Origin: Xenophilus azovorans DSM 13620
Lineage (GTDB): Bacteria; Pseudomonadota; Gammaproteobacteria; Burkholderiales; Burkholderiaceae_C
Reading direction: 5' to 3'
Length of the DNA stretch: 64,000 nucleotides
NCBI RefSeq assembly: GCF_000745855.1
Contig: NZ_JQKD01000027.1
Coordinates: 1 to 64,000, forward strand
Shown here: piece by piece, positions 1 through 64,000 of the stretch
Position numbering within the stretch: the stretch's first letter is position 1
Layout: each line of letters begins with the position of its first letter
Notes under the pieces: generated by a model
The model's database searches: none
Seen by the model: the letters and a program-made list of their open reading frames with translations, nothing else
What the model was told of the DNA's origin: nothing
Position numbers and translations under genes: made by a program

Positions 1-14
1 TCCAAAGTGTCCAT

Positions 15-40
15 GTGTCCACGCAAAAGTCCGTGGACAC
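15..40. repeat. Inverted repeat at the left edge, 9-bp perfect arms
   Basis: GTGTCCACG (15-23) and CGTGGACAC (32-40) form a perfect 9-bp stem with an 8-base loop. GTGTCCA also occurs at 7-13, just before the left arm, as a direct repeat. The stem lies about 27 bases beyond the stop of the minus-strand glycosidase, so it could end that transcript, but no T-tract follows it on that strand. It could equally be a regulator site for a gene to the left of the window. Confidence 0.55.
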
Positions 41-66
41 AAGCATCCTTGGCCGGCTATCGAACT

Positions 67-1179
67 TCAATGTGGGTTGGCCGGACGCATACGGCCATGG
101 AACCACTCGGTGAACCGCCAGCCGTCCCGCGCGTTCGCCTCGGCCAGCTGCTCCAGCGCCAACCAGGCGCGCTCGGCCAGGCCGAGCCGGGCCAGCGCCA
201 TCACCCAGAAGCCGCCGACGAAGGGCCACAGGCCGCCGTTGTGGTACTGGTGCGCCAGGTTCTGCTGGTGCCGGCCCATGTAGGCACGCCAGAGCGGGTG
301 GCTGGGCGCCATGGGGTGCAGCGTCACGCGCACCGGCCAGGGCTCGGCGGCGTGCGCGGCGTCGATGGCGCGCACGATGCGGTGCGCCATCGCCTCGTTC
401 GCCAGGCCGCCGATCAGCGCCAGCAGGTTGCCGAACACGTCGCCCTCGTCGCCGACGAAGGACAGGTTGACGAAGCTCAGGTACAGGCCGGGATCGCGCC
501 GGCCGCGCCGCGCGTAGTGGCGCAGCAGGCGGGCGCGGTGGTATTCGGGCAGGTCGCGCTGGAAGGGGTTGAACAGGTGGTTGAAGTGGTGGCGCGTCTC
601 GTCGGCATGGTCCAGGCCGAAGCGGCGCTTGACCTCGAACCACAGCGCGTTGGTGTAAAGCACGTAGCCCGAGCGCGGCATGATGTCGGCCCAGTCGCTG
701 GCCTCGTTCTGCTGCAGCAGGCGGAAGTGCTGGTGCTCCTGCGCCTGCAGCCAGCGGATGGCCAGCGCGGCCTCGCGCTCCCAGTGCTGCGCGCCGACGT
801 CGCCGTGGCGGCGCACGTGGTCCACCGCGATCAGCCACCACAGCGTGGCGTCGATGCAGCCGAGGTACCAGAAGTCGGCGTCCTGCCCTTCGGGGTCCAC
901 GTATTTCGGGATCTGGCCGTTGGCCGCCTGCTGCGCGGCCAGCGCGTCGAGGCTGGCGACGGCGCCGCGCTCCAGCGCCGGCACGCCGCTGCCGCACATC
1001 GCCATCACGCAGATGGCCGCGTCGCGCCCGAAGATGCGCGTGTAGCGGCGCGCCGCCGCGGCCTCGGTGCGGCTGGCCGCGAGGATGCCGTGCGGCGTGA
1101 GGTTGGCTTCGAGCAATGCGAGCGAGGCCTGCGTGGCTTCGTCGATGAGGGTGTTCGGAACAGGGTCGGTGGATGTCAT
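67..1179 (-). CDS. GH100-like glycosidase (neutral invertase / amylo-alpha-1,6-glucosidase-like), short C-terminus
   Basis: A 370-aa (alpha/alpha)6-barrel glycosidase of the GH100-like group, often annotated as glycogen debranching protein. Motifs in order are FGRD (50-53), NEASDWAD (158-165) with a likely catalytic Asp, YTNALW (175-180), HNGGLWPFVGGFW (about 312-324) and FTEWFHG near the end. The substrate cannot be read from the sequence; sucrose or alpha-glucans are family possibilities. There is no signal peptide, so it is cytoplasmic. As I know the family, FTEWFHG is followed by a conserved G-M-x-G-Q-S-W-N-A stretch and a last helix; here the protein stops eight residues after FTEWFHG. 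It is probably truncated or has a diverged end. The start ATG at 1179 fits family length at the N-terminus. Confidence 0.8.
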   Translation of the reverse strand: MTSTDPVPNTLIDEATQASLALLEANLTPHGILAASRTEAAAARRYTRIFGRDAAICVMAMCGSGVPALERGAVASLDALAAQQAANGQIPKYVDPEGQDADFWYLGCIDATLWWLIAVDHVRRHGDVGAQHWEREAALAIRWLQAQEHQHFRLLQQNEASDWADIMPRSGYVLYTNALWFEVKRRFGLDHADETRHHFNHLFNPFQRDLPEYHRARLLRHYARRGRRDPGLYLSFVNLSFVGDEGDVFGNLLALIGGLANEAMAHRIVRAIDAAHAAEPWPVRVTLHPMAPSHPLWRAYMGRHQQNLAHQYHNGGLWPFVGGFWVMALARLGLAERAWLALEQLAEANARDGWRFTEWFHGRMRPANPH

Positions 1180-1269
1180 GCAGCAAGGCGCGGCCGGCGC
1201 GCGCGGGCCGCATTGTCGTTGCGGCGGGCGCTATGCTGGCGAGCCCGCGACGCCCACCCGCTTGCACCC

Positions 1270-1644
1270 ATGCCTCAGCGATCCGTTCCTGCGCCACTGC
1301 TGGCCTGTCTCGCCGCGGCAGCCCTCGCCGCCGGCTGCGCCGGCACCACGCCGGCCGTCCGTGCCGACGCCCCGGCCGAGGCGGAACACCGCCCCAGCGC
1401 GCCCTACCCCGCGGCGTCGATCCAGGCCAGGGAGCAGGGCCGCGTGGTGGTGCGGGTGCTCACCGGCCCCGACGGGCGCCCGCGCGAGGCGCAACTGCAC
1501 CAGACCAGCGGCTTCGCCCGACTCGACCGCGCGGCGCTGGAGACGGTCATGCAATGGCGCTTCCGCCCCACCCCGGGCGCCGAGGCTGTGTGGCGCGAGG
1601 TGCCGTTCACCTTCGGCATCGTCGGCGGCGGGGCGGTGCCGTGA
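1270..1644 (+). CDS. TonB C-terminal-like lipoprotein
   Basis: A 124-aa protein with a signal peptide ending in a lipobox (LAAGC, lipidated Cys23). Residues about 45-120 resemble the TonB C-terminal (TonB_C) fold: YPAASIQAREQG, then a VVVRVLTGPDGRP strand, and near the end an ALETVMQWRFRP segment, as in energy-transducing TonB family repeats. Without the transmembrane and Pro-rich parts of true TonB it is probably a periplasmic lipoprotein that uses the fold structurally. I chose the ATG at 1270 because it begins the signal peptide; the frame is open far upstream but that part is antisense to the glycosidase. It faces the DUF3014 gene, with the two stops 10 bases apart. Confidence 0.75.
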   Translation: MPQRSVPAPLLACLAAAALAAGCAGTTPAVRADAPAEAEHRPSAPYPAASIQAREQGRVVVRVLTGPDGRPREAQLHQTSGFARLDRAALETVMQWRFRPTPGAEAVWREVPFTFGIVGGGAVP

Positions 1645-1654
1645 GGCGCCGACC

Positions 1655-2566
1655 TCAGGGCCGGGCGCCCTGCGCGCCGCTGCCCACCTTGGCGGTGGCC
1701 ACGTGCCCGCGCAGCTCGCGCAGCTTGGCCTTCAGGCGCCGCTCGTTCACCAGCCCGACGCGCATCATCGCCTTCTGCCCGGCCGAGAGCGATTCGAGCT
1801 TCGGGTCGGCGTATTCGTAGCGCACCCAGGGCTTCTCGCTGGGCACCTCGCCCTTGACCTCCACCACGCGGATGGCCACCGGCTCGGCCGGCTCGGGCGC
1901 GGCCAGCAGGTGGTCGATCACGGCCACCAGCCGGTCGTTGAAGTACTTGCCGGGGTAGCCCAGCTCCTCGTAGGCCTGCTGGAACAGCGGGTACAGCCGC
2001 GCATAGAGGGCCGCCGCCTTGCCGGCGTCCACGCCCTCGGCGAACAGCACGAAGGGCGTGTAGCGCGCGCCGTTGTCGGGTGCGACGGTGCGCTGCTCGC
2101 CCTCGCCCGCCAGCGCGAAGCGCCCCGGCGTGGGCCGCGCCGGCCAGGCCTGCACCGGCGCATGCTCGCGCGGCAGGTTGTCCACCGTGGCGACGAAGCG
2201 GCGCGCGAAGCCCTCGGTCTGCAGGAAGGTGCCGACGCTCTTCGCGCCCAGCAGGCCGTCCAGCGCGGAGCGCACGCGCGCGTCGGCATCGGCCAGTGCG
2301 GGCAGGTCGGCGTCGGGCTGGGCGATCTCGTCGACCTGATTCTGCGGCTCGGTCGAGGCGGCGGGCGGCGTGGCGGGGGGCGCGTCGGGCGTGGCCTCCG
2401 GCGGCGGCTGCACGGCGGCGGCCGGCGGCGCGGCGCCTTCTGCCTCGCGCTGCTGCCACCAGCGCCAGCCGAACCAGCCCGCGGCCAGCAGCACGATCAG
2501 CACCAGGGCATAGAGGCCGACGGGGTGCCCGGCGCGGGGGCGGAAGTCGGGTTCGCGGTCAGTCAT
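1655..2566 (-). CDS. DUF3014 domain-containing membrane-anchored protein
   Basis: A 303-aa protein with a short cytoplasmic start, one transmembrane segment (about 18-36, VGLYALVLIVLLAAGWFGW) and a Pro/Ala-rich linker (about 45-75). The conserved DUF3014 region follows: it begins LPALADADARVRSALDGLLG and contains RRFVATVDNLPRE and YTPFVLFAEGVD. The family has no known activity. The topology suggests the main domain is periplasmic. The end is convergent with the TonB-like lipoprotein gene, with TGAGG (1642-1646) and CCTCA (1653-1657) forming a tiny hairpin over both stops. Confidence 0.8.
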   Translation of the reverse strand: MTDREPDFRPRAGHPVGLYALVLIVLLAAGWFGWRWWQQREAEGAAPPAAAVQPPPEATPDAPPATPPAASTEPQNQVDEIAQPDADLPALADADARVRSALDGLLGAKSVGTFLQTEGFARRFVATVDNLPREHAPVQAWPARPTPGRFALAGEGEQRTVAPDNGARYTPFVLFAEGVDAGKAAALYARLYPLFQQAYEELGYPGKYFNDRLVAVIDHLLAAPEPAEPVAIRVVEVKGEVPSEKPWVRYEYADPKLESLSAGQKAMMRVGLVNERRLKAKLRELRGHVATAKVGSGAQGARP

Positions 2567-2655
2567 CCGGGCGGTTCCTTTCGTGCTCGAGCAAAAAGCC
2601 TCTCATTGGAGCGCGTGTGCGCCGGAGGTTCCGTAACGGGCTGTGAGCCGGCGCC

Positions 2656-3723
2656 TCAGCCGGCCCGGCCGAAGCCCCGGACCAGCGCCCGCACCAGCTC
2701 GGCCGCGGGCACCTCGCGGCAGCCGGTGGCGTTCTGGCCGGACCACAGCGGCGAGAAGTCGCCGCTGCCCTGCGCTTCGGCCTTGGCGCGCAGCGGCGCG
2801 ATGGCGGCGGTGGCGAGCGGGAATTCGGGCGCGGCGGCACTCATCGGGCCGGCCTCGCGCAGCAGCCGGTTGACGATGCCGCGCGCCGCACGGCCGGTGA
2901 ACAGGTTGGTCAGCGCCGTGTGGCGCGCCGCCTCGGACTTCAGCGCCGCCCGGTGCAGCGGCGTGGTGGTCGCTTCGTCGCACAGCAGCCAGGCGGTGCC
3001 CACCTGCACGCCGGCGGCGCCCAGCGCCATCGCGGCGGCCACGCCCTGCGCATCGGCGATGCCGCCGGCGGCGATGACCGGCACGCGCAGTTGCGCCACA
3101 AGTTGCGGCAGCAGCGCGAACAGGCCCGGCTGGCGCGTGAGGTCGTGCGAGAGGAAGTGGCCGCGGTGCCCGCCGGCCTCCAGCCCCTGGGCGATGACCG
3201 CGTCGGCGCCGTGCGCCTGCAGCCACAGGCCCTCCTCCACCGTGGTGGCCGAGGCCAGCACCACCGCGCCCCAGGCCTTCACCCGCGCCAGCAGATCGGG
3301 CGCGGGCAGGCCGAAATGGAAGCTCACCACGCGCGGGCGGAACTCGGCCAGCACCTCGGCCGCCTCCGTGCTGAAGGGGTTGCGCCCCGGCCCGGCGGGG
3401 ATGGCGGCCGGGTCGATGCCGAACTCGCGCAGGAAGGGCGCCAGCGCCTCGCGCCAGGCCGCCTCGCGCGCGGCGTCGGGCACCGGCGCCTGGTGGCAGA
3501 AGAAGTTGACGTTGTAGGGCCGCTCGCCCAGCGCGTCGCGCAGCGCCGCCAGTTCGCTGCGCATCGCCTCCGTCGACAGCATCGCGCACGGCAGCGAGCC
3601 GAGCGCACCGGCGCCGCTCACGGCGATGGCCAGGCGGCTGCCCTGCACGCCGGCCATCGGCGCCTGCACGAGCGGGAATTCGGTGCCCAGCAGGGCTGCA
3701 AGGGACGAGGAAGAAGAAAGCAT
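2656..3723 (-). CDS. Nitronate monooxygenase family FMN enzyme
   Basis: A 355-aa TIM-barrel flavoprotein of the nitronate monooxygenase (2-nitropropane dioxygenase) family, which oxidises alkyl nitronates using FMN and O2. It shows FPLVQAPMAGV near the N-terminus, the phosphate-loop-like VIAAGGIADAQGVAAAMALGAAGVQVGTAWLL and the AVIAQGLEAGGHRG segment with the family's active-site His region. The start at 3723 begins MLSSSSSLAALLG, directly before the barrel; longer in-frame extensions upstream do not look like protein. A second, distinct family member lies at 7329-8303, so the substrates probably differ. Related oxidases such as enoyl-ACP reductase FabK share this fold and cannot be fully ruled out. 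Confidence 0.85.
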   Translation of the reverse strand: MLSSSSSLAALLGTEFPLVQAPMAGVQGSRLAIAVSGAGALGSLPCAMLSTEAMRSELAALRDALGERPYNVNFFCHQAPVPDAAREAAWREALAPFLREFGIDPAAIPAGPGRNPFSTEAAEVLAEFRPRVVSFHFGLPAPDLLARVKAWGAVVLASATTVEEGLWLQAHGADAVIAQGLEAGGHRGHFLSHDLTRQPGLFALLPQLVAQLRVPVIAAGGIADAQGVAAAMALGAAGVQVGTAWLLCDEATTTPLHRAALKSEAARHTALTNLFTGRAARGIVNRLLREAGPMSAAAPEFPLATAAIAPLRAKAEAQGSGDFSPLWSGQNATGCREVPAAELVRALVRGFGRAG

Positions 3724-3896
3724 GCGTGTCGGTTCCTGGCGGCGGACGAAGGGCGCGGCCTGCACCACGATTGTGCGACCTGCCGCGCAGGCCGGTTCGC
3801 GCCGCGGTCCGACAACCCCATGCGCGTATCGCTGGCAGGCTGTGGGAACTCGCGCGCCGAACGCAGGTCGTTCTCTCTCACCCCGGAGCCCTCTTC

Positions 3897-5105
3897 TTGC
3901 CCTCGCCAGCCACGCCCGCCGCACTGCCCGCCGCCCGCCGCTACCACGAGATCGATGCCGCCCGCGGCCTGATGCTCGTGCTGATGACGCTCACGCACGT
4001 GCCGACGATGCTCACCGACCCGGTCGGCCAGCCCTTCGGCTTCGTCTCGGCGGCAGAGGGCTTCGTGCTGCTGTCGGCCTTCGTCTGCGGGCTGGTGTAC
4101 GGCCGCATCGGCTACGCGAAGGGGGTCGATGCGATGCAGCAGGCCTTCTGGCGCCGCGCCGTCACGCTCTACATGAGCCAGGCGGCGCTGCTGCTCTTCC
4201 TGTTCACCGTCATCACCGCGCTCGCGCTCAAGGTGCATCTGCAGTCGCCGGGCGCGCGGGAGCTGATCCTCTACTACCTGGCCCATCCGCGCGAGGCCTT
4301 CGCCTTCGCGCTGGCGCTGGTGTACCAGCCTGCCCTGCTGGACATCCTGCCGATGTACATCCTTTTCATGCTGATGAGCCCGTGGGTGATGGCCTGGGCC
4401 TTCCGCCACGGCTGGCGGCTGCCGCTGGCGCTGTCGGCGCTGGGCTGGCTGGCGGCGCAGCTGGACGCCACGCCCTGGCTGTACGCCACCGTGATGCAGG
4501 GCTGGCTGAAAGTGCCGGTGCCGTACGCGGAGACGGGCTCCTTCGACACCCTGGCCTGGCAGGCGCTGTGGTTCGGCGGCCTGGCGCTGGGCGCGGGCCG
4601 CTCGGCGCCCGGCGCGCGGCCGATCGCGCTGCCGGCGCCGTGGGTGCGGACAGCGGTGGCGGTGGCCGCGGCCGGCCTGTTGTGGCGCCACCTCGGGCCC
4701 GGCGGACAGGCGCCCTTTGCCGACCACCACGCGCTGAACACGCTGCTGTTCGACAAGTGGCGCCTGGCGCCGCTGCGCGTGCTGGACCTGGTGGCCATCG
4801 GCATCGTCGCCCTGCACTACGGTCCGGCCTGGCTGGCGCGGCTGCCGCGCATGACCTGGCTGGAGACGATGGGCTCGGCCTCGCTGTCGGTCTTCTGCAC
4901 GCACCTGGTGGCGGTGCTGCTGGTGCAGGCGCTGTGGGGCGGCGACCACCACGTGCGTCCCTGGTGGGGCGACGTGCTGATGCTGGCCGCGGTGTTCGGC
5001 GCGATGTACGCGGTGGCGTGGGCGGTGCAGCGGCACGAGCGGCGCAGCGGCAAGCGCCGCGGCACCTGCCCCACGCCGCGGCACGCGCCAGCGGCCGGGC
5101 ACTGA
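3897..5105 (+). CDS. OpgC-like polytopic membrane acyltransferase
   Basis: A 402-aa integral membrane protein with about ten hydrophobic segments, matching the OpgC family, which succinylates osmoregulated periplasmic glucans. The typical opening is present: RRYHEIDAARGLMLVLMTLTHVP, followed by FVSAAEGFVLLSAFVCG. The start is inferred as TTG at 3897, because a GGAG Shine-Dalgarno (3885-3888) sits at the right distance and no ATG precedes the conserved opening. The glucan synthesis genes opgG/opgH are not nearby, so the true substrate may differ; many homologues are annotated only as OpgC domain proteins. It converges with the acyl-CoA ligase gene, with 12 bases between the stops. Confidence 0.82.
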   Translation: MPSPATPAALPAARRYHEIDAARGLMLVLMTLTHVPTMLTDPVGQPFGFVSAAEGFVLLSAFVCGLVYGRIGYAKGVDAMQQAFWRRAVTLYMSQAALLLFLFTVITALALKVHLQSPGARELILYYLAHPREAFAFALALVYQPALLDILPMYILFMLMSPWVMAWAFRHGWRLPLALSALGWLAAQLDATPWLYATVMQGWLKVPVPYAETGSFDTLAWQALWFGGLALGAGRSAPGARPIALPAPWVRTAVAVAAAGLLWRHLGPGGQAPFADHHALNTLLFDKWRLAPLRVLDLVAIGIVALHYGPAWLARLPRMTWLETMGSASLSVFCTHLVAVLLVQALWGGDHHVRPWWGDVLMLAAVFGAMYAVAWAVQRHERRSGKRRGTCPTPRHAPAAGH

Positions 5106-5117
5106 GGCCGCGGCCGC

Positions 5118-6839
5118 TCAGGCCTTCTGCTGCGCCTCTTCCGCCTCCTGCAGCAGCCGCCACATGACCTTGCCGCTGCCGCTCTTGGGCAGCGCGTCGG
5201 CGAACTGCACCTGGCGCGGCACCTTGTAGGCCGCCATGTTCTCGCGGCACCAGGCGACGATGTCCTCGGCCGTGGTGTCCTTGTGGGTGGGGCGCAGCAC
5301 CACCACCGCCTTCACCGACTCGCCGCGGTAGGCGTCCCTGGTCGAGATGACGCAGGCCTCCTGGATCGCCGGGTGCCGGAACATCAGCAGCTCCACCTCC
5401 GCCGGCCAGACCTTGAAGCCGCTGGCGTTGATCATGCGCTTGAGGCGGTCGGTGATGAAGAAGTAGCCGTCCTCGTCCATCCGGCCCATGTCGCCGGAGC
5501 GGAAGAAGCGCTTGCCCTCGAACTCGATGAAGGCGGCGTCGGTCGCGTCGGGCCGCTTCCAGTAGCCCTGGAAGACCTGCGGTCCGTGGATGATGATCTC
5601 GCCCGACTCGCCCACCGGCAGCTCCTGCAGCGTCTCCGGGTCCACCACGCGCGCGTCGACGCTCATGAAGGGCATGCCCAGGCACTGCTGCTTGGGGTGG
5701 TCGGGCGGGTTGCTGTGCGAGGGCGCCGCCGTCTCGGTGAGGCCGTAGCCCTCCTGGTAGGCCAGGCCGAACTCCTCCAGCAGCCGCTGCGCCACCGCCT
5801 GCGGCATGGCCGCCCCGCCGCCGCCGATGTAGATCAGGCTGGACAGGTCGTAGTCCTTGAAGTTGGGGCTGGCCATCAGGTCGATGACCATGGTGGGGAT
5901 GTTGGTCCAGCTCGTGACCTTCCACTTCGAGATCAGGTGGCCGGCCACGTCGCGGTCCCAGCGCGGCATGAGCACCAGCGTGGCGCCGGCGAGGATGGCC
6001 GTGTGCATCATGCTCACGATGCCGGTGATGTGGAACATCGGCACCACCGCCAGCACCACCGTCTCGGCGCTGGCGCAGCCCCACATCTGGCCCGCCACCG
6101 CGTTGTGCATCAGGCTGGAGTGGTGGTGGATGCAGCCCTTGGGCAGCCCGGTGGTGCCGCTGGTGTAGGGCAGCAGCGCCATGTCGTCGGCGCCGGCGGT
6201 GTGCTCGGGCGGCGGCGCGTTGCGCGCGATCAGCTCGGCCCAGGCGTGGACCTCGCCGCCGTCGAGCTGCGGCAGGGGCCGCGTGGGGAGCAGCCAGTCG
6301 CGCCAGGCCGGCGCCATCGCGGGCGTGTCGGCCGCGGCGGCGTCGAAGGCGTCGGTGAACTGGCTGACCACCAGGTGCGCCAGGCGCTCGCCCGGCGGCA
6401 GCGCGCCGCTGGCCTTGGCCAGCTCGGGCGCCAGGTCGGCGGTGGTGATGGCGACCTTCGCGTCCGGGTCGCTGATGTAGTGCTTCAGTTCCTCGGCCCG
6501 GTTCATCGGGTTGACCGGCACCACCACCGCGTTGGCGCGCAGGATGGCGAAATGCGCGGCCACGAGCTGCGGCGTGTTCTGCATGTCCAGCAGCACGCGG
6601 TCGCCGCGCTGCACGCCCAGCGCATGCAGCGCGCCGGCCAGCGCATCGACCTGGGCCGCCAGCTCGCGGTAGGTGGTCACGCGGTCGAAGTACACCAGCG
6701 CCGGCTTGTCCGGGTAGCGCTCGGCGGAGGTCTTCAGGTTGTGCCACAGCGAGGTGGCGGGCAGCGTGATCTGGTAGGGCAGGCGCTTGGGCCAGAAGCG
6801 GTGATGGGGGCGTTCCTGGATCTCGGCAGGGATGGGCAT
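5118..6839 (-). CDS. AMP-forming long-chain fatty-acid/acyl-CoA ligase
   Basis: A 573-aa ANL-superfamily adenylate-forming ligase that activates a carboxylic acid with ATP and CoA. It has the P-loop-like MALLPYTSGTTGLPKGC, the A5 motif (QEGYGLTETA), the A7/A8 hinge (FFRSGDMGRMDEDGYFFITDR, then KRMINASGFKVWPAEVE) and the C-terminal LPKSGSGKVMWR carrying the catalytic Lys. Length and order are normal for FadD-like ligases. Acyl length cannot be read from the sequence. The start ATG at 6839 precedes MPIPAEIQERPHHRFWPKR, typical of this subgroup. A perfect 20-bp palindrome (6913-6932) lies just upstream and may control it. Confidence 0.92.
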   Translation of the reverse strand: MPIPAEIQERPHHRFWPKRLPYQITLPATSLWHNLKTSAERYPDKPALVYFDRVTTYRELAAQVDALAGALHALGVQRGDRVLLDMQNTPQLVAAHFAILRANAVVVPVNPMNRAEELKHYISDPDAKVAITTADLAPELAKASGALPPGERLAHLVVSQFTDAFDAAAADTPAMAPAWRDWLLPTRPLPQLDGGEVHAWAELIARNAPPPEHTAGADDMALLPYTSGTTGLPKGCIHHHSSLMHNAVAGQMWGCASAETVVLAVVPMFHITGIVSMMHTAILAGATLVLMPRWDRDVAGHLISKWKVTSWTNIPTMVIDLMASPNFKDYDLSSLIYIGGGGAAMPQAVAQRLLEEFGLAYQEGYGLTETAAPSHSNPPDHPKQQCLGMPFMSVDARVVDPETLQELPVGESGEIIIHGPQVFQGYWKRPDATDAAFIEFEGKRFFRSGDMGRMDEDGYFFITDRLKRMINASGFKVWPAEVELLMFRHPAIQEACVISTRDAYRGESVKAVVVLRPTHKDTTAEDIVAWCRENMAAYKVPRQVQFADALPKSGSGKVMWRLLQEAEEAQQKA

Positions 6840-6912
6840 TGCGGGCGGTCTCCGTGAAGACGCCGAGCGTACGCCGAGGGCCCGTCGCGGGGCATGCGGG
6901 GAAGCCCCGCCG

Positions 6913-6932
6913 GGCGTCACCTGGGTGACGCC
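6913..6932. promoter_or_regulatory. Perfect 20-bp palindrome between divergent genes, likely operator
   Basis: GGCGTCACC-TG-GGTGACGCC is a perfect 9-2-9 palindrome in the 193-bp region between the acyl-CoA ligase (minus) and a small hydrophilic protein (plus). A second dyad, GCGGGG-AAG-CCCCGC, sits beside it at 6896-6910. The shape fits a dimeric repressor such as a TetR or GntR member, families that often control acyl-CoA ligases. No regulator gene is adjacent, so the binding protein is unknown. Confidence 0.5.
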
Positions 6933-7032
6933 GAACGCCCGCCGGACGGCCTACGCCTGCGGTCCGCGCCGTCCTACCTGTGCGCGGCAGCGCCCGCGCC
7001 ACCATGGTGGCGAACGCCAAGGAAGCGCCGCG

Positions 7033-7308
7033 ATGAGCCCCACCAACACCTCGCCACCCGGCGGAAACCCGCCGCCCGACGACCGGGGCAGGACGAAGGT
7101 CGAGCAGCAGTCCGGAGAAGGGACGCAGCGGGCCCCGCGCCTGCCGCACGAACGCGACCAGTCCAGCGACAGCCAGCAGATGCGCGACGGGCGGCCGTCC
7201 ACGAAGGGCCGGCGTGCGCTGGAAGATGTCGAGCGCGGCGTCGTCGACACCGACCTCGGCCCGCCGCTGGAGCGTGCCCGGCGGAACATGGGCGGCGACA
7301 AGCGCTGA
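7033..7308 (+). CDS. Small hydrophilic hypothetical protein (91 aa)
   Basis: The 91-residue product has no hydrophobic stretch and is dominated by Pro, Gly, Asp, Glu, Arg and Gln (PPGGNPPPDDRGRTKVEQQ near the start), so it looks intrinsically disordered. The start ATG at 7033 is preceded by AAGGAAG at a usable distance. I do not recognise the family. Composition recalls small stress-induced hydrophilic proteins, but there is no repeat or motif that proves it. It ends against the nitronate monooxygenase gene with a hairpin covering the junction. Confidence 0.55.
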   Translation: MSPTNTSPPGGNPPPDDRGRTKVEQQSGEGTQRAPRLPHERDQSSDSQQMRDGRPSTKGRRALEDVERGVVDTDLGPPLERARRNMGGDKR

Positions 7309-7309
7309 G

Positions 7310-7335
7310 CGGCTGAGCGCCCGCGGCCTCAGCCG
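7310..7335. terminator. Hairpin over convergent stop codons
   Basis: CGGCTGAG (7310-7317) and CTCAGCCG (7328-7335) are perfect 8-bp arms around a 10-base GC-rich loop. The right arm covers the stop of the minus-strand nitronate monooxygenase, and the left arm begins one base after the stop of the 91-aa gene. It could serve both transcripts, but there is no T-tract on either side. Confidence 0.4.
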
Positions 7336-8303
7336 AGGAAGCCTTCCAGCCGCTGGCGGATGATGGCCTCGGCCTCGGCCATGATGCGGTCGACCAGCTC
7401 CCTCACGGTGGGCACGTCGCGGATCAGCCCGGCCACCATGCCGCAGCTCCAGGCCCCGGCCTCCATGTGGCCCTCGCCCATCACCTTGGGGTAGATGCCG
7501 GCCACCTGCTCGAAGATGTCCTCGATCTTCAGCGCGGCGCCCTTCTCGCGCTCGATCTCCAGCAGCCGCTCGACGCCGGCGTTGTTCAGCACGCGCTCGG
7601 TGTTGCGCAGGCCGCGCATGATCAGGCGCGTGTCCAGCTCGGACGCGGCGACGATCGCCTGCTTCACGTTCTCGTGCACCGGTGCCTCCTTGGTGGCGAT
7701 GAAGCGGGTGCCCATGTTCATGCCCTCGGCGCCCAGCGCCAGCGCCGCCACCAGGCTGCGGCCGTCGGCCATGCCGCCGGAGGCGACGAAGGGGATCTTC
7801 AATTCCTCGGCCGCGCGCGGCAGCAGGATGAAGTTGGGCACGTCGTCCTCGCCCGGGTGGCCGCCGCACTCGAAGCCGTCGACGCTCACCGCGTCGCAGC
7901 CGATGCGCTCGGCCTTGAGCGAGTGGCGCACCGAGGTGCACTTGTGGATCACCTTGATGCCGGCCGCCTTGAGCTGCGGCATGTGCTCCTCGGGGCTGCG
8001 GCCGGCGGTCTCCACGGCCTTGACGCCGCCCTCGATGATGGCCGCGATGTACTCCGGGTACGGCGGCTTGGCGAAGGTGGGTAGGAAGGTGAGGTTCACG
8101 CCGAAGGGCTTGTCCGTCATCTCTCGGCAGCGCGCGATCTCGCGGGCCAGCAGCTCGGGCGTCTTCTGCGTCAGCCCGGTGATGATGCCCAGCCCGCCGG
8201 CGTTGGAGACGGCCGCGGCCAGCTCGGCATAGCCGACGTGGTGCATGCCGCCCTGGATGATGGGGTGCTGGATGCCGAAGAGTTCGGTGATGCGGGTTTT
8301 CAA
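7329..8303 (-). CDS. Nitronate monooxygenase family FMN enzyme
   Basis: A 324-aa FMN-dependent TIM-barrel enzyme of the nitronate monooxygenase family. It begins KTRITELFGIQHPIIQGGM, then NAGGLGIITGLTQ, FGVNLTF, the CDAVSVDGFECGGHPGED stretch holding the family's catalytic-His region, and FVASGGMADGRSLVAALALG for FMN phosphate binding. The start is a TTG at 8303: it begins the conserved opening and has GGGAG seven bases upstream, while no ATG fits. Compared with the copy at 2656-3723 it is more like the typical bacterial class, in which nitronate detoxification is proposed but natural substrates are often unknown. Confidence 0.86.
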   Translation of the reverse strand: MKTRITELFGIQHPIIQGGMHHVGYAELAAAVSNAGGLGIITGLTQKTPELLAREIARCREMTDKPFGVNLTFLPTFAKPPYPEYIAAIIEGGVKAVETAGRSPEEHMPQLKAAGIKVIHKCTSVRHSLKAERIGCDAVSVDGFECGGHPGEDDVPNFILLPRAAEELKIPFVASGGMADGRSLVAALALGAEGMNMGTRFIATKEAPVHENVKQAIVAASELDTRLIMRGLRNTERVLNNAGVERLLEIEREKGAALKIEDIFEQVAGIYPKVMGEGHMEAGAWSCGMVAGLIRDVPTVRELVDRIMAEAEAIIRQRLEGFLG

Positions 8304-8416
8304 GCGGTGTCTCCCGAGGGTGGGGGTTGAGCAAACCCGCCGATCATCGCCACGACGGGGCGGGGCGCGCTGCCACGCTGGCGACAAGGCAGCCGGCGGG
8401 CGGTGCGCGGGCCGCG

Positions 8417-8432
8417 TGGCACGCCTCGTGCT
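8417..8432 (+). promoter_or_regulatory. Sigma-54 (RpoN) promoter candidate
   Basis: TGGCACGCCTCGTGCT matches the -24/-12 consensus (TGGCACG, four bases, TTGCW) at all but one defined position, with GG at 8418-8419 and GC at 8430-8431 correctly spaced. It is 43 bases before the start codon of the binding-protein gene, which would give a leader of about 30 bases. Sigma-54 control by NtrC is well known for polar amino-acid ABC operons. No clear upstream activator dyad was found. Confidence 0.65.
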
Positions 8433-8474
8433 TGCAGGCAGGCGATTCTCTTCCAACGACCCCGGAGCCTTGCC

Positions 8475-9269
8475 ATGAAGATCCCCCGACGCCTGTTCGC
8501 CGGCGGCCTGCTGACGGCCGCCGCGCTGGCCGCCGCCGGCGCCGCCCAGGCGCAGAACGCGCTCGACAACATCATGAAGTCGAAGACGCTGAAGGTCGCC
8601 ATCCCGACCGACTACCCGCCCTACGGCTTCGTCGGCACCGACATGGCGCCGCAGGGCCTGGACATCGACGCGGCGAAACTGATCGCCAGCCGCATGGGCG
8701 TGAAGCTGGAACTGGTGCCGGTGACCAGCGCCAACCGCATCCCCTACCTGCAGACGAAGAAGGCCGACCTGGTCATCTCCACGCTGGGCAAGAACGCCGA
8801 GCGCGAGAAGGTGATCGACTTCTCGTCGGCCTACGCGCCCTTCTTCCAGGGCGTGTTCGCGAAGAAGACGATGCCGGTGAAGGACTTCAAGGACCTGGTG
8901 GGCAAGTCGGTGGCCGTGACGCGCGGCGCGATGGAGGACCAGGAGCTGAACAGGGCCGCCCCGCCCGGCGTGGACTACCGCCGCTTCGAGGACAACAACG
9001 CCACCGTGGCCGCCTACGTGGCCGGGCAGACGCAGGTGATCGCGATGAGCGGCGCGGTGGCGGCCGAGATGATCCGCAAGAACCCGCAGATCAACACCGA
9101 GTTCAAGCTGCTGCTCAAGGACAGCCCCTGCTTCGTCGGCATCGCCAAGGGCGAGGATGCGCTGAAGGCCAGGGTCAACGAGATCATCGCCGCGGCGAAG
9201 AAGGACGGCACGCTGGACAAGCTGTCGAAGCAGTGGCTCGGCAAGCCCGCCGGCGACCTGCCCGTCTGA
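8475..9269 (+). CDS. Polar amino-acid ABC transporter, periplasmic binding protein
   Basis: A 264-aa family 3 solute-binding protein. A signal peptide of 26 residues ends AQA before QNALDN. The mature protein opens KTLKVAIPTDYPPYGFVGTD, and the ligand-site pattern of amino-acid binders follows (GLDIDAAKLIASRMG, then DLVISTLGKNAEREKVIDFS). It is first in a four-gene operon with two permeases and an ATPase; the next start codon overlaps its stop (TGATG). The exact amino acid is not readable. The start ATG at 8475 follows a CGGAG ribosome site. Confidence 0.92.
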   Translation: MKIPRRLFAGGLLTAAALAAAGAAQAQNALDNIMKSKTLKVAIPTDYPPYGFVGTDMAPQGLDIDAAKLIASRMGVKLELVPVTSANRIPYLQTKKADLVISTLGKNAEREKVIDFSSAYAPFFQGVFAKKTMPVKDFKDLVGKSVAVTRGAMEDQELNRAAPPGVDYRRFEDNNATVAAYVAGQTQVIAMSGAVAAEMIRKNPQINTEFKLLLKDSPCFVGIAKGEDALKARVNEIIAAAKKDGTLDKLSKQWLGKPAGDLPV

Positions 9270-9925
9270 TGAGCTTCGACTTCTGGGCCGTCCTCGCGGA
9301 ATGGCCCCTGCTGCTCAAGGGCGTGGCCTGGACGCTCGGGCTGACGGCCATCGCCACCGTGCTCGGCATGGCGGTGGGCGTGGCCTGCGCCTGGGCCCGC
9401 GCCTGGGGGCCGGGCTGGCTGAAGTGGATCGTCGGCACCTACGTCGAGCTGATCCGCAACACGCCCTTCATCGTGCAGTTGTTCTTCATCTTCTTCGGCC
9501 TGCCGGCCGCAGGCGTGAAGCTCACGCCCGAGGCAGCCTCGATCATCGCCATGGTGCTCAACCTGGGCGCCTACGCCACCGAGATCGTCCGCGCCGGCAT
9601 CGAGGCCACGCCCAAGGGGCAGATCGAGGCGGCCGTGAGCCTCGCGCTGACCCGCGCCCAGGTCTTCCTGCGCGTGGTACTGCCGCCGGCGATGAAGAAG
9701 GTGTGGCCGGCGATGGTCAGCCAGATCATCATCGTGATGCTCGGCTCGGCCGTGTGCAGCCAGATCTCGGTGGAAGATTTGAGCTACGCCGCCAACCTGA
9801 TCCAGAGCCGCAACTTCCGCGCCTTCGAGGCCTTCATCGTCGCCACGCTGGTCTACCTGGGCCTGTCGATCGCCGTGCGCCGGCTGTTCGACTGGGCGGG
9901 GCCGCGCTTCTTCTTCGGCCGGTGA
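9269..9925 (+). CDS. Amino-acid ABC transporter permease 1
   Basis: A 218-aa inner-membrane subunit of the HisM/GlnP type with about five membrane segments. The opening WPLLLKGVAWTLGLTAIATVLG and the YVELIRNTPFIVQLFFIFFGLP segment are hallmarks of this family. The cytoplasmic EAA loop follows (EAAVSLALTRAQVFLRVVLPPAMKK region), where the ATPase docks. Its ATG shares bases with the stop of the binding-protein gene, implying translational coupling. It pairs with the next gene to form a heterodimeric channel. Confidence 0.93.
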   Translation: MSFDFWAVLAEWPLLLKGVAWTLGLTAIATVLGMAVGVACAWARAWGPGWLKWIVGTYVELIRNTPFIVQLFFIFFGLPAAGVKLTPEAASIIAMVLNLGAYATEIVRAGIEATPKGQIEAAVSLALTRAQVFLRVVLPPAMKKVWPAMVSQIIIVMLGSAVCSQISVEDLSYAANLIQSRNFRAFEAFIVATLVYLGLSIAVRRLFDWAGPRFFFGR

Positions 9926-9932
9926 GCGCGGC

Positions 9933-10586
9933 ATGGGCGAATTCACCCTCTGGGACATCCTGCGCAACCTGCTGCTGGCGCTGCGCTGGACGGTGGTGCT
10001 CTCGCTGATCGCCTTCGTCGGCGGCGGCATCGTCGGTGCGCTGCTGCTGGCGCTGCGGCTGCGCGGCGGCCGGCTGACGGAGAAGCTCACCGCCGGCTAC
10101 GTGCAGCTCTTCCAGGGCACGCCGCTGCTGATGCAGCTCTTCCTGGCCTACTTCGGCATCGCGCTGCTGGGCGTGGAGGTCTCGGCCTGGACGGCGGCCG
10201 CCGTGGCGCTGACGCTCTACACCAGCGCCTTCCTCACCGAGATCTGGCGCGGCTGCGTGGCCGCCATCCCCAGGGGGCAGTGGGAGGCCTCGGGCAGCCT
10301 GGCCCTCGGCTTCGGCGAGCAGTTGCGCCACGTCATCCTGCCGCAGGCGGTGAGGATCGCCATCGCGCCCACCGTCGGCTTCCTGGTGCAGGTCATCAAG
10401 GGCACGGCGCTGGCCTCGGTGATCGGCTTCGTCGAGGTGACCAAGGCCGGCAGCATGATCGCCAACGTCACCTTCCGGCCCTTCACCGTGTTCGCCTGCG
10501 TGGCGCTGATGTACTTCGCGCTGTGCTTCCCCGTCAGCCTCTACGCCAGGCACCTCGAAAGGAAGACCCGTGGCAGCCGTCCTTGA
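9933..10586 (+). CDS. Amino-acid ABC transporter permease 2
   Basis: A 217-aa HisQ/GlnP-type permease. It shows LRWTVVLSLIAFVGGGIVG, the YVQLFQGTPLLMQLFLAYFG signature and the EAA-loop region EASGSLALGFGEQLRHVILPQAVR. It starts seven bases after the first permease gene and overlaps the ATPase gene by 17 bases. The two permeases are clearly different in sequence, so the channel is a heterodimer. Confidence 0.93.
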   Translation: MGEFTLWDILRNLLLALRWTVVLSLIAFVGGGIVGALLLALRLRGGRLTEKLTAGYVQLFQGTPLLMQLFLAYFGIALLGVEVSAWTAAAVALTLYTSAFLTEIWRGCVAAIPRGQWEASGSLALGFGEQLRHVILPQAVRIAIAPTVGFLVQVIKGTALASVIGFVEVTKAGSMIANVTFRPFTVFACVALMYFALCFPVSLYARHLERKTRGSRP

Positions 10587-11346
10587 TGCACCGACCCACG
10601 TGGAGCCCGGTGCGCCCATCGTCCGCATCACCGCGCTGAAGAAGTCCTACGGCGCGAACCAGGTGCTCAAGGGCATCGACCTGGAGGTGCTGCGCGGCGA
10701 GGTCATCGCCATCATCGGCAAGAGCGGCTCGGGCAAGAGCACGCTGCTGCGCTGTATCAACGGGCTGGAGGAGTTCCAGGAAGGCGCGCTCACCGTGGAC
10801 GCCAAGCCGCTGCTGCACGAGAGCGCCGCCGCCATGCGCGAGCTGCGCCAGCGCGTGGGCATGATCTTCCAGAGCTTCAACCTCTTTCCGCATCTGACGG
10901 TCGGGCGCAACGTGATGCTGGCGCCGACGCTGGTGAAGAAGCGCGCGAAGCCCGAGGCCGAGGCGCAGGCGAGGAAGCTGCTGGCCCGCGTCGGCCTGGC
11001 CGAGAAGTTCGACGCCATGCCCGACCAGCTTTCCGGCGGCCAGCAGCAGCGCGTGGCCATCGCGCGGGCGCTGGCGATGGAGCCGGCCGTGCTGCTGTGC
11101 GACGAGATCACCTCCGCGCTCGATCCCGAGCTGGTCGGCGAGGTGCTGCGCGTGGTCGAGTCGCTGGCCGACGAGGGCATGACGCTGCTGATGGTCACGC
11201 ACGAGATGAACTTCGCGCGCAAGGTGAGCGACCGTGTGATCTTCATGCACCAGGGCCGCGTGCACGAGATGGGGCCGCCGGCGGAACTGTTCGGCAGCCC
11301 GAAGACGCCGGAGCTGAAACAGTTTCTTTCGTCGCTGCACGATTGA
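10570..11346 (+). CDS. Amino-acid ABC transporter ATPase
   Basis: A 258-aa ATP-binding subunit of the GlnQ/HisP class. Walker A is GKSGSGKS, the Q-loop is [11 protein letters not shown], the signature is [15 protein letters not shown], and Walker B is [14 protein letters not shown] followed by the switch His in MLVTHEM. The start is a GTG at 10570 with GGAAG just upstream, inside the end of the permease gene. It closes the operon; an inverted repeat of the dispersed family follows at 11358-11418. Confidence 0.94.
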
Positions 11347-11357
11347 GACGGCACGCA

Positions 11358-11418
11358 CCGTTCGGGCTGAGCCTGTCGAAGCCCTGGTGCCGCGCTTCGA
11401 CAGGCTCAGCGTGAACGG
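11358..11418. repeat. Dispersed REP-like inverted repeat, copy 1
   Basis: Two 25-base arms (11358-11382 and 11394-11418) are inverted copies that differ at two positions; their shared core is GCTGAGCCTGTCGAAGC. The loop is 11 bases. Related copies stand at 26813-26875 and 30713-30797. All three lie after gene ends or between genes. It may also act as a transcript end for the ABC operon. Confidence 0.85.
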
Positions 11419-11492
11419 TCGGGGTTCATTCAAGGCGACCTGACGCGCCGCCGTTCGGGGAACCGCTCACAGTCCCCACAATCGAAGCGGCC

Positions 11493-12080
11493 ATGCCGCT
11501 CGCCGCCCGTCCCGCCCCCGCCCTCCTGCACCGCCGCACGCTGCTGACCGGCCTGGCCGGCGCCGCCACCGCCATTGCGCTGCCCGCCCGCGCCGGCTTC
11601 AACTTCTTCACCAGCGAGTACACCGCCACGCGCGCCGAGCTGGAGGCCCAGGTACGCCGCCGCTTCCCCCTGCAGCAAGGCTACGGCGGGCTGTTCACGG
11701 TGCAGCTGTCCGACCCGCGGCTCGGCCTCCAGCCCGCCGCCAACCGCGCCGCGCTGACCCTGCGCGTGGCCATCGCCAGCCCCTTCCTCGACCCCGGCAC
11801 GGTGGGCGGCTGGCTGGCCATCAGCAGCGCCCTGCGCTACGACGCGCCGGCCCTGACGCTGCGCCTGGACCAGCCGCGCGCCGAGCGGGTGGAGCTGGAG
11901 GGCCTGGGCGGCCAGGACGCCGTGCGCCTGCAGCGCGTCGGCGCCGCCGTGGCGCAGGAGGCGCTGCAGGGCCAGCCGCTGCACACCTTCAGGCCCGAGG
12001 AGCTGACCGTGGGCCGCAAGACCTACGAGATCGGCGACATCACCGTGCTGGACGACGGCATCAAGGTGCAGTTGCGCTGA
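11493..12080 (+). CDS. DUF1439 family secreted protein
   Basis: A 195-aa protein with a twin-arginine-like start (HRRTLLTGLAGAATAIAL, cleavage probably near PARAG). The body fits DUF1439 (YceB-like): FTSEYTATRAELEAQVRRRFP, then FTVQLSDPRLGLQPAANRAALT, and a late DITVLDDGIKVQLR strand. YceB-like proteins form a curved beta-sheet tube resembling lipid-binding folds, but the function is unknown. There is no lipobox Cys, so it is probably soluble in the periplasm or inner-membrane associated. The ATG at 11493 gives the complete leader. Confidence 0.75.
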   Translation: MPLAARPAPALLHRRTLLTGLAGAATAIALPARAGFNFFTSEYTATRAELEAQVRRRFPLQQGYGGLFTVQLSDPRLGLQPAANRAALTLRVAIASPFLDPGTVGGWLAISSALRYDAPALTLRLDQPRAERVELEGLGGQDAVRLQRVGAAVAQEALQGQPLHTFRPEELTVGRKTYEIGDITVLDDGIKVQLR

Positions 12081-12121
12081 GTGCCGCGGGGCCGCCGCGC
12101 GCCGGCGGCAGAATGCCGTGC

Positions 12122-13138
12122 ATGAACCCGACGCGCCGATCCGCCCTCCTCGCCCCGGCCCTGCTGGCACCCTGGCTGCTGCCGGGCTGTGCCGCAACGC
12201 CCGCCGCGCCCTCCGCCGCGAAGCGCGGCAGCCCCTTCGACCTGCAGGCCCACCGCGGCGGCCGCGCCCTCGTCCCCGAGAACACGCTGGCCGCCTTCGA
12301 GCGCGCGATGGAGATCGGCGTCAGCACGCTGGAGCTGGACATCGCCCTCACTGCCGACGGCGTGCCCGTGATCTCGCACGACGCCGCCCTCAACCCCGAC
12401 CACACGCGCGACGCACAGGGCCGCTGGCTGGCGGCGGCCGGCCCGGCGATCCACACGCTCACGCTGGCCCAGCTGCAGGCCTACGACGTGGGCCGCACCA
12501 ACCCGGCGACGAAGTACGGCCAGCAGTTCCCGCGCCAGGCGCCGCGCGACGGCCAGCGCATCCCCACGCTGGCGCAACTGTTCGAGCTGACGCGCAGCAG
12601 GGGCGCCGACGGCCTGCGCTTCAACATCGAGACCAAGACCGACCCCACCCGCCCTGCCGCCAGCGCCGCGCCGGAGCCGATGGTGCGCGCCATCCTGGCC
12701 GAGGTGCGCCGCGCCGGCGTGGCGCCGCGCGTGACGATCCAGAGCTTCGACTGGCGCACGCTCGCGCTGGTGGCGCAGGAGACGCCGCAGCTCGCGCGCG
12801 CCTTCCTCACCAGCCCGCGCACGCTGCGCGACGCCCGCTGGACGGGCGGCCTGCGCGTGGAAGACGCCGGCTCGACGCCCCGCCTGGTGCAGGCCGCGGC
12901 GGCCGGCGGCACCGGCCCGGTGACCTGGGCGCCCGCCTTCGCCGACCTGACGGCGGCGCAGGTGGCCGAGGCCCATGCGCTGGGCCAGCAGGTGATCCCC
13001 TGGACCGTGAACCGCCGCGAGGACATGGCCCGGCTGATCGACCTGGGCGTGGACGGCCTCATCACCGACGAGCCCGACGTGCTGCGCGCCCTGATGCGCG
13101 AGCGCGGCATGGCGCTGCCGCGGGGGCTGAAGAATTGA
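12122..13138 (+). CDS. Glycerophosphodiester phosphodiesterase, predicted lipoprotein
   Basis: A 338-aa GDPD-family enzyme that hydrolyses glycerophosphodiesters to glycerol-3-phosphate and an alcohol. Catalytic motifs are HRGG with H44, PENT with E53, then LELDIALTADGVPVISHD giving the second Glu/Asp pair and His. The start combines two Arg (TRRSALL) with a lipobox (LLPGC, Cys23), so it is probably a lipoprotein, possibly Tat-exported. ATG 12122 is preferred over ATG 12113 for leader length. Its stop overlaps the start of a 97-aa gene, so the two are coupled. Confidence 0.88.
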   Translation: MNPTRRSALLAPALLAPWLLPGCAATPAAPSAAKRGSPFDLQAHRGGRALVPENTLAAFERAMEIGVSTLELDIALTADGVPVISHDAALNPDHTRDAQGRWLAAAGPAIHTLTLAQLQAYDVGRTNPATKYGQQFPRQAPRDGQRIPTLAQLFELTRSRGADGLRFNIETKTDPTRPAASAAPEPMVRAILAEVRRAGVAPRVTIQSFDWRTLALVAQETPQLARAFLTSPRTLRDARWTGGLRVEDAGSTPRLVQAAAAGGTGPVTWAPAFADLTAAQVAEAHALGQQVIPWTVNRREDMARLIDLGVDGLITDEPDVLRALMRERGMALPRGLKN

Positions 13139-13428
13139 GCGCGCCCCTCGACGCACTGGACGCCATCGCGCGGCACCTGGACGCCGCGCGCCGCGACGGC
13201 ACTGTCGTCGGCCGCCTGTGCGACACCGCCCGCCACGCCACCCCGCTGCACCAGGCCCTGCCGCCGCGCTATGCCGAGGTGCTGCTGAACCTGCTCGACC
13301 GCCTCGAATCCAGCGCGCTCTTCAGCGAGGAGAGCTGCTCCTTCAGCCAGAAGGACCTGCTCGACAGCCTTCAGCTGTGGATCGACAAGGCGCGCGCCAC
13401 GCTGAACTCCCGTCCGTCGAACCCATGA
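13135..13428 (+). CDS. Small conserved-looking hypothetical protein (97 aa)
   Basis: The frame starts with TTG at 13135, inside the last codons of the phosphodiesterase gene (TTGA overlap), with a GGGGGC ribosome site about eight bases upstream. It ends in an ATGA overlap with the hydrolase gene. The product is helical and soluble: APLDALDAIARHLDAARRDG, a central LPPRYAEVLLNLLDRLESS, and ESCSFSQKDLLDSLQLWIDKA near the end. I do not recognise the family. The tight coupling on both sides argues that it is real. Confidence 0.65.
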   Translation: MSAPLDALDAIARHLDAARRDGTVVGRLCDTARHATPLHQALPPRYAEVLLNLLDRLESSALFSEESCSFSQKDLLDSLQLWIDKARATLNSRPSNP

Positions 13429-14246
13429 CCGCCACGCCCCCCACCCTGCCGCCCGAGGTGCACGACCAATGGGTCGCGCTCCCGCAAGGGCGCCTGTTCA
13501 CCCGCGCATGGCAGCCGGCGGCGGCCGCCGGCGCGGCGCCGATCCTCATGCTCCACGACTCGCTCGGCTGCGTGGCGCTGTGGCGCGACTTCCCGGCGCT
13601 GCTGGCACAGGCCACGGGCCGGCGCGTGATCGCCTACGACCGCTGGGGCTTCGGCCGCTCCGACCCGCGGCCCGACCTGCCCGCGCTCGGCTTCGTGGCC
13701 GAGGAGGCGCGCCTGGTCCTGCCGGCCCTGTGCGAACAGCTCGGGCTGGACGCCTATGTCGCACTGGGCCACAGCGTGGGCGGCGGCATGGCGATCTGCG
13801 CGGCGGCCGCGCAGCCCACGCCCTGCCGCGCGCTGGTCACGATCGCCGCGCAGGTCTTCGCCGAGGACCGCACGCTGGAGGGCATCCGCGTGGCGCGCGA
13901 GCAGTTCAAGGACCCGCTGCAACTGGAGCGCCTGGCGAAATACCACGGCGACAAGGCGGCCTGGGTGGTGCGCGCCTGGACCGACACCTGGCTCTCGCCG
14001 CGCTTCGCCGACTGGACGCTGGTCGACCTGCTGCCGCAGGTGCGCGTGCCGGCGCTGGCCATCCACGGCGAAGAGGACGAGTACGGCACCACCCGCCACG
14101 CCACGCTGATCGGCCAGGGCTGCGCGGGCCCCGTGCAGGTGGAGCTGCTGCAAGGCATCGGCCACGTGCCGCAGCGCGAGGACCCGCAGCGCGTGGTGGG
14201 ACTGATCGCCGCCTTTCTCGACCGGCACGACGGCGCCGCGCCCTGA
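13425..14246 (+). CDS. Alpha/beta hydrolase
   Basis: A 273-aa alpha/beta-hydrolase fold enzyme. The nucleophile elbow is GHSVGGG with Ser117; the acid is likely in HGEEDEYG and the catalytic His in GIGHVPQRE. An oxyanion-type LHDSLGCVALW and the YDRWGFGRSDPR strand fit the haloperoxidase/esterase-like branch. No leader peptide. The substrate is unknown. It is the third gene of a coupled group (phosphodiesterase, 97-aa protein, hydrolase), which hints at a lipid-related ester, but this is inference only. Confidence 0.88.
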   Translation: MTATPPTLPPEVHDQWVALPQGRLFTRAWQPAAAAGAAPILMLHDSLGCVALWRDFPALLAQATGRRVIAYDRWGFGRSDPRPDLPALGFVAEEARLVLPALCEQLGLDAYVALGHSVGGGMAICAAAAQPTPCRALVTIAAQVFAEDRTLEGIRVAREQFKDPLQLERLAKYHGDKAAWVVRAWTDTWLSPRFADWTLVDLLPQVRVPALAIHGEEDEYGTTRHATLIGQGCAGPVQVELLQGIGHVPQREDPQRVVGLIAAFLDRHDGAAP

Positions 14247-14256
14247 GGCGGGGCCG

Positions 14257-15225
14257 TCAGTCCGGCTTCAGGCCCGCGCGCTCGATCACCGGCTTCCAGC
14301 GCTGCAGCTCCTCGCGCATGAAGGCGGCGAGCTGCGGCGGCGTGCTGCCGACCGGATCGAAGTACGCCGTCAGCAGCTTCTGCCGCGTCTCCGGCTCGGC
14401 CAGCACGGCGGCGATCTCGCGGCTCATGCGGTCCACGACCGGCTGCGGCGTGCCCTTGGGCGCCATGTAGGCGAACCACGGCACGGCCTGGATGTCGGGC
14501 AGGCCCGACTCGCGCAGCGTGGGCAGGTCGGGCAGCAGCGCCGAGCGCTCGGCCGAGGTGACACCCAGCGCCTTGAGACGACCGGCCTTGACCTGCGGCA
14601 TCACCGTCACCGGCGGCAGGCAGGCGAACTGCACGTCGCCCTGCACCAGCGCCGTGACGGCCTGCGCCGAGGAGGCATACGGGATGTGCACCGCGAAGGA
14701 CTGCGTCCTCGCCTTGATGAGTTCCACCCCCAGGTGCGAGATCGAGCCGTTGCCGGTGGAGGCGAAGTTGTACTTGCCCGGGTTGCGGCGCAGCGCGTCG
14801 AGCCAGCCCTTGACCGAGTCGATGCCGAGCTGCGCATTGGCCGCGCAGACGTTCGGCGTGGTCGCCGCCAGCGAGACGGGCACCAGGTCGCGGAAGGGGT
14901 CGTAGGGCAGATTGCGGTACAGCACCGTGTTGTAGACCAGCGGTGCGTTGACGGAGAGCAGGAAGGTCTGCCCGTCGGGTGCGGCCTTGGCGACGAGGTC
15001 GGTGCCCGCGTTGCCGCCGGCGCCGGGCTTGTTCTCCACGATCACCGGCTGGCCCAGGCGCTGCGCCAGGCGGTCGTTGACGATGCGCGCCAGGATGTCG
15101 GGCGAGGAGCCGGCGCCGAAGGGCACGACGACGCGCACCGGGCGCTGCGGCCAGTCCTGCGCCTGTGCGGACGCGACCAGCAGCAGCGCGCCCGCGGCGA
15201 TGGAAACGAAACGTCGAAGCGTCAT
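14257..15225 (-). CDS. Bug/TctC-family periplasmic binding protein
   Basis: A 322-aa tripartite-tricarboxylate-type receptor. The signal peptide ends AQA at residue 22. The mature part opens DWPQRPVRVVVPFGAGSSPD, then VENKPGAGGNAGTDLVAKAAPDGQT, both family hallmarks. No TctA/TctB membrane partners are in the window, as is usual for the many orphan Bug proteins of Burkholderiales. It is the last gene of the dioxygenase operon and its start overlaps the preceding chorismate-mutase-like gene, so it may bind the aromatic acid substrate. Some Bug proteins bind nicotinate, carboxylates or aromatic acids. Confidence 0.9.
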   Translation of the reverse strand: MTLRRFVSIAAGALLLVASAQAQDWPQRPVRVVVPFGAGSSPDILARIVNDRLAQRLGQPVIVENKPGAGGNAGTDLVAKAAPDGQTFLLSVNAPLVYNTVLYRNLPYDPFRDLVPVSLAATTPNVCAANAQLGIDSVKGWLDALRRNPGKYNFASTGNGSISHLGVELIKARTQSFAVHIPYASSAQAVTALVQGDVQFACLPPVTVMPQVKAGRLKALGVTSAERSALLPDLPTLRESGLPDIQAVPWFAYMAPKGTPQPVVDRMSREIAAVLAEPETRQKLLTAYFDPVGSTPPQLAAFMREELQRWKPVIERAGLKPD

Positions 15226-15599
15226 GCCTTGCCCTCCTGAATCGGCATCATCTGCGCATGGTCCTGTTGCTCGCGCGCGATGAAGCCGGCCACCATCGCG
15301 CGGTAGCAGGCATCCACCACCTCGGGGTACGCGCCGTGCTGCTCTGCCAGCCGGCGCACCTTGTCGAACACCTGCTGCTGGCGCTGCGGCGCCGAGACCT
15401 GGAAGGCGTCGTGCTTGAAGCGGGCGGCGTCGCGCACATAGCGGCCGCGCTCGGCCAGCAGCGCCACGATCTGCGCGTCCAGCGCGTCGATGCGCTCGCG
15501 CACCTCGGCGAGGTCGCGGCACAGCGGCACATAGGCCGGGTCGATGAAGCGCCGCAGCGGCGGGCCGTGCGGGTCGGGTTCGGTGCCTGCGCCGCTCAT
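15222..15599 (-). CDS. Chorismate mutase II / isochorismate-pyruvate lyase-like protein
   Basis: A 125-aa AroQ-fold protein closest, from memory, to PchB, which turns isochorismate into salicylate plus pyruvate. The helix-1 pattern [21 protein letters not shown] and the [13 protein letters not shown] segment keep positions matching PchB Arg14, Arg31 and Lys42. The position of PchB Gln90 appears as Glu in FIAREQQ, a change also seen in some chorismate mutases. A short N-terminal extension (about 25 residues) precedes the fold. It overlaps the dioxygenase beta gene (ATGA) and the Bug gene, so it belongs to this operon. Whether it makes or binds salicylate, or has a new role, is open. Confidence 0.8.
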
Positions 15600-16069
15600 A
15601 TCGGGTAGATGATGGAGTTGGGGATCATCTCGCTGTCGTAAACGACGAGGCGCACGGCGAAGCGCAGGCCCTGCGGCGTGCGCACCACCTCGTCCAGCGT
15701 GCGGCCGACGTTGAACACCGTGCTGAGCTGCGAGAGCTTGGTGCGCAGCACCGCGTAGTTGGCCTCGCAGTGGATGCGGCCGGCCTCCACCTTGCGCACC
15801 AGCGGCGCACCGACCACGTGGCGCTGGTAGTACGGGTCGTGGTAGAGCGTCTCGCGGATGCCGTAGACGCGGTCGCGCAGCATCGCCTTGCTCTCGAAGG
15901 AGAGCGTCGCCAGCGGGAAGCCGCGCTCGTGGTTCTCGCGCGGCTGCAGGCGGTAGCTGCATTCGTCGGTGAAGAACTCGGGCCAGGCGTCCCAGTCGGC
16001 CGCGTCGAGCGCCGAGGCGTAGCGGGCATAGAGCTGCGTCAGCTCGAAGAATTCCTCGAAGTTCAGCAT
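15596..16069 (-). CDS. Aromatic-ring-hydroxylating dioxygenase, beta subunit
   Basis: A 157-aa small subunit with the NTF2-like cone fold. It begins [23 protein letters not shown], then [19 protein letters not shown] and later [14 protein letters not shown], as in beta subunits of salicylate 5-hydroxylase and anthranilate dioxygenase. Beta subunits are structural and give an alpha3beta3 enzyme. It starts two bases after the alpha gene ends, which fits equal production. Confidence 0.9.
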
Positions 16070-16071
16070 CG

Positions 16072-17331
16072 TCACTTCTCCATCACCTTGCGCCAGTACT
16101 CGTACATGCCGCGGATCAGGCCCTCGGTGACCATGTGGTCGGTGTCCTCCGCCGTGCGCCCGCCCAGCTCGGCCAGCGCGCGGTGCCAGGGCTTGCTCTC
16201 GAAGCCCTGCTGCGACAGCTCGATCACCTCGCCGTCGTCGGCCGAGACGAAGCCCGCCGGACCGAACAGGTTGGCCTGGCGCAGGCGGCGGCGCAGCATC
16301 TCCTCGCTGTCGTCCTCGAAGGCGAAGTGCGTCCACTCGAAGAAGAAGGCGCCATGCCCGTCGGGCTGGATGTGGCGCGTCGAGACGCTGTTGACCTGCT
16401 GCTGCAGGATCACGCTCGGGAAGAGCGTGGTCATCACGGCCGTCGGTCCGCCCCACCAGGGCTCCGGCACGATGTCGAGGAAGCGGTCGTCCTCCAGCTT
16501 CATGCTCTCCTTGAAGCTCGACACCGCCGTCGTCGCCTGCCCCGCCTGGCCCTGCGTGCCGCGGGTGGAGATCATGGCCGCGTGCCGGTGGTGCGCGTCC
16601 ATCACGAGCTGCGACTTGTTGTCGGCCCGCCAGAGCCCGAAGGTGACGAACCAGGTGTGCAGCAGGCCCGGGTGGTACGGATCCTTGATGTTCTCCTGCA
16701 TCAGCTTCCAGTTGCCCGGGATGCGCTGGCGGTTGTAGCCGAGGATCTTCAGCTGGCGGCCGTTGAAGAGGCGGTCGAACCACTTCAGGATGACCGGCCC
16801 CATGTAGTCCTCCAGCGATTCGACCTCATGGTCGAAGCTGGCGAACACCACGCCGCCGCGCGTGGCGACCTTGAGCTTCGTCAGGCCGTGCTCGTCGGTC
16901 TTGAAGTCCTCCGGCATGCCGCCCTGCATCTCGCCATCCTCCCCGCGCACGCCGCGGCGGAAGGGCACGCCCATCAGCTTGCCCGCGAGGTTGTAGTTCC
17001 ACTGGTGGTAGGGGCAGGTGAAGCTCTTGCGGTTGCCGTGGCGCTCGCGGCAGAAGGCCATGCCGCGGTGCGCGCAGACGTTCTCCAGCACGTGGACCTG
17101 CCCGTCGGCGGCGCGGACCATGATGACCGAGCGCTCGCCCACCGCCGTGCGCTTGAAGTCGCCGGGGTTCGGGATCTCGGCCTCCAGGCCGACGTAGCAC
17201 CAGTGGCCGCGGTAGAAGAAGCGCTCCAGCTCCTCGCGGTGGCGCTGCTCGTCGGTGTAGGCGGCAAAGGGGATGCGGCTGGTGCCTTCGCTCTCCCAGC
17301 GAATGGGCACCGCTTCGGCGGTGTCGTTCAT
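16072..17331 (-). CDS. Rieske aromatic-ring-hydroxylating dioxygenase, alpha subunit (salicylate/anthranilate type)
   Basis: A 419-aa oxygenase large subunit. The Rieske [2Fe-2S] site is C86-x-H88 (VCAHRG) and C106-x2-H109 (CPYHQW). The mononuclear iron site is D217, H220 and H225 in [12 protein letters not shown], with the last Asp probably D365 or D366 in SADDGEVIE. The spacing and the GVPFRRGV and ENIKDPYH segments recall, from memory, the NagG salicylate 5-hydroxylase / AndAc anthranilate dioxygenase branch. No ferredoxin or reductase gene is in the window, so electron carriers must come from elsewhere. It is first in an operon divergent from a NahR-type regulator. Confidence 0.9.
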
Positions 17332-17353
17332 CGTGGCTGTCTCCTGTAGATGG

Positions 17354-17421
17354 TGCCCCCAGGGCCGGGCTGCGCCCAGCCCGCCCCCGAGGGGGACAAG
17401 AAAACTTGGGGCGGCCCGGCG
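17354..17421. repeat. Comamonadaceae-type GC-rich intergenic repeat, copy 1
   Basis: Read on the minus strand, the element runs CCGGGCCGCCCCAAG, a short variable part, CCCCCTCGGGGG and a GGGCGCAGCCC stem ending in GGGGG. The same order of blocks appears on the plus strand at 63288-63350. It forms several short hairpins. It lies in the leader of the dioxygenase operon. I know this kind of sequence as common in this family from memory, not from a search. Confidence 0.7.
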
Positions 17422-17463
17422 TTTTCCTGAGTGCTGCCGATGATCGGCGCTGCTGCGCTATCC

Positions 17464-17483
17464 ACCAATAGAATCCCGTGAAT
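17464..17483 (-). promoter_or_regulatory. Candidate LysR (NahR-type) operator
   Basis: On the minus strand, reading toward the dioxygenase, ATTCACG (17483-17477) and TATTGGT (17470-17464) are six bases apart and contain a T-N11-A pair. The ATTCACG half recalls sites bound by NahR, but I am quoting that from memory. It lies 17-36 bases before the LysR start and over 130 bases before the dioxygenase start, in the only region that both genes share. Confidence 0.45.
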
Positions 17484-17499
17484 ACGCGCCATCACCATC

Positions 17500-18417
17500 A
17501 TGAATATGGATCTGCAGGACATGGACCTCAACCTGCTGGTGGTCTTCCACCAGCTCATGGTGGAGCGGCGCGTCTCGGCCGTGGCCGACACGCTGGGCCT
17601 GAGCCAGCCGGCGGTGAGCAACGCGCTGGCCCGCCTGCGCCGCAGCTTCGGCGACGAGCTGTTCCTGCGCACGCCGCGCGGCATGGAGCCCACGCCGCTG
17701 GCCGAGCAGCTCGCCGAGCCGGTGGCCGCCGCGCTGGCGCTGCTGCAGGGCGCGGTGACGCAGCGCACCGAGTTCGACCCGGCGCGCAGCACGCGCGCCT
17801 TCTCGCTGGGCATGAGCGACATCGGCGAGATCTACTTCCTGCCCGCGCTGATGGGCGCCCTGGCCCGACGCGCGCCCGGCGTGACGCTGACCACCGCCCG
17901 CGGCGCCGCGCAGCCGCTGAAGGCCGAGATGGAGGCCGGCGCGGTCAACCTGGCCCTGGGCCTGCTGCCGCAGCTGCAGGCGGGCTTCTTCCAGCGGCGC
18001 CTGTTCACGCAGCGCTACGTGTGCCTGATGCGCCAGGGCCATCCGCTGGCGCGCGGGCGCTTCGGGCTGCGCGAGTTCCGCGCCGCGCAGCACCTGGCCG
18101 TGGTCTCGCCCGGCACCGGCCACGGCATCGTGGAGGAGGTGCTGGCGCGCAGCGGCATCGAGCGGCAGGTGCGGCTGACGGTGCCGCACTTCGTCGCCGT
18201 GGGCCACATCCTGCACGGCACCGACCTCGTCGCCACCGTGCCGCACCGCCTGGCGCAGCGCGTGACCGAACCCTTCGGCCTGGTCGCCCTGCCGCATCCG
18301 GCCAACCTGCCCGAGATCGCGATCCACATGCTCTGGCACGCGCGCGTGCACCGCGACCCGGCCAACCAGTGGCTGCGGGGGCTGGTGGCGGAGTGCTTCG
18401 CGGACGGCGGGGCCTGA
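17500..18417 (+). CDS. LysR regulator of the NahR/NagR/DntR group
   Basis: A 305-aa LysR-type regulator. The helix-turn-helix (about 7-66) reads DMDLNLLVVFHQLM, ERRVSAVADTLGLSQPAVSNAL, RLRRSFGDELFLRT, then GMEPTPLAEQLAEPV. The effector domain has FSLGMSDIGEIYFLP, LGLLPQLQAGFFQRRLF and VPHFVAVGHILHGTDLVATVP, matching the salicylate-responsive NahR/NagR and nitroaromatic DntR proteins closely. It therefore probably senses salicylate or a related benzoate and switches on the divergent dioxygenase operon. This supports salicylate-like chemistry for that cluster. Confidence 0.9.
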   Translation: MNMDLQDMDLNLLVVFHQLMVERRVSAVADTLGLSQPAVSNALARLRRSFGDELFLRTPRGMEPTPLAEQLAEPVAAALALLQGAVTQRTEFDPARSTRAFSLGMSDIGEIYFLPALMGALARRAPGVTLTTARGAAQPLKAEMEAGAVNLALGLLPQLQAGFFQRRLFTQRYVCLMRQGHPLARGRFGLREFRAAQHLAVVSPGTGHGIVEEVLARSGIERQVRLTVPHFVAVGHILHGTDLVATVPHRLAQRVTEPFGLVALPHPANLPEIAIHMLWHARVHRDPANQWLRGLVAECFADGGA

Positions 18418-18423
18418 CGCGGC

Positions 18424-18897
18424 CTACACGTGCCGCGTCGCCGGCGTGCCGCGCTCGCCCCCGGGCAGCGGCGCGTCGGCCCGCGCATGCAGCGTCTCGA
18501 TGATGCGGCACTGCGGGCCGCTGCCGTCGCAGCAATCGCGCAGGGCCAGCAGGTCCTTCTCCAGCGCGCGCAGCTCGCGCAGGCGCTCGCGCACGTGGCC
18601 CAGGTGCGCGTCGAGCGCGACGCAGGCGGCGTCGCAGTCGGCCTTGCTGCGCAGGTCCAGCGCCAGCAGCGTGCGCACCTCGTCGAGCGACATGTCCATC
18701 GCCCGGCACAGGCGGATGAAGCGCAGCGTGTGCACGTCGGCGGCGCTGTAGAGGCGGTAGCTGTTGTCGCTGCGGCCCTGCGGCGCGACCAGGCCCTGCT
18801 TCTCGTACCAGCGGATGTTGGCGGCGCTCACGCCGCTGGCGGCCGCCGCCTCGCCGATGCGGTAGCCCTGCGTGGAGGGCGGGTTTGCCTGGACCAT
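18424..18897 (-). CDS. cadR: CadR/PbrR-type MerR regulator
   Basis: A 157-aa MerR-family metal sensor. The DNA-binding part is YRIGEAAAASGVSAANIRWYEKQGL. Cys88 in the dimer helix, and Cys122/Cys123 and Cys130 in the DCCDGSGPQC metal loop, match the three-Cys Cd/Pb site of CadR and PbrR (C77, C112 and C119 in CadR, offset by an 11-residue longer N-terminus). It represses and, with metal, activates the divergent ATPase gene through the shared promoter at 18901-18931. It should respond to Cd(II), Pb(II) and perhaps Zn(II). Confidence 0.9.
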   Translation of the reverse strand: MVQANPPSTQGYRIGEAAAASGVSAANIRWYEKQGLVAPQGRSDNSYRLYSAADVHTLRFIRLCRAMDMSLDEVRTLLALDLRSKADCDAACVALDAHLGHVRERLRELRALEKDLLALRDCCDGSGPQCRIIETLHARADAPLPGGERGTPATRHV

Positions 18898-18900
18898 GGC

Positions 18901-18931
18901 TTGACCTTGAAGTGACTTCAACCTTTCCAAT
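18901..18931 (+). promoter_or_regulatory. MerR-type promoter of the Cd/Zn/Pb ATPase gene
   Basis: The -35 is TTGACC (18901-18906) and a -10-like TCCAAT lies at 18926-18931, leaving a 19-bp spacer. That over-long spacer is the mark of MerR-family promoters. The spacer region holds the dyad TTGAAG-TGA-CTTCAA (18907-18921), where CadR should bind and untwist the DNA. Confidence 0.7.
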
Positions 18932-18964
18932 GCTGTCACAACACGAAAGGCCCGTTGCTTTCCC

Positions 18965-21028
<2,064 letters not shown>

Positions 21029-21034
21029 AGGCGC

Positions 21035-21262
21035 TCAGGCGCCGCTGCCGCCGGGGGCCGCCGGGGCCTGCGGCTGCCCCTTGTCGCTCCACAACTGGCC
21101 GCCGGTGGCCCAGTCGTGGCGCGGGATGTCGAAGAACACGACGTCGACGCCGTCGGCCGAGCCGCCGAGGGTGCGCACGACGGCCTCGGTGATGGCGCCG
21201 GCCAGGGCGCGCTTCTGTTCCACGGTGCGGCCTTCGAACATTTCGACGCGGATGGTGGGCAT
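21035..21262 (-). CDS. 4-oxalocrotonate tautomerase family protein
   Basis: A 75-aa tautomerase with the catalytic Pro directly after Met (MPTIRVEMFEGRTVEQK). The family converts enol and keto forms of small acids or dehalogenates them. The C-terminal tail (QPQAPAAPGGSGA) is an extension over the usual 62 residues. It probably shares a transcript with the class II aldolase gene 42 bases upstream. Confidence 0.87.
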   Translation of the reverse strand: MPTIRVEMFEGRTVEQKRALAGAITEAVVRTLGGSADGVDVVFFDIPRHDWATGGQLWSDKGQPQAPAAPGGSGA

Positions 21263-21304
21263 GGGGTCTCTCCGATGAGATGGGAATGAAAAGGAAGGGC
21301 GGCG

Positions 21305-22057
21305 TCAGTCGCGGTAGCCGGGCGCGCTGCGGTCCAGCCGCCGCAGCAGGGCCGGCCACTCCAGGTCGCCGTCCCATTCGCTGCCGTCGCCCACCCACTG
21401 CCGGTAGGTGAGCGACGCGAGCTCGGGCGAGGCGACGAGCACCTGCCCGCCGGTGGCGGCCATCGCGCGCAACTGCGCCCGGGCGGCCCGCTCCAGCATG
21501 TGCATCAGCATCCAGGCCTCGGCCACGCTGCGGCCCACGACCAGCGGGCCGTGGTTCTCCAGCAGCAGGCCGTCGAGCGGGCCCAGCTCGGCCACCAGGC
21601 GCTGCTGCTCCTCGGGCCCGAGCGCCAGCCCTTCGTAGGCATGGCGGCCGAGGCGGCCGTGCAGCCGCATCGCCCATTGCGAAGTCGGCTGCAGCCCACC
21701 CGGCAGCATCGACAGCGCCACGCCCCAGGGCGTGTGCAGGTGGATGACGCACTCCACCTCCGGCCGCGCCGCGTGCACCGCGCCGTGGATGGCGAAGCCG
21801 CTCGGGTTGACCCGCGCGCCGGAGCCGTCGGCCACGCGGCCCTGCACGTTCACCTTCACCAGGCTGGAGGCGGTGATCTCGTCGAAGGTGGCGCCGAAGG
21901 GGTTGATGAGGTAGTGGCCCGGCTCGCCCGGCACGCTGGCCGAGAGGTGGGTGTAGACGGTGTCGTCCCAGCCGTTGATGGCGGCCATGCGGTAGGCGGC
22001 CGCGAGGTCGATGCGGACGTCGCGTTCGGTGCGGGTCGGGCGCGTGGGGCTGGCCAT
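21305..22057 (-). CDS. Class II aldolase/adducin family protein
   Basis: A 250-aa zinc-dependent aldolase-like protein. The expected pattern is present: RIDLAAAYRMAAINGWDDTVYTHLSA, then FLINPFG-like HYLINPFGATFDEIT, a metal-binding HLHTPWG (VIHLHTPWGVAL) and LLLENHGPLV with another His. Substrates in the family are sugar phosphates or hydroxy acids; the closest type cannot be named. It precedes the tautomerase gene on the same strand, suggesting a small catabolic pair. Confidence 0.87.
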   Translation of the reverse strand: MASPTRPTRTERDVRIDLAAAYRMAAINGWDDTVYTHLSASVPGEPGHYLINPFGATFDEITASSLVKVNVQGRVADGSGARVNPSGFAIHGAVHAARPEVECVIHLHTPWGVALSMLPGGLQPTSQWAMRLHGRLGRHAYEGLALGPEEQQRLVAELGPLDGLLLENHGPLVVGRSVAEAWMLMHMLERAARAQLRAMAATGGQVLVASPELASLTYRQWVGDGSEWDGDLEWPALLRRLDRSAPGYRD

Positions 22058-22182
22058 GGTCAGCGGGAATTAGAACGCATGCAGCCGGCCCGCCGCCGCC
22101 TGCGCGCCCTCGGCAAAGCCGGATTGACGGCGCGCCCGCCGTCCGCAAGATCGGGGCATCGCCATCTTCTTCCACCGCAGCC

Positions 22183-22983
22183 ATGACCGATGCCCCCGCT
22201 TCCACCCCGGACGAGACCGCGCCCGCCGCCCCGCCCCTGCGTCCGCTGGGCTGGAGCGCCCCGCTGCACTGGCTGGCCGCGGGCGCGCGCGACCTCGCCG
22301 CGGCCTGGCCGCTCTCGCTGTTCTTCGGGCTGGCCTTCTGGTGCATGGCGGCCGCCATCGGCCTGGTGTTCCGCGGCCGGCCCGAGTACACGATGACCAT
22401 CGTCTCCGGCTGCTTCCTGGTCGGCCCCTTCCTGGCGATGGGCCTGTACGAGGCCAGCCGCCGGCGCGAAGCCGGCCTGCCGCCGGACTTCGCGGCCTCG
22501 CTCACCTGCTGGGACCGGCGCATCGGCTCCATGGCCATGCTGGTGCTGGTGCTGCTGGTGCTGGAGCTGCTGTGGGGACGCGCCTCGCTGGTGGTGTTCG
22601 CGGTGTTCTTCAACACCGGCATGCCCAGCACCACGGGCGTGGTGCAGGCGGTCTTCAACCCCGAGAACCTGGAATTCGTGGCCGCCTACGCGATGGTGGG
22701 CGGCGTGTTCGCGGCCATCGTGTTCTCCACCTGCGTGATCTCCATCCCCATGATCCTGGACCGCGACACCGACGCCATCACCGCCGGGCTGCGCAGCTTC
22801 CAGCTCGTGCTGGGCCAGCCGGGCGTGATGCTGCTGTGGGGCGCGCTCATCGTCGCGCTCACGCTGGGCGCGCTGCTGCTGCCGTGGGCGCTGGGCCTGC
22901 TGGTGGTCGCGCCCTGGCTCGGCCACGCCACCTGGCATGCCTACCGGGGCGCCGTGGGGCCTTCGGAACCCACGGCCGCCTAG
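22183..22983 (+). CDS. DUF2189 integral membrane protein
   Basis: A 266-aa protein with about six membrane helices. The DUF2189 pattern is clear: PLHWLAAGARDLAAAWPLSLFFGLAFW, GPFLAMGLYEASRRREAG, and late STCVISIPMILDRDTDAITA. The function is unknown; homologues often lie near cytochrome oxidase or copper genes. The next gene starts 10 bases downstream, at the head of the copper island, so co-transcription is possible. Confidence 0.85.
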   Translation: MTDAPASTPDETAPAAPPLRPLGWSAPLHWLAAGARDLAAAWPLSLFFGLAFWCMAAAIGLVFRGRPEYTMTIVSGCFLVGPFLAMGLYEASRRREAGLPPDFAASLTCWDRRIGSMAMLVLVLLVLELLWGRASLVVFAVFFNTGMPSTTGVVQAVFNPENLEFVAAYAMVGGVFAAIVFSTCVISIPMILDRDTDAITAGLRSFQLVLGQPGVMLLWGALIVALTLGALLLPWALGLLVVAPWLGHATWHAYRGAVGPSEPTAA

Positions 22984-22992
22984 AATCGGCGG

Positions 22993-23361
22993 GTGCGCAT
23001 CCTCGTCCTCGTCCTGGCCATCGTCCTGCTGCCCCTGCGCGGCTGGATGGGCGGCGCGATGGCGATGGAAACGGCGCCGGCGGCCGTTTCGCAGGCTGCC
23101 GTCGCCGGTGCCGATGCGATGCCGCCCTGCCACGAGGCGGCCGATGCGGCATCCGCCGCGCACACCGCCGGCCACGACGCGCCGGGCGACGCCTCGCACC
23201 ACGCGCAGTGCTCGCTGTGCCAGCTCTGCCACTCGGCCGCGATGACCGGCGACGCCCCGGCGGCCCCGGCCGCCGCGCCAACCCTGGCGCAGCCGCAGGC
23301 ACCGGCGCAGCGCTTCGCCAGCGCGCTGCCGCAGCAGGCCGACAAGCCGCCCATTTCCTGA
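22993..23361 (+). CDS. Small secreted His/Cys protein, DUF2946-like
   Basis: A 122-aa protein with a signal peptide (MRILVLVLAIVLLPLRGWMGG) and a Cys/His motif pattern (PPCHEAADAA, then SHHAQCSLCQLCHS). A GTG start at 22993 is used. This arrangement is like DUF2946 family members found next to copper genes, which suggests periplasmic copper binding. It begins the 22.99-27.24 kb copper island. Confidence 0.65.
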   Translation: MRILVLVLAIVLLPLRGWMGGAMAMETAPAAVSQAAVAGADAMPPCHEAADAASAAHTAGHDAPGDASHHAQCSLCQLCHSAAMTGDAPAAPAAAPTLAQPQAPAQRFASALPQQADKPPIS

Positions 23362-23439
23362 CCTTCCTGCCCGTAGTCCGTCCGCTGCAGCCTCCACGCG
23401 AGGCCGCGGCGCCGATGTGTTGCCTCCAGGAGCGTCACC

Positions 23440-24900
23440 TTGAACCCCTTCCCCGACCGGCCCGGGCCGCGTCCTTTTCTTGCTCTTCCTGCCCTCCTCG
23501 CCGCGGCGCTGCTGCTCGCCGGCTGCGCCAGCCTCTCGCCCGACGGCGGCGAGCAGGACGTGCAGCAACTGCTGGCCGGCCACCCGCTGCTGGCCGATGC
23601 GCCGGTCCACCGCGCACCCGATGAAGCCTCCGCCGCCCAGGTGGAGGCGCTGCTCGCCCGGCCGCTGGACGCCGAGGCCGCCGTGCGGATCGCACTCGCC
23701 CACAGCCCGCGCATGCAGGCCGCCTTCGCCACGCTGCAGCTCTCCGACGCCGAGCGCGTGCAGGCGGCCAGCCTGCCCAACCCGGTGCTCTCCTTCAGCC
23801 GCCTGCGCGAAGGGCGCGAACTGGAACTGGAGCGCCTCGTCAGCTTCAATGTCGTCGGCCTGATCGCCCTGCCCTGGCAGGCGCGCTGGGCCGGCCAGCG
23901 GCACGAGACGGCCAAGCTCGACGCCGCGCAGCAGGTGCTGCAGCTGGCGGCCGATGCGCGCCGCGCCTGGGTGCGCGCCGTGGCCGCGCAGCAGGGCGCC
24001 GCCTACCTGCGCGACGCGCGCGACGCCGCCGAGGCCGGCGCCGAGCTGGCCGGGCGCATGCAGCGCGTGGGCAACTGGAGCACGCTGCAGGCCGCCCGCG
24101 AGCAACTGCTGCACGCGGATGCCGCCGCGCAGCTCGCGCGGGCCGAACAGGCGGCCGCGTCGTCGCGCGAGCAGCTCGTCCGCCTGCTGGGCCTGGACGC
24201 CTCGCAGGCCGCGAAGCTGCACCTGCCCGACCGCCTGCCCGCCCTGCCCGCCGCGCTGCCCGAGGCCGGCGACCTGCAGTCCCAGGCGCTGCGCGACCGG
24301 CTCGACCTGCGCGCCGCCCGCGCCGGCAGCGCCGCCACTGCCGACGCGCTGGGGCTGACCCGCGCGACGCGCACCGTCAATGGCCTGGAGCTGGGCATCG
24401 CGCGCAACACCACCTTCGCCAACGACGCCGACCGCAGCCGCAGCACGCAGCGCGGCTGGGAACTGGACGTGCCCATCCCCCTCTTCGACTGGGGCCAGTC
24501 GCGCAACGCCCGGGCCGAGGCGCTGTACCTGCAATCCGCGGCCCGCGTGCGCGCCGTGGCCCTGGCCGCCGCCAGCGAGGCGCGCGAGGCCGAGGCCGCC
24601 CGCCGCCACGCCTGGCAGGTGGCGCACCGCTACCAGAGCGAGGTGCTGCCGCTGCGCCGGAAGGTCAACGACGAGATGGTGCTGCGCTACAACGCGATGG
24701 TCTCCAGCGTGTGGGAGCTGCTGGCCGAGACGCGCGCCAGCATGCTGGCCGTCAACGCCGCCATGCAGGCGCAGCGCGACTTCTGGCTGGCCGACGTCGA
24801 TCTGCAGATGGCACTGACAGGCAGCTCGCCCGCCGGCGTGTCGGCGCTGCAGGGCGATGCGGGGCCGGCCGTGGCCGCCGCGAGCGAGGGAGGCCACTGA
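23440..24900 (+). CDS. TolC/CusC-type outer-membrane factor lipoprotein
   Basis: A 486-aa outer-membrane efflux protein with a lipobox (LLAGC, Cys29) and two repeated helical halves (RIALAHSPRMQAAFATLQLSDAE, then DLRAARAGSAATADALGL). LELGIARNTTFAND and VPIPLFDWGQSRNARAEALY are typical for copper/heavy-metal OMFs. The start is a TTG at 23440 with AGGAG nine bases before it. No RND pump or adaptor follows; instead a multicopper oxidase does. It may share a pump encoded elsewhere or work with another exporter. Confidence 0.85.
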   Translation: MNPFPDRPGPRPFLALPALLAAALLLAGCASLSPDGGEQDVQQLLAGHPLLADAPVHRAPDEASAAQVEALLARPLDAEAAVRIALAHSPRMQAAFATLQLSDAERVQAASLPNPVLSFSRLREGRELELERLVSFNVVGLIALPWQARWAGQRHETAKLDAAQQVLQLAADARRAWVRAVAAQQGAAYLRDARDAAEAGAELAGRMQRVGNWSTLQAAREQLLHADAAAQLARAEQAAASSREQLVRLLGLDASQAAKLHLPDRLPALPAALPEAGDLQSQALRDRLDLRAARAGSAATADALGLTRATRTVNGLELGIARNTTFANDADRSRSTQRGWELDVPIPLFDWGQSRNARAEALYLQSAARVRAVALAAASEAREAEAARRHAWQVAHRYQSEVLPLRRKVNDEMVLRYNAMVSSVWELLAETRASMLAVNAAMQAQRDFWLADVDLQMALTGSSPAGVSALQGDAGPAVAAASEGGH

Positions 24901-26288
24901 TGGACCGCCGCCACTTCTTCTCCGGCGCGCTCGCGGGCGCTGCCGCCACCGCCGTCAGCCGCGTCGCGCTGGCCGCCGTGCCCGAGGCGGCCTCGCAGTC
25001 TTCCGCGGCCACCGCCGCGCCGCTCACTCCGCCCAACGGCCGGCCCTACGACCCGGTCGTCACCCTCAACGGCTGGACGCTGCCCTGGCGCATGAAGGGC
25101 GGCGTCAAGGAATTCCATCTCGTCGCCGAACCGGTGGTGCGCGAGATGGCGCCGGGCTTCAAGGTCAACATGTGGGGCTACAACGGCCAATCGCCCGGCC
25201 CCACCATCGAGGTGGTCGAGGGCGACCGCGTGCGCCTCTTCGTGACCAACCGCCTGCCCGAGCACACGACCGTGCACTGGCACGGCCAGCGCCTGCCCAA
25301 CGGCATGGACGGCGTCGGCGGCATCACGCAGCCGCACATCCCGCCGGGCAAGACTTTCGTCTACGAGTTCACCGCGCGCCGGCCCGGCACCTTCATGTAC
25401 CACCCGCATGCAGACGAGATGGTGCAGATGGCGATGGGCATGATGGGCTTCTGGGTCACGCACCCGAAGGACCGCGCCGACCCGCGCATCGCCCGCGTGC
25501 AACGCGACTTCTGCTTCCTGCTCGGCAGCTTCGACGTGGAGCCCGGCAGCGCCACGCCCAAGGTCAACACGATGACGGACTTCAACACCTGGGCCTTCAA
25601 CAGCCGCGTGTTCCCGGCCATCGACAACCTGTGCGTGCGCCAGGGCGACAGGGTGCGCATCCGCGTGGGCAACCTCACGATGACCAACCACCCCATCCAC
25701 CTGCACGGCCACGAGTTCGAGGTGACGGGCACCGACGGCGGCCCCGTGCCGCCGGGCGCGCGCTGGCCCGAGGTGACGACCGACGTCGCCGTGGGCCAGA
25801 TGCGGCAGATCGAGTTCGTCGCCGACGAGGAAGGCGACTGGGCGCTGCACTGCCACAAGAGCCACCACACCATGGGCCCGATGGGCCACGACGTGCCGAC
25901 CATGATCGGCGTGGACCACGCGGGCATCGGCGAGAAGATCCGCAAGCTGGTGCCCGACTACATGGTGATGGGCGAGCGCGGCATGGCCGAGATGGGCAGC
26001 ATGGAGATGCCCCTGCCCGACAACACCCTGCCCATGATGACCGGCCAGGGCCCCTTCGGCCCGGCCGAGATGGGCGGCATGTTCACCTTGCTGAAGGTGC
26101 GCCGCGGCCAGGGGCCGAACGACTACCGAGACCCGGGCTGGTTCCGGCACCCGGGCGGCACCGTCGCGCGCGAGGCGGCCGGCGCGCCGCCGCCGGCGCA
26201 GCGCGCACCCGATGCGGCCGGCAATCAGGCCGCACCCGCCGCCAGCGTGCGCAAGCCCGGCGGCCACTCACCCCATCAACATCACTGA
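24900..26288 (+). CDS. Periplasmic multicopper oxidase
   Basis: A 462-aa Tat-exported oxidase (DRRHFFSGA leader) that oxidises Cu(I) in family relatives. All four copper motifs are present: HWHG (H126, H128), HPH (H168, H170), HPIHLHGHEF (H264, H267, H269) and LHCHKSHH with the type 1 Cys318, His323 and likely Met328. A Met/Gly-rich stretch after residue about 355 (MVMGERGMAEMGSMEMPL) and a final His-rich tail (HSPHQHH) may bind extra copper. Its ATG overlaps the OMF stop, so it is translationally coupled. Confidence 0.92.
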   Translation: MDRRHFFSGALAGAAATAVSRVALAAVPEAASQSSAATAAPLTPPNGRPYDPVVTLNGWTLPWRMKGGVKEFHLVAEPVVREMAPGFKVNMWGYNGQSPGPTIEVVEGDRVRLFVTNRLPEHTTVHWHGQRLPNGMDGVGGITQPHIPPGKTFVYEFTARRPGTFMYHPHADEMVQMAMGMMGFWVTHPKDRADPRIARVQRDFCFLLGSFDVEPGSATPKVNTMTDFNTWAFNSRVFPAIDNLCVRQGDRVRIRVGNLTMTNHPIHLHGHEFEVTGTDGGPVPPGARWPEVTTDVAVGQMRQIEFVADEEGDWALHCHKSHHTMGPMGHDVPTMIGVDHAGIGEKIRKLVPDYMVMGERGMAEMGSMEMPLPDNTLPMMTGQGPFGPAEMGGMFTLLKVRRGQGPNDYRDPGWFRHPGGTVAREAAGAPPPAQRAPDAAGNQAAPAASVRKPGGHSPHQHH

Positions 26289-26311
26289 TCAGCCTGTTCA
26301 AGGAGCCACCG

Positions 26312-26761
26312 ATGAAACGACGCACTCTTCTCCTCGCCGCCCCGCTCGGCCTGCTGGCCCCCGGCGCCTTCGCCGCCGCGCCGATGGTCGAGGTCTGGAA
26401 AGACCCCAACTGCGGCTGCTGCCACGACTGGGTGAAGCACCTCGACGCCAACGGCTTTGCCACCCGCGTGCGCGACGAAGGCAACAACGCCGCGCGCGCC
26501 CGCGCCGGCATCCCGCAGAAACTCGGCTCGTGCCATACCGCCTTCGTCGAAGGCTTCGCCATCGAAGGCCACGTGCCTGCCCGCGAGATCAAGCGCCTGC
26601 TGGCCGAGCGCCCCAAGGGCGCCATCGGCCTGGCCGTGCCCGGCATGCCCGTCGGCTCGCCCGGCATGGACGGCGCCGTCTACGGCGAGCGCCGCGACCC
26701 CTACGACGTGCTGCTGGTGCTGGCCGGCGGCCAGACACGTGTGTTCCAGAGCTATCGCTGA
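26312..26761 (+). CDS. DUF411 periplasmic metal-binding protein
   Basis: A 149-aa secreted protein with a signal peptide (to about residue 22) and the DUF411 motif WKDPNCGCCHDW (Cys34, Cys36, Cys37), followed by a conserved SCHTAFVEGFAIEGHVP (Cys74, His75). Family members occur in copper and silver resistance clusters. The start has a strong AAGGAG ribosome site. It lies 23 bases after the oxidase and shares its operon. Confidence 0.9.
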   Translation: MKRRTLLLAAPLGLLAPGAFAAAPMVEVWKDPNCGCCHDWVKHLDANGFATRVRDEGNNAARARAGIPQKLGSCHTAFVEGFAIEGHVPAREIKRLLAERPKGAIGLAVPGMPVGSPGMDGAVYGERRDPYDVLLVLAGGQTRVFQSYR

Positions 26762-26812
26762 GACGGATCTGCTTTCAAGAAAGCACGGAATCCGTTCGCA
26801 CCGAGCTTGGCC

Positions 26813-26875
26813 TGTGCTGAGCTTGTCGAAGGGTCGAAGTGCCGTCACGGGCTTCGACAAGCTCAGCCTGAACGG
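26813..26875. repeat. Dispersed REP-like inverted repeat, copy 2
   Basis: The right arm 26851-26875 (GCTTCGACAAGCTCAGCC then TGAACGG) is inverted relative to GTGCTGAGCTTGTCGAAG at about 26814-26831. It is a variant with AAGCTC instead of AGGCTC relative to the other copies. It lies in the 178-bp gap between DUF411 and the CusF-like gene, which also holds a small GCTTTC-AA-GAAAGC hairpin (26771-26784). Confidence 0.8.
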
Positions 26876-26939
26876 TCCTTGTTGACGGCGCGCGGTCCGA
26901 CATGAAACTTTCCAACCTCTCTTCCAGGAGAACCGAACG

Positions 26940-27236
26940 ATGAAGAAAACCCTTGCCACTCTCGCCCTCTCGCTGCTTTCCGCATCGGCCTTCGCGCAGC
27001 AGGGCGCCGGCCTGCCCAAGGTCGATGCCGAGGTCCGCAAGGTCGATGCCGCGCAGAACCGCATCACCCTGCGCCACGGCGACATCCCCAACATCGACAT
27101 GGGCGCGATGACCATGGTCTTCCGCGTCAAGGACCCGGCCCTGCTCAAGGACGTGAAGGCCGGCGACAAGGTGCGCATCACCGCCGACAACGTGGACGGC
27201 GCCCTGACCCTGCTGTCGCTGGAACCCGCGAAGTGA
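26940..27236 (+). CDS. CusF-like periplasmic copper-binding protein
   Basis: A 98-aa secreted OB-fold protein (signal peptide 1-19). The metal site reads RHGDIPNIDMGAMTMVF with His46, Met57 and Met59 as in E. coli CusF (H36, M47, M49). The Trp that caps Cu(I) in CusF (W44) is Met54 here, a variation I also know in related proteins. The start has CAGGAG upstream. It is separated from DUF411 by a repeat element, so it may have its own promoter. Confidence 0.88.
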   Translation: MKKTLATLALSLLSASAFAQQGAGLPKVDAEVRKVDAAQNRITLRHGDIPNIDMGAMTMVFRVKDPALLKDVKAGDKVRITADNVDGALTLLSLEPAK

Positions 27237-27273
27237 CGCGGCGGCCGCGCGCCGCCGACGGGACAATGCGCGC

Positions 27274-27666
27274 ATGACCACCGAAGAACTGATCGCCCTG
27301 GCCCGGCGGCACGGCAGCGCGGGCGCATGCGAGGCGTGCGCCGTGCTCGCCTGCCCCGGCTGGGAGGCCTTCCCCGGCAGCTTCCCCGAATCCGGCCTGC
27401 GCCGCGTCGGCAGCCTGCGCGCCGAGGGCGAGGCGGCCTGGGAGGAGCCGACGCTGGAGGAATACCACCCCGAGGGCACCGGCTACTGGTCGCCGCGCGC
27501 ACCCATCGCGCCGGCCTTCCATCCGTACAACCGCTGCGACGTGTGGGTCTGCGCGCAGTGCGGCCGGCCCTTCCTGCGCTACACCGAGTACGGCGGCTAC
27601 TACGAGGAGCGCCGCATCCGCGAGGTGGATGCCGCGCTGGTCACGGACGCGAAATCCCACGGCTGA
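27274..27666 (+). CDS. Hypothetical protein with Cys pairs (130 aa)
   Basis: A 130-aa soluble protein with CEAC (19-22), AC further on, and a late VWVCAQCGRPFLRY that looks like half of a zinc ribbon. The middle has a EYHPEGTGYWSPRAPIAP stretch rich in aromatic residues. I do not recognise a named family. It lies between the copper island and the glutamate symporter with 21 bases to the next gene. Confidence 0.6.
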   Translation: MTTEELIALARRHGSAGACEACAVLACPGWEAFPGSFPESGLRRVGSLRAEGEAAWEEPTLEEYHPEGTGYWSPRAPIAPAFHPYNRCDVWVCAQCGRPFLRYTEYGGYYEERRIREVDAALVTDAKSHG

Positions 27667-27686
27667 GCCAGCGAAGCCGCGCATCC

Positions 27687-28904
27687 ATGCCCGCCGAACT
27701 CCACGTCAACGCCTTCAACAGCTTCACGCTCGCGATCCTGCTGCTCTTCGTCGGCAAGGAGCTGACGCAGCGCATCGAGGCACTACGCCGCTACAGCATC
27801 CCCGAGGCGGTGGCCGGCGGGCTGGTGTGCGTCGCGGTGGTGGCGGCGCTGTACGCCGCCACCGGGCTGCGCACGCACTTCGAGCTGGGCGCGCGCGACA
27901 TGCTGCTGCTGTATTTCTTCGCCGCCATCGGCCTGGGCTCCGACGTGCGCACCCTGGCGCGCGGCGGGCCGGCGCTGGCCATGCTGCTGGCGCTGGCCGT
28001 GGGCTTCATCGTGCTGCAGAACCTGCTGGGCATGGGCATGGCGGGCCTGTTCGGGCTGGACCGGCGCGCCGGCCTGATGACCGGCTCCATCTCGCTGACC
28101 GGCGGCGTGGGCACCACGCTGGCCTGGGCGCCGCACTTCGTGCGCGACCTGGGCATCGCCGAGGCCGAGACGCTCGGCCTGGCGAGCAACATGATCGGCC
28201 TGATCGCCGCCTGCTGCATCGGCGGCCCCATCGCCGCCTGGCTGATGCGCCGCCACCACCTGGTGCCCGCCGCCGCCACGTCGGAACTGGAGATCGGCCA
28301 GCCCTACGACCGGCAGACCCACGTGCGCATCGACTACCACGGCGTGCTGCTGGCGGTGCTGTGGCTCAACGTGGCGCTGCTGCTCGGGCGCGGCATCGGC
28401 ACGCTGATCGAACTGACCGGCCTGCGCCTGCCGGACTTCGTCGGCTGCCTCCTCGCCGGCATCGTGCTGCGCAACGTGTGCAGCCTGCTGCCGCAGAAGG
28501 ACGGCCGTTTGTGGAACTGGTCCAGCATGCAGCCCGGCGTGGCGCTGATCTCCGACGTGTGCCTGGGCGTCTTCCTCACCATGGCGCTGATGGGCCTGCA
28601 GCCGTGGACCCTGGCGCAGGCCGCCGCCTTCGTCGGCACCACCCTGGCCCTGCAGATCGCGCTGGCCATCGCCTTCACGCTGTGGGTGGTCTACCCCTGC
28701 ATGGGCCGCAACTACGAGTCGGCCGTCATGTGCGCCGGTTTCGGCGGCATCGCCCTCGGCTCCACCGCCACCGCCATCGCCAACATGAGCGCCGTCACCC
28801 GCGAGCACGGCGCGGCGCCGCGCGCCTTCATCGTCGTGCCGCTGGTGTGCGGGTTCTTCATCGATCTGGTGAATGCGGTGGTGATCGGGGTGATGGGGCG
28901 GTGA
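27687..28904 (+). CDS. gltS: Sodium/glutamate symporter
   Basis: A 405-aa GltS-family carrier with about ten membrane helices. The two pore-loop signatures are SISLTGGVGTTLAWAPHF (first half) and GFGGIALGSTATAIANMSAV (second half). It brings in glutamate with Na+. The start ATG at 27687 gives the normal N-terminal helix (NSFTLAILLLFVGKELTQRI). It ends at 28904, where the base composition drops sharply. Confidence 0.93.
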   Translation: MPAELHVNAFNSFTLAILLLFVGKELTQRIEALRRYSIPEAVAGGLVCVAVVAALYAATGLRTHFELGARDMLLLYFFAAIGLGSDVRTLARGGPALAMLLALAVGFIVLQNLLGMGMAGLFGLDRRAGLMTGSISLTGGVGTTLAWAPHFVRDLGIAEAETLGLASNMIGLIAACCIGGPIAAWLMRRHHLVPAAATSELEIGQPYDRQTHVRIDYHGVLLAVLWLNVALLLGRGIGTLIELTGLRLPDFVGCLLAGIVLRNVCSLLPQKDGRLWNWSSMQPGVALISDVCLGVFLTMALMGLQPWTLAQAAAFVGTTLALQIALAIAFTLWVVYPCMGRNYESAVMCAGFGGIALGSTATAIANMSAVTREHGAAPRAFIVVPLVCGFFIDLVNAVVIGVMGR

Positions 28905-28970
28905 GTAGGCGTGGAAAGATTCTCGAAAGGCGGAATGTGCAACGACACGCGCGGCGCCTACTCGGCCTAA

Positions 28971-28992
28971 ACTTCTGCAATCGGCCAGAAGT
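28971..28992. other. Stem-loop between gltS and a lower-GC ORF
   Basis: ACTTCTG (28971-28977) and CAGAAGT (28986-28992) form a perfect 7-bp stem with an 8-base loop. A second, looser pair, GAGTAGGCG (28903-28911) and CGCCTACTC (28955-28963), encloses the region just before. They may end gltS transcription or mark the border of the lower-GC insert. No T-tract follows. Confidence 0.4.
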
Positions 28993-29025
28993 GGACATCA
29001 GCCGAGATGCTGGGAGGTGTGTTTG

Positions 29026-29469
29026 ATGCGTGCTTTGCGGAAAGTGCTGTGGGTCTGCTTGTTCACAACGTGCGGGCTGGCGAGCGCTCAGATCGAATGG
29101 CCCGTTCTTCATTCGATGCGATCGGTGTCGTTCACTGAGGCCCTGGTGCTTCAATGCAACGAAGCCCTTCCCAGTGAAGCGGGCGAACTGCTCTCGGCAT
29201 TCAGAAAGTGGAAGATTCTCAACGAGGGACAAGCTTCTGCCCTGCGAGTATTCAACTTAGAGAGGATGCACAGAGAGATGCCAAATACGAGTATTGGCGA
29301 ACTGGAGGTTGAACTCGATAGTCTCCAAGCCACCGCGCTCGCTATGGCAGCCAAAGACGTGTCGATGTGCCGCAACCTGAAGCAATGGCTGAATAGTACG
29401 GACAGCGAGCCACGGCGTCAGGTGCTCGACATCATGCAACCTCCCAGCCTGATGTCGGCACCTCGATGA
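29026..29469 (+). CDS. Small secreted orphan protein in a lower-GC patch (147 aa)
   Basis: A signal peptide (RALRKVLWVCLFTTCGLASAQ) is followed by about 125 residues with helical, amphipathic character and three Cys. The start ATG at 29026 has GGGAGG nine bases upstream, better than the GTG at 29017. Codons such as TTA, AGG and AGA are used, and the lines at 29221 and 29281 count 50% and 53% G+C, far below the surroundings. I do not recognise a family. It is probably a recent gain, function unknown. Confidence 0.65.
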   Translation: MRALRKVLWVCLFTTCGLASAQIEWPVLHSMRSVSFTEALVLQCNEALPSEAGELLSAFRKWKILNEGQASALRVFNLERMHREMPNTSIGELEVELDSLQATALAMAAKDVSMCRNLKQWLNSTDSEPRRQVLDIMQPPSLMSAPR

Positions 29470-29477
29470 ACAATGTC

Positions 29478-30695
29478 CTAGGGGCTTGACCACACCAGCC
29501 CCGCCGCATCCCTCGCCGCCACCCACTCCTCGTTCGTCGGCTCCACCGCCACGTCGACCCGGCTTTCCGACGTGCCGATGCGCGCCGCATGGGCCCGGTT
29601 GGCCGCCTCGTCCACCTCCACGCCCAGCCACGCCAGCGCCGTGCACACGCGCGCCCGGATGGCCGGCTGGTGCTCGCCGACGCCGGCCGTGAACACCAAC
29701 CGGTCCAGCCCGCCCAGCACCGCAGCCAGCGCGCCGATCTCGCGCACGATGCGGCGCACGTAGAGTTCCAGCGCCGCGCGGCAGCGCTCGCCCGCCTCGC
29801 TGTCCTCGTCTTCCCGCGCCAGCAGCACGCGCACGTCGCTCGACAGCCCCGAGATGCCCAGCAGGCCGGACTCGTGGTACAGCGCTCGGCCCACCTGCGC
29901 CAGGCTCAGCTTCTCGATCTCCATCAGGTACAGCACGGCGCCGGGGTCCAGCGCGCCGGTGCGGGTGCCCATCATCAGGCCGTCCAGGGCCGAGAAGCCC
30001 ATCGTCGTTGCCACGCTCTCCAGGCCCTGCATCGCGCACAGGCTGGCGCCGCTGCCCAGGTGGGCGACGACGGTGCGGGCGCGCCCGGCCTCCTCGCGGC
30101 CGTGGCGCTCGGCCAGCGCGGCGGCGATGTACTCGTAGGACAGGCCGTGGAAGCCGTAGCGCCGCAGGCCGCGCTGCCACGCGTCCCATGACAGGGGCAG
30201 CATCTGCTCCACCCGCGGCAGCGTGTGATGGAAGCCGGTGTCGAAGCAGGCGACCTGCGGCAGATCGGGCCGCTCGGCCAGCAGGATCTCGATGGCCTCC
30301 AGCGCGAAGGGCTGGTGCAGCGGCGCGAGCGGGACGTAGCTTCGCAGGTCGGCCAGCACCTGCGCATCGACGCGCACCGGCGCGAAGTACTTGCTGCCGC
30401 CATGCACCACGCGGTGCGCCACGGCGGCCAGCGGGCGGCCGGCCAGCCAGCGCAGCGTGTGTTCGCGTATCAGTTGCAGCGCGGCGCGGTAGGGATGCGC
30501 CGGGTCCAGCGGCACGGGCACCACCGGCACGTCGCGTGCGCCGAAGTCGGGGTCCGGGCCGCCGATGCCCTGCACCTTGCCGTTCCACGCCGGACGGCGC
30601 GCGGGCTCGCCGGCGCCGGCCTCGAAGAGCGCGAACTTGATGCTGGACGAGCCGCAGTTGAGGACGAGGATGAAGGGAGGGTCGTTGGTTGCCAT
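29478..30695 (-). CDS. ackA: Acetate kinase
   Basis: A 405-aa ASKHA-fold kinase that makes ATP from acetyl phosphate and ADP, giving acetate. It has FILVLNCGSSSIKFALF (N-D/N-CGSSS motif), HRVVHGG, the DTGFHHTLP active-site region, RYGFHGLSYEYI, AHLGSGASLCA and DGLMMGTRTGALDPG. ATG 30695 is chosen over the in-frame codon at 30710. It follows the MaoC-Pta gene on the same strand across a 126-bp gap with a repeat, so the Pta-Ack pathway is complete here. Confidence 0.93.
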   Translation of the reverse strand: MATNDPPFILVLNCGSSSIKFALFEAGAGEPARRPAWNGKVQGIGGPDPDFGARDVPVVPVPLDPAHPYRAALQLIREHTLRWLAGRPLAAVAHRVVHGGSKYFAPVRVDAQVLADLRSYVPLAPLHQPFALEAIEILLAERPDLPQVACFDTGFHHTLPRVEQMLPLSWDAWQRGLRRYGFHGLSYEYIAAALAERHGREEAGRARTVVAHLGSGASLCAMQGLESVATTMGFSALDGLMMGTRTGALDPGAVLYLMEIEKLSLAQVGRALYHESGLLGISGLSSDVRVLLAREDEDSEAGERCRAALELYVRRIVREIGALAAVLGGLDRLVFTAGVGEHQPAIRARVCTALAWLGVEVDEAANRAHAARIGTSESRVDVAVEPTNEEWVAARDAAGLVWSSP

Positions 30696-30712
30696 GAGGC
30701 TGATCCACAAGA

Positions 30713-30797
30713 ACCGTTCGGGCTGAGTTCGGCCTGTCCCGAGCCTGTCGAAGGATCGAAGCCCTGTGCGGCGCTTCGACAGGCTCAGCGTGAACGG
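30713..30797. repeat. Dispersed REP-like inverted repeat, copy 3
   Basis: The right arm (30773-30797) is identical to the right arm of copy 1 at 11394-11418. The left side (CCGTTCGGGCTGAG from 30713, then GAGCCTGTCGAAG at 30741-30753) is interrupted by about 12 extra bases. It sits between ackA and the MaoC-Pta gene. Confidence 0.82.
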
Positions 30798-30821
30798 GTG
30801 TTGAGTGCTGTTGCCATACCT

Positions 30822-32237
30822 TCACGGCGGCGTCGTGCGCCAGCGGTGCGCCAGCAGCACGGCGATGGCGCAGGATGCCATGCGCGTGTCGCGCGCGTCG
30901 GCGCGGCTGGTCAGCACGATGGGCACCTTCGCACCGAGCACGATGCCGGCGGTGGCGGCGTCGCCCATGTACTCGAGCTGCTTGGCGAGCATGTTGCCGC
31001 TTTCCAGGTCGGGCACGACCAGCACGTCGGCCTGCCCCGCCACCGGCGAGGCGATGCCCTTGACGCGCGCGGCGGCGGCCGAGACGGCGTTGTCGAAGGC
31101 CAGCGGGCCGTCGAGCACGCCGCCGGCGATCTGGCCGCGGTCGGCCATCTTGCACAGCGCCGCGGCGTCGAGCGTGGCGGCCATGCGCGGGTTGACCGTC
31201 TCCACCGCCGCCAGGATGGCGACGCGCGGCTCGGCCACGCCGATGGCGTGCGCCAGGTCGATGGCGTTGCGGATGATGTCGGCCTTCTCGTCCAGCGTCG
31301 GCGCGATGTTGATCGCGGCGTCGGTGAGGATGAAGGGACGCGGATAGGCCGGCGTCTGCATCAGGAAGCAGTGCGACAGGCGCCGCTTGGTGCGCAGGCC
31401 GGCGCGGGCGTCGAGCACGGCGCTCATCAGTTCGTCGGTGTGCAGGCTGCCCTTCATCAGCGCCTCGACCGCGCCCTGGCCGGCCAGTTCGGCGGCGCGG
31501 GCGGCGGCGGCGTGGCTGTGGGGCACGTCCTCGATGGCGATGCCCGCCAGGTCGACGCCGGCGGCGAGCGCGGCGGCCTCCACCTTGGCGCGCGGGCCGA
31601 CCAGCACCGGCTCGATCAGGCCGGCGGCGCGCGCGTCCATGGCGCCGCCCAGGCTCAGCGCATCGCAGGGATGCACCACCGCGACGCGGATGGCGCCCAG
31701 CGGCTTCACGTGCGCCAGCAGGCGCGGCAGGCCGTCGCCGGCGGCGTTGATGCGCACCTCGGGCAGCGTGGCGGCGGCGCGCTCGATCTTCTCGGTAGGC
31801 GCGAGCACGCTGGCCTCGCCCTCGATCACCGCCTCGCCGGCCTGGTTGGTGCAGGCGCAGGCCAGGGTCAGGCGCTTCTTCGCCTCGTCGCGCGCGGCCA
31901 CGGTGACGGTGATGGTGAGCGTGTCGCCCACGCGCACCGGGCGCAGGAACTTCAGCGTCTGCCCCAGGTACACGGTGCCCGGCCCGGGCAGCCGCGTGCC
32001 CAGCACGGCGGAGATCAGCGCCCCGCCCCACATGCCGTGCGCGATCACGCCATGGAAGCGGGTGGAGGCGGCGAACTCCGCGTCGAGGTGCTGCGGGTTC
32101 ACGTCGCCCGAGAGCACGGCGAAGAGCTGGATGTCCTGCGCGGTGAGCGTGCGCTGGAGGCTCGCGCTGTCGCCGACGGCGATCTCGTCGAAGGTGCGGT
32201 TGCGGATCAGGCCGAGGCCGGCGGTGGTGTCGTTCAT
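30822..32237 (-). CDS. Bifunctional MaoC-type enoyl-CoA hydratase / phosphate acetyltransferase
   Basis: A 471-aa fusion. Residues about 10-150 are a MaoC hot-dog domain with the hydratase dyad D45 and H50 (GDVNPQHLD), followed by VIAHGMWGGAL. Residues about 165-470 are a phosphate acetyl/butyryl-transferase: LARVKPLGAIRVAVVHP-like opening, AEPRVAILAAVETVNPRM and LVVPDLESGNMLAKQLEYMG. The second half would turn acetyl-CoA into acetyl phosphate for acetate kinase. The MaoC half could supply R-3-hydroxyacyl-CoA to the nearby PHA synthase. The gene starts one base before the end of fabI, so they are coupled. Confidence 0.88.
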   Translation of the reverse strand: MNDTTAGLGLIRNRTFDEIAVGDSASLQRTLTAQDIQLFAVLSGDVNPQHLDAEFAASTRFHGVIAHGMWGGALISAVLGTRLPGPGTVYLGQTLKFLRPVRVGDTLTITVTVAARDEAKKRLTLACACTNQAGEAVIEGEASVLAPTEKIERAAATLPEVRINAAGDGLPRLLAHVKPLGAIRVAVVHPCDALSLGGAMDARAAGLIEPVLVGPRAKVEAAALAAGVDLAGIAIEDVPHSHAAAARAAELAGQGAVEALMKGSLHTDELMSAVLDARAGLRTKRRLSHCFLMQTPAYPRPFILTDAAINIAPTLDEKADIIRNAIDLAHAIGVAEPRVAILAAVETVNPRMAATLDAAALCKMADRGQIAGGVLDGPLAFDNAVSAAAARVKGIASPVAGQADVLVVPDLESGNMLAKQLEYMGDAATAGIVLGAKVPIVLTSRADARDTRMASCAIAVLLAHRWRTTPP

Positions 32238-32238
32238 G

Positions 32239-33009
32239 TCAACCCAGGATGTGATAGCCCGCATCCACGTACAGCGTGCTGCCGGTGATGTTGCGCGCCG
32301 CGTCGCTGGCCAGGAAGGCGGCGAGCGCGCCGACGTCGTCGATGTCCACCAGCCGCCGCAGCGGCGCGCGGCGGCGCGCGTCGTCCAGCAGCGCATCGAA
32401 GTTGGGGATGCCCGAGGCGGCGCGCGTCGCCAACGGGCCGGGCGAGACGGCATTGACGCGGATGCCTTTGGGCCCCAGCTCGGCCGCCAGATAGCGCGTG
32501 CCGGCTTCCAGCGCGGCCTTCACCGGGCCCATCACGCCGTAGTCGGGGATGACTTCCTCGGCGCCGACGTAGCTCATGGTCATCAGGCTGCCGCCGTCCT
32601 TCATCAGCGGCTCGGCCAGGCGCGCCATGCGCGCGAAGGAGTGGCACGAGATGTCCATCGCCCGCGCGAAGCCCTCGCGCGAGGTGTCGACCACGCGGCC
32701 GTGCAGGTCGCCCTTCGGCGCGAAGGCGATGGAGTGCAGCACGAAGTCGAGCTTTCCCCATTGCTGCGCGATCGCGTCGAACAGCGCTTCCATCTGCGCC
32801 GGCTGCTCCACGTCCAGCGGCAGCGCGACGGCGGCCCGCACCTGCTGCGCCAAGGGTTCCACGTAGGGGCGCGCCTTGTCGTTGAACCAGGTCACGGCCA
32901 GTTCGGCGCCGGCATCGTGGAAGGCCCTGGCGCAGCCCCAGGCGATGCTGTGCTCGTTGGCGATGCCGACCACCAGTCCCCTGCGGCCCTGCAGCGAAAG
33001 GCGGCCCAC
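32239..33009 (-). CDS. fabI: Enoyl-[acyl-carrier-protein] reductase (FabI-type)
   Basis: A 256-aa SDR enzyme with the FabI nucleotide site GLVVGIANEHSIAWGCARAF and the catalytic region SYVGAEEVIPDYGVMGPVKAALE (Tyr and Lys six residues apart). It ends in GSTLYVDAGYHILG. The start is a GTG directly after the PHA synthase stop, with AAGGAA inside the end of that gene. Because a housekeeping fabI probably exists elsewhere, this copy in a stress cluster may be a conditional isozyme; that is inference. Confidence 0.88.
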   Translation of the reverse strand: MGRLSLQGRRGLVVGIANEHSIAWGCARAFHDAGAELAVTWFNDKARPYVEPLAQQVRAAVALPLDVEQPAQMEALFDAIAQQWGKLDFVLHSIAFAPKGDLHGRVVDTSREGFARAMDISCHSFARMARLAEPLMKDGGSLMTMSYVGAEEVIPDYGVMGPVKAALEAGTRYLAAELGPKGIRVNAVSPGPLATRAASGIPNFDALLDDARRRAPLRRLVDIDDVGALAAFLASDAARNITGSTLYVDAGYHILG

Positions 33010-34725
33010 CTAGCGTTCCTTCACGTACTGGCCCGGCGCATCGGCCAGCGCCTCGCCCATGCGCGGCGGCTTCACCCGCGCGCCGGAATGCGCGGCCAGC
33101 CACTGCTGCCACGCCGGCCACCACGAGCCGGCATGCTCCGGCGCCTGCGCCAGCCACTCGTCGGGCGCGAGGCCGTGTTCGCCGGCCGGGCGCGTCAGCA
33201 GGCGATGGCTGCGCCGCGAGTCGGGCACGGGCGGGTTGACGATGCCGGCGTTGTGCCCGCCGGTGGTCAGGGCGAAGGTGATCTCGGCCGGGCTGAGGAA
33301 GTGCAGCTTGTGCACCGAGCGCCAGGGCGCCACGTGGTCGGTGAGCGTGCCCACCATGAAGGTCGGCAGGCGCAGGCTGCCCAGCGAGACGGGCCGGCCG
33401 TCGACCGGGAAGCGGCCCTCGCTCAGGTCGTCGTCGAGGAACAGGCGGCGCAGGTATTCGGAATGCATGCGCGCCGGCATGCGGGTGGCGTCGGCGTTCC
33501 AGGCCATCAGGTCGTTCATCGGCGCGCGCACGCCCAGCAGGTATTCGTTGACCATGCGCGACCACAGCAGGTCGTAGCTGCGCAGCATGCTGAAGGCCCC
33601 GGCCATCTGCTGCGCAGTGAGGTAGCCGGTCTGCTGCATCTGCGCTTCCAGCAGGCTGAGCTGGCTCTCGTCGATGAACAGGCCCAGCTCGCCGGGCTCG
33701 GAGAAGTCGGTCTGCGCGGCGAAGTAGGTGGTGGTCGCCAGCCGCTCGTCGCCGTCGCGTGCCATCGCCGCGGCGCCGATGGCCAGCAGCGTGCCGCCCA
33801 GGCAGTAGCCCGTGGCATGCACCTTGCGCTTCGGGCAGATGGCGTTGACCGCGTCGAGCGCGGCGCGCAGGCCGAGGTCGAGGTAGTCCTGCATCCCCAG
33901 GTCGCGCTCGGCCTCGTGCGGGTTCTTCCACGAGATGCAGAACACCGTGTGGCCCTGCTCGACCAGGTACTTCACCAGCGAGTTGTGCGGCGAGAGGTCG
34001 AGGATGTAGTACTTCATGATCCAGGCCGGCACGATCAGCACCGGCTCGGCGTGCACGGTGGGCGTGGCCGGCGCGTACTGGATCAGCTCGATCAGCCGGT
34101 TGCGCAGCACGACCCTGCCCGGCGTGACGGCCACCTCGTGCCCGACGCGGAAGCGCTCGGTGCCGGCCGGCGGCGCGCCGTCGGCCTGGCGCTGCAGGTC
34201 TTCCGCCCAGTGGCCGAAGCCGCGCATCAGGTTGGCGCCGCCCTCGCGCAGCGTGCGCTCGATCACCACCGGGTTGGCCCAGGGCAGGTTGCCGGGCGAG
34301 AGCATGTCCAGCCACTGCCGCGCGCCGAAGGCCACCAGGTCCTCGTGGTGGCGCTCCACGCCGGGCACGCCGCGGGTGGCGGCCTCCCACCAGCGCTGCG
34401 CGGCCAGGAAGGATTCGCGCCACAGGCTGAACGGCCACTGCTGCCATTCGGGCGCGGCGAAGCGGCGGTCGGAGGCAACGTCGGCGGGCTCGGCATCGAA
34501 CAGGCTGCGGCGCGCGAAGGCCGCCAGGTCCTGCATCTGCTGCAGGCCCTGCTGCGCCAGCAGGGCGCGCTTGCCGGGCGCCGACATGAGGTGGGTGCTC
34601 CAGTCCAGCGCGGCCAGCATGCCGGCCGCCGGCGAGAGCGCGCCGGTCGCGCGGGCCAGCGCGGCGCGGGCCAGGGTGTCGAGGTCCGAAGCGGGAGAGG
34701 CGTTGGAGGACGTGGTGCGGTGCAT
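33010..34725 (-). CDS. phaC: Class I-type polyhydroxyalkanoate synthase
   Basis: A 571-aa PHA synthase that polymerises hydroxyacyl-CoA. The lipase-like box is GYCLGG with catalytic Cys308, and the Asp and His lie in VGTLTDHVAPW and TGGHNAGIVNPP. IPAWIMKYYILDLSPHNSLV-type sequence and ISWKNP are characteristic. Length is slightly under the 589 aa of the Cupriavidus enzyme. It is the first gene of the minus-strand operon (phaC, fabI, maoC-pta, ackA) leading away from the FNR-like site. Confidence 0.92.
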   Translation of the reverse strand: MHRTTSSNASPASDLDTLARAALARATGALSPAAGMLAALDWSTHLMSAPGKRALLAQQGLQQMQDLAAFARRSLFDAEPADVASDRRFAAPEWQQWPFSLWRESFLAAQRWWEAATRGVPGVERHHEDLVAFGARQWLDMLSPGNLPWANPVVIERTLREGGANLMRGFGHWAEDLQRQADGAPPAGTERFRVGHEVAVTPGRVVLRNRLIELIQYAPATPTVHAEPVLIVPAWIMKYYILDLSPHNSLVKYLVEQGHTVFCISWKNPHEAERDLGMQDYLDLGLRAALDAVNAICPKRKVHATGYCLGGTLLAIGAAAMARDGDERLATTTYFAAQTDFSEPGELGLFIDESQLSLLEAQMQQTGYLTAQQMAGAFSMLRSYDLLWSRMVNEYLLGVRAPMNDLMAWNADATRMPARMHSEYLRRLFLDDDLSEGRFPVDGRPVSLGSLRLPTFMVGTLTDHVAPWRSVHKLHFLSPAEITFALTTGGHNAGIVNPPVPDSRRSHRLLTRPAGEHGLAPDEWLAQAPEHAGSWWPAWQQWLAAHSGARVKPPRMGEALADAPGQYVKER

Positions 34726-34863
34726 GCGGCAGGAAGGCGGAGGTCGGCGGGCGTGCAGTGCGGAGCGGGAGCGGCCGCGCGGCGCGGTCGACCGCAGGGT
34801 AGCGGCAACCGGCCGGCCGCCGCTACCCTTCGCCTGCGTCGGACGCCGGGTATTGGGCTTCGA

Positions 34864-34877
34864 TTGATCCATGTCAA
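34864..34877. promoter_or_regulatory. FNR/Anr-type box between phaC and the cation ATPase
   Basis: TTGATCCATGTCAA matches the consensus TTGAT-N4-ATCAA at nine of ten defined bases, and the wider GATTGA-TCCATG-TCAATC dyad (34862-34879) is perfect. It is 86 bases before the ATPase start and 139 before the phaC start. An oxygen-sensing FNR/Anr protein bound here could switch on both transcripts under low oxygen. Confidence 0.75.
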
Positions 34878-34962
34878 TCAGAGCCGCGAATCCCGCCCAT
34901 TGCCCGCACGCGGCACTGCCGTATTGCCCCCATCGCGGCGCCGGCTGTGGTTCCATCGGCGC

Positions 34963-37773
34963 ATGACGATGCCCGCCGCTTCTCTTGCCGCCGGATCCGC
35001 AGACACCGCCCCCTCTTCCGACACTCCCGCCGCCGCGCACGCCTGGCATGCGCTGGCGGCCGACGCCGCGCTCCAGCGCCTGGGCGCCTCGGGCGACGGG
35101 CTGCACGCCGACGAGGCGCGCCGGCGCCTGGCGCACCACGGCCCCAACGAACTGCCCACCGCGGCGCGCGTCTCGCCGCTGCGCCGCTTCCTGTCGCAGT
35201 TCCAGAACGCGCTGATCCTGTTCCTGCTGGCCGCCGCGGTGCTGGCGGGCGCGCTCGGCCACCTGGTGGACGCGGCGGTGATCGTCGGCGTCGTGCTGGT
35301 CAACGCCGTCGTCGGCTTCGTGCAGGAAGGCAAGGCCGAGGAGGCGATGGACGCGCTGCGCGCCATGCTGGCCCCGCATGCCCGCGTGCTGCGCGACGGC
35401 CACCGCGCCCAGGTGCCGGTGGCCGAGCTGGTGCCGGGCGACGTGGTGCTGCTGGAGGCCGGCGACCGCGTGCCGGCCGACCTGCGCCTGCTGCGCGCCC
35501 GCGGTCTGCTGGTGGACGAGGCGGTGCTCACCGGCGAGTCCGTCGCCAGCGTGAAGCACGAGGGCCCCGTCGCCGCCGACGCGGCGCTGGGCGACCGCGC
35601 ATCGATGGCCTATTCCGGCACGCTGGTGGCGGCCGGGCAGGCGCAGGGCGTGGTGGTGGCCACCGGCCGCCACACCGAGATCGGCCACATCAGCAGCCTG
35701 CTGGGCTCGGTGCAGTCGCTGGTCACGCCGCTGCTGCGGCAGATCGATGCCTTCGGCCGGCGCTTCACGCTGTTCTGCATCGCGGGCGCGGCGCTGCTGT
35801 TCGCCTTCGCGGTCGGCGTGCAGGGCGCGGCGTGGCTCGACGCGCTGATGGTGGTGGTCGCCATCGCGGTGAGCCTGGTGCCCGAGGGCCTGCCGGCCGT
35901 CATCACCATCACGCTGGCCATCGGCGTGCGGCGCATGGCGGCGCGGCGCGCCATCGTGCGCCGGCTGCCGGCGGTGGAGACGCTGGGCGCCACCACCGTC
36001 ATCTGCTCCGACAAGACGGGCACGCTCACGCGCAACGAGATGACGGCCAGCCGCGTGGTGGCCGACGGCGTGACGATCGCCGTCAGCGGCTCGGGCTACG
36101 CGCCGGTGGGCGCGCTCGAACTGCCGCCCGGCTGCGGCGCCCTGCCCGCCCACGCGCGCCGGCTGATCGAATGCGGCCTGCTGTGCAACGACGCGCAGCT
36201 CGCGCAGCAGGGCGGCGAATGGAAGGTCGACGGCGACCCGATGGAAGGCGCCCTGGTGGCGCTGGCGGTGAAGGCCGGCCTGGACGCCGCCGCGCTGCGC
36301 GCCGGCCACCCGCGCAGCGACGAGATCCCCTTCGACGCGCAGCACCGCTTCATGGCCACGCTGCATGCGCGCGCCGATGGCAGCGCCGAGCTGCTGGTCA
36401 AGGGCGCGCCCGAACGCGTGCTGGCGATGAGCACCGGCCAGCTCGACGCGCACGGCCAGGTCCGGCCGCTGCAGCCCGCGCAGTGGGAGGCCGCCATCGC
36501 CGAGGCCGCCGCCGCCGGCGAGCGCGTGCTCGGCTTCGCCGCCCGCCGGCTGCCTGCCCTGCCCGACGGCGCCGACGCGCTGGACTTCGGCGACGTGCGC
36601 GAACTGGTGTTCCTCGGCGTCATCGGCTTCATCGACCCGCCGCGCGCCGAGGCCACCGCCGCCGTGGCCGACTGCCGCAGCGCCGGCATCGCCGTGAAGA
36701 TGATCACCGGCGACCATGCCGCCACCGCCGCCGCCATCGCCGCGCAGCTCGGCCTGGCCGAGCGGCCGGTGGTCGCCACCGGCGCCGACGTGGACGCCGC
36801 CAGCGACGAGGAACTGCGCGGCCTGGCGCGACGCGCCAGCGTCTTCGCCCGCACCAACCCCGAGCACAAGCTGCGCGTGGTGCGCGCCCTGCAGGCCGAG
36901 GGCCAGGTGGTGGCGATGACGGGCGACGGCGTGAACGACGCGCCCTCGCTCAAGCAGGCCGACGTGGGCGTGGCGATGGGCCACAAGGGCACCGACGCCG
37001 CCAAGGAGGCGGCGCAGATCGTGCTGGCCGACGACAACTTCGCCAGCATCGTCGCCGCCGTGAGCGAGGGCCGCACCGTCTACGACAACATCCGCAAGGT
37101 GATCGCCTGGACGCTGCCGAGCAACGGCGGCGAGGTGCTGGCCATCGTCGCCGCCATGCTGCTGGGCCTGACGCTGCCCATGACCACGCCGCAGATCCTG
37201 TGGATCAACATGATCCTGACCATCTCGCTGGGCCTGGTGCTGGCCTTCGAGCCGCCCGAGCCGGGCGTGATGCAGCGCCCGCCGCGCCGGCCCGAGGCGC
37301 CGCTGCTCTCGCCCTTCATGCTGTGGCGGGTGGCGGTGGTGTCGCTGCTGTTCATGGCCGGCAGCTTCGGCATCTTCTTCTGGGCCATGCACCGCGGCCA
37401 CTCGGTGGAGCTGGCGCGCACCATGGTCGTCAACACGCTGTGCGTGCTGGAGATCTTCTACCTCTTCAACGTACGCTACCTGCACATGCGCTCCTTCACC
37501 TGGCGCGGCGCCAGGGGCACGCCGGCGGTGCTGGCGGCGGTGGCGCTGGTGGTGGCGGCGCAGCTCGCCTTCACCTACGCGCCATGGATGCAGCGCCTGT
37601 TCGACTCGCGCGCCGTGCCGCTGGTGGACGGCGCGGCGATCCTCGCCATCGGCCTGGCCTGCATGGTGCTGCTGGAGATCGAGAAGGCGCTGCTGCGCCG
37701 CTGGGGCGTGTTCGAGGAACTGGCCGCGCCCCGCCCTTCGTCCTCGTCGTCCACCCGGGAGTCCTTCACATGA
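34963..37773 (+). CDS. Cation-transporting P-type ATPase (P2 type)
   Basis: A 936-aa P2-type ATPase of the Ca2+/PMR1-like branch. The N-terminal ATPase domain has LGASGDGLHADEARRRLAHHGPNELP; the membrane motif is VPEGLPAVITITLA (306 onward), the phosphorylated Asp350 is in SDKTGTLTRNEM, and the hinge is MTGDGVNDAPSLKQADVGVAMG. Ca2+ or Mn2+ are possible ions. The ATG at 34963 opens the run after the FNR-like site. The gene overlaps the universal stress protein gene by four bases. Confidence 0.92.
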   Translation: MTMPAASLAAGSADTAPSSDTPAAAHAWHALAADAALQRLGASGDGLHADEARRRLAHHGPNELPTAARVSPLRRFLSQFQNALILFLLAAAVLAGALGHLVDAAVIVGVVLVNAVVGFVQEGKAEEAMDALRAMLAPHARVLRDGHRAQVPVAELVPGDVVLLEAGDRVPADLRLLRARGLLVDEAVLTGESVASVKHEGPVAADAALGDRASMAYSGTLVAAGQAQGVVVATGRHTEIGHISSLLGSVQSLVTPLLRQIDAFGRRFTLFCIAGAALLFAFAVGVQGAAWLDALMVVVAIAVSLVPEGLPAVITITLAIGVRRMAARRAIVRRLPAVETLGATTVICSDKTGTLTRNEMTASRVVADGVTIAVSGSGYAPVGALELPPGCGALPAHARRLIECGLLCNDAQLAQQGGEWKVDGDPMEGALVALAVKAGLDAAALRAGHPRSDEIPFDAQHRFMATLHARADGSAELLVKGAPERVLAMSTGQLDAHGQVRPLQPAQWEAAIAEAAAAGERVLGFAARRLPALPDGADALDFGDVRELVFLGVIGFIDPPRAEATAAVADCRSAGIAVKMITGDHAATAAAIAAQLGLAERPVVATGADVDAASDEELRGLARRASVFARTNPEHKLRVVRALQAEGQVVAMTGDGVNDAPSLKQADVGVAMGHKGTDAAKEAAQIVLADDNFASIVAAVSEGRTVYDNIRKVIAWTLPSNGGEVLAIVAAMLLGLTLPMTTPQILWINMILTISLGLVLAFEPPEPGVMQRPPRRPEAPLLSPFMLWRVAVVSLLFMAGSFGIFFWAMHRGHSVELARTMVVNTLCVLEIFYLFNVRYLHMRSFTWRGARGTPAVLAAVALVVAAQLAFTYAPWMQRLFDSRAVPLVDGAAILAIGLACMVLLEIEKALLRRWGVFEELAAPRPSSSSSTRESFT

Positions 37774-38654
37774 ACGCATCAGCCTCCTCCTCCCCGCCGC
37801 CGGCCCTGCTGCTGGCCACCGACCTCGGCCCGCGCTGCGACCGCGCGCTCGACCGCTGCGTGCAGCTCGCGCGGCAGTGGAACGCGCCGGCCGTCGCGCT
37901 GACCGTGGTGGACCCGTCGCAGCAGCCGCCGCTGCGCCCCTTCGACCGCCAGCCGCAGCCCTCGCCGCTGTCGGTGGCCGAGCGGCGGCTGCGCTGCGAC
38001 CTGGCCGGCTCGCCGGTGGCGATGCGCGTGCGCGTCGAGCAGGGCGACGTGGCGGACAAGGTGATCGCCGCCGCGCAGGCCGAGGGCAGCGGCCTCGTGG
38101 TCACCGGCGTGGCGCGGCACGAGGCGCTCAGCCGCATCGTGCTGGGTTCCACCGTGGACGCGCTGGCGCGCCGCCTGCCGGTGCCGCTGCTGGTGGTGCG
38201 CTGCCGCGTGCGCGGCCCCTACCTGCAGGTGCGCGTGGCGACCGACTTCTCCGACGCCGCGCGACATGCGCTGGAGCAGGCGGCGCGCCTGTTCCCGCAG
38301 GCGCGCTTCACCGTCTTCCACGCCTTCGGCAACCCCTACCCGGTGCTGGCCGGCATGGACGCCGGCGAGGCCCGGCGCGCCGGCCACGACGCCGCCCAGC
38401 GCGAGATGCTGGCCTGGCTGGCCGAGGCCGACCTGCCGCAGGACACGCGCGAGCGCATCGAACTGGCGCTGGCGTACGGCGACGCCGCGCACCTGCTGTC
38501 GCAGCACGGCGAGCGCTGCCCGGAGGAGCTGATCGTGATGGGCACCCGCGGCCGCGGCGCCCTGGCCACGCTGCTCTTGGGCAGCACCGCGCAGCGCGCG
38601 CTGGAGATGGCCGAGGGGGACATGCTGGTCATCCCGCCTGCTCGAGACGCGTGA
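37770..38654 (+). CDS. Tandem universal stress protein
   Basis: A 294-aa protein with two UspA domains. The first starts PALLLATDLGPRCDRALDRCVQLA and ends in SRIVLGSTVDALARRLPVPLLVV; the second has VRVATDFSDAARHALEQAARL and IVMGTRGRGALATLLLGSTAQRALE, with the ATP-binding G-x2-G-x9-G(S/T) pattern. The ATGA overlap couples it to the ATPase. Usp proteins of this sort belong to low-oxygen survival regulons. Confidence 0.93.
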   Translation: MNASASSSPPPALLLATDLGPRCDRALDRCVQLARQWNAPAVALTVVDPSQQPPLRPFDRQPQPSPLSVAERRLRCDLAGSPVAMRVRVEQGDVADKVIAAAQAEGSGLVVTGVARHEALSRIVLGSTVDALARRLPVPLLVVRCRVRGPYLQVRVATDFSDAARHALEQAARLFPQARFTVFHAFGNPYPVLAGMDAGEARRAGHDAAQREMLAWLAEADLPQDTRERIELALAYGDAAHLLSQHGERCPEELIVMGTRGRGALATLLLGSTAQRALEMAEGDMLVIPPARDA

Positions 38655-38663
38655 GGCGGGTGG

Positions 38664-38951
38664 TCAGGCCGTCGGGCGCTGCTCGAAGGCGGGAGGCAGT
38701 TCCCCATCATCCGCCGCTTCGCCCACCTCGACACGCGTGACCTGCGCGGCCGGCGGCCCCTGCCGCGCCCAGCCGGCCAGCGCCTGCACGGCCGCCGCAT
38801 CGCCGGCAGCCACCGCCTCGACCGTGCCGTCGCGCCGGTTGCGCACCCAGCCACGCAGGCCCAGCGCCTCGGCCTGCTGCACCATGGCCCAGCGATAGCC
38901 CACGCCCTGCACGCGGCCGTGGATGACGAGATGCTGGCGGAGGTCCGGCAT
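38664..38951 (-). CDS. acyP: Acylphosphatase
   Basis: A 95-aa acylphosphatase with the [18 protein letters not shown] motif (catalytic Arg) and [17 protein letters not shown] (catalytic Asn). It hydrolyses acyl phosphates such as acetyl phosphate, which is notable beside the Pta-Ack genes. The start ATG at 38951 gives the standard length. It follows the FAD oxidoreductase gene with 23 bases between. Confidence 0.92.
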
Positions 38952-38974
38952 GGAAGGCTCCTGTTCGTTGCACG

Positions 38975-40264
38975 TCAGCCGCGCCCGAAGCGCCGAGGAT
39001 CGAAGGGCGCCAGCTCGGGCCAGGCGCGGCGCTCGGCCAGCAGCCGCGCCACCCACCGTCCGGTGCGCGCCGAGCCGCCCAGGCCCACGTGGCCATGGCC
39101 GAAGGCGAGCACCACGTCGTCGCTGCCGCGCGCCAGGCCGATGCAGGGCAGCCCGTCGGGCAGGCTGGGGCGGTGGCCCAGCCACGTCGTCACCTGCGCG
39201 GGCGGGACATCGAGCGCCGGGAACATCGAGGCCAGGTGCCGGCGCAGGATCTCGGCGCGCCGCCAGTCGGGCGCCGCCGCCAGGCCGGCGATTTCCACTT
39301 GGCCGGCGGCGCGCAGGCCGTCGCGCATCGCGTGCACGATCAGCTTGCCGTCGGCGGCCATCATCGGCGTGCGCGGGCCGGGCGCCGTCACGCCCGGCAG
39401 CACGACGTGGTAGCCGCGCTCCGATTCGAGCGGCACCGGCGTGCCCGCCTGCGCCGCCAAGTCCCCCGAACGCGCGCCGGCGCTGATGACGGCAGCGTCG
39501 GCCGGCAGCTCGCCCGCATCCGTCAGCACGGCGCGCAGACGGCCGCCCTCGATGCGCAGGCCGGTCGCGCGGGCTGCGCGGCGCCGTGCGCCCATGCGCT
39601 CGGCATGGCGCGCCAGCGCGGCCACGTAGGCGCCCGGCTGGCGGCAGTGGCCGGCCTCGGGCACGAAGATGCCGAGCGTGTAGCGCGCGTCGAGGTCGGG
39701 TTCATGCGCCCGCAGTTCGGGCTCGGCCCATTCCTCCCACTGCACGCCGCAGCGGGCCCGCACGCGCCAGGCCAGCGCATCGCCCTCGAATTCGGCGCGC
39801 GAGCGGTACACGTGCAGCAGGCCGCGCTGCTCGACCAGCTCGGGCACGCCGGCCTCCCGCGCCAGCTCGCTGTGCAGCGCAGGCGCGTCCGCGAGCAGGG
39901 TGCGCAGCGCCTCGGCGATGCGCTGCACGCGCGCCTCGGTCCAGCCCGAGGCGAGGTAGCGCAGCAGCCACGGCAGCGCGCGCGGCAGGTGGCCCCAGCG
40001 CACCGCCAGCGGGCCGAGCGGATCGGCCAGCCAGCCGGGCACCTTGCGCCAGGCGCCGGGCAGCGCCGGCGGCACCACCGAATGCGAGGAGAACCAGCCG
40101 GCGTTGCCGAAGCTGCTCGCCTGTTCGCCGCCCGGCTCGCCGGGCTCCAGCAGCGTGACCTGCAGCCCGCGCCGCAGCGCCTCGATGGCGCTGGCGCAGC
40201 CCACCGCGCCGGCGCCGATCACCACCACGTGGCGCTGTCCGCCGCCCGATGCCGTCGTGCTCAT
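38975..40264 (-). CDS. D-amino-acid dehydrogenase-like FAD oxidoreductase
   Basis: A 429-aa DAO-family flavoprotein. The dinucleotide fold is [22 protein letters not shown], followed by [20 protein letters not shown] as in DadA. FAD contacts near the end are [18 protein letters not shown]. DadA itself deaminates D-amino acids to the respiratory chain. No alanine racemase or Lrp gene is beside it, so the substrate may differ. Confidence 0.87.
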
Positions 40265-40295
40265 GCAGGGATGGTAGGCACGGCCGCGCCGGGCT

Positions 40296-41951
40296 TCATC
40301 GGCGGTGCCTGAAAGTCCACAGCAGCACGATGAGCGCAGCCACCGTGAGCGCCAGGCCGAGCAGCCCGAAGACGGGAATGCCGCCCCACGTCGGCCCCCA
40401 GCCCAGCACCCGCGGCGCCAGGCCGAGCACGAAGGCGGCGGCCACGATGGCGATGGCCAGCCGGGTGGCCGCACGCTCCAGTGCATCGGCGATGCGGTCG
40501 AAGTGCCGCACCTCCACCTCGGCATGCACCCGGCCTTGCTTGAGGTGATGCAGCACGAGCCGCAGCACCTGCGGCAGGTCGTCGGCCATGTCGTAGAGCT
40601 GCGCGGCCGCGGCCCTGCCGCGCGCGCCGACGGCACCCGCCGAATAGCGCGCAGCCATGGCGCTGCGCACCATCGGCGCCACGGTGGCGACGAGATCGAG
40701 CGCCGGGTCGAGCCGCCTGAGCATGCCGTCGGCCGTCGCCAGCGCCTTGAACAGCAGCGCCAGGTCGGCCGGCAGGTACAGGCTCGCGCCGCGCACGATG
40801 GCCATGAAGTCGTCGATCGCCTGCACCAGGTCGTGCACGCCGCCGCCGTGCCGGGCGACGAAGCGCTCGGCGCCGGCCGCGAGCGCGGCGACGTCCGGCG
40901 CGCCGCCCTCGGAAAGATCGAGCATCACGCCGACCAGCGCATCCGCGTCGCCGCCGACGATGGCGGCCAGCAGCGACAGCAGCTGCTCGCGCCGCCGCGG
41001 CGACAGGCGACCGACCATGCCGAAGTCGATGAAGGCCACGCGATCGCCCGGCAGCGCGAAGAGGTTGCCCGGATGCGGATCGGCATGGAAGACGCCGCCG
41101 TCCAGCACCATCTGCAGGAAGGCCTGCGCACCGCGCCGGGCCACGCGCGGGCCGTCCAGCCCCTGCGCCGCGAGCTGCGCGGAATCGCCTGGCGTCACGC
41201 CCTCGACGAAATCCATCGCCAGCACGCGCTCGGTCGTGTAGGCCCAATGGATGCGGGGGATGCACACGTCCCCGCGCCCGGCCAGCTCGGCGGCCACGGC
41301 CTCGGTGTTGCGCGCCTCCTGCGTCAGGTCCATCTCCTCGCGCAGCGCCGCGTGCAGTTCGGCCAGCACCTCGCGCGGGCGGTAGCGCGTGAGCGCCGGC
41401 CAGTGCTCCGCCGCCAGCGCGACGAGCTGGCCCAGCAGCCGCAGGTCGGCATCGATGCGGCGGCGCAGGCCGGGCCGGCGCACCTTCAGCGCGATGGCGC
41501 GGCCGTCCGGCAGCTGTGCGCGGTACACCTGGGCCATCGACGCGGCCGCGATCGGCTCGTGCGCGAAGCCGGGGAAGATGCCGTCCACCGGCCCGCCCAG
41601 GTCCGCCTCCAGGCGCGGGCCGATCTCCTCCCAGGGGACAGGCGCGGCGGCGGCATGCAGGCGCTCCAGCTCGCGCGTCCACTCCGGCGGCAGCAGGTCG
41701 GCACGGGTGGCCAGCATCTGGCCCAGCTTGACGAAGGTCGGCCCCAGTTGCTCCAGCGCCATGCGCAGGCGCTGCGCGGTACTCGCCTCGCGCACCTCCG
41801 CGCTGAGGGCATCGTCGCCGCCGCCGGCCGGCAGCCAGCCGGCCAGGCGCAGGCGCCGGGCCACGTCGCCCAGCCCGTGCCGCAGCAGCACGCCGACGAT
41901 TTCCTGCAGGCGCTGGCGATCGCGCACGGCGACCATGGCGGTCTGGAGCAT
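40296..41951 (-). CDS. UbiB/ABC1-family atypical kinase-like protein
   Basis: A 551-aa ADCK/UbiB-family protein. The family K-x-G-Q motif is KLGQ (75-78), with an AAASMAQVYRAQL Ala-rich loop, KVRRPG (nucleotide-binding Lys), HADPHPGNLF and IDFGMVGRLSP. Two membrane helices lie at the C-terminus (about 505-545). In E. coli UbiB supports ubiquinone synthesis. As the usual ubiE/ubiJ neighbours are missing, this may be a second family member. The start at 41951 (MLQTAMVAVRD) is preferred to longer versions. Confidence 0.85.
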   Translation of the reverse strand: MLQTAMVAVRDRQRLQEIVGVLLRHGLGDVARRLRLAGWLPAGGGDDALSAEVREASTAQRLRMALEQLGPTFVKLGQMLATRADLLPPEWTRELERLHAAAAPVPWEEIGPRLEADLGGPVDGIFPGFAHEPIAAASMAQVYRAQLPDGRAIALKVRRPGLRRRIDADLRLLGQLVALAAEHWPALTRYRPREVLAELHAALREEMDLTQEARNTEAVAAELAGRGDVCIPRIHWAYTTERVLAMDFVEGVTPGDSAQLAAQGLDGPRVARRGAQAFLQMVLDGGVFHADPHPGNLFALPGDRVAFIDFGMVGRLSPRRREQLLSLLAAIVGGDADALVGVMLDLSEGGAPDVAALAAGAERFVARHGGGVHDLVQAIDDFMAIVRGASLYLPADLALLFKALATADGMLRRLDPALDLVATVAPMVRSAMAARYSAGAVGARGRAAAAQLYDMADDLPQVLRLVLHHLKQGRVHAEVEVRHFDRIADALERAATRLAIAIVAAAFVLGLAPRVLGWGPTWGGIPVFGLLGLALTVAALIVLLWTFRHRR

Positions 41952-42025
41952 GGGGATTCCGGAGGAAGGCAGAGGTAACGAACGGACAAGGATAGCGGCG
42001 CAGGCCGGGCCTATCATGCCGGCCG

Positions 42026-43060
42026 ATGCCCCGATCGCCACTCGCTCCCCTGCCCTTCGAGGGCGCCATCACCGACGTCGCCGGCCTGGAGGTCGGCCAT
42101 TTCACCGACACCCGCCGGCCCACCGGCTGCACTGTCGTCATCGCCCGCGAGGGCGCGGTGGCCGGCGTGGACGTGCGCGGCGCCGCGCCCGGCACGCGCG
42201 AGACCGACCTGCTCGCGCCCGGCAACCTGGTGCAGCAGGTGCATGCCATCGTGCTGGCCGGCGGCAGCGCCTGGGGCCTGGCCGCGGCCGACGGCGCCGT
42301 GCGCTGGCTGGAGGAGCACGGCGTGGGCCTGGACGTGCGCTTCGGCACGCTGCCCATCGTGCCCGCCGCCGTGCTGTTCGATCTGCCGCTCTCCCATTCA
42401 GGCGATGCGCGCATCCGCCCCGACGCCGCGGCCGGCCACGCCGCCTGCGCCGCCGCCGGCACGCAGGCGCCGGCCGAAGGCAACGTGGGCGCCGGCGCCG
42501 GCGCGCTGGTGGGCAAGCTCTTCGGCGCGCAGCACGCGATGAAGGGCGGCATCGGCACCGCCTCGGTGAAGGTCGGCGGCCTCACGGTCGGCGCGCTGAT
42601 CGCCGTCAATGCGCTGGGCGACGTGATCGACCCCGACACCGGCGCCGTGCTGGCCGGCGCGCGCACCGACGACGGCCGCGCCCTGCGCGACACGCGCCGC
42701 AGCCTGCTGCGCGGCGAACTGCCGCGGCCGCTGCTGGCGGGCACCAACACCACCATCGGCGTGGTCGCCACCGACGCTCGGATCACCAAGGTGCAGGCCA
42801 ACCGCCTGGCCAGCGTGGCGCACGACGGCCTGGCGCGCGCCATCAACCCGGTGCACACCATGAGCGACGGCGACACGCTGTTCGCGCTGGCCACCGGCCG
42901 CGTGCCGCTGGCCGACGACGGTCCGGGCATGACGGTGCTGTCCGTCATGGCGGCCGAGGCGGTCGCCCGCGCCACCGTGCGCGCGGTGCGCGCGGCGCAG
43001 GGCGTGCGCGTGGGCGGGATGCACTTCCCCGCCATGGCGGACCTGGACGCGCGGGGCTGA
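42026..43060 (+). CDS. P1 (DmpA) family peptidase
   Basis: A 344-aa P1-family aminopeptidase/amidase, Ntn-hydrolase-like. It opens ITDVAGLEVGHFTDTRRPTGCTVVI and contains VHAIVLAGGSAWGLAAADG, then GNVGAGAGALVGK. The self-cleavage nucleophile is expected at Thr242 or Thr243 in GTNTTIGVVATDA, where DmpA has Ser250. No leader peptide, so it is cytoplasmic. Two bases separate it from the TAXI gene, an operon partner. Confidence 0.87.
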   Translation: MPRSPLAPLPFEGAITDVAGLEVGHFTDTRRPTGCTVVIAREGAVAGVDVRGAAPGTRETDLLAPGNLVQQVHAIVLAGGSAWGLAAADGAVRWLEEHGVGLDVRFGTLPIVPAAVLFDLPLSHSGDARIRPDAAAGHAACAAAGTQAPAEGNVGAGAGALVGKLFGAQHAMKGGIGTASVKVGGLTVGALIAVNALGDVIDPDTGAVLAGARTDDGRALRDTRRSLLRGELPRPLLAGTNTTIGVVATDARITKVQANRLASVAHDGLARAINPVHTMSDGDTLFALATGRVPLADDGPGMTVLSVMAAEAVARATVRAVRAAQGVRVGGMHFPAMADLDARG

Positions 43061-43062
43061 GC

Positions 43063-44466
43063 ATGCGCGTGCCCCGCTTCGTCAAGCTCGCGGTGCTGGC
43101 GGTGCGCGACCTGATCGCGTCGGCCGGGCCGGTGGTCTTCATCGTCATCGGCGTGCTGATCGCCGCCTACGTCTACCTGGAGCCGCAGCCGCCGAAGACG
43201 GTGCGGCTGGCCACCGGCCCGGCCGGCAGCGCGTACGCCGAATTCGGCCGGCGCTACGCCACTGCCCTGCGCGCCAACGGCATCACGGTGGTCGAGCAGG
43301 CCACCAGCGGCTCGCTGGACAACCTGCGCCTGCTGCGCGAGGGGCAGGCCGACGTGGGCTTCGTGCGCGGCGGCGCGGCCGACCCGGTGGCCGACGAGGA
43401 GGCGGGGCTGACCTCGCTGGGCGCCCTGTTCTACGAGCCGCTGTGGATCTTCTACCGGCAGGAGGCGCTGCCCGAGCCGACGCCCGCGCGGTCCGCACGG
43501 CCGGCGCGGCGCAGCGCGCCCGCCATCACCTCGCTGGCGCAGTTGAAGGACCTGCGGGTGAACGTGGGCACCCCCGGCAGCGGCGTGCCGGAGGTGTTCG
43601 AACGGATGCTGCGCGCCAACCGGCTCGACCCGCCGCAGATGCGGCTGTCGCAGCTCGAGCAGGCACCCGCCACCGAGGCGCTGGAAGCCGGCCTGCTCGA
43701 CGTGGTGGTGCTCGCCTCGGCGCCGCAGTCGCCGCTGGTGCAGCGGCTGCTGCGCACGCCGGGCGTCGCGCTGGCCGACCTGGGCCAGGCCGAGGCGTAC
43801 ACGCGCATCTTCCCCTTCTTCTCGGCGGTGGACCTGCCGCGCGGCGTGGTCGACCTGGCGGCCGACGTGCCGCCGCACGACGTGGCCATGCTGGCCGCCA
43901 CCACTTCGCTGCTCACGCGCGAGGACACGCACCCCGCCCTGCGCCAGCTCTTCGCGCAGGCGGCGCAGGGCATCCACAGCGGCGCCGGCTGGTTCAACGG
44001 CGCGCGCGACTTCCCCAACACCCGCACCAGCGAGCTGCCCGTCAGCCCCGAGGGCGACCGCGCCATCAACGGCACGCCGCCCTTCTGGCAGCGCTTCCTG
44101 CCCTTCTGGGCCAGCAACCTGGTCGAGCGCATGTGGCTGGTGCTCGGCGGCCTGGTCGTGCTGCTGCTGCCGCTGTCGCGCATCGTGCCGCCGCTGTACA
44201 CCTTCCGCGTGCGGCGGCGCGTGTTCCGCTGGTACGCGCGGCTGCGCGAGATCGAGGCCAAGGTGGACGCCGGCACCGGCGAGCGCAACGAGCTGCTGGA
44301 CGAACTGGACGAGCTGGACCGCGTCGCCAACAAGGTGACGGTGCCGCTCTCGTACGCGCAGGAGCTCTACATGCTGCGCAACAACATCCACGCGGTGCGC
44401 AAGCGGCTGCTGGCGAAGCGCCCGGCAGCGGCGGGCACGGGACCCGCACCATCGCCGTCACCGTGA
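43063..44466 (+). CDS. TAXI-family TRAP substrate-binding protein with membrane anchors
   Basis: A 467-aa protein with an N-terminal anchor (about 20-40, PVVFIVIGVLIAAYVYL) and the TAXI receptor domain (VRLATGPAGSAYAEFGRRYA, then LREGQADVGFVRGGAAD). A second helix (about 357-375, RMWLVLGGLVVLLLPLS) is followed by a charged C-terminal helix, a form unlike soluble TRAP receptors. No TRAP permease genes are nearby, so a sensory role is possible. The gene runs into the MFS gene end by nine bases. Confidence 0.83.
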   Translation: MRVPRFVKLAVLAVRDLIASAGPVVFIVIGVLIAAYVYLEPQPPKTVRLATGPAGSAYAEFGRRYATALRANGITVVEQATSGSLDNLRLLREGQADVGFVRGGAADPVADEEAGLTSLGALFYEPLWIFYRQEALPEPTPARSARPARRSAPAITSLAQLKDLRVNVGTPGSGVPEVFERMLRANRLDPPQMRLSQLEQAPATEALEAGLLDVVVLASAPQSPLVQRLLRTPGVALADLGQAEAYTRIFPFFSAVDLPRGVVDLAADVPPHDVAMLAATTSLLTREDTHPALRQLFAQAAQGIHSGAGWFNGARDFPNTRTSELPVSPEGDRAINGTPPFWQRFLPFWASNLVERMWLVLGGLVVLLLPLSRIVPPLYTFRVRRRVFRWYARLREIEAKVDAGTGERNELLDELDELDRVANKVTVPLSYAQELYMLRNNIHAVRKRLLAKRPAAAGTGPAPSPSP

Positions 44467-45660
44467 ACGGGTGCCGGGCGCACCGGCAAGCACCACGCCC
44501 AGCAGCGCGCCCACGGCGATCTGCACGCCGACGGCGGGCCAGCCCACGGCCGACAGCAGCAGGCCGGCGAGCGCGGGCGCCAGCACCTGCCCCAGGTAGT
44601 TGCCCTGCATCAGCAGGCCCAGGCTCATCGGCGCGAGTTCCGGCGCGGGCGCCGCGCCCGGCGCGCTGGCCAGCAGGACGGCCGGCAGCACCCCGGCCAG
44701 CGCGGAGAACAGCGTGCACAGCGGAATCACCGCCGGCGCCGGCATGGCGGGCAGGAAGACGGCCAGGCCCAGCGCGCCCGTGAGGGTGCAGGCCGCGGCC
44801 ATCAGCCGCCCGGCAGGCACGCCGCGCTGCAGCAGCGCGCCCGCCGCCACGTTGCCGAGGATGTTGGCCACCACGACGAAGGCGCTCGCTAACCCGGCCT
44901 GCCCTTCCGACAGGCCGGCGCGCTGCCCCAGGAAGGCCGGCAGGAAGGCCATCAGCGCGAAGAACTGCAGGTTGTAGGCGGCGAAGGCCAGCGCCAGCCG
45001 CAGCGGCGGCCAGCAGCGCAGCACGGCGCGCGCGCCCTGCCACGCATCCGGCCGCGCGTCCGCCGCCACGGGCGGTGCGGGCAGCCGCCATGCAAGCCAC
45101 AGCGCCATCAGCAGCGCGAGCGCCGCGTCGAGCCGCCACAGCATGCGCCAGCCGCCGAGCATCGGCCCCAGCAGCATCGACAGCGCGATGCCGATGCCCA
45201 TGAAGGTGCTCCAGAAGCCGAAGACCACGCTTCGGCGCGCCGGCGGCGTCAGACGGTTCAGCGCCGCCGGCGCCGCGACCATCACCAGCACGAAGCCCAG
45301 GCCCTCCACCACCCGGCTCGCCAGGAGCCAGCCATAGGCGGGCGCCGCACCGCCCGCCAGGCTGGCCAGCCCGAGGATGCACAGGCCCGCGACCAGCACG
45401 CGCCGGTCGCCGCAGCGCATCGCCAGCAGGCCCGCCGCCATGCTGCCCAGCAGGCCGACGACGGCGAAGACCGACAGCATGCCGCCCAGGTCCGCCGGGC
45501 CCAGGCCGAAGTCGCGCGCCACGCCGTTCATGGCGATCGGCGCCTTGCCCACGTGCAGCGCCGACACCACGCCCGCCAGGATCACCAGCACGACGACGGC
45601 GCGGTCGAAGCGGGCTTCGGCCTGCGGGACGGCGCGCAGGGTGGACGCTCGCGTGTTCAT
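44458..45660 (-). CDS. MFS transporter
   Basis: A 400-aa major-facilitator protein with twelve predicted helices. It begins with VLVILAGVVSALHVGKAPIAMNG, and motif A-like loops occur after helix 2 (AMRCGDRRVLVAGL). Substrate unknown; CynX/NimT-like and drug-proton families look similar. It is the last gene of the RND operon, its start overlapping the OMF stop (ATGA), so it may widen the efflux range. Confidence 0.85.
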   Translation of the reverse strand: MNTRASTLRAVPQAEARFDRAVVVLVILAGVVSALHVGKAPIAMNGVARDFGLGPADLGGMLSVFAVVGLLGSMAAGLLAMRCGDRRVLVAGLCILGLASLAGGAAPAYGWLLASRVVEGLGFVLVMVAAPAALNRLTPPARRSVVFGFWSTFMGIGIALSMLLGPMLGGWRMLWRLDAALALLMALWLAWRLPAPPVAADARPDAWQGARAVLRCWPPLRLALAFAAYNLQFFALMAFLPAFLGQRAGLSEGQAGLASAFVVVANILGNVAAGALLQRGVPAGRLMAAACTLTGALGLAVFLPAMPAPAVIPLCTLFSALAGVLPAVLLASAPGAAPAPELAPMSLGLLMQGNYLGQVLAPALAGLLLSAVGWPAVGVQIAVGALLGVVLAGAPGTRSR

Positions 45661-47138
45661 CGCGTCTGCGCGCTGGCGAGCGCGTTCGCCCGGGCCGGGC
45701 CGGCGCCATCACGGCCCGGCGCATTCGGCCATCCGCCGGCCAGCGCCTGGTGCAGCGCCACGGCCGCCTGCGCGGCGCGCGTGCGGCTGTCGGCCCACGC
45801 ATCCTGTGCGGCCAACTGCGCGCGCTGGGCGTCCAGCACCTCCAGCAGGCCGATGCTGCCGGCGTCCAGCCGCACGCGCGCCAGCCGCAGCGCGGCCTCG
45901 CTGTCCAGCGCCGCGCGCGCCAGGAAGGCGTCCTCCTCGCGCGTGCGGTCGTAGCGCGCCAGCGCGTTCTCCGCGGACTCCAGCGCCGCCAGCACCGCGC
46001 GCTGGTAATCGGCCAGCGCCGCGGCGGCATCGGCCTGGCTGGCCTCGATGCGCGCGCGCACCCGGCCCACGTCGAGGAAGGACCAGTCGATGCCCAGCAC
46101 GGCGCTGTTCGACTCGCTGGCGCTGCGCCACAGGCCGCTGCCGCCGCCGGCGACGCTGCCCAGCACGGCCCCGAGCGTGACGCGGGGGAAGAGATCGGCG
46201 CTGGCCACGCCCACGCGCGCGGTGGCGGCGTGCAGACGCGCCTCGGCCGCGCGCACGTCGGGACGCCGGCGCAGCAGCGCGGCGGGCGTGCCCGCGTCCG
46301 GGCGCGGCGGCAGCGCGAACAGCGGGCCGGGCGCATCCAGTTCGTCGATCAGCGCGCCCGGCGGCAGGCCGGTCAGCACCGCCAGGCGGTGCTGGGCGAC
46401 AGCGATCTGCGCGGCCAGCGCCGGCACGCGCGAGGACGTACCTTCGAGCAGCATGCGCGCCCGGGCTTCGTCGAAGGCGGTGCCGCGCCCGCCCGCCAGC
46501 CGCGCCTGCACCAGCCGCAGCGTCTCCTGCTGGGCCTGCGCGTTCTCGCGCGCCACGCGCAGGCGCGCCTGCAGGCCGCGCAACTGCGCGTAGGTACCCG
46601 CCACCTCGCCGACGATCGCCATGCGCAGGGCCTGCGCATCGGCGCCGGCCGCCTCGGCATCGGCGCGGCTGGCCTCGATGTGCCGGCGCACCCGGCCGGC
46701 CAGGTCGATCTCCCAGCCGGCCTGGATCGCCACGCCGACGCTCCCGACGGAGCGCGGCCGGCCCTGGGCCTCGGCCTCGGACAGCCGGGCATGCCGCGCA
46801 CTGCCCTGCGCGGTGACGGTAGGCAGCCGGTCGAAGCCGGCCTCGCGGCCCATGGCCAGCGCACGCTCGTAGCGTGCCAGCGCCAGCCGCAGGTCCTGGT
46901 TGGCGTCCAGCGCGCGGGCCACCAGGGCATCGAGCCGGTCGTCGCGGAAGGCGCGCCAGAACGCGGCGTCGGCGGGCGCGTCGTTCGCGGACGGCAGCGC
47001 GTCCCGCGCGAAACGATCCGGCAGCGCGGCGGGCGGCGGCGGCGTCCGGTGGTCCGGGCCGACCGCGCAACCGGCCAGCGCGGCGGCGGCCGCCATCGCG
47101 CACAGGCGGCGGCACAGGCTTGCAACGGCTTCACGCAT
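45657..47138 (-). CDS. RND efflux outer-membrane lipoprotein (NodT/OprM family)
   Basis: A 493-aa OMF. Lipobox ALAGC gives Cys24, then VGPDHRTPPPPAALPDRF as in OprM relatives; LRRRPDVRAAEARLHAATARVGVASADLFPRV is the family signature. The start ATG at 47138 has GGAGG eight bases upstream. It overlaps the end of the RND gene by eight bases. With adaptor and pump it completes a tripartite system. Confidence 0.92.
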   Translation of the reverse strand: MREAVASLCRRLCAMAAAAALAGCAVGPDHRTPPPPAALPDRFARDALPSANDAPADAAFWRAFRDDRLDALVARALDANQDLRLALARYERALAMGREAGFDRLPTVTAQGSARHARLSEAEAQGRPRSVGSVGVAIQAGWEIDLAGRVRRHIEASRADAEAAGADAQALRMAIVGEVAGTYAQLRGLQARLRVARENAQAQQETLRLVQARLAGGRGTAFDEARARMLLEGTSSRVPALAAQIAVAQHRLAVLTGLPPGALIDELDAPGPLFALPPRPDAGTPAALLRRRPDVRAAEARLHAATARVGVASADLFPRVTLGAVLGSVAGGGSGLWRSASESNSAVLGIDWSFLDVGRVRARIEASQADAAAALADYQRAVLAALESAENALARYDRTREEDAFLARAALDSEAALRLARVRLDAGSIGLLEVLDAQRAQLAAQDAWADSRTRAAQAAVALHQALAGGWPNAPGRDGAGPARANALASAQTR

Positions 47139-50100
47139 GCGTCGCCTCCTCTCCCGCCGCACCGGCGCCGGGCGCGGCCAGCCGCGTGCCCGCGAGCCGG
47201 CGCAGCGCCACGTAGAACACGGGCGTGAGGAACAGGCCGAACACCGTGACGCCGAGCATGCCGCCGACCACGGTCACGCCCGTCGCCAGCCGGATCTCGC
47301 TGCCGGCGCCGGCGCCCAGCAGCAGCGGCACCGCGCCGGCGATGAAGGCCACCGAGGTCATGACGATGGGCCGCAGGCGCAGGCGGCAGGCCTGCAGCGC
47401 GGCCTGCACGGTGTCCATGCCGCGCATCTCCATCTCGCGCGCGAACTCGATGATCAGGATCGCGTTCTTGCAGGCCAGCCCCATCAGCACCACCAGGCCC
47501 ACCTGCACGAAGACGTTGTTGTCGCCGCCGCTGAGCCACACGCCCAGCAGGCCCGCGCACATGCACACGGGCACGATCAGCACCACCGCCAGCGGCAGGG
47601 TCCAGCTCTCGTACAGCGCGGCCAGCACCAGGAAGGCCAGGATCACCGCCACCGGGAACACGGCCAGCGCCGCGCGGCTCTGCGTGACCTGCTGGTAGCT
47701 CAGGTCGGTCCATTCGAGCGCGATGCCGCGCGGCAGCACCCGCCCGGCGATCTCCTGCAGCCGGGCGATCACCTGGCCGGAGGACAGCACGCGGGGGTCG
47801 GCGTCGCCGATCACGTCGGCGGCCGGGTAGCCGTTGTAGCGCACCACCGGGTCCGGCCCGAAGGTGGGCACGACGGTGGCCAGCGCGCCCAGCGGCACCA
47901 TCTCGCCCGCCGCATTGCGCACCTGCAGCCGGCCGATGTCGGCCACCTGCTGGCGGTGCGCGCTGTCGGCCTGCACCATCACGCGGTAGACGCGGCCGAA
48001 CAGGTTGAAGTCGTTCGCGTACACCGAGCCCAGGTTGGCCTGCAGCGCCTCGAACACGTCGGTCAGCGCCACGCCCTGGGCCTTGGCCTTCGCCCGGTCG
48101 AGCCGGACCTCCAGTTGCGGGATGTTGGACTGGTAGGCGCTGACTGGATAGCCCATGCCCGGCGTCTTCGCCACCTCGGCCTGGAAGGCAGCCAGCGCGT
48201 TCTGCAGCGCGCCGAAGCCCAGCCCCGCGCGGTCCTGCAGGTACAGCGAGTAGCCCGAGCCGTTGCCCAGGCCCTCGATGGGCGGCGGCATCAGCGCGTA
48301 GGCGAAGCCGCCCTGCACGGCGGCGAAGCGCTCGCCCAGCTCCGCGGCGATCTGCTGCGCGCTGCGCGTGCGCTCGCCGAAGGGCTTGAGGCCGATGTAC
48401 GAGTTGGTGACGTTGGGCGTGTTCACCTGCTGCAGCGCATTGAGCCCGGCGAAGGCCGTCACGCTTTCGACGCCCTCCACCTGGTGCGCGATGTCGTTGA
48501 GCTGGCGCGTCACGGCCTCGGTGCGGGCGAGCGAGGCGCCCTCCGGCAGCTTGGCGCCGGCGAAGAGGTACAGCTTGTCCTGCGTGGGGATGAAGCCCTC
48601 GGGCACCGCCCGGAACAACACGGCCGTGGCGGCCAGCAGCAGCGCGTAGACCAGGAACACCAGCCCGCGCCGGCCCAGCGTGCGCGACACGGTGCCTTCG
48701 TAGCGGTGCGCGCCGCGCAGGAAGAAGCGGTTGAAGGCGCCGAACAGGCGGCCGAAGCAGCGGTCGATGCCGCGCGTGAGCGCGTCCTTCGGCGCGCCGT
48801 GCGGGCGCAGCAGCCGCGCCGCCAGCGCGGGCGACAGGGTCAGCGAGTTGACCGCCGAGATCACCGTGGAGATGGCGATGGTGACCGCGAACTGCTTGTA
48901 GAACTGCCCCGTGACCCCGCTCAGGAAGGCCATGGGCACGAACACGGCGCACAGCACCAGGGCGATGGCGACGATGGGCCCCGAGACCTCGCGCATGGCC
49001 CGGTGCGCCGCCTCGCGCGGCGAGAAGCCCTGCTCGATGTAGCGCTCCACGTTCTCGACCACCACGATCGCGTCGTCCACCACGATGCCGATGGCCAGCA
49101 CCAGGCCGAACAGCGTCAGGGTGTTGATCGAGTAGCCCAGCAGGTACAGCCCCGCGAAGGTGCCGACGATGGACACCGGCACGGCCACCAGCGGAATGAC
49201 CGAGGCGCGCCAGGTCTGCAGGAACAGCACCACCACCAGCACCACGAGCACCACCGCCTCCAGCAGCGTCTTCTGCACCGCCTGGATGGAGGCGCGCACG
49301 AACACGGTCGGGTCCCACACGGCGCGGTAGGCCATGCCCTCCGGGAAGGCCTGCGACAGCGCCTCCAGCCGGGCATACACCGCCTCGGCCACGGCGAGCG
49401 CGTTGGCGCCGGGCGACAGGAAGATGCCGATGGTGGCCTGCGGCATGCCGTCGTACAGCGCGCGCAGCGAGTAGTCGCCCGAGCCGAGCTCGACGCGCGC
49501 CACGTCGGCCAGCCGCACCAGCTGGCCCGCCTCGCCGTGCTTGACCACGATGTCGCCGAACTCCGCCTCGCTGTGCAGGCGGCCCTGCACGTTGATGGAC
49601 AGCAGCATCGGGTTGTCGCGCGGCGCGGGCTCCGCGCCCAATTGGCCGGCGGACACCTGCACGTTCTGCTCGCGCACCGCCCGCACCACGTCGGCCGCGG
49701 TGAGGCCGCGCGCGGCCAGCCGGCCCGGGTCGAGCCAGACGCGCATGGCGTACTCGCCCGCGCCGTAGACGCCCACGTCGCCCACGCCGTCCAGGCGCGA
49801 CAGCTCGTCCTTGACGCGCAGGCTGAGGTGGTTGCGCAGGTACAGCGCGTCGTAGCGCTGGTCCGGCGAATAGAAGCTCACGTACATCAGCGGCGTGGGC
49901 GACTGCTTCTGCGTGGTGATGCCGTACTGGCGCACCTCCGCCGGCAGGCGCGCCTGAGCCTGGCTCACCCGGTTCTGCACGCGCACCGCGGCGGTGTCCG
50001 GGTCGATGCCGGGCTTGAAGGTGACGGTGAGCGCGAGGCTGCCGTCCGAGCCGGCCACCGACTTCATGTACATGATGCCCTCCACCCCGTTGACCGCCTC

Positions 50101-50304
50101 CTCCAGCGGGATGGCGACCGACTCGGCGATCTCCTTGGGGTTGGCGCCCGGGTAGGTGGTGCGCACCACCACACTGGGCGGCACGACCTCGGGGTATTCG
50201 CCCGAAGGCAGCGCGGGGATGACGATCAGCCCCAGCGCGAAGATGACGACGGACAGCACGACCGCGAAGATCGGCCGGTCGATGAAGAACTTGGAGAGGT
50301 CCAC
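47131..50304 (-). CDS. RND efflux pump, HAE1 family
   Basis: A 1057-aa inner-membrane pump. It opens MDLSKFFIDRPIFAVVLSVVIF, and carries the proton-relay region GLVLAIGIVVDDAIVVVENVER and FVPMAFLSGVTGQFYKQFAVTIA, with 12 helices and two large periplasmic loops. The sequence is most like MexF/MexI-type pumps. It is transcribed with its adaptor 10 bases upstream. SoxR control suggests redox-active substrates such as phenazine-like or quinone compounds. Confidence 0.94.
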   Translation of the reverse strand: MDLSKFFIDRPIFAVVLSVVIFALGLIVIPALPSGEYPEVVPPSVVVRTTYPGANPKEIAESVAIPLEEAVNGVEGIMYMKSVAGSDGSLALTVTFKPGIDPDTAAVRVQNRVSQAQARLPAEVRQYGITTQKQSPTPLMYVSFYSPDQRYDALYLRNHLSLRVKDELSRLDGVGDVGVYGAGEYAMRVWLDPGRLAARGLTAADVVRAVREQNVQVSAGQLGAEPAPRDNPMLLSINVQGRLHSEAEFGDIVVKHGEAGQLVRLADVARVELGSGDYSLRALYDGMPQATIGIFLSPGANALAVAEAVYARLEALSQAFPEGMAYRAVWDPTVFVRASIQAVQKTLLEAVVLVVLVVVLFLQTWRASVIPLVAVPVSIVGTFAGLYLLGYSINTLTLFGLVLAIGIVVDDAIVVVENVERYIEQGFSPREAAHRAMREVSGPIVAIALVLCAVFVPMAFLSGVTGQFYKQFAVTIAISTVISAVNSLTLSPALAARLLRPHGAPKDALTRGIDRCFGRLFGAFNRFFLRGAHRYEGTVSRTLGRRGLVFLVYALLLAATAVLFRAVPEGFIPTQDKLYLFAGAKLPEGASLARTEAVTRQLNDIAHQVEGVESVTAFAGLNALQQVNTPNVTNSYIGLKPFGERTRSAQQIAAELGERFAAVQGGFAYALMPPPIEGLGNGSGYSLYLQDRAGLGFGALQNALAAFQAEVAKTPGMGYPVSAYQSNIPQLEVRLDRAKAKAQGVALTDVFEALQANLGSVYANDFNLFGRVYRVMVQADSAHRQQVADIGRLQVRNAAGEMVPLGALATVVPTFGPDPVVRYNGYPAADVIGDADPRVLSSGQVIARLQEIAGRVLPRGIALEWTDLSYQQVTQSRAALAVFPVAVILAFLVLAALYESWTLPLAVVLIVPVCMCAGLLGVWLSGGDNNVFVQVGLVVLMGLACKNAILIIEFAREMEMRGMDTVQAALQACRLRLRPIVMTSVAFIAGAVPLLLGAGAGSEIRLATGVTVVGGMLGVTVFGLFLTPVFYVALRRLAGTRLAAPGAGAAGEEATHA

Positions 50305-50314
50305 GGCGCCTCCT

Positions 50315-51490
50315 TCAGCGTGCCGGGGCCCGGACCACGCGCGCGTCTTCTTTTTCCTGCGGCGACCGCTCCCGCGCCTGCACCGGCATGCCGGGATAGA
50401 AGATCTTCTGCATGCCGTCGACCACCACGCGCTCGCGCCCGTCCAGGCCGGACTGCACCACGCGCAGGGCGCCCACCCTGCGGCCCAGCGTCACGTCCTT
50501 GCGCACGGCCTTCCCGTCGTCGCCCACGACGTAGACGTACTTGCGGTCCTGGTCGGTCAGCACCGCCTGCTCGTCGACCAGCATCGCCTCGGCCTCACCG
50601 CCGCCTTCCAGCCGGACCCGGGCGAACAGGCCCGGCGTGAAGCGATGCGCCGGGTTGGCGAGCACGGCCCGCGCGCGGATGGTGCCGGTGGCCGGGTCCA
50701 CGCGGTTGTCCATGAAGTCCAGCCGGCCGGTGTGCGGGAAGCCGGCCTCGTCCGCCAGCCCCACCTGCACGGCGCGCTCGCCCCGGCGCGCCGCGCAGAG
50801 GTAGCGCAGGTAGCTTTGCTCGTCGGCATCGAAGTGCACCTGCACCGGGTCCTGCGACACCACGGTCGCGAGCAGGCTCTGGTCGGCCTGCGCGAGGTTG
50901 CCCGCCGTCAGCAGCGCCCGCCCGGCGCGGCCCGCGATAGGCGAGCGCACCTCGGTGAACTCCAGCGCCAGCCGTGCCTGCGCCACCGCCGCCTCCGCGG
51001 CGCGCACGTCCGCCCGGCTCTGCGCCAGGCCGGCGCTGCGCGTGTCGTGCTCTTCCTGCGAGATGGCCTGGCCGGCGGCCAGCGTCTGTGCGCGCTGCGC
51101 CTGCAGCTGCGCCAGCGAGGCAGCGGCGCGCGCGCGTTCCAGCCCGGCCTGCGCGCTCGCCAGCGCCGCGCGGTACGGCCGCGGGTCGATCACGAACAGC
51201 AGGTCGCCGCGGCGCACCTCCTGCCCGTCCACGAAGGCGACCCGCTCGATCGCGCCGCTCACGCGGGGCCGCACCTCCACGCTGTGCACCGCCACGATCC
51301 GGCCGTTGAACTCGTCCCAGGGCCTGACGCTGCGCGCCAGCACCGGCGACACGGTGACCTCGGGCGGCGACGCGGCAGGTGCGGTGCCGGCGGCGGGCTG
51401 GCAGCCCGCCAGCAGCGCCGCGAGGGCCGCCGCGGCGGCCAGGGCTCCCGCGCCGCGCACGGCGGGACGGGGTCGATTGCGTTGAACCAT
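50315..51490 (-). CDS. RND efflux periplasmic adaptor (MexA/MexE family)
   Basis: A 391-aa membrane-fusion lipoprotein (lipobox LLAGC, Cys30). The lipoyl-like part holds RIVAVHSVEVRPRVSGAIERV and DGQEVRRGDLLFVIDPRPY; the helical hairpin follows, then the beta-barrel (VHFDADEQSYLRYL, TGRLDFMDNRVDPATGTIRARA). The start ATG at 51490 has AAGGAA upstream. It is the first gene after the SoxR-controlled promoter. Confidence 0.93.
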   Translation of the reverse strand: MVQRNRPRPAVRGAGALAAAAALAALLAGCQPAAGTAPAASPPEVTVSPVLARSVRPWDEFNGRIVAVHSVEVRPRVSGAIERVAFVDGQEVRRGDLLFVIDPRPYRAALASAQAGLERARAAASLAQLQAQRAQTLAAGQAISQEEHDTRSAGLAQSRADVRAAEAAVAQARLALEFTEVRSPIAGRAGRALLTAGNLAQADQSLLATVVSQDPVQVHFDADEQSYLRYLCAARRGERAVQVGLADEAGFPHTGRLDFMDNRVDPATGTIRARAVLANPAHRFTPGLFARVRLEGGGEAEAMLVDEQAVLTDQDRKYVYVVGDDGKAVRKDVTLGRRVGALRVVQSGLDGRERVVVDGMQKIFYPGMPVQARERSPQEKEDARVVRAPAR

Positions 51491-51579
51491 AGGATTTCCT
51501 TCTTCAGGCCAGGAGGACGGCGCCCCGAAGGCCGCCGCGACGGCGCTCCCGGTCACCCCGGGTCGCCGTCGAAATCGCT

Positions 51580-51610
51580 ATGATCAAAGTTCAAGTTAAC
51601 TTGAAGTCAA
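51580..51610 (-). promoter_or_regulatory. SoxR box inside a 19-bp-spacer promoter of the efflux operon
   Basis: TTCAAGTTAACTTGAA (51590-51605) is a perfect 16-bp palindrome, identical in core to the E. coli SoxR site as I recall it. Read on the minus strand, -35 TTGACT (51610-51605) and -10 GATCAT (51585-51580) are separated by 19 bases, the MerR-family spacing. Oxidised SoxR should activate the operon from here; soxR starts 13 bases to the right. Confidence 0.88.
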
Positions 51611-51622
51611 GAGGTGGCCGCC

Positions 51623-52096
51623 ATGTCCTCTTCCCAGCCGGACCCGCTGCTCACGATCGGACGCATCGCGCAGCGCAGCGGCATCGCCGCGTCTGCGCTT
51701 CGCTTCTACGAGTCGCGCGGCCTGATCACATCGGTGCGCGGCGAGTCGGGGCACCGCCGCTATCCGCGCTCGGTCCTGCGCCGCGTGGCCTTCATCGTGT
51801 TCGCGCAGAAGGTCGGCCTCACGCTGGACGAGGTGGCGGCCGAACTGGCCCACCTGCCCAAGGACCACGTGCCCACGGGCCGGGACTGGCAGCGCCTGTC
51901 CAGCCAGTGGAAGAAGCGGATCGAGGCGCGGATCGCCGAGCTGCAGGCCCTGAACATGGGGCTGCAGGAGTGCATCGGCTGCGGATGCCTGTCGATGAAG
52001 CGCTGCCTGCTCTCCAACGTGGGCGACCAGGCGGGCCTGCGCGGCGCGGGGCCGCGCCGCTGGCTCGGCGATCCGCCGCTGGACGGCGCCGAATGA
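51623..52096 (+). CDS. soxR: Redox-sensitive activator SoxR
   Basis: A 157-aa MerR-family regulator with the [2Fe-2S] cluster motif CIGCGCLSMKRC (Cys117, Cys120, Cys122, Cys128), which matches E. coli C119, C122, C124 and C130. The helix-turn-helix is LTIGRIAQRSGIAASALRFYESRGL. ATG 51623 follows GAGG at eight bases; an upstream GTG is less likely. The site at 51590-51605 would serve both its own gene and the efflux operon. No soxS-like gene is present, as usual outside enterics. Confidence 0.95.
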   Translation: MSSSQPDPLLTIGRIAQRSGIAASALRFYESRGLITSVRGESGHRRYPRSVLRRVAFIVFAQKVGLTLDEVAAELAHLPKDHVPTGRDWQRLSSQWKKRIEARIAELQALNMGLQECIGCGCLSMKRCLLSNVGDQAGLRGAGPRRWLGDPPLDGAE

Positions 52097-52132
52097 AGGC
52101 GGGTGCGGAGCAATCTCCGCACCCGCCGCCGA

Positions 52133-53794
<1,662 letters not shown>

Positions 53795-54120
53795 GGCGGT
53801 GCTTGCTTACCTGCGAATGCTTGGGGGTGGGTGTGCGCGGCGAAGGGCCCGGGTGCCGGGCGGCGCAAAACGTGGATTATCCCCCGTGAGGCAGGCCGGC
53901 GCAGCGTGCCCCTGCCGAGTCGTGCGACAATGGCGCCGTTGCCGGACACAGTTATCCGCGACACGGCTTCCTGCCGGGGACGACGAGGCACCCGCCTCGC
54001 AGGCTCCCACCCCCCAACTCGACATGCCCTCGACTGGCCCGGCCGCCCCCTTCAAGGCGGCCCGCGGCGGGCGGTCACGCCACTGAAACACCGCGCCGTG
54101 TCAGGCGCTCTTTCGATTCA
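53795..54120. other. Gap of 326 bp without a gene, between divergent ettA and the RNA helicase
   Basis: I see no convincing gene here. A small GCCCGG-GTG-CCGGGC hairpin lies at 53847-53861. A GACAAT (-10-like) occurs near 53925, followed by TTATCC near 53951. A long leader for the helicase gene, as in cold-shock helicase mRNAs, is possible but not proven. Confidence 0.5.
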
Positions 54121-55839
54121 ATGAACTTCGACGAACTGAAGCTGGCCCCGGCCATCCTCGAGGCCGTGCGCGAGCAAGGCTACGAAACCCCCACCCCCAT
54201 CCAGGCCCAGGCGATCCCCGCCGTGCTCGAGGGCCGCGACCTCCTCGCCGGCGCCCAGACCGGTACCGGCAAGACCGCCGCCTTCACCCTGCCGATGCTG
54301 CACAAGCTCTCCAAGGGCCAGGGAAGGACCAACAAGTTCGGCAAGGACGGCATCGCCGCCCTGGTGCTGACGCCCACGCGCGAACTGGCCGCACAGGTCG
54401 AGGAGTCCGTGCGCACCTACGGCAAGAACCTGCCCCTCACCTCCACCGTCATCTTCGGCGGCGTGGGCATGAATCCGCAGATCGACCGCATCAAGCGGGG
54501 CGTGGACATCCTGGTGGCCACCCCGGGCCGCCTGCTCGACCTGCAGCAGCAGGGGCACCTGGACCTGTCCACCGTCGAGATCCTCGTCCTGGACGAGGCC
54601 GACCGCATGCTGGACATGGGCTTCATCCACGACGTGAAGAAGATCCTGGCCCTGCTGCCCGACGACAAGCAGAGCCTGCTGTTCTCCGCCACCTTCAGCG
54701 ACGAGATCCGCGACCTGGCCAACGGCCTGCTGCGCAACCCGCAGAGCATCCAGGTCACGCCGCGCAATACCACCGTGCAGCGCATCACGCAGGTGGTGCA
54801 CCCGGTGGGCCGCGCCAAGAAGAAGCAGTTGCTGGCGCACATCATCCAGCAGCACGACTGGAGCCAGGTGCTGGTCTTCACCCGCACCAAGTTCGGCGCC
54901 AACCATGTGGCCGACTTCCTCAACAAGAACGGCGTCACGGCCATGGCGCTGCACGGCAACAAGAGCCAGAGCGCGCGCACCCAGGCGCTGGGCGGCTTCA
55001 AGACGGGCGAGATCCGCGCCCTGGTGGCCACCGACATCGCCGCCCGCGGCATCGACATCGACGACCTGCCGCACGTGGTGAACTACGAGATCCCCAACGT
55101 GCCCGAGGACTACGTCCACCGCATCGGCCGCACCGGCCGCGCCGGCAAGGAAGGCCAGGCCGTGAGCCTGGTGTGCCTGGACGAGGAAGGCTTCATGCAG
55201 GAGATCGAGCGCTTCACCAAGCAGCAGATCCCCGTGCAGGTGATCGAGGGCTTCGGCCCCGACGAGGGCGAGCGGGCCGAGCCCATCGCCATGGGCCGCC
55301 AGACGCTGTGGGGCGGTGCCGGCCGCCCGCCCAGCCGCGAGGTGATGGCCGCCGCCGCCAAGGCCGCGCGCCAGGAGATGATGCAGCGCATCCGCGAGAA
55401 CAAGGGCCAGGAAGGCGGACGCGGCCCGAAGAAGCCGGGCGGCGGCAACGGCAACGGCAATGCCGGCGGCGGCCGCGGCCAGCAGCGCGACGGCGCGCAG
55501 CAGCCGCGCCAGCACGCCCCCAAGCGCCACCACAACCCCAACCCGGCCCAGCCGCACGCGCTCTACGAGGAGCGCGTCGAGCGCCAGCCCAAGCACTACG
55601 GCAACACCACCAGTCCTTCGCACGCCGACCAGGTGGCGCACCGCCGTGCCGAATCCCTCGGCGGCGGCGCCGGCCAGCCCGACCCGCTGCGCACCAGCGT
55701 CGATGCCGCCTTCAGCCGCAACCGGCGCACCGGCGGCGGCGGTGGTGGTGGTGGCGGCGGCTACGGCGGCAACAAGCGCCGCGGCGGTGGCGGTGGCGGT
55801 GGTGGCAATTTCGGCGGCGGCGGCCGCCGCGGCTACTGA
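54121..55839 (+). CDS. rhlE: DEAD-box RNA helicase, RhlE-type
   Basis: A 572-aa ATP-dependent RNA helicase. The Q motif ([14 protein letters not shown]), AQTGTGKT (45-52), [19 protein letters not shown] (158-161), [19 protein letters not shown] and [10 protein letters not shown] are all present. The C-terminal part from about 400 is basic and low-complexity, and ends in long Gly runs with KRR between them; it should bind RNA. RhlE helps ribosome assembly and cold survival. A strong terminator follows at 55870. Confidence 0.94.
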
Positions 55840-55869
55840 CCCGCCCTGCACCCGGCAGGAGCAGGAAGG

Positions 55870-55905
55870 AAGGCCATGCCCGCGAGGGCATGGCCTTTCT
55901 CTTTT
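55870..55905 (+). terminator. Rho-independent terminator after rhlE
   Basis: AAGGCCATGCCC (55870-55881) pairs with GGGCATGGCCTT (55886-55897) across a GCGA tetraloop, followed by a T-rich tail to 55905. It is the clearest terminator in the window. Confidence 0.92.
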
Positions 55906-56029
55906 CCGCGGCCGCGCACCCGTGCGAGGCCCTGACAACATCGGGGACGGACATGCTCCTGCACAATGCGGCGCTTCCGCCGCCCGCCGAAGCGCCGCGG
56001 CCCGATTCCATCCGGCTTTCCGATCCCGC

Positions 56030-56332
56030 ATGACCGCCAGCCTTGCCTCCCGCCCCCGCCTGCACGCCGCGCTGCGCGTCGCCGCCGCCGTGCTGGGCGG
56101 CTATGCCTTCTGCTGGGGCTTCATCGCCCTGGCCACCAGCGGCCTGTTCGCGCTGGGGATGCCCTTCCACGACGCCGAGCACCTGGGCAGCATCCTGGGC
56201 ATGCTGCTGTACCTGGCAACCTTCCTGTGGGCCTTCGCGGCCCGCCGCTTGGCGCGCGTGTGGCTGGTGCTGGCCGGCGGCGGCGCGCTGATGGCCGGCG
56301 CGGCCTCGCTGGTGCAGCGGACCCTGCTCTGA
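56030..56332 (+). CDS. DUF3649 small membrane protein
   Basis: A 100-aa protein with three predicted membrane helices (VAAAVLGGYAFCWGFIALATSG, LGSILGMLLYLATFLWAF, LVLAGGGALMAGAASLV). It matches DUF3649, which precedes PepSY proteins in iron-siderophore uptake operons. It starts a three-gene group with 12 bases to the next gene. Function unknown. Confidence 0.82.
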   Translation: MTASLASRPRLHAALRVAAAVLGGYAFCWGFIALATSGLFALGMPFHDAEHLGSILGMLLYLATFLWAFAARRLARVWLVLAGGGALMAGAASLVQRTLL

Positions 56333-56344
56333 AGGACGCACGCC

Positions 56345-58024
56345 ATGTTCTCCAACTTCCGCCAGGCGATGGCCTGGGTGCACACCTGGTTCGGCCTGGT
56401 GCTGGGCTTCGTGCTGATGGCCTGCTTCTTCTTCGGCTCGCTGTCGGTGTTCGACCGCGAGATCGACCGCTGGGCCATTCCCGCCTCTCGCCATGCCGCG
56501 CAGCCCATGCCCTCGTTCGACAGGCTGCTGCAGCCCATCTTCCAGGACATGCAGCCCAGCAAGGAAAGCCTGGACTACCTGCGCGACCGGGTCGACGGAC
56601 CGCTGCCCGCGCGCTTCGACACCGTGCGCAGCTGGGGCGCCTACACCACCCACCGCGATCCGGTGCTGTCGCTGTTCACCAGCTACGAGGTGCCCAACGC
56701 CAAGGACCCCGACGACGCGGCCCGCGGCAACCGCACCATCGACCCGCGCACCGGCGCCGCGCTGCCCGACGACCGGCTCAAGATCGGCAGCCAGTTCTTC
56801 TATCCGCTGCACTACAGCCTGAACCTGAGCTGGAAGGACCTGGGCTACTGGATCGTGGGCCTCGCCGGGCTGACGATGCTGGTGGCGCTGGTCAGCGGCG
56901 TGGTGATGCACCGCAGGATCTTCCGCGAGTTCTTCACCTTCCGGCCCAAGAAGTCGACGCAGCGCAGCGTGCTGGACCTGCACAACATGACGGGCGTGCT
57001 GGCGCTGCCCTTCCACTTCTTCTTCGCCTTCACCGGGCTGGTGATCTTCGCGGGCATCTACTTCCCGGTGACGCACACGCAGCTGAACCCGCTGCATGAG
57101 CTGCACGAGAAGCTGGAGGCCGAGGAGACCGGCCTGCCGCACGACCGCGCCGGCGTCGCCGCGCCGCTGGCCTCGGTGGACGCCATGGCCGCCGAGGCGC
57201 AGCGCCGCTGGGCCGCCAGGGGCATGGCCGGCGAGGTGGGCCTGCTCACCGTGAGCCACGTCGGCGACGCCAACGGCTACGTCAGCGTGTACCGCGCGGG
57301 CACCGACCGGATCGCGCTGGTGGGCGACGGCATCCACTTCAAGGCCAGCACCGGCGAACTGCTGCGCGAGGACCCGCCGCGCACGGCGGTGGACAGCGTC
57401 AACACCTTCCTGACCGGGCTGCACCTGCAGCACTTCCGCCACTGGCTGCTGCGCTGGCTGTACGTGCTGGGCGGGCTGCTGGGCTGCGTGTGCATCGCCA
57501 CCGGCTTCATCTTCTTCGTCGAGAAGCGCAAGAAGCAGCACGCCGCCGCCGGCAGCCAGGGGAGCCGCGTGGTCGATGCGCTGGCGGTGACCACGGTGAC
57601 CGGCATGCTGCTGGCCGCGCTGACGATCCTGATCGCCAACCGCCTCCTGCCGGAATCGCTGCCGGCCGGCTGGCCACCGCGCGGCGACCTGGAGCAGTAC
57701 CTGTTCTGGGCCGGCTGGGCGCTGGCGATGGCGCACGGCTTCGCGCGCAGCGCTCCGGTGGCGCAGGGGCGGCCCAACCCGGCGTGGCGCGAGCAGTGCT
57801 GGGCCGTCGCGGCGATGGCCGTGGCCGCCGTCCTGCTGAACTGGCTGACCACCGGCGACCACCTCGCCAGGACGGTCTTCATCGACACCTACTGGCCGGT
57901 GGCTGGCGTGGACCTGTTCCTGCTGGCCTGCGCCGGGCTGGCGGCGGGGGCCGCGCGCCGGCTCGGCCGTCGCACGGCCGCGGGCGTCCGGCCGGCCCCT
58001 CGCGCGGAGGCGGCACATGCGTGA
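56345..58024 (+). CDS. PepSY-associated transmembrane protein (PiuB-like)
   Basis: A 559-aa inner-membrane protein with about five helices: AMAWVHTWFGLVLGFVLMACFFFGSLSVFDRE opening, DLGYWIVGLAGLTMLVALVSGVVMHRR, LDLHNMTGVLALPFHFFFAFTGLVIF, and two more helices late. The PepSY_TM pattern with His residues in the helices is typical of iron-siderophore reductases. Neighbours DUF3649 and DUF3325 confirm the iron-uptake module. Confidence 0.9.
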   Translation: MFSNFRQAMAWVHTWFGLVLGFVLMACFFFGSLSVFDREIDRWAIPASRHAAQPMPSFDRLLQPIFQDMQPSKESLDYLRDRVDGPLPARFDTVRSWGAYTTHRDPVLSLFTSYEVPNAKDPDDAARGNRTIDPRTGAALPDDRLKIGSQFFYPLHYSLNLSWKDLGYWIVGLAGLTMLVALVSGVVMHRRIFREFFTFRPKKSTQRSVLDLHNMTGVLALPFHFFFAFTGLVIFAGIYFPVTHTQLNPLHELHEKLEAEETGLPHDRAGVAAPLASVDAMAAEAQRRWAARGMAGEVGLLTVSHVGDANGYVSVYRAGTDRIALVGDGIHFKASTGELLREDPPRTAVDSVNTFLTGLHLQHFRHWLLRWLYVLGGLLGCVCIATGFIFFVEKRKKQHAAAGSQGSRVVDALAVTTVTGMLLAALTILIANRLLPESLPAGWPPRGDLEQYLFWAGWALAMAHGFARSAPVAQGRPNPAWREQCWAVAAMAVAAVLLNWLTTGDHLARTVFIDTYWPVAGVDLFLLACAGLAAGAARRLGRRTAAGVRPAPRAEAAHA

Positions 58025-58320
58025 GGCGGCGCTGCTGGCCGCGGCGCTGGCGGCCTGCGTGGCCGGCATGGGCTGGCTGGCGCTGGCGATGGAGACGCAC
58101 TGGACGCAGGTGCGGCCGGACGCGCCCACGCGGGCGGCCGTGCTGCGGCTGCGCGCGCTGGGCAGCCTCGACCTGGCGGCGGGCCTGGCGCTGTGCCTGC
58201 GCGTGGATCACGCCTCGATGGCGGTGCTCGTGTGGGTCATGGCCCTGGCCGGCGCCGCGCTCGCCGTAGGCCTCGTGCTCACCTGGCGGCCGCGCTGGCT
58301 GCGGGCACTGGCCTGGGTCG

Positions 58321-58334
<14 letters not shown>
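58017..58334 (+). CDS. DUF3325 small membrane protein
   Basis: A 105-aa protein with three membrane segments (AALLAAALAACVAGMGWLALAME opening, LDLAAGLALCLRV, AVLVWVMALAGAALAVGLVL). It fits DUF3325, the last gene of PepSY iron operons. It overlaps the PepSY gene by eight bases and the convergent pirin gene by 14. Confidence 0.8.
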
Positions 58335-59211
<877 letters not shown>

Positions 59212-59262
59212 GGGGTGCTCCTTGTCTTTGTCCGGATGCCGGTGGGAAAGGCGGGCGCCGCC

Positions 59263-59814
59263 TCAGCCGCGCGCCGCGACGACCTGCGCGATGCGCTCGC
59301 CGAAGGCGCGCGCCGTGTCCAGGTCGCCCTGCGGCACCTCGGCCGCGCTGGCGTCCGAGGGCGAGGTGGTCAGCAGGCCGCCGTAGCCGCCCACGTAGTT
59401 GGGCGCGTGCCGCGTGGCCGCCTTGTCGTTGGTCGGCTTGATCCCCAGGCTGATCCACAGGCCGCTGTGCTGCATGGCCAGCTGCCACAGGTAGGTCAGC
59501 GTGGCGAACTTGTCGCCGTTCATGGTCGCGCTGTTGGTGAAGCCGGCGAAGAGCTTGTCCTTCCAGCCCTGGGCGAACCAGACCTTGGAGGACGCGTCGG
59601 CGAACCTCTTGAACTGCCAGCTCGGCCCGCCCATGTAGGTGGGCGACCCGAACACGATGGCGCTGGCCGCGGCGAGCACCTCCCAGCCGCCGCCCGGCAG
59701 GTTGCCGTCGGCGTCGATGGCGATCAGCTCGGCCTGCGCGCCCTCGGCCACCGCCTGCGCCACGCGCTGGGTGTGGCCGTAGCCAGAGTGGTAGACGATG
59801 ACGATGCCGCTCAT
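59263..59814 (-). CDS. WrbA-like flavodoxin / NAD(P)H:quinone oxidoreductase
   Basis: A 183-aa flavodoxin-fold protein. The FMN phosphate loop is IVIVYHSGYGHTQRVAQAVAEG, followed by SAIVFGSPTYMGGPSWQFKRF and PNYVGGYGGLLTTSPSDA. It probably reduces quinones by two electrons, avoiding semiquinones. The start at 59814 is preferred to the longer in-frame version. It lies 10 bases after doxX. Confidence 0.9.
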   Translation of the reverse strand: MSGIVIVYHSGYGHTQRVAQAVAEGAQAELIAIDADGNLPGGGWEVLAAASAIVFGSPTYMGGPSWQFKRFADASSKVWFAQGWKDKLFAGFTNSATMNGDKFATLTYLWQLAMQHSGLWISLGIKPTNDKAATRHAPNYVGGYGGLLTTSPSDASAAEVPQGDLDTARAFGERIAQVVAARG

Positions 59815-59824
59815 CGCGCGCGCC

Positions 59825-60247
59825 TCACTTCCTGTCCACACTGAAGCGGCCGGGGCCGAAGGCGGTGAAGGCGAGCAGGCCGCCGGCGATGGCGATGTTC
59901 TTCCAGAACATGAGCTGGTTGATCATCACCTTGTCGGCCGGCATCGACCAGTAGTTGTGGAAGAACAGCGCCGCGGCCAGCGTGAACAGCGCGATCAGCA
60001 GCGCGGCCAGCCGCGTCTTGAAGCCCACCAGCAGCAGGATGCCCAGACCCAGCTCGACCACGATGGCGATCGCCGCGCCCACCTGCGGCATCGGCAGCCC
60101 CACCGAGGCGATGTAGCCCGCCGTGCCGGCGAAGCCCGCGATCTTGCTGAAGCCGGCCGGAATGAACAGCGCGGCCAGGAAGATGCGCCCGAGCAGCGCG
60201 AGGCCGTCCTGGGTGGGCGTGGTGGAAGAGGTCTGGGTGATGGCCAT
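59825..60247 (-). CDS. DoxX family membrane protein
   Basis: A 140-aa protein with four membrane helices. It shows the DoxX pattern LALLGRIFLAALFIPAGFSKIAGFAG and a FHNYWSMP segment before MFWKNIAIAGGLLAFTAFGPGRFSVD. The start has AAGGAG. DoxX proteins occur with redox and sulfur-stress genes. Confidence 0.92.
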   Translation of the reverse strand: MAITQTSSTTPTQDGLALLGRIFLAALFIPAGFSKIAGFAGTAGYIASVGLPMPQVGAAIAIVVELGLGILLLVGFKTRLAALLIALFTLAAALFFHNYWSMPADKVMINQLMFWKNIAIAGGLLAFTAFGPGRFSVDRK

Positions 60248-60337
60248 GGAAGGGCTCCTTGCGTTGAAAAAGACAAACGTGTGAAAAGAGGGAAAGGAAA
60301 GCCGCGGCCCGTTCTGCGAGGCCGCGGCACCGGCACT

Positions 60338-61039
<702 letters not shown>

Positions 61040-61176
61040 CGTTGAACCCTTTCGAATGCGGGCAGCAGGCACATCGTGGATGCCTTGCCCTCTCGTGGGC
61101 GGTGCCGGTCTGCACCGCGATGGAAGGTACTTTAGGCCGGCCGCACGGTTCCGGGAGGCAGCCGTCTTGAAGACAC

Positions 61177-61195
61177 CATTCAAACGATTTGAATG
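61177..61195. promoter_or_regulatory. LysR operator, perfect 8-3-8 palindrome
   Basis: CATTCAAA-CGA-TTTGAATG is perfect and contains the T-N11-A core (T61180 to A61192). It lies between the LysR gene (plus, ATG 61207) and the pirin operon (minus, from 61039). It covers a TTG at 61189 that would be a poor start for the regulator. Confidence 0.82.
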
Positions 61196-61206
61196 ACAAT
61201 CCGCCC

Positions 61207-62172
61207 ATGCCCGGCGCGCGCGAAGTCCTCACCCCCGACGCCCTGGCGATGCTCCAGACCGTGGCCGAGCGCGGCAGCTTCGCCGCTGCCGCGCGCGCGC
61301 TGGGCGTGGTGCCCAGCGCCCTGACCTACCGCGTGCGCCAGATCGAGGACGCGCTGGACGTGCTGCTGTTCGACCGCAGCGCCCGCCAGGCGCGGCTGAC
61401 CGAGGCCGGCGCCGAGTTGCTGCGCGACGCCGGCCGGCTGCTGGCCGAGATCGACGCCGTGGCCAACCGCGTGCGCCGCATCGCCACCGGCTGGGAGCCT
61501 CAGCTCACCATCGCCATCGACAGCGCGATCGCGCGCGACCCGCTGTACGACCTGGTCGGCGCCTTCTACGCGCTGAACCCGCCTACGCGCCTGAAGCTGC
61601 GCGACGAAACGCTGCTGGGCACCATCGAGGCGCTGACCAGCGGCGAGGCCGACCTGGCCATCGGCGCCGTGCTCGACGCCCAGAGCCTGGCCTTCACCGG
61701 CGGCGGCATCCGCAGCTGCCTGCTGGGCGAGATCCGCTTCGTCTACGCCGTGGCGCCGCACCACCCGCTGGCCGGGGCGCCGCAGCCCCTCACCGAGGCG
61801 CAGATGCGCGCGCACCGCGCCGTGGCCGCCGCCGACTCGGCCCGCCAGCGCCAGGGCATGAGCGTGAACCTGCTGGAAGGGCAGGACGTGCTCACCGTGC
61901 CCACGCTGCAGGCCAAGCTGCACGCGCAACTGCACGGCCTGGGCGCCGGCTTCCTGCCCGAGCCGATGGCGCGGCCCTATGTCGAGGCCGGGCACCTGGT
62001 GGAACTCGCCACCGAGCGCCCCGCGCCGCTGGGCCGCATGCACTGCGCCTGGCGCGTGCGCAGCGCCGCGCAGCCGGGGCTGGCGCTGAAGTGGTGGCTG
62101 GCGCAGTTCGAGCACCCGACCACCCGCGAGGCGCTGCTCATGCGGCACCGCGGGCGCGGGCCGAGCGGTTAG
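61207..62172 (+). CDS. LysR family regulator
   Basis: A 321-aa LysR-type regulator. The helix-turn-helix reads MLQTVAERGSFAAAARALGVVPSALTYRVRQIEDALDVLLFDRSAR, then an effector domain. The opening VPSALTYRVRQIE recalls YhaJ/DcrA-type regulators of pirin genes in Proteobacteria. The start ATG at 61207 is preferred because upstream in-frame TTG lies in the operator. It likely senses a quinone or other electrophile and controls the divergent operon. Confidence 0.9.
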   Translation: MPGAREVLTPDALAMLQTVAERGSFAAAARALGVVPSALTYRVRQIEDALDVLLFDRSARQARLTEAGAELLRDAGRLLAEIDAVANRVRRIATGWEPQLTIAIDSAIARDPLYDLVGAFYALNPPTRLKLRDETLLGTIEALTSGEADLAIGAVLDAQSLAFTGGGIRSCLLGEIRFVYAVAPHHPLAGAPQPLTEAQMRAHRAVAAADSARQRQGMSVNLLEGQDVLTVPTLQAKLHAQLHGLGAGFLPEPMARPYVEAGHLVELATERPAPLGRMHCAWRVRSAAQPGLALKWWLAQFEHPTTREALLMRHRGRGPSG

Positions 62173-62207
62173 AGTCGGGCGCCATCCCCTCACCGCACAC
62201 CGCCGCC

Positions 62208-63260
62208 ATGCCCATCGCCGACCGCCACACCCCGCCGCCCCGCCGCATCGCCATCGTCGGTGCGGGCCTCGCGGGCCTGACGGCGGCGCGCACGCTGGTG
62301 CAGGCGGGCCACGCGGTCGCGCTGTTCGAGCGCGACGCGCGACCCGGCGGCCGCCTGGCCGGCTGGGAATCTCCCTACGGCAGCTTCGACAGCGGCGCGC
62401 AGTACTTCACCGTGCGCGACGAGCGCCTGCGCCGCGCGCTGGACGCCACCGGCGCTCCCTGCCGGCGCTGGAGCGCCAACGCCGTGCGCGTGCTCGACCC
62501 GGCCGGCCGGCTGGTCGAGGCCGCGCTGCCGGGCCTGGAACCGCACTGGGTCGCCGTGCCGCGCATGGACGCGCTGGCCGCCCACTGGGCCGCGCCGCTG
62601 GGCGAGGCGCTGCACCGGGGCACCACCGTCGTGCGCATCGAGGCCGACTCGCTGCAGCCCGGCCGCTGGCAGTTGCGCACGCAGGGCGAGGCCGACGACA
62701 CCGCCGTGCAGGCCGGCTTCGACGCCGTGCTGCTGGCGGTGCCGCCGACCGCCGCGCGCCTCCTGTTGGCGCCGGTGGCCGAGGGCCTGGCGCGGCATGT
62801 GGCCGACGTGCGCATCGCGCCGTGCTGGTCGCTGCACCTGGCCTTCGCGCAGGCCAGCCAGCCCGGCTTGCCGCACCTGGGTCCGCAGTGGAACTGCGCG
62901 CGCTCCACCCACCACCGCGTGGCCTGGCTGGCGCGCGAATCCTCCAAGCCCGGCCGCGGCGCCATCGAGCGCTGGACGGTGCAGGCCAGCGCCGAGTGGT
63001 CGCGCGAACACCTGCGCGACGACGCGGCGCGCGTGCGGGCCAAGCTGCTGCGGGCCTTCGCCGAGATCACCGGCATCCTCGCCACGCCCACGCTGGCCGA
63101 GGCGCGCCTGTGGACCGAGGCCAAGACCGAGACGCCGCTGGGCCGCTCGCACCTGTGGGACGCGAAGGCCGGCCTCGGCGTGGCGGGCGACTGGTGCATC
63201 GGCCACCGGGTGGAAGACGCCTTCGTCTCCGGGCTGGAGCTGGCGCTGGCCGCACTCTGA
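62208..63260 (+). CDS. FAD-dependent amine-oxidase/renalase-like protein
   Basis: A 350-aa flavoprotein. The dinucleotide fold is RIAIVGAGLAGLTAARTLVQAGHAVALFERD, then RPGGRLAGWESPYGSFDSGAQYFTVRD, a typical renalase-like feature. The end is GLGVAGDWCIGHRVEDAFVSGLELA (FAD-binding). Substrate unknown; renalases oxidise dihydro-NAD forms. It lies 35 bases after lysR and four before gluQ, in one direction. Confidence 0.87.
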   Translation: MPIADRHTPPPRRIAIVGAGLAGLTAARTLVQAGHAVALFERDARPGGRLAGWESPYGSFDSGAQYFTVRDERLRRALDATGAPCRRWSANAVRVLDPAGRLVEAALPGLEPHWVAVPRMDALAAHWAAPLGEALHRGTTVVRIEADSLQPGRWQLRTQGEADDTAVQAGFDAVLLAVPPTAARLLLAPVAEGLARHVADVRIAPCWSLHLAFAQASQPGLPHLGPQWNCARSTHHRVAWLARESSKPGRGAIERWTVQASAEWSREHLRDDAARVRAKLLRAFAEITGILATPTLAEARLWTEAKTETPLGRSHLWDAKAGLGVAGDWCIGHRVEDAFVSGLELALAAL

Positions 63261-63263
63261 CGC

Positions 63264-64000
63264 GTGAGCAGGCCGCCCGAGCCGCCGCCGGGCCGCCCCA
63301 AGGCGGCGAGCGCCCCCTCGGGGGGCAGCGAAGCGGGGAGCGTGGGGGCCACATACACCGGCCGCTTCGCGCCCTCTCCCACCGGCCCACTGCACGCCGG
63401 CTCGCTGGTCGCCGCCCTGGCGAGCTGGCTGGATGCCCGCGCCGCCGGTGGCCGCTGGCTGGTGCGCATCGAGGACGCCGACACCGAGCGCTGCATCGCC
63501 GGCATGGAGGAACGCATCCTCGGCCAGCTCACCGACTGCGGCCTGCGGCCCGACGCGCCGCCCGTGCGGCAGACCGCGCGCACCGCGCTGTACGACGACG
63601 CCCTGCAGCGATTGACGCGCGCCGGCCTGGCCTACCCCTGCGGCTGCACGCGGCGCGACATCGACGCCGCCCTGGCCGCGCAGGGCATCGCGCACCGGCG
63701 GCACGGCGAGCGCGTCTACCCCGGCACCTGCCGCGGCGGCCTGCACGGCAAGCCCGCGCGCTCCTGGCGCTTCGCCACCTGGCGCATGGCCGGCGCATCG
63801 GACGTGCAGTGGCACGACCGGCGCCTCGGCCCGCAGCGCCAGGACGTGATGCACGAGGTCGGCGACTTCGTGCTGCGCCGCGCCGATGGCCCCTGGGCCT
63901 ACCAGCTCGCCGTGGTGGTGGACGACGCCGACCAGGGCGTGACCGACGTGGTGCGCGGCGAGGACCTGGCCGACAACACGCCGCGCCAGATCCTGCTGCA
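63264..64000 (+). CDS. gluQ: Glutamyl-Q tRNA(Asp) synthetase GluQRS, cut by window end
   Basis: GTG 63264 opens a frame that runs off the right edge. The catalytic part reads [27 protein letters not shown] (HIGH-like), then [10 protein letters not shown] and the zinc site CGC (Cys pair) with YPGTC, matching GluQRS. It attaches glutamate to queuosine in tRNA(Asp). The first 26 residues are encoded by the family repeat at 63288-63350 (see there), so GTG 63342, five codons before the synthetase fold, is an alternative start. The stop is not visible. Confidence 0.9.
63288..63350 (+). repeat. Comamonadaceae-type GC-rich repeat, copy 2, inside the gluQ 5' region
   Basis: The blocks CCGGGCCGCCCCAAG, CCCCCTCGGGGGG and GCGGGGAGCGTGGGGGCC are the same in order as in the copy at 17354-17421 on the other strand. 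Here the frame through the repeat is open and joined to gluQ. It either extends the protein by a Gly/Ser/Pro/Ala-rich tail or forms its leader. Confidence 0.75.

Follow-up and report, generated by a model that had tools for sequence, protein, structure and literature searches.

PchB is the isochorismate pyruvate lyase of the pyochelin pathway of Pseudomonas aeruginosa. In the terephthalate (tph) operons, the Bug-type protein TphC is encoded together with a related Rieske oxygenase, as in the locus described here, whose proteins match both; no tph operon is known to carry a PchB-like gene. Enzyme-catalysed pericyclic reactions are described as rare, with PchB as the sole characterised lyase of the AroQ fold (PMC12329711). 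Also close are the NagAaGHAb salicylate 5-hydroxylase operons of Ralstonia U2 and R. solanacearum, given as nagAaGHAbIKL in the latter (PMC4916378).

We have analysed a window of 64,000 nucleotides from Xenophilus azovorans DSM 13620 (contig NZ_JQKD01000027.1), in which one locus shares with the NagAaGHAb operons relatives of NagG and NagH and a NagR-type regulator, but adds PchB-like and Bug genes after nagH and lacks the reductase, ferredoxin and ring-cleavage genes (Table 1).

Table 1. Positions of genes and candidate regulatory elements in the window.
Feature	Position	Strand	Remarks
LysR regulator, NagR/DntR/NahR type	17500-18417	+	divergent; Pfam LysR
Rieske oxygenase alpha, NagG-type	17331-16072	-	Pfam Rieske + Ring_hydroxyl_A; 7c8z match
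Oxygenase beta, NagH-type	16069-15596	-	Pfam Ring_hydroxyl_B; 7c8z_B match
PchB-like AroQ-fold protein (CM_2), conserved N-terminal extension	15599-15222	-	PF01817
Bug/TctC periplasmic solute-binding protein	15225-14257	-	PF03401
NahR-box-like site ATTCATGATGGTGAT	17491..17505	-	overlaps annotated LysR start
ATTCACGGGATTCTATTG element	17466..17483	-	regulator-oxygenase gap; alignment with relatives

The NagGH-type oxygenase and its regulator

The original prediction of an alpha, beta, PchB-like and Bug gene order on one strand, with overlapping ends and a divergent LysR gene, was re-found. The alpha and beta genes are separated by 2 bases, the beta/PchB-like and PchB-like/Bug junctions are each an ATGA with a 4-base overlap, and all five gene products scored above their Pfam cut-offs. 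The absence of electron carriers and ring-cleavage genes also held as far as we searched: neither a NagAa reductase nor a NagAb ferredoxin was found at the locus, and the listed own-genome matches to NagAb-like ferredoxin (12), gentisate dioxygenase (9) and NagAa-like reductase (23) were all on other contigs. Elsewhere, the genome carries two more NagAaGHAb sets and a gentisate dioxygenase above its cut-off.

The alpha subunit matched NagG (7c8z) with 736 bits, the next solved protein reaching 308, and the beta subunit matched 7c8z_B with 209 bits, followed by a protein at 80 bits. The best NCBIfam models stayed below their cut-offs (AndAc, 365 of 750 bits; AndAd, 129 of 230). The iron ligands H220, H225 and D366 are present in alpha, and R319 and M253 are the equivalents of NagG R323 and M257, the mapping relying on one fixed chain offset (19), with which the two residues agree. 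The roles of Arg323, which binds the carboxylate, and of Met257 are treated in PMC9060491. By its similarity, the oxygenase is of the NagGH type, with salicylate 5-hydroxylase as the predicted activity. This supported the earlier view of a salicylate-type enzyme, the alpha subunit lying within the salicylate/anthranilate oxygenases.

The regulator aligned over residues 3-302 with DntR (1uth/1utb/5ae5) at 390 bits, the next differently named protein scoring 147. Full-length similarity and the divergent position both place it in the NagR/NahR/DntR group, as had been proposed, and in relatives LysR genes of 57-74% identity adjoin NagG. The site ATTCATGATGGTGAT has two mismatches to the NahR-box consensus ATTCACGCTNNTGAT. 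Two such sites were observed in the whole window against 0.45 expected, and 6 of 100 shuffles also gave two or more. A NahR-box-like site with up to four mismatches lies near the equivalent place in 15 of 20 relatives and is missing in five. When the regulator-oxygenase gaps of the window and the 20 relatives were aligned, the columns conserved at 85% or above read ATT..C...ATTCTATTG. By eye, position 17506 is a possible alternative LysR start.

The Bug protein exceeded the PF03401 cut-off of 27 bits by far (226 bits), and its nearest solved proteins were 2dvz, a "putative exported protein" (216 bits), and the terephthalate-binding 8hka (214 bits). No TctA/TctB-like genes were found among the six proteins scanned by Pfam (13422-18417).

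The PchB-like protein and its active site

The PchB-like protein scored 69 bits against PF01817 (cut-off 27) and 69.5 bits against the PchB equivalog NF005475, below the curated cut-off of 126. Its AlphaFold2 model had a pLDDT of 89.5, and in a Foldseek search the first 11 matches were PchB (best E 1.2e-4), with the first E. coli mutase at 1.2e-2. The fold part of the PchB-like assignment was thus supported, PchB being the nearest fold of the predicted model.

The window protein shares with PchB the predicted AroQ fold, R15, R32, K43, Ala51, Ile88 and an aromatic residue at position 87. It differs in having Gln for Val55 and Glu for Gln91, the latter also seen in two proteins above the PchB cut-off, as well as an added N-terminal motif, a catabolic operon and no isochorismate synthase found. 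In an alignment of 98 rows (89 distinct), R15, R32, K43, R54 and Ala51 were retained in all rows and Phe/Tyr87 in 96, the letters at 51 and 87 being those of PchB. Position 55 was Gln in 98 of 98 rows, where PchB has Val and the E. coli mutase Glu; the two proteins above the PchB cut-off have Leu and Phe. The N-terminal motif is conserved in the subfamily. From these residues, the protein looks like a member of a distinct AroQ subfamily (Gln55 type). An AroQ-domain tree was built from the 74 rows left when redundancy above 90% identity and the poor rows L265, L267, L268 and L269 had been removed; it supported three groups (PchB, trp-operon type and PheA type) and gave no support either way for one clade of all Gln55 proteins.

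Glu55 is reported as required for efficient mutase activity and Val55 as accompanying lyase activity, and sequence alone is said not to separate functional mutases from lyases (PMC12329711). The fold and the basic active-site residues are also common to the E. coli PheA-domain mutase, in comparison with which the window protein has Gln for Glu52, Ala for Asp48 and Phe for Ser84 (E. coli numbering), and a catabolic setting. A chorismate mutase sustaining phenylalanine and tyrosine synthesis during growth on aromatic acids would share the Pfam family, in which less closely related AroQ genes do sit behind trpE. Since the organism's own PheA-like protein also has no Glu at position 55 (Val), the missing Glu55 does not exclude a mutase. 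Nevertheless, we regard this role as very unlikely: positions 55, 51 and 87 lack the Glu, Asp and Ser that the E. coli mutase has there, the genome already has that PheA-like protein with its CM_2 domain (PheA by eye), and no amino-acid synthesis genes were recognised in the operons.

Alternatively, a same-fold enzyme might catalyse a different pericyclic reaction, for instance that of an isochorismate mutase, forming isoprephenate, or of an aminodeoxyisochorismate lyase, and be linked to gentisate operons via related meta-substituted or amino-benzoates. This would suit the invariant Gln55, which differs from both the Glu of E. coli and the Val of PchB. Conversion of isochorismate to isoprephenate has been proposed for plants (PMC11416591), and in six loci (L044, L046-L048, L252, L255) a gene for a TrpE-like, chorismate-binding enzyme comes after the pair (PF00425 scanned in three of the six). 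However, this partner has Ser where both TrpE rows have Glu, and no dehydratase or aminotransferase was seen among the identified neighbours, many neighbours not being identified. On balance, such a reaction appears unlikely.

The protein might instead be non-catalytic, binding salicylate, 3-hydroxybenzoate or gentisate and tuning the oxygenase, the regulator or uptake. Structures of PchB with bound salicylate and pyruvate exist (by title), so the fold is able to hold salicylate, and a binding protein is its constant companion (79 of 80 named loci). The invariance of the four basic active-site positions in all 98 rows would, in contrast, be unusual for a dead enzyme, and we consider a pure binding role quite improbable.

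Recurrence of the PchB-like/Bug pair

The PchB-like gene has 129 named relatives, and we have counted neighbours in the best 80 of these loci (L181 and L182 being one strain). Our home-made gene caller, used for contexts, overlooked the PchB-like gene at 6 of the 80 named loci and at 6 of 32 earlier ones, and the 80 loci were therefore counted by tblastn. A Bug gene adjoined the PchB-like gene in 79 of the 80, and NagG was present in 36, of which 33 had a ferredoxin and 19 a reductase. The gene order thus recurs, more often than chance would give, as the original prediction had required. In a further 28 named loci (Achromobacter and one Bordetella), genes for gentisate dioxygenase and 3-hydroxybenzoate 6-monooxygenase share an operon with the pair. 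At L215, the sole gentisate-type locus scanned, these two scored above their curated cut-offs (577 bits against 442 and 737 bits against 459, respectively). In 25 of 27 gentisate-type loci, there is a 4-base overlap between the PchB-like gene and one that resembles maleylpyruvate isomerase. In 16 of the 80, neither NagG nor gentisate dioxygenase was within reach.

A search of 299 family genomes gave 19 closest loci (E <=7e-30), of which 18 have Bug adjoining the PchB-like gene, and across 39 loci the two genes travel together (Mantel r 0.89). The next three matches (L022-L024, 52-55% identity), which were left out, have no Bug, Gln55 or N-terminal motif. One genome (G009) is counted among the 19 and among the 12 considered below, although its gene (L020) has an internal stop and other active-site letters, and no Bug was found.

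A neutral or selfish two-gene module hitch-hiking in operons would account for unrelated genes around the pair at some loci, and for its absence from a same-genus genome (G177) that carries LysR-alpha-beta without it. Against this stand strong residue conservation and the presence of salicylate (NagG) or gentisate/3-hydroxybenzoate genes with the pair in 64 of the 80 named loci, in three arrangements and with many 4-base overlaps; we judge hitch-hiking to be distinctly unlikely. A NagG-like gene occurs in 103 family genomes, 96 of which have no pair beside NagG. Any NagG-like match was present in 12 of 12 genomes with a NagG-unlinked pair vs 84 of 280 others (p 1e-6), and one with 69% identity or more in 5 of 12 vs 65 of 280 (p 0.17), both hand tallies uncorrected for kinship.

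Variovorax sp. WS11 carries the pair (L191); this strain is reported to have two predicted nagGH clusters and not to grow on 5 mM salicylate (PMC7143210). A plasmid search returned 95 records with AroQ genes, all below 60% identity, and no annotated salicylate or gentisate gene lay within 6 kb in the four contexts examined. Among open-licence PMC papers searched by title and abstract start, we found none on the pair in such operons.

A possible feeding step into gentisate breakdown

The original prediction combined salicylate synthesis from isochorismate and its degradation in one operon. With the PchB cut-off missed (69.5 of 126 bits), Gln in place of Val55 and no synthase above the cut-off, endogenous isochorismate appears unlikely as a source. 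No frame in the own genome exceeded the TIGR00543 cut-off for isochorismate synthase, the one chorismate-binding match being TrpE by similarity, and PabB was also not seen, so this absence is soft and the search may be incomplete. Nor did any of the 19 family genomes that carry the PchB-like gene, own included, yield a synthase above the cut-off (0 of 19 vs 10 of 280 others, p 1, not significant). Endogenous salicylate synthesis beside breakdown was set aside on these grounds, and the same results point to an outside substrate. In the literature consulted, we found no documentation of isochorismate as an external bacterial nutrient.

Tentatively, and with somewhat less than even confidence, we favour a NagGH operon beside a NagR-type activator, extended by a PchB-like pericyclic enzyme/Bug module that would feed the gentisate route. 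The Bug protein would capture a precursor from outside the cell, either an aromatic acid or a cyclohexadiene. In the cytoplasm, the PchB-like enzyme would expel pyruvate from an isochorismate-type enol-pyruvyl ether, giving salicylate or a related hydroxybenzoate. The oxygenase, which would have to borrow its reductase and ferredoxin (e.g., from one of the two other NagAaGHAb sets), would convert this product to gentisate, and ring-cleavage genes elsewhere in the genome would take over. In favour of this reading are the NagGH identity, the 64 of 80 named loci with salicylate or gentisate genes, the retained active-site residues, PchB as nearest fold, the synthase not found, and the other NagAaGHAb sets and gentisate dioxygenase of the genome. 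Against it count Gln55, the missed PchB cut-off, G177 and the 96 genomes with no pair beside NagG, the p of 0.17, the 16 loci with neither NagG nor gentisate dioxygenase, and the growth result for WS11. As many related bacteria keep the pair beside salicylate or gentisate genes, an undescribed feeding step into this breakdown is hinted at.

A more specific form of this feeding step, which we hold as doubtful, is that the Gln55-type AroQ proteins form a new subfamily of pericyclic lyases that act in catabolism. Burkholderiales from soil and plants would then import isochorismate or a plant conjugate via a dedicated Bug protein, remove pyruvate and degrade the resulting salicylate or hydroxybenzoate by way of gentisate. 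The AroQ fold would gain a role in catabolism from such a subfamily, which has an active-site letter of its own and is kept in salicylate and 3-hydroxybenzoate operons of Comamonadaceae and Alcaligenaceae. If the catabolic-lyase reading of Gln55 is true, these bacteria eat the precursor of a plant defence hormone and not just the hormone, and the subfamily could connect the breakdown of salicylate by bacteria with isochorismate metabolism in plants.

Gene order and the oxygenase half of the operon

Gene calls, family assignments and the four-base overlaps of beta with the AroQ gene and of the AroQ gene with Bug confirmed the gene set, the order and the divergent regulator described in the original prediction. 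Among the own-genome matches listed, none to a NagAb-like ferredoxin, a NagAa-like reductase or a gentisate dioxygenase lay on the window contig.

Features of the operon (17331 down to 14257) and of its upstream region
Feature	Position	Strand	Basis or remark
Rieske oxygenase alpha	17331-16072	-	gene call, family match
Rieske oxygenase beta	16069-15596	-	gene call, family match
Short AroQ-fold (CM_2) protein	15599-15222	-	gene call, family match
Bug/TctC binding protein	15225-14257	-	gene call, family match
LysR gene	17500-18417	divergent from oxygenase genes	gene call, family match
Candidate NahR-box-like site	17505-17491		two mismatches to the NahR box consensus
Element ATTCACGGGATTCTATTG	17483-17466		largely conserved across 20 relatives

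The alpha subunit scored 736 bits against NagG, the large subunit of salicylate 5-hydroxylase (7c8z), and 308 against terephthalate dioxygenase; beta scored 209 bits against NagH, with the next match at 80. The best NCBIfam models for the oxygenase were AndAc and AndAd (anthranilate dioxygenase subunits), both under cut-off. Residues R319 and M253 of alpha are the counterparts of R323 and M257 of NagG, which are treated in PMC9060491. By correspondence with NagG, the iron ligands are H220, H225 and D366. Over its full length the regulator was closest to 1uth, 1utb and 5ae5 (390 bits, the next differently named at 147), which carry the title LysR-type regulatory protein and which we take to be DntR. 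DntR and NagR are 99% identical, and both are induced most strongly by salicylate (PMC3180648). Based on the alpha, beta, residue, regulator and site matches, the oxygenase half is a NagGH-type system of an ordinary, known kind, and this part of the original interpretation, a salicylate-type oxygenase, was supported.

The own genome carries two further NagG-like genes, on contigs C39 and C4 (75% identity), each with a reductase upstream and beta and ferredoxin genes downstream. One gentisate dioxygenase exceeded its cut-off in this genome (C39:13778), and gentisate-dioxygenase-like genes under cut-off were also seen on C39 and C4, the contigs of the NagAaGHAb-like sets. The window oxygenase would presumably have to borrow electron carriers.

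Fold and residues of the AroQ protein

Against the PchB (isochorismate pyruvate lyase) equivalog model, the AroQ protein reached 69.5 bits (cut-off 126). Its AlphaFold2 model was confident (mean pLDDT 89.5; about 96 for residues 11-30, within the N-terminal extension), and Foldseek returned PchB as hits 1-11 (best E 1.2e-4, TM 0.68/0.84), followed by the E. coli mutase (1.2e-2). Residues were compared, with the numbering of PMC12329711, in 98 rows, of which 18 came from family genomes and 80 from the named loci; the rows hold 89 distinct sequences. R15, R32, K43 and R54 were conserved in all 98, as were Ala51, which is shared with PchB whereas the E. coli mutase has Asp, and Gln55, where PchB has Val and the mutase Glu. 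Phe or Tyr87 was present in 96 rows (Tyr in PchB, Ser in the mutase), Ile88 in 95 and Glu91 in 97; PchB has Gln at the latter position, yet two proteins above the PchB cut-off have Glu. The N-terminal motif R-x-[FY]-x-[DTE]-[PSH]-x-[YVH]-x-P, or its variant minus the first x, occurred in 98/98 rows; among 24 further AroQ rows, which include a fragment unable to show it, L020 alone had the motif. The AroQ-domain tree was poorly resolved and added nothing further.

Efficient mutase activity depends critically on Glu55, Val at 55 accompanies lyase activity, and the two activities are indistinguishable from sequence alone (PMC12329711). Read with these roles, the residue pattern leans to PchB, plus one letter of its own, and the conserved active-site residues favour catalysis by the AroQ protein.

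Other AroQ genes were also noted. In Comamonadaceae loci L054, L057-L060 and L062-L064 an AroQ gene (about 41-48% identity) immediately follows trpE, with a trpG-like gene next in L054, L057, L060 and L062; eight rows of this kind have Asp51 and Ile55, unlike PchB and unlike the E. coli mutase. Plasmid AroQ genes (for example L177, L178, L179 and L180), mostly annotated as chorismate mutase, were found on plasmids of Klebsiella (66/95 records), Enterobacter, Pantoea and others, the four rows examined carrying the PchB letters Ala51 and Val55.

Distribution of the AroQ-Bug pair

The AroQ protein had some match in 200 of the 299 family genomes searched, and in 19 (own included) a match reached E 7e-30 or lower, with identities of 51-100%. 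Bug adjoined AroQ in 18 of these 19, and the pair stood directly behind NagGH in seven. A NagG-like gene (E 1e-120 or better, which takes in a group at 62-66% identity) was present in 103/299 genomes, most of which therefore lack the pair. The canonical NagG neighbourhood comprised LysR, reductase, alpha, beta and ferredoxin, sometimes with gentisate-dioxygenase-like and fumarylpyruvate-hydrolase-like genes before alpha. Xenophilus, Variovorax, Hydrogenophaga, Xylophilus and Ottowia carry the pair with beta on one side and ferredoxin on the other; Pseudacidovorax resembles the window in having no ferredoxin behind it. A same-genus genome (G177) had LysR-alpha-beta without the pair.

In named genomes, all of the best 80 of 129 relatives were examined (L181 and L182 being one strain), and Bug followed AroQ in 79, the exception being L244. 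A NagG-like alpha was found at 36 of these 80 loci, 33 with ferredoxin and 19 with reductase; in Pigmentiphaga (L223, L224, L238, L239) the pair lay behind the ferredoxin. Another 28 of the 80 were of gentisate type: 27 bear the name Achromobacter, including two metagenome bins, and one is Bordetella genomosp. 2. Here the pair belongs to a run with gentisate dioxygenase and fumarylpyruvate-hydrolase-like genes, behind which come FAD oxidoreductase and 3-hydroxybenzoate 6-monooxygenase genes. A maleylpyruvate-isomerase-like gene was called in 27 of these runs, overlapping the AroQ gene by four bases in 25. At L215, the single gentisate-type locus scanned, dioxygenase (577 of 442 bits) and monooxygenase (737 of 459 bits) passed the curated cut-offs. 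The FAD oxidoreductase after the pair (PF12831 at L215:8497-9849) was present too in L191 and L213.

Neither NagG nor gentisate dioxygenase was found at 16 of these best 80 loci: L206 meets a contig end, with beta and ferredoxin still visible, L191 has the pair in an operon that encodes a different Rieske oxygenase, in two a TrpE-like enzyme lies downstream, four have the pair behind a gene of ~1320 residues, and the rest have unrelated or unread neighbours. In L191 (600-8325, Variovorax sp. WS11) the pair closes the run of that oxygenase (best model HcaE, under cut-off), which also holds a short-chain dehydrogenase, a class II aldolase and an FAD hydroxylase. Downstream of the pair in L044 (6120-8051), L046, L047, L048, L252 and L255 lies a TrpE-like chorismate-binding protein, which in L173 (7223-8572) adjoins Bug with no AroQ gene. 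Complete copies have about 620-650 residues; the protein ends in a long tail and has Ser replacing Glu of the TrpE RAEH motif.

AroQ and Bug distances were correlated (Mantel r 0.89, p 0.001; every second of 78 loci), which says that the two travel together and is silent on their function.

Possible substrate and pathway

One branch has the pair with NagGH and another has it with 3-hydroxybenzoate/gentisate genes; to judge by this company, the pair serves something ending in gentisate. In the original interpretation, which is partly supported overall, a PchB-type enzyme would make salicylate from isochorismate. An isochorismate synthase over cut-off was found in 10/299 family genomes, with none in the own genome or in the 19 carrying the AroQ gene, so an endogenous supply is unlikely, although this absence is soft, as the Pfam search saw no PabB either. 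In the simplest mechanism, an imported isochorismate-like compound would be cleaved by the AroQ protein to hydroxybenzoate and pyruvate. Plants produce isochorismate as well as conjugates, isochorismoyl-glutamate among them (PMC11416591), which bacteria may take up. Salicylate at 5 mM did not support growth of Variovorax sp. WS11, a strain in which two nagGH clusters are predicted (PMC7143210). This strain also carries the pair, and its failure to grow is a caution for any growth-based claim.

We found no description of an AroQ-Bug module in salicylate/gentisate operons in the open-licence literature searched by title and abstract start. This module in such operons is the unusual half; the salicylate oxygenase belongs to a known type.
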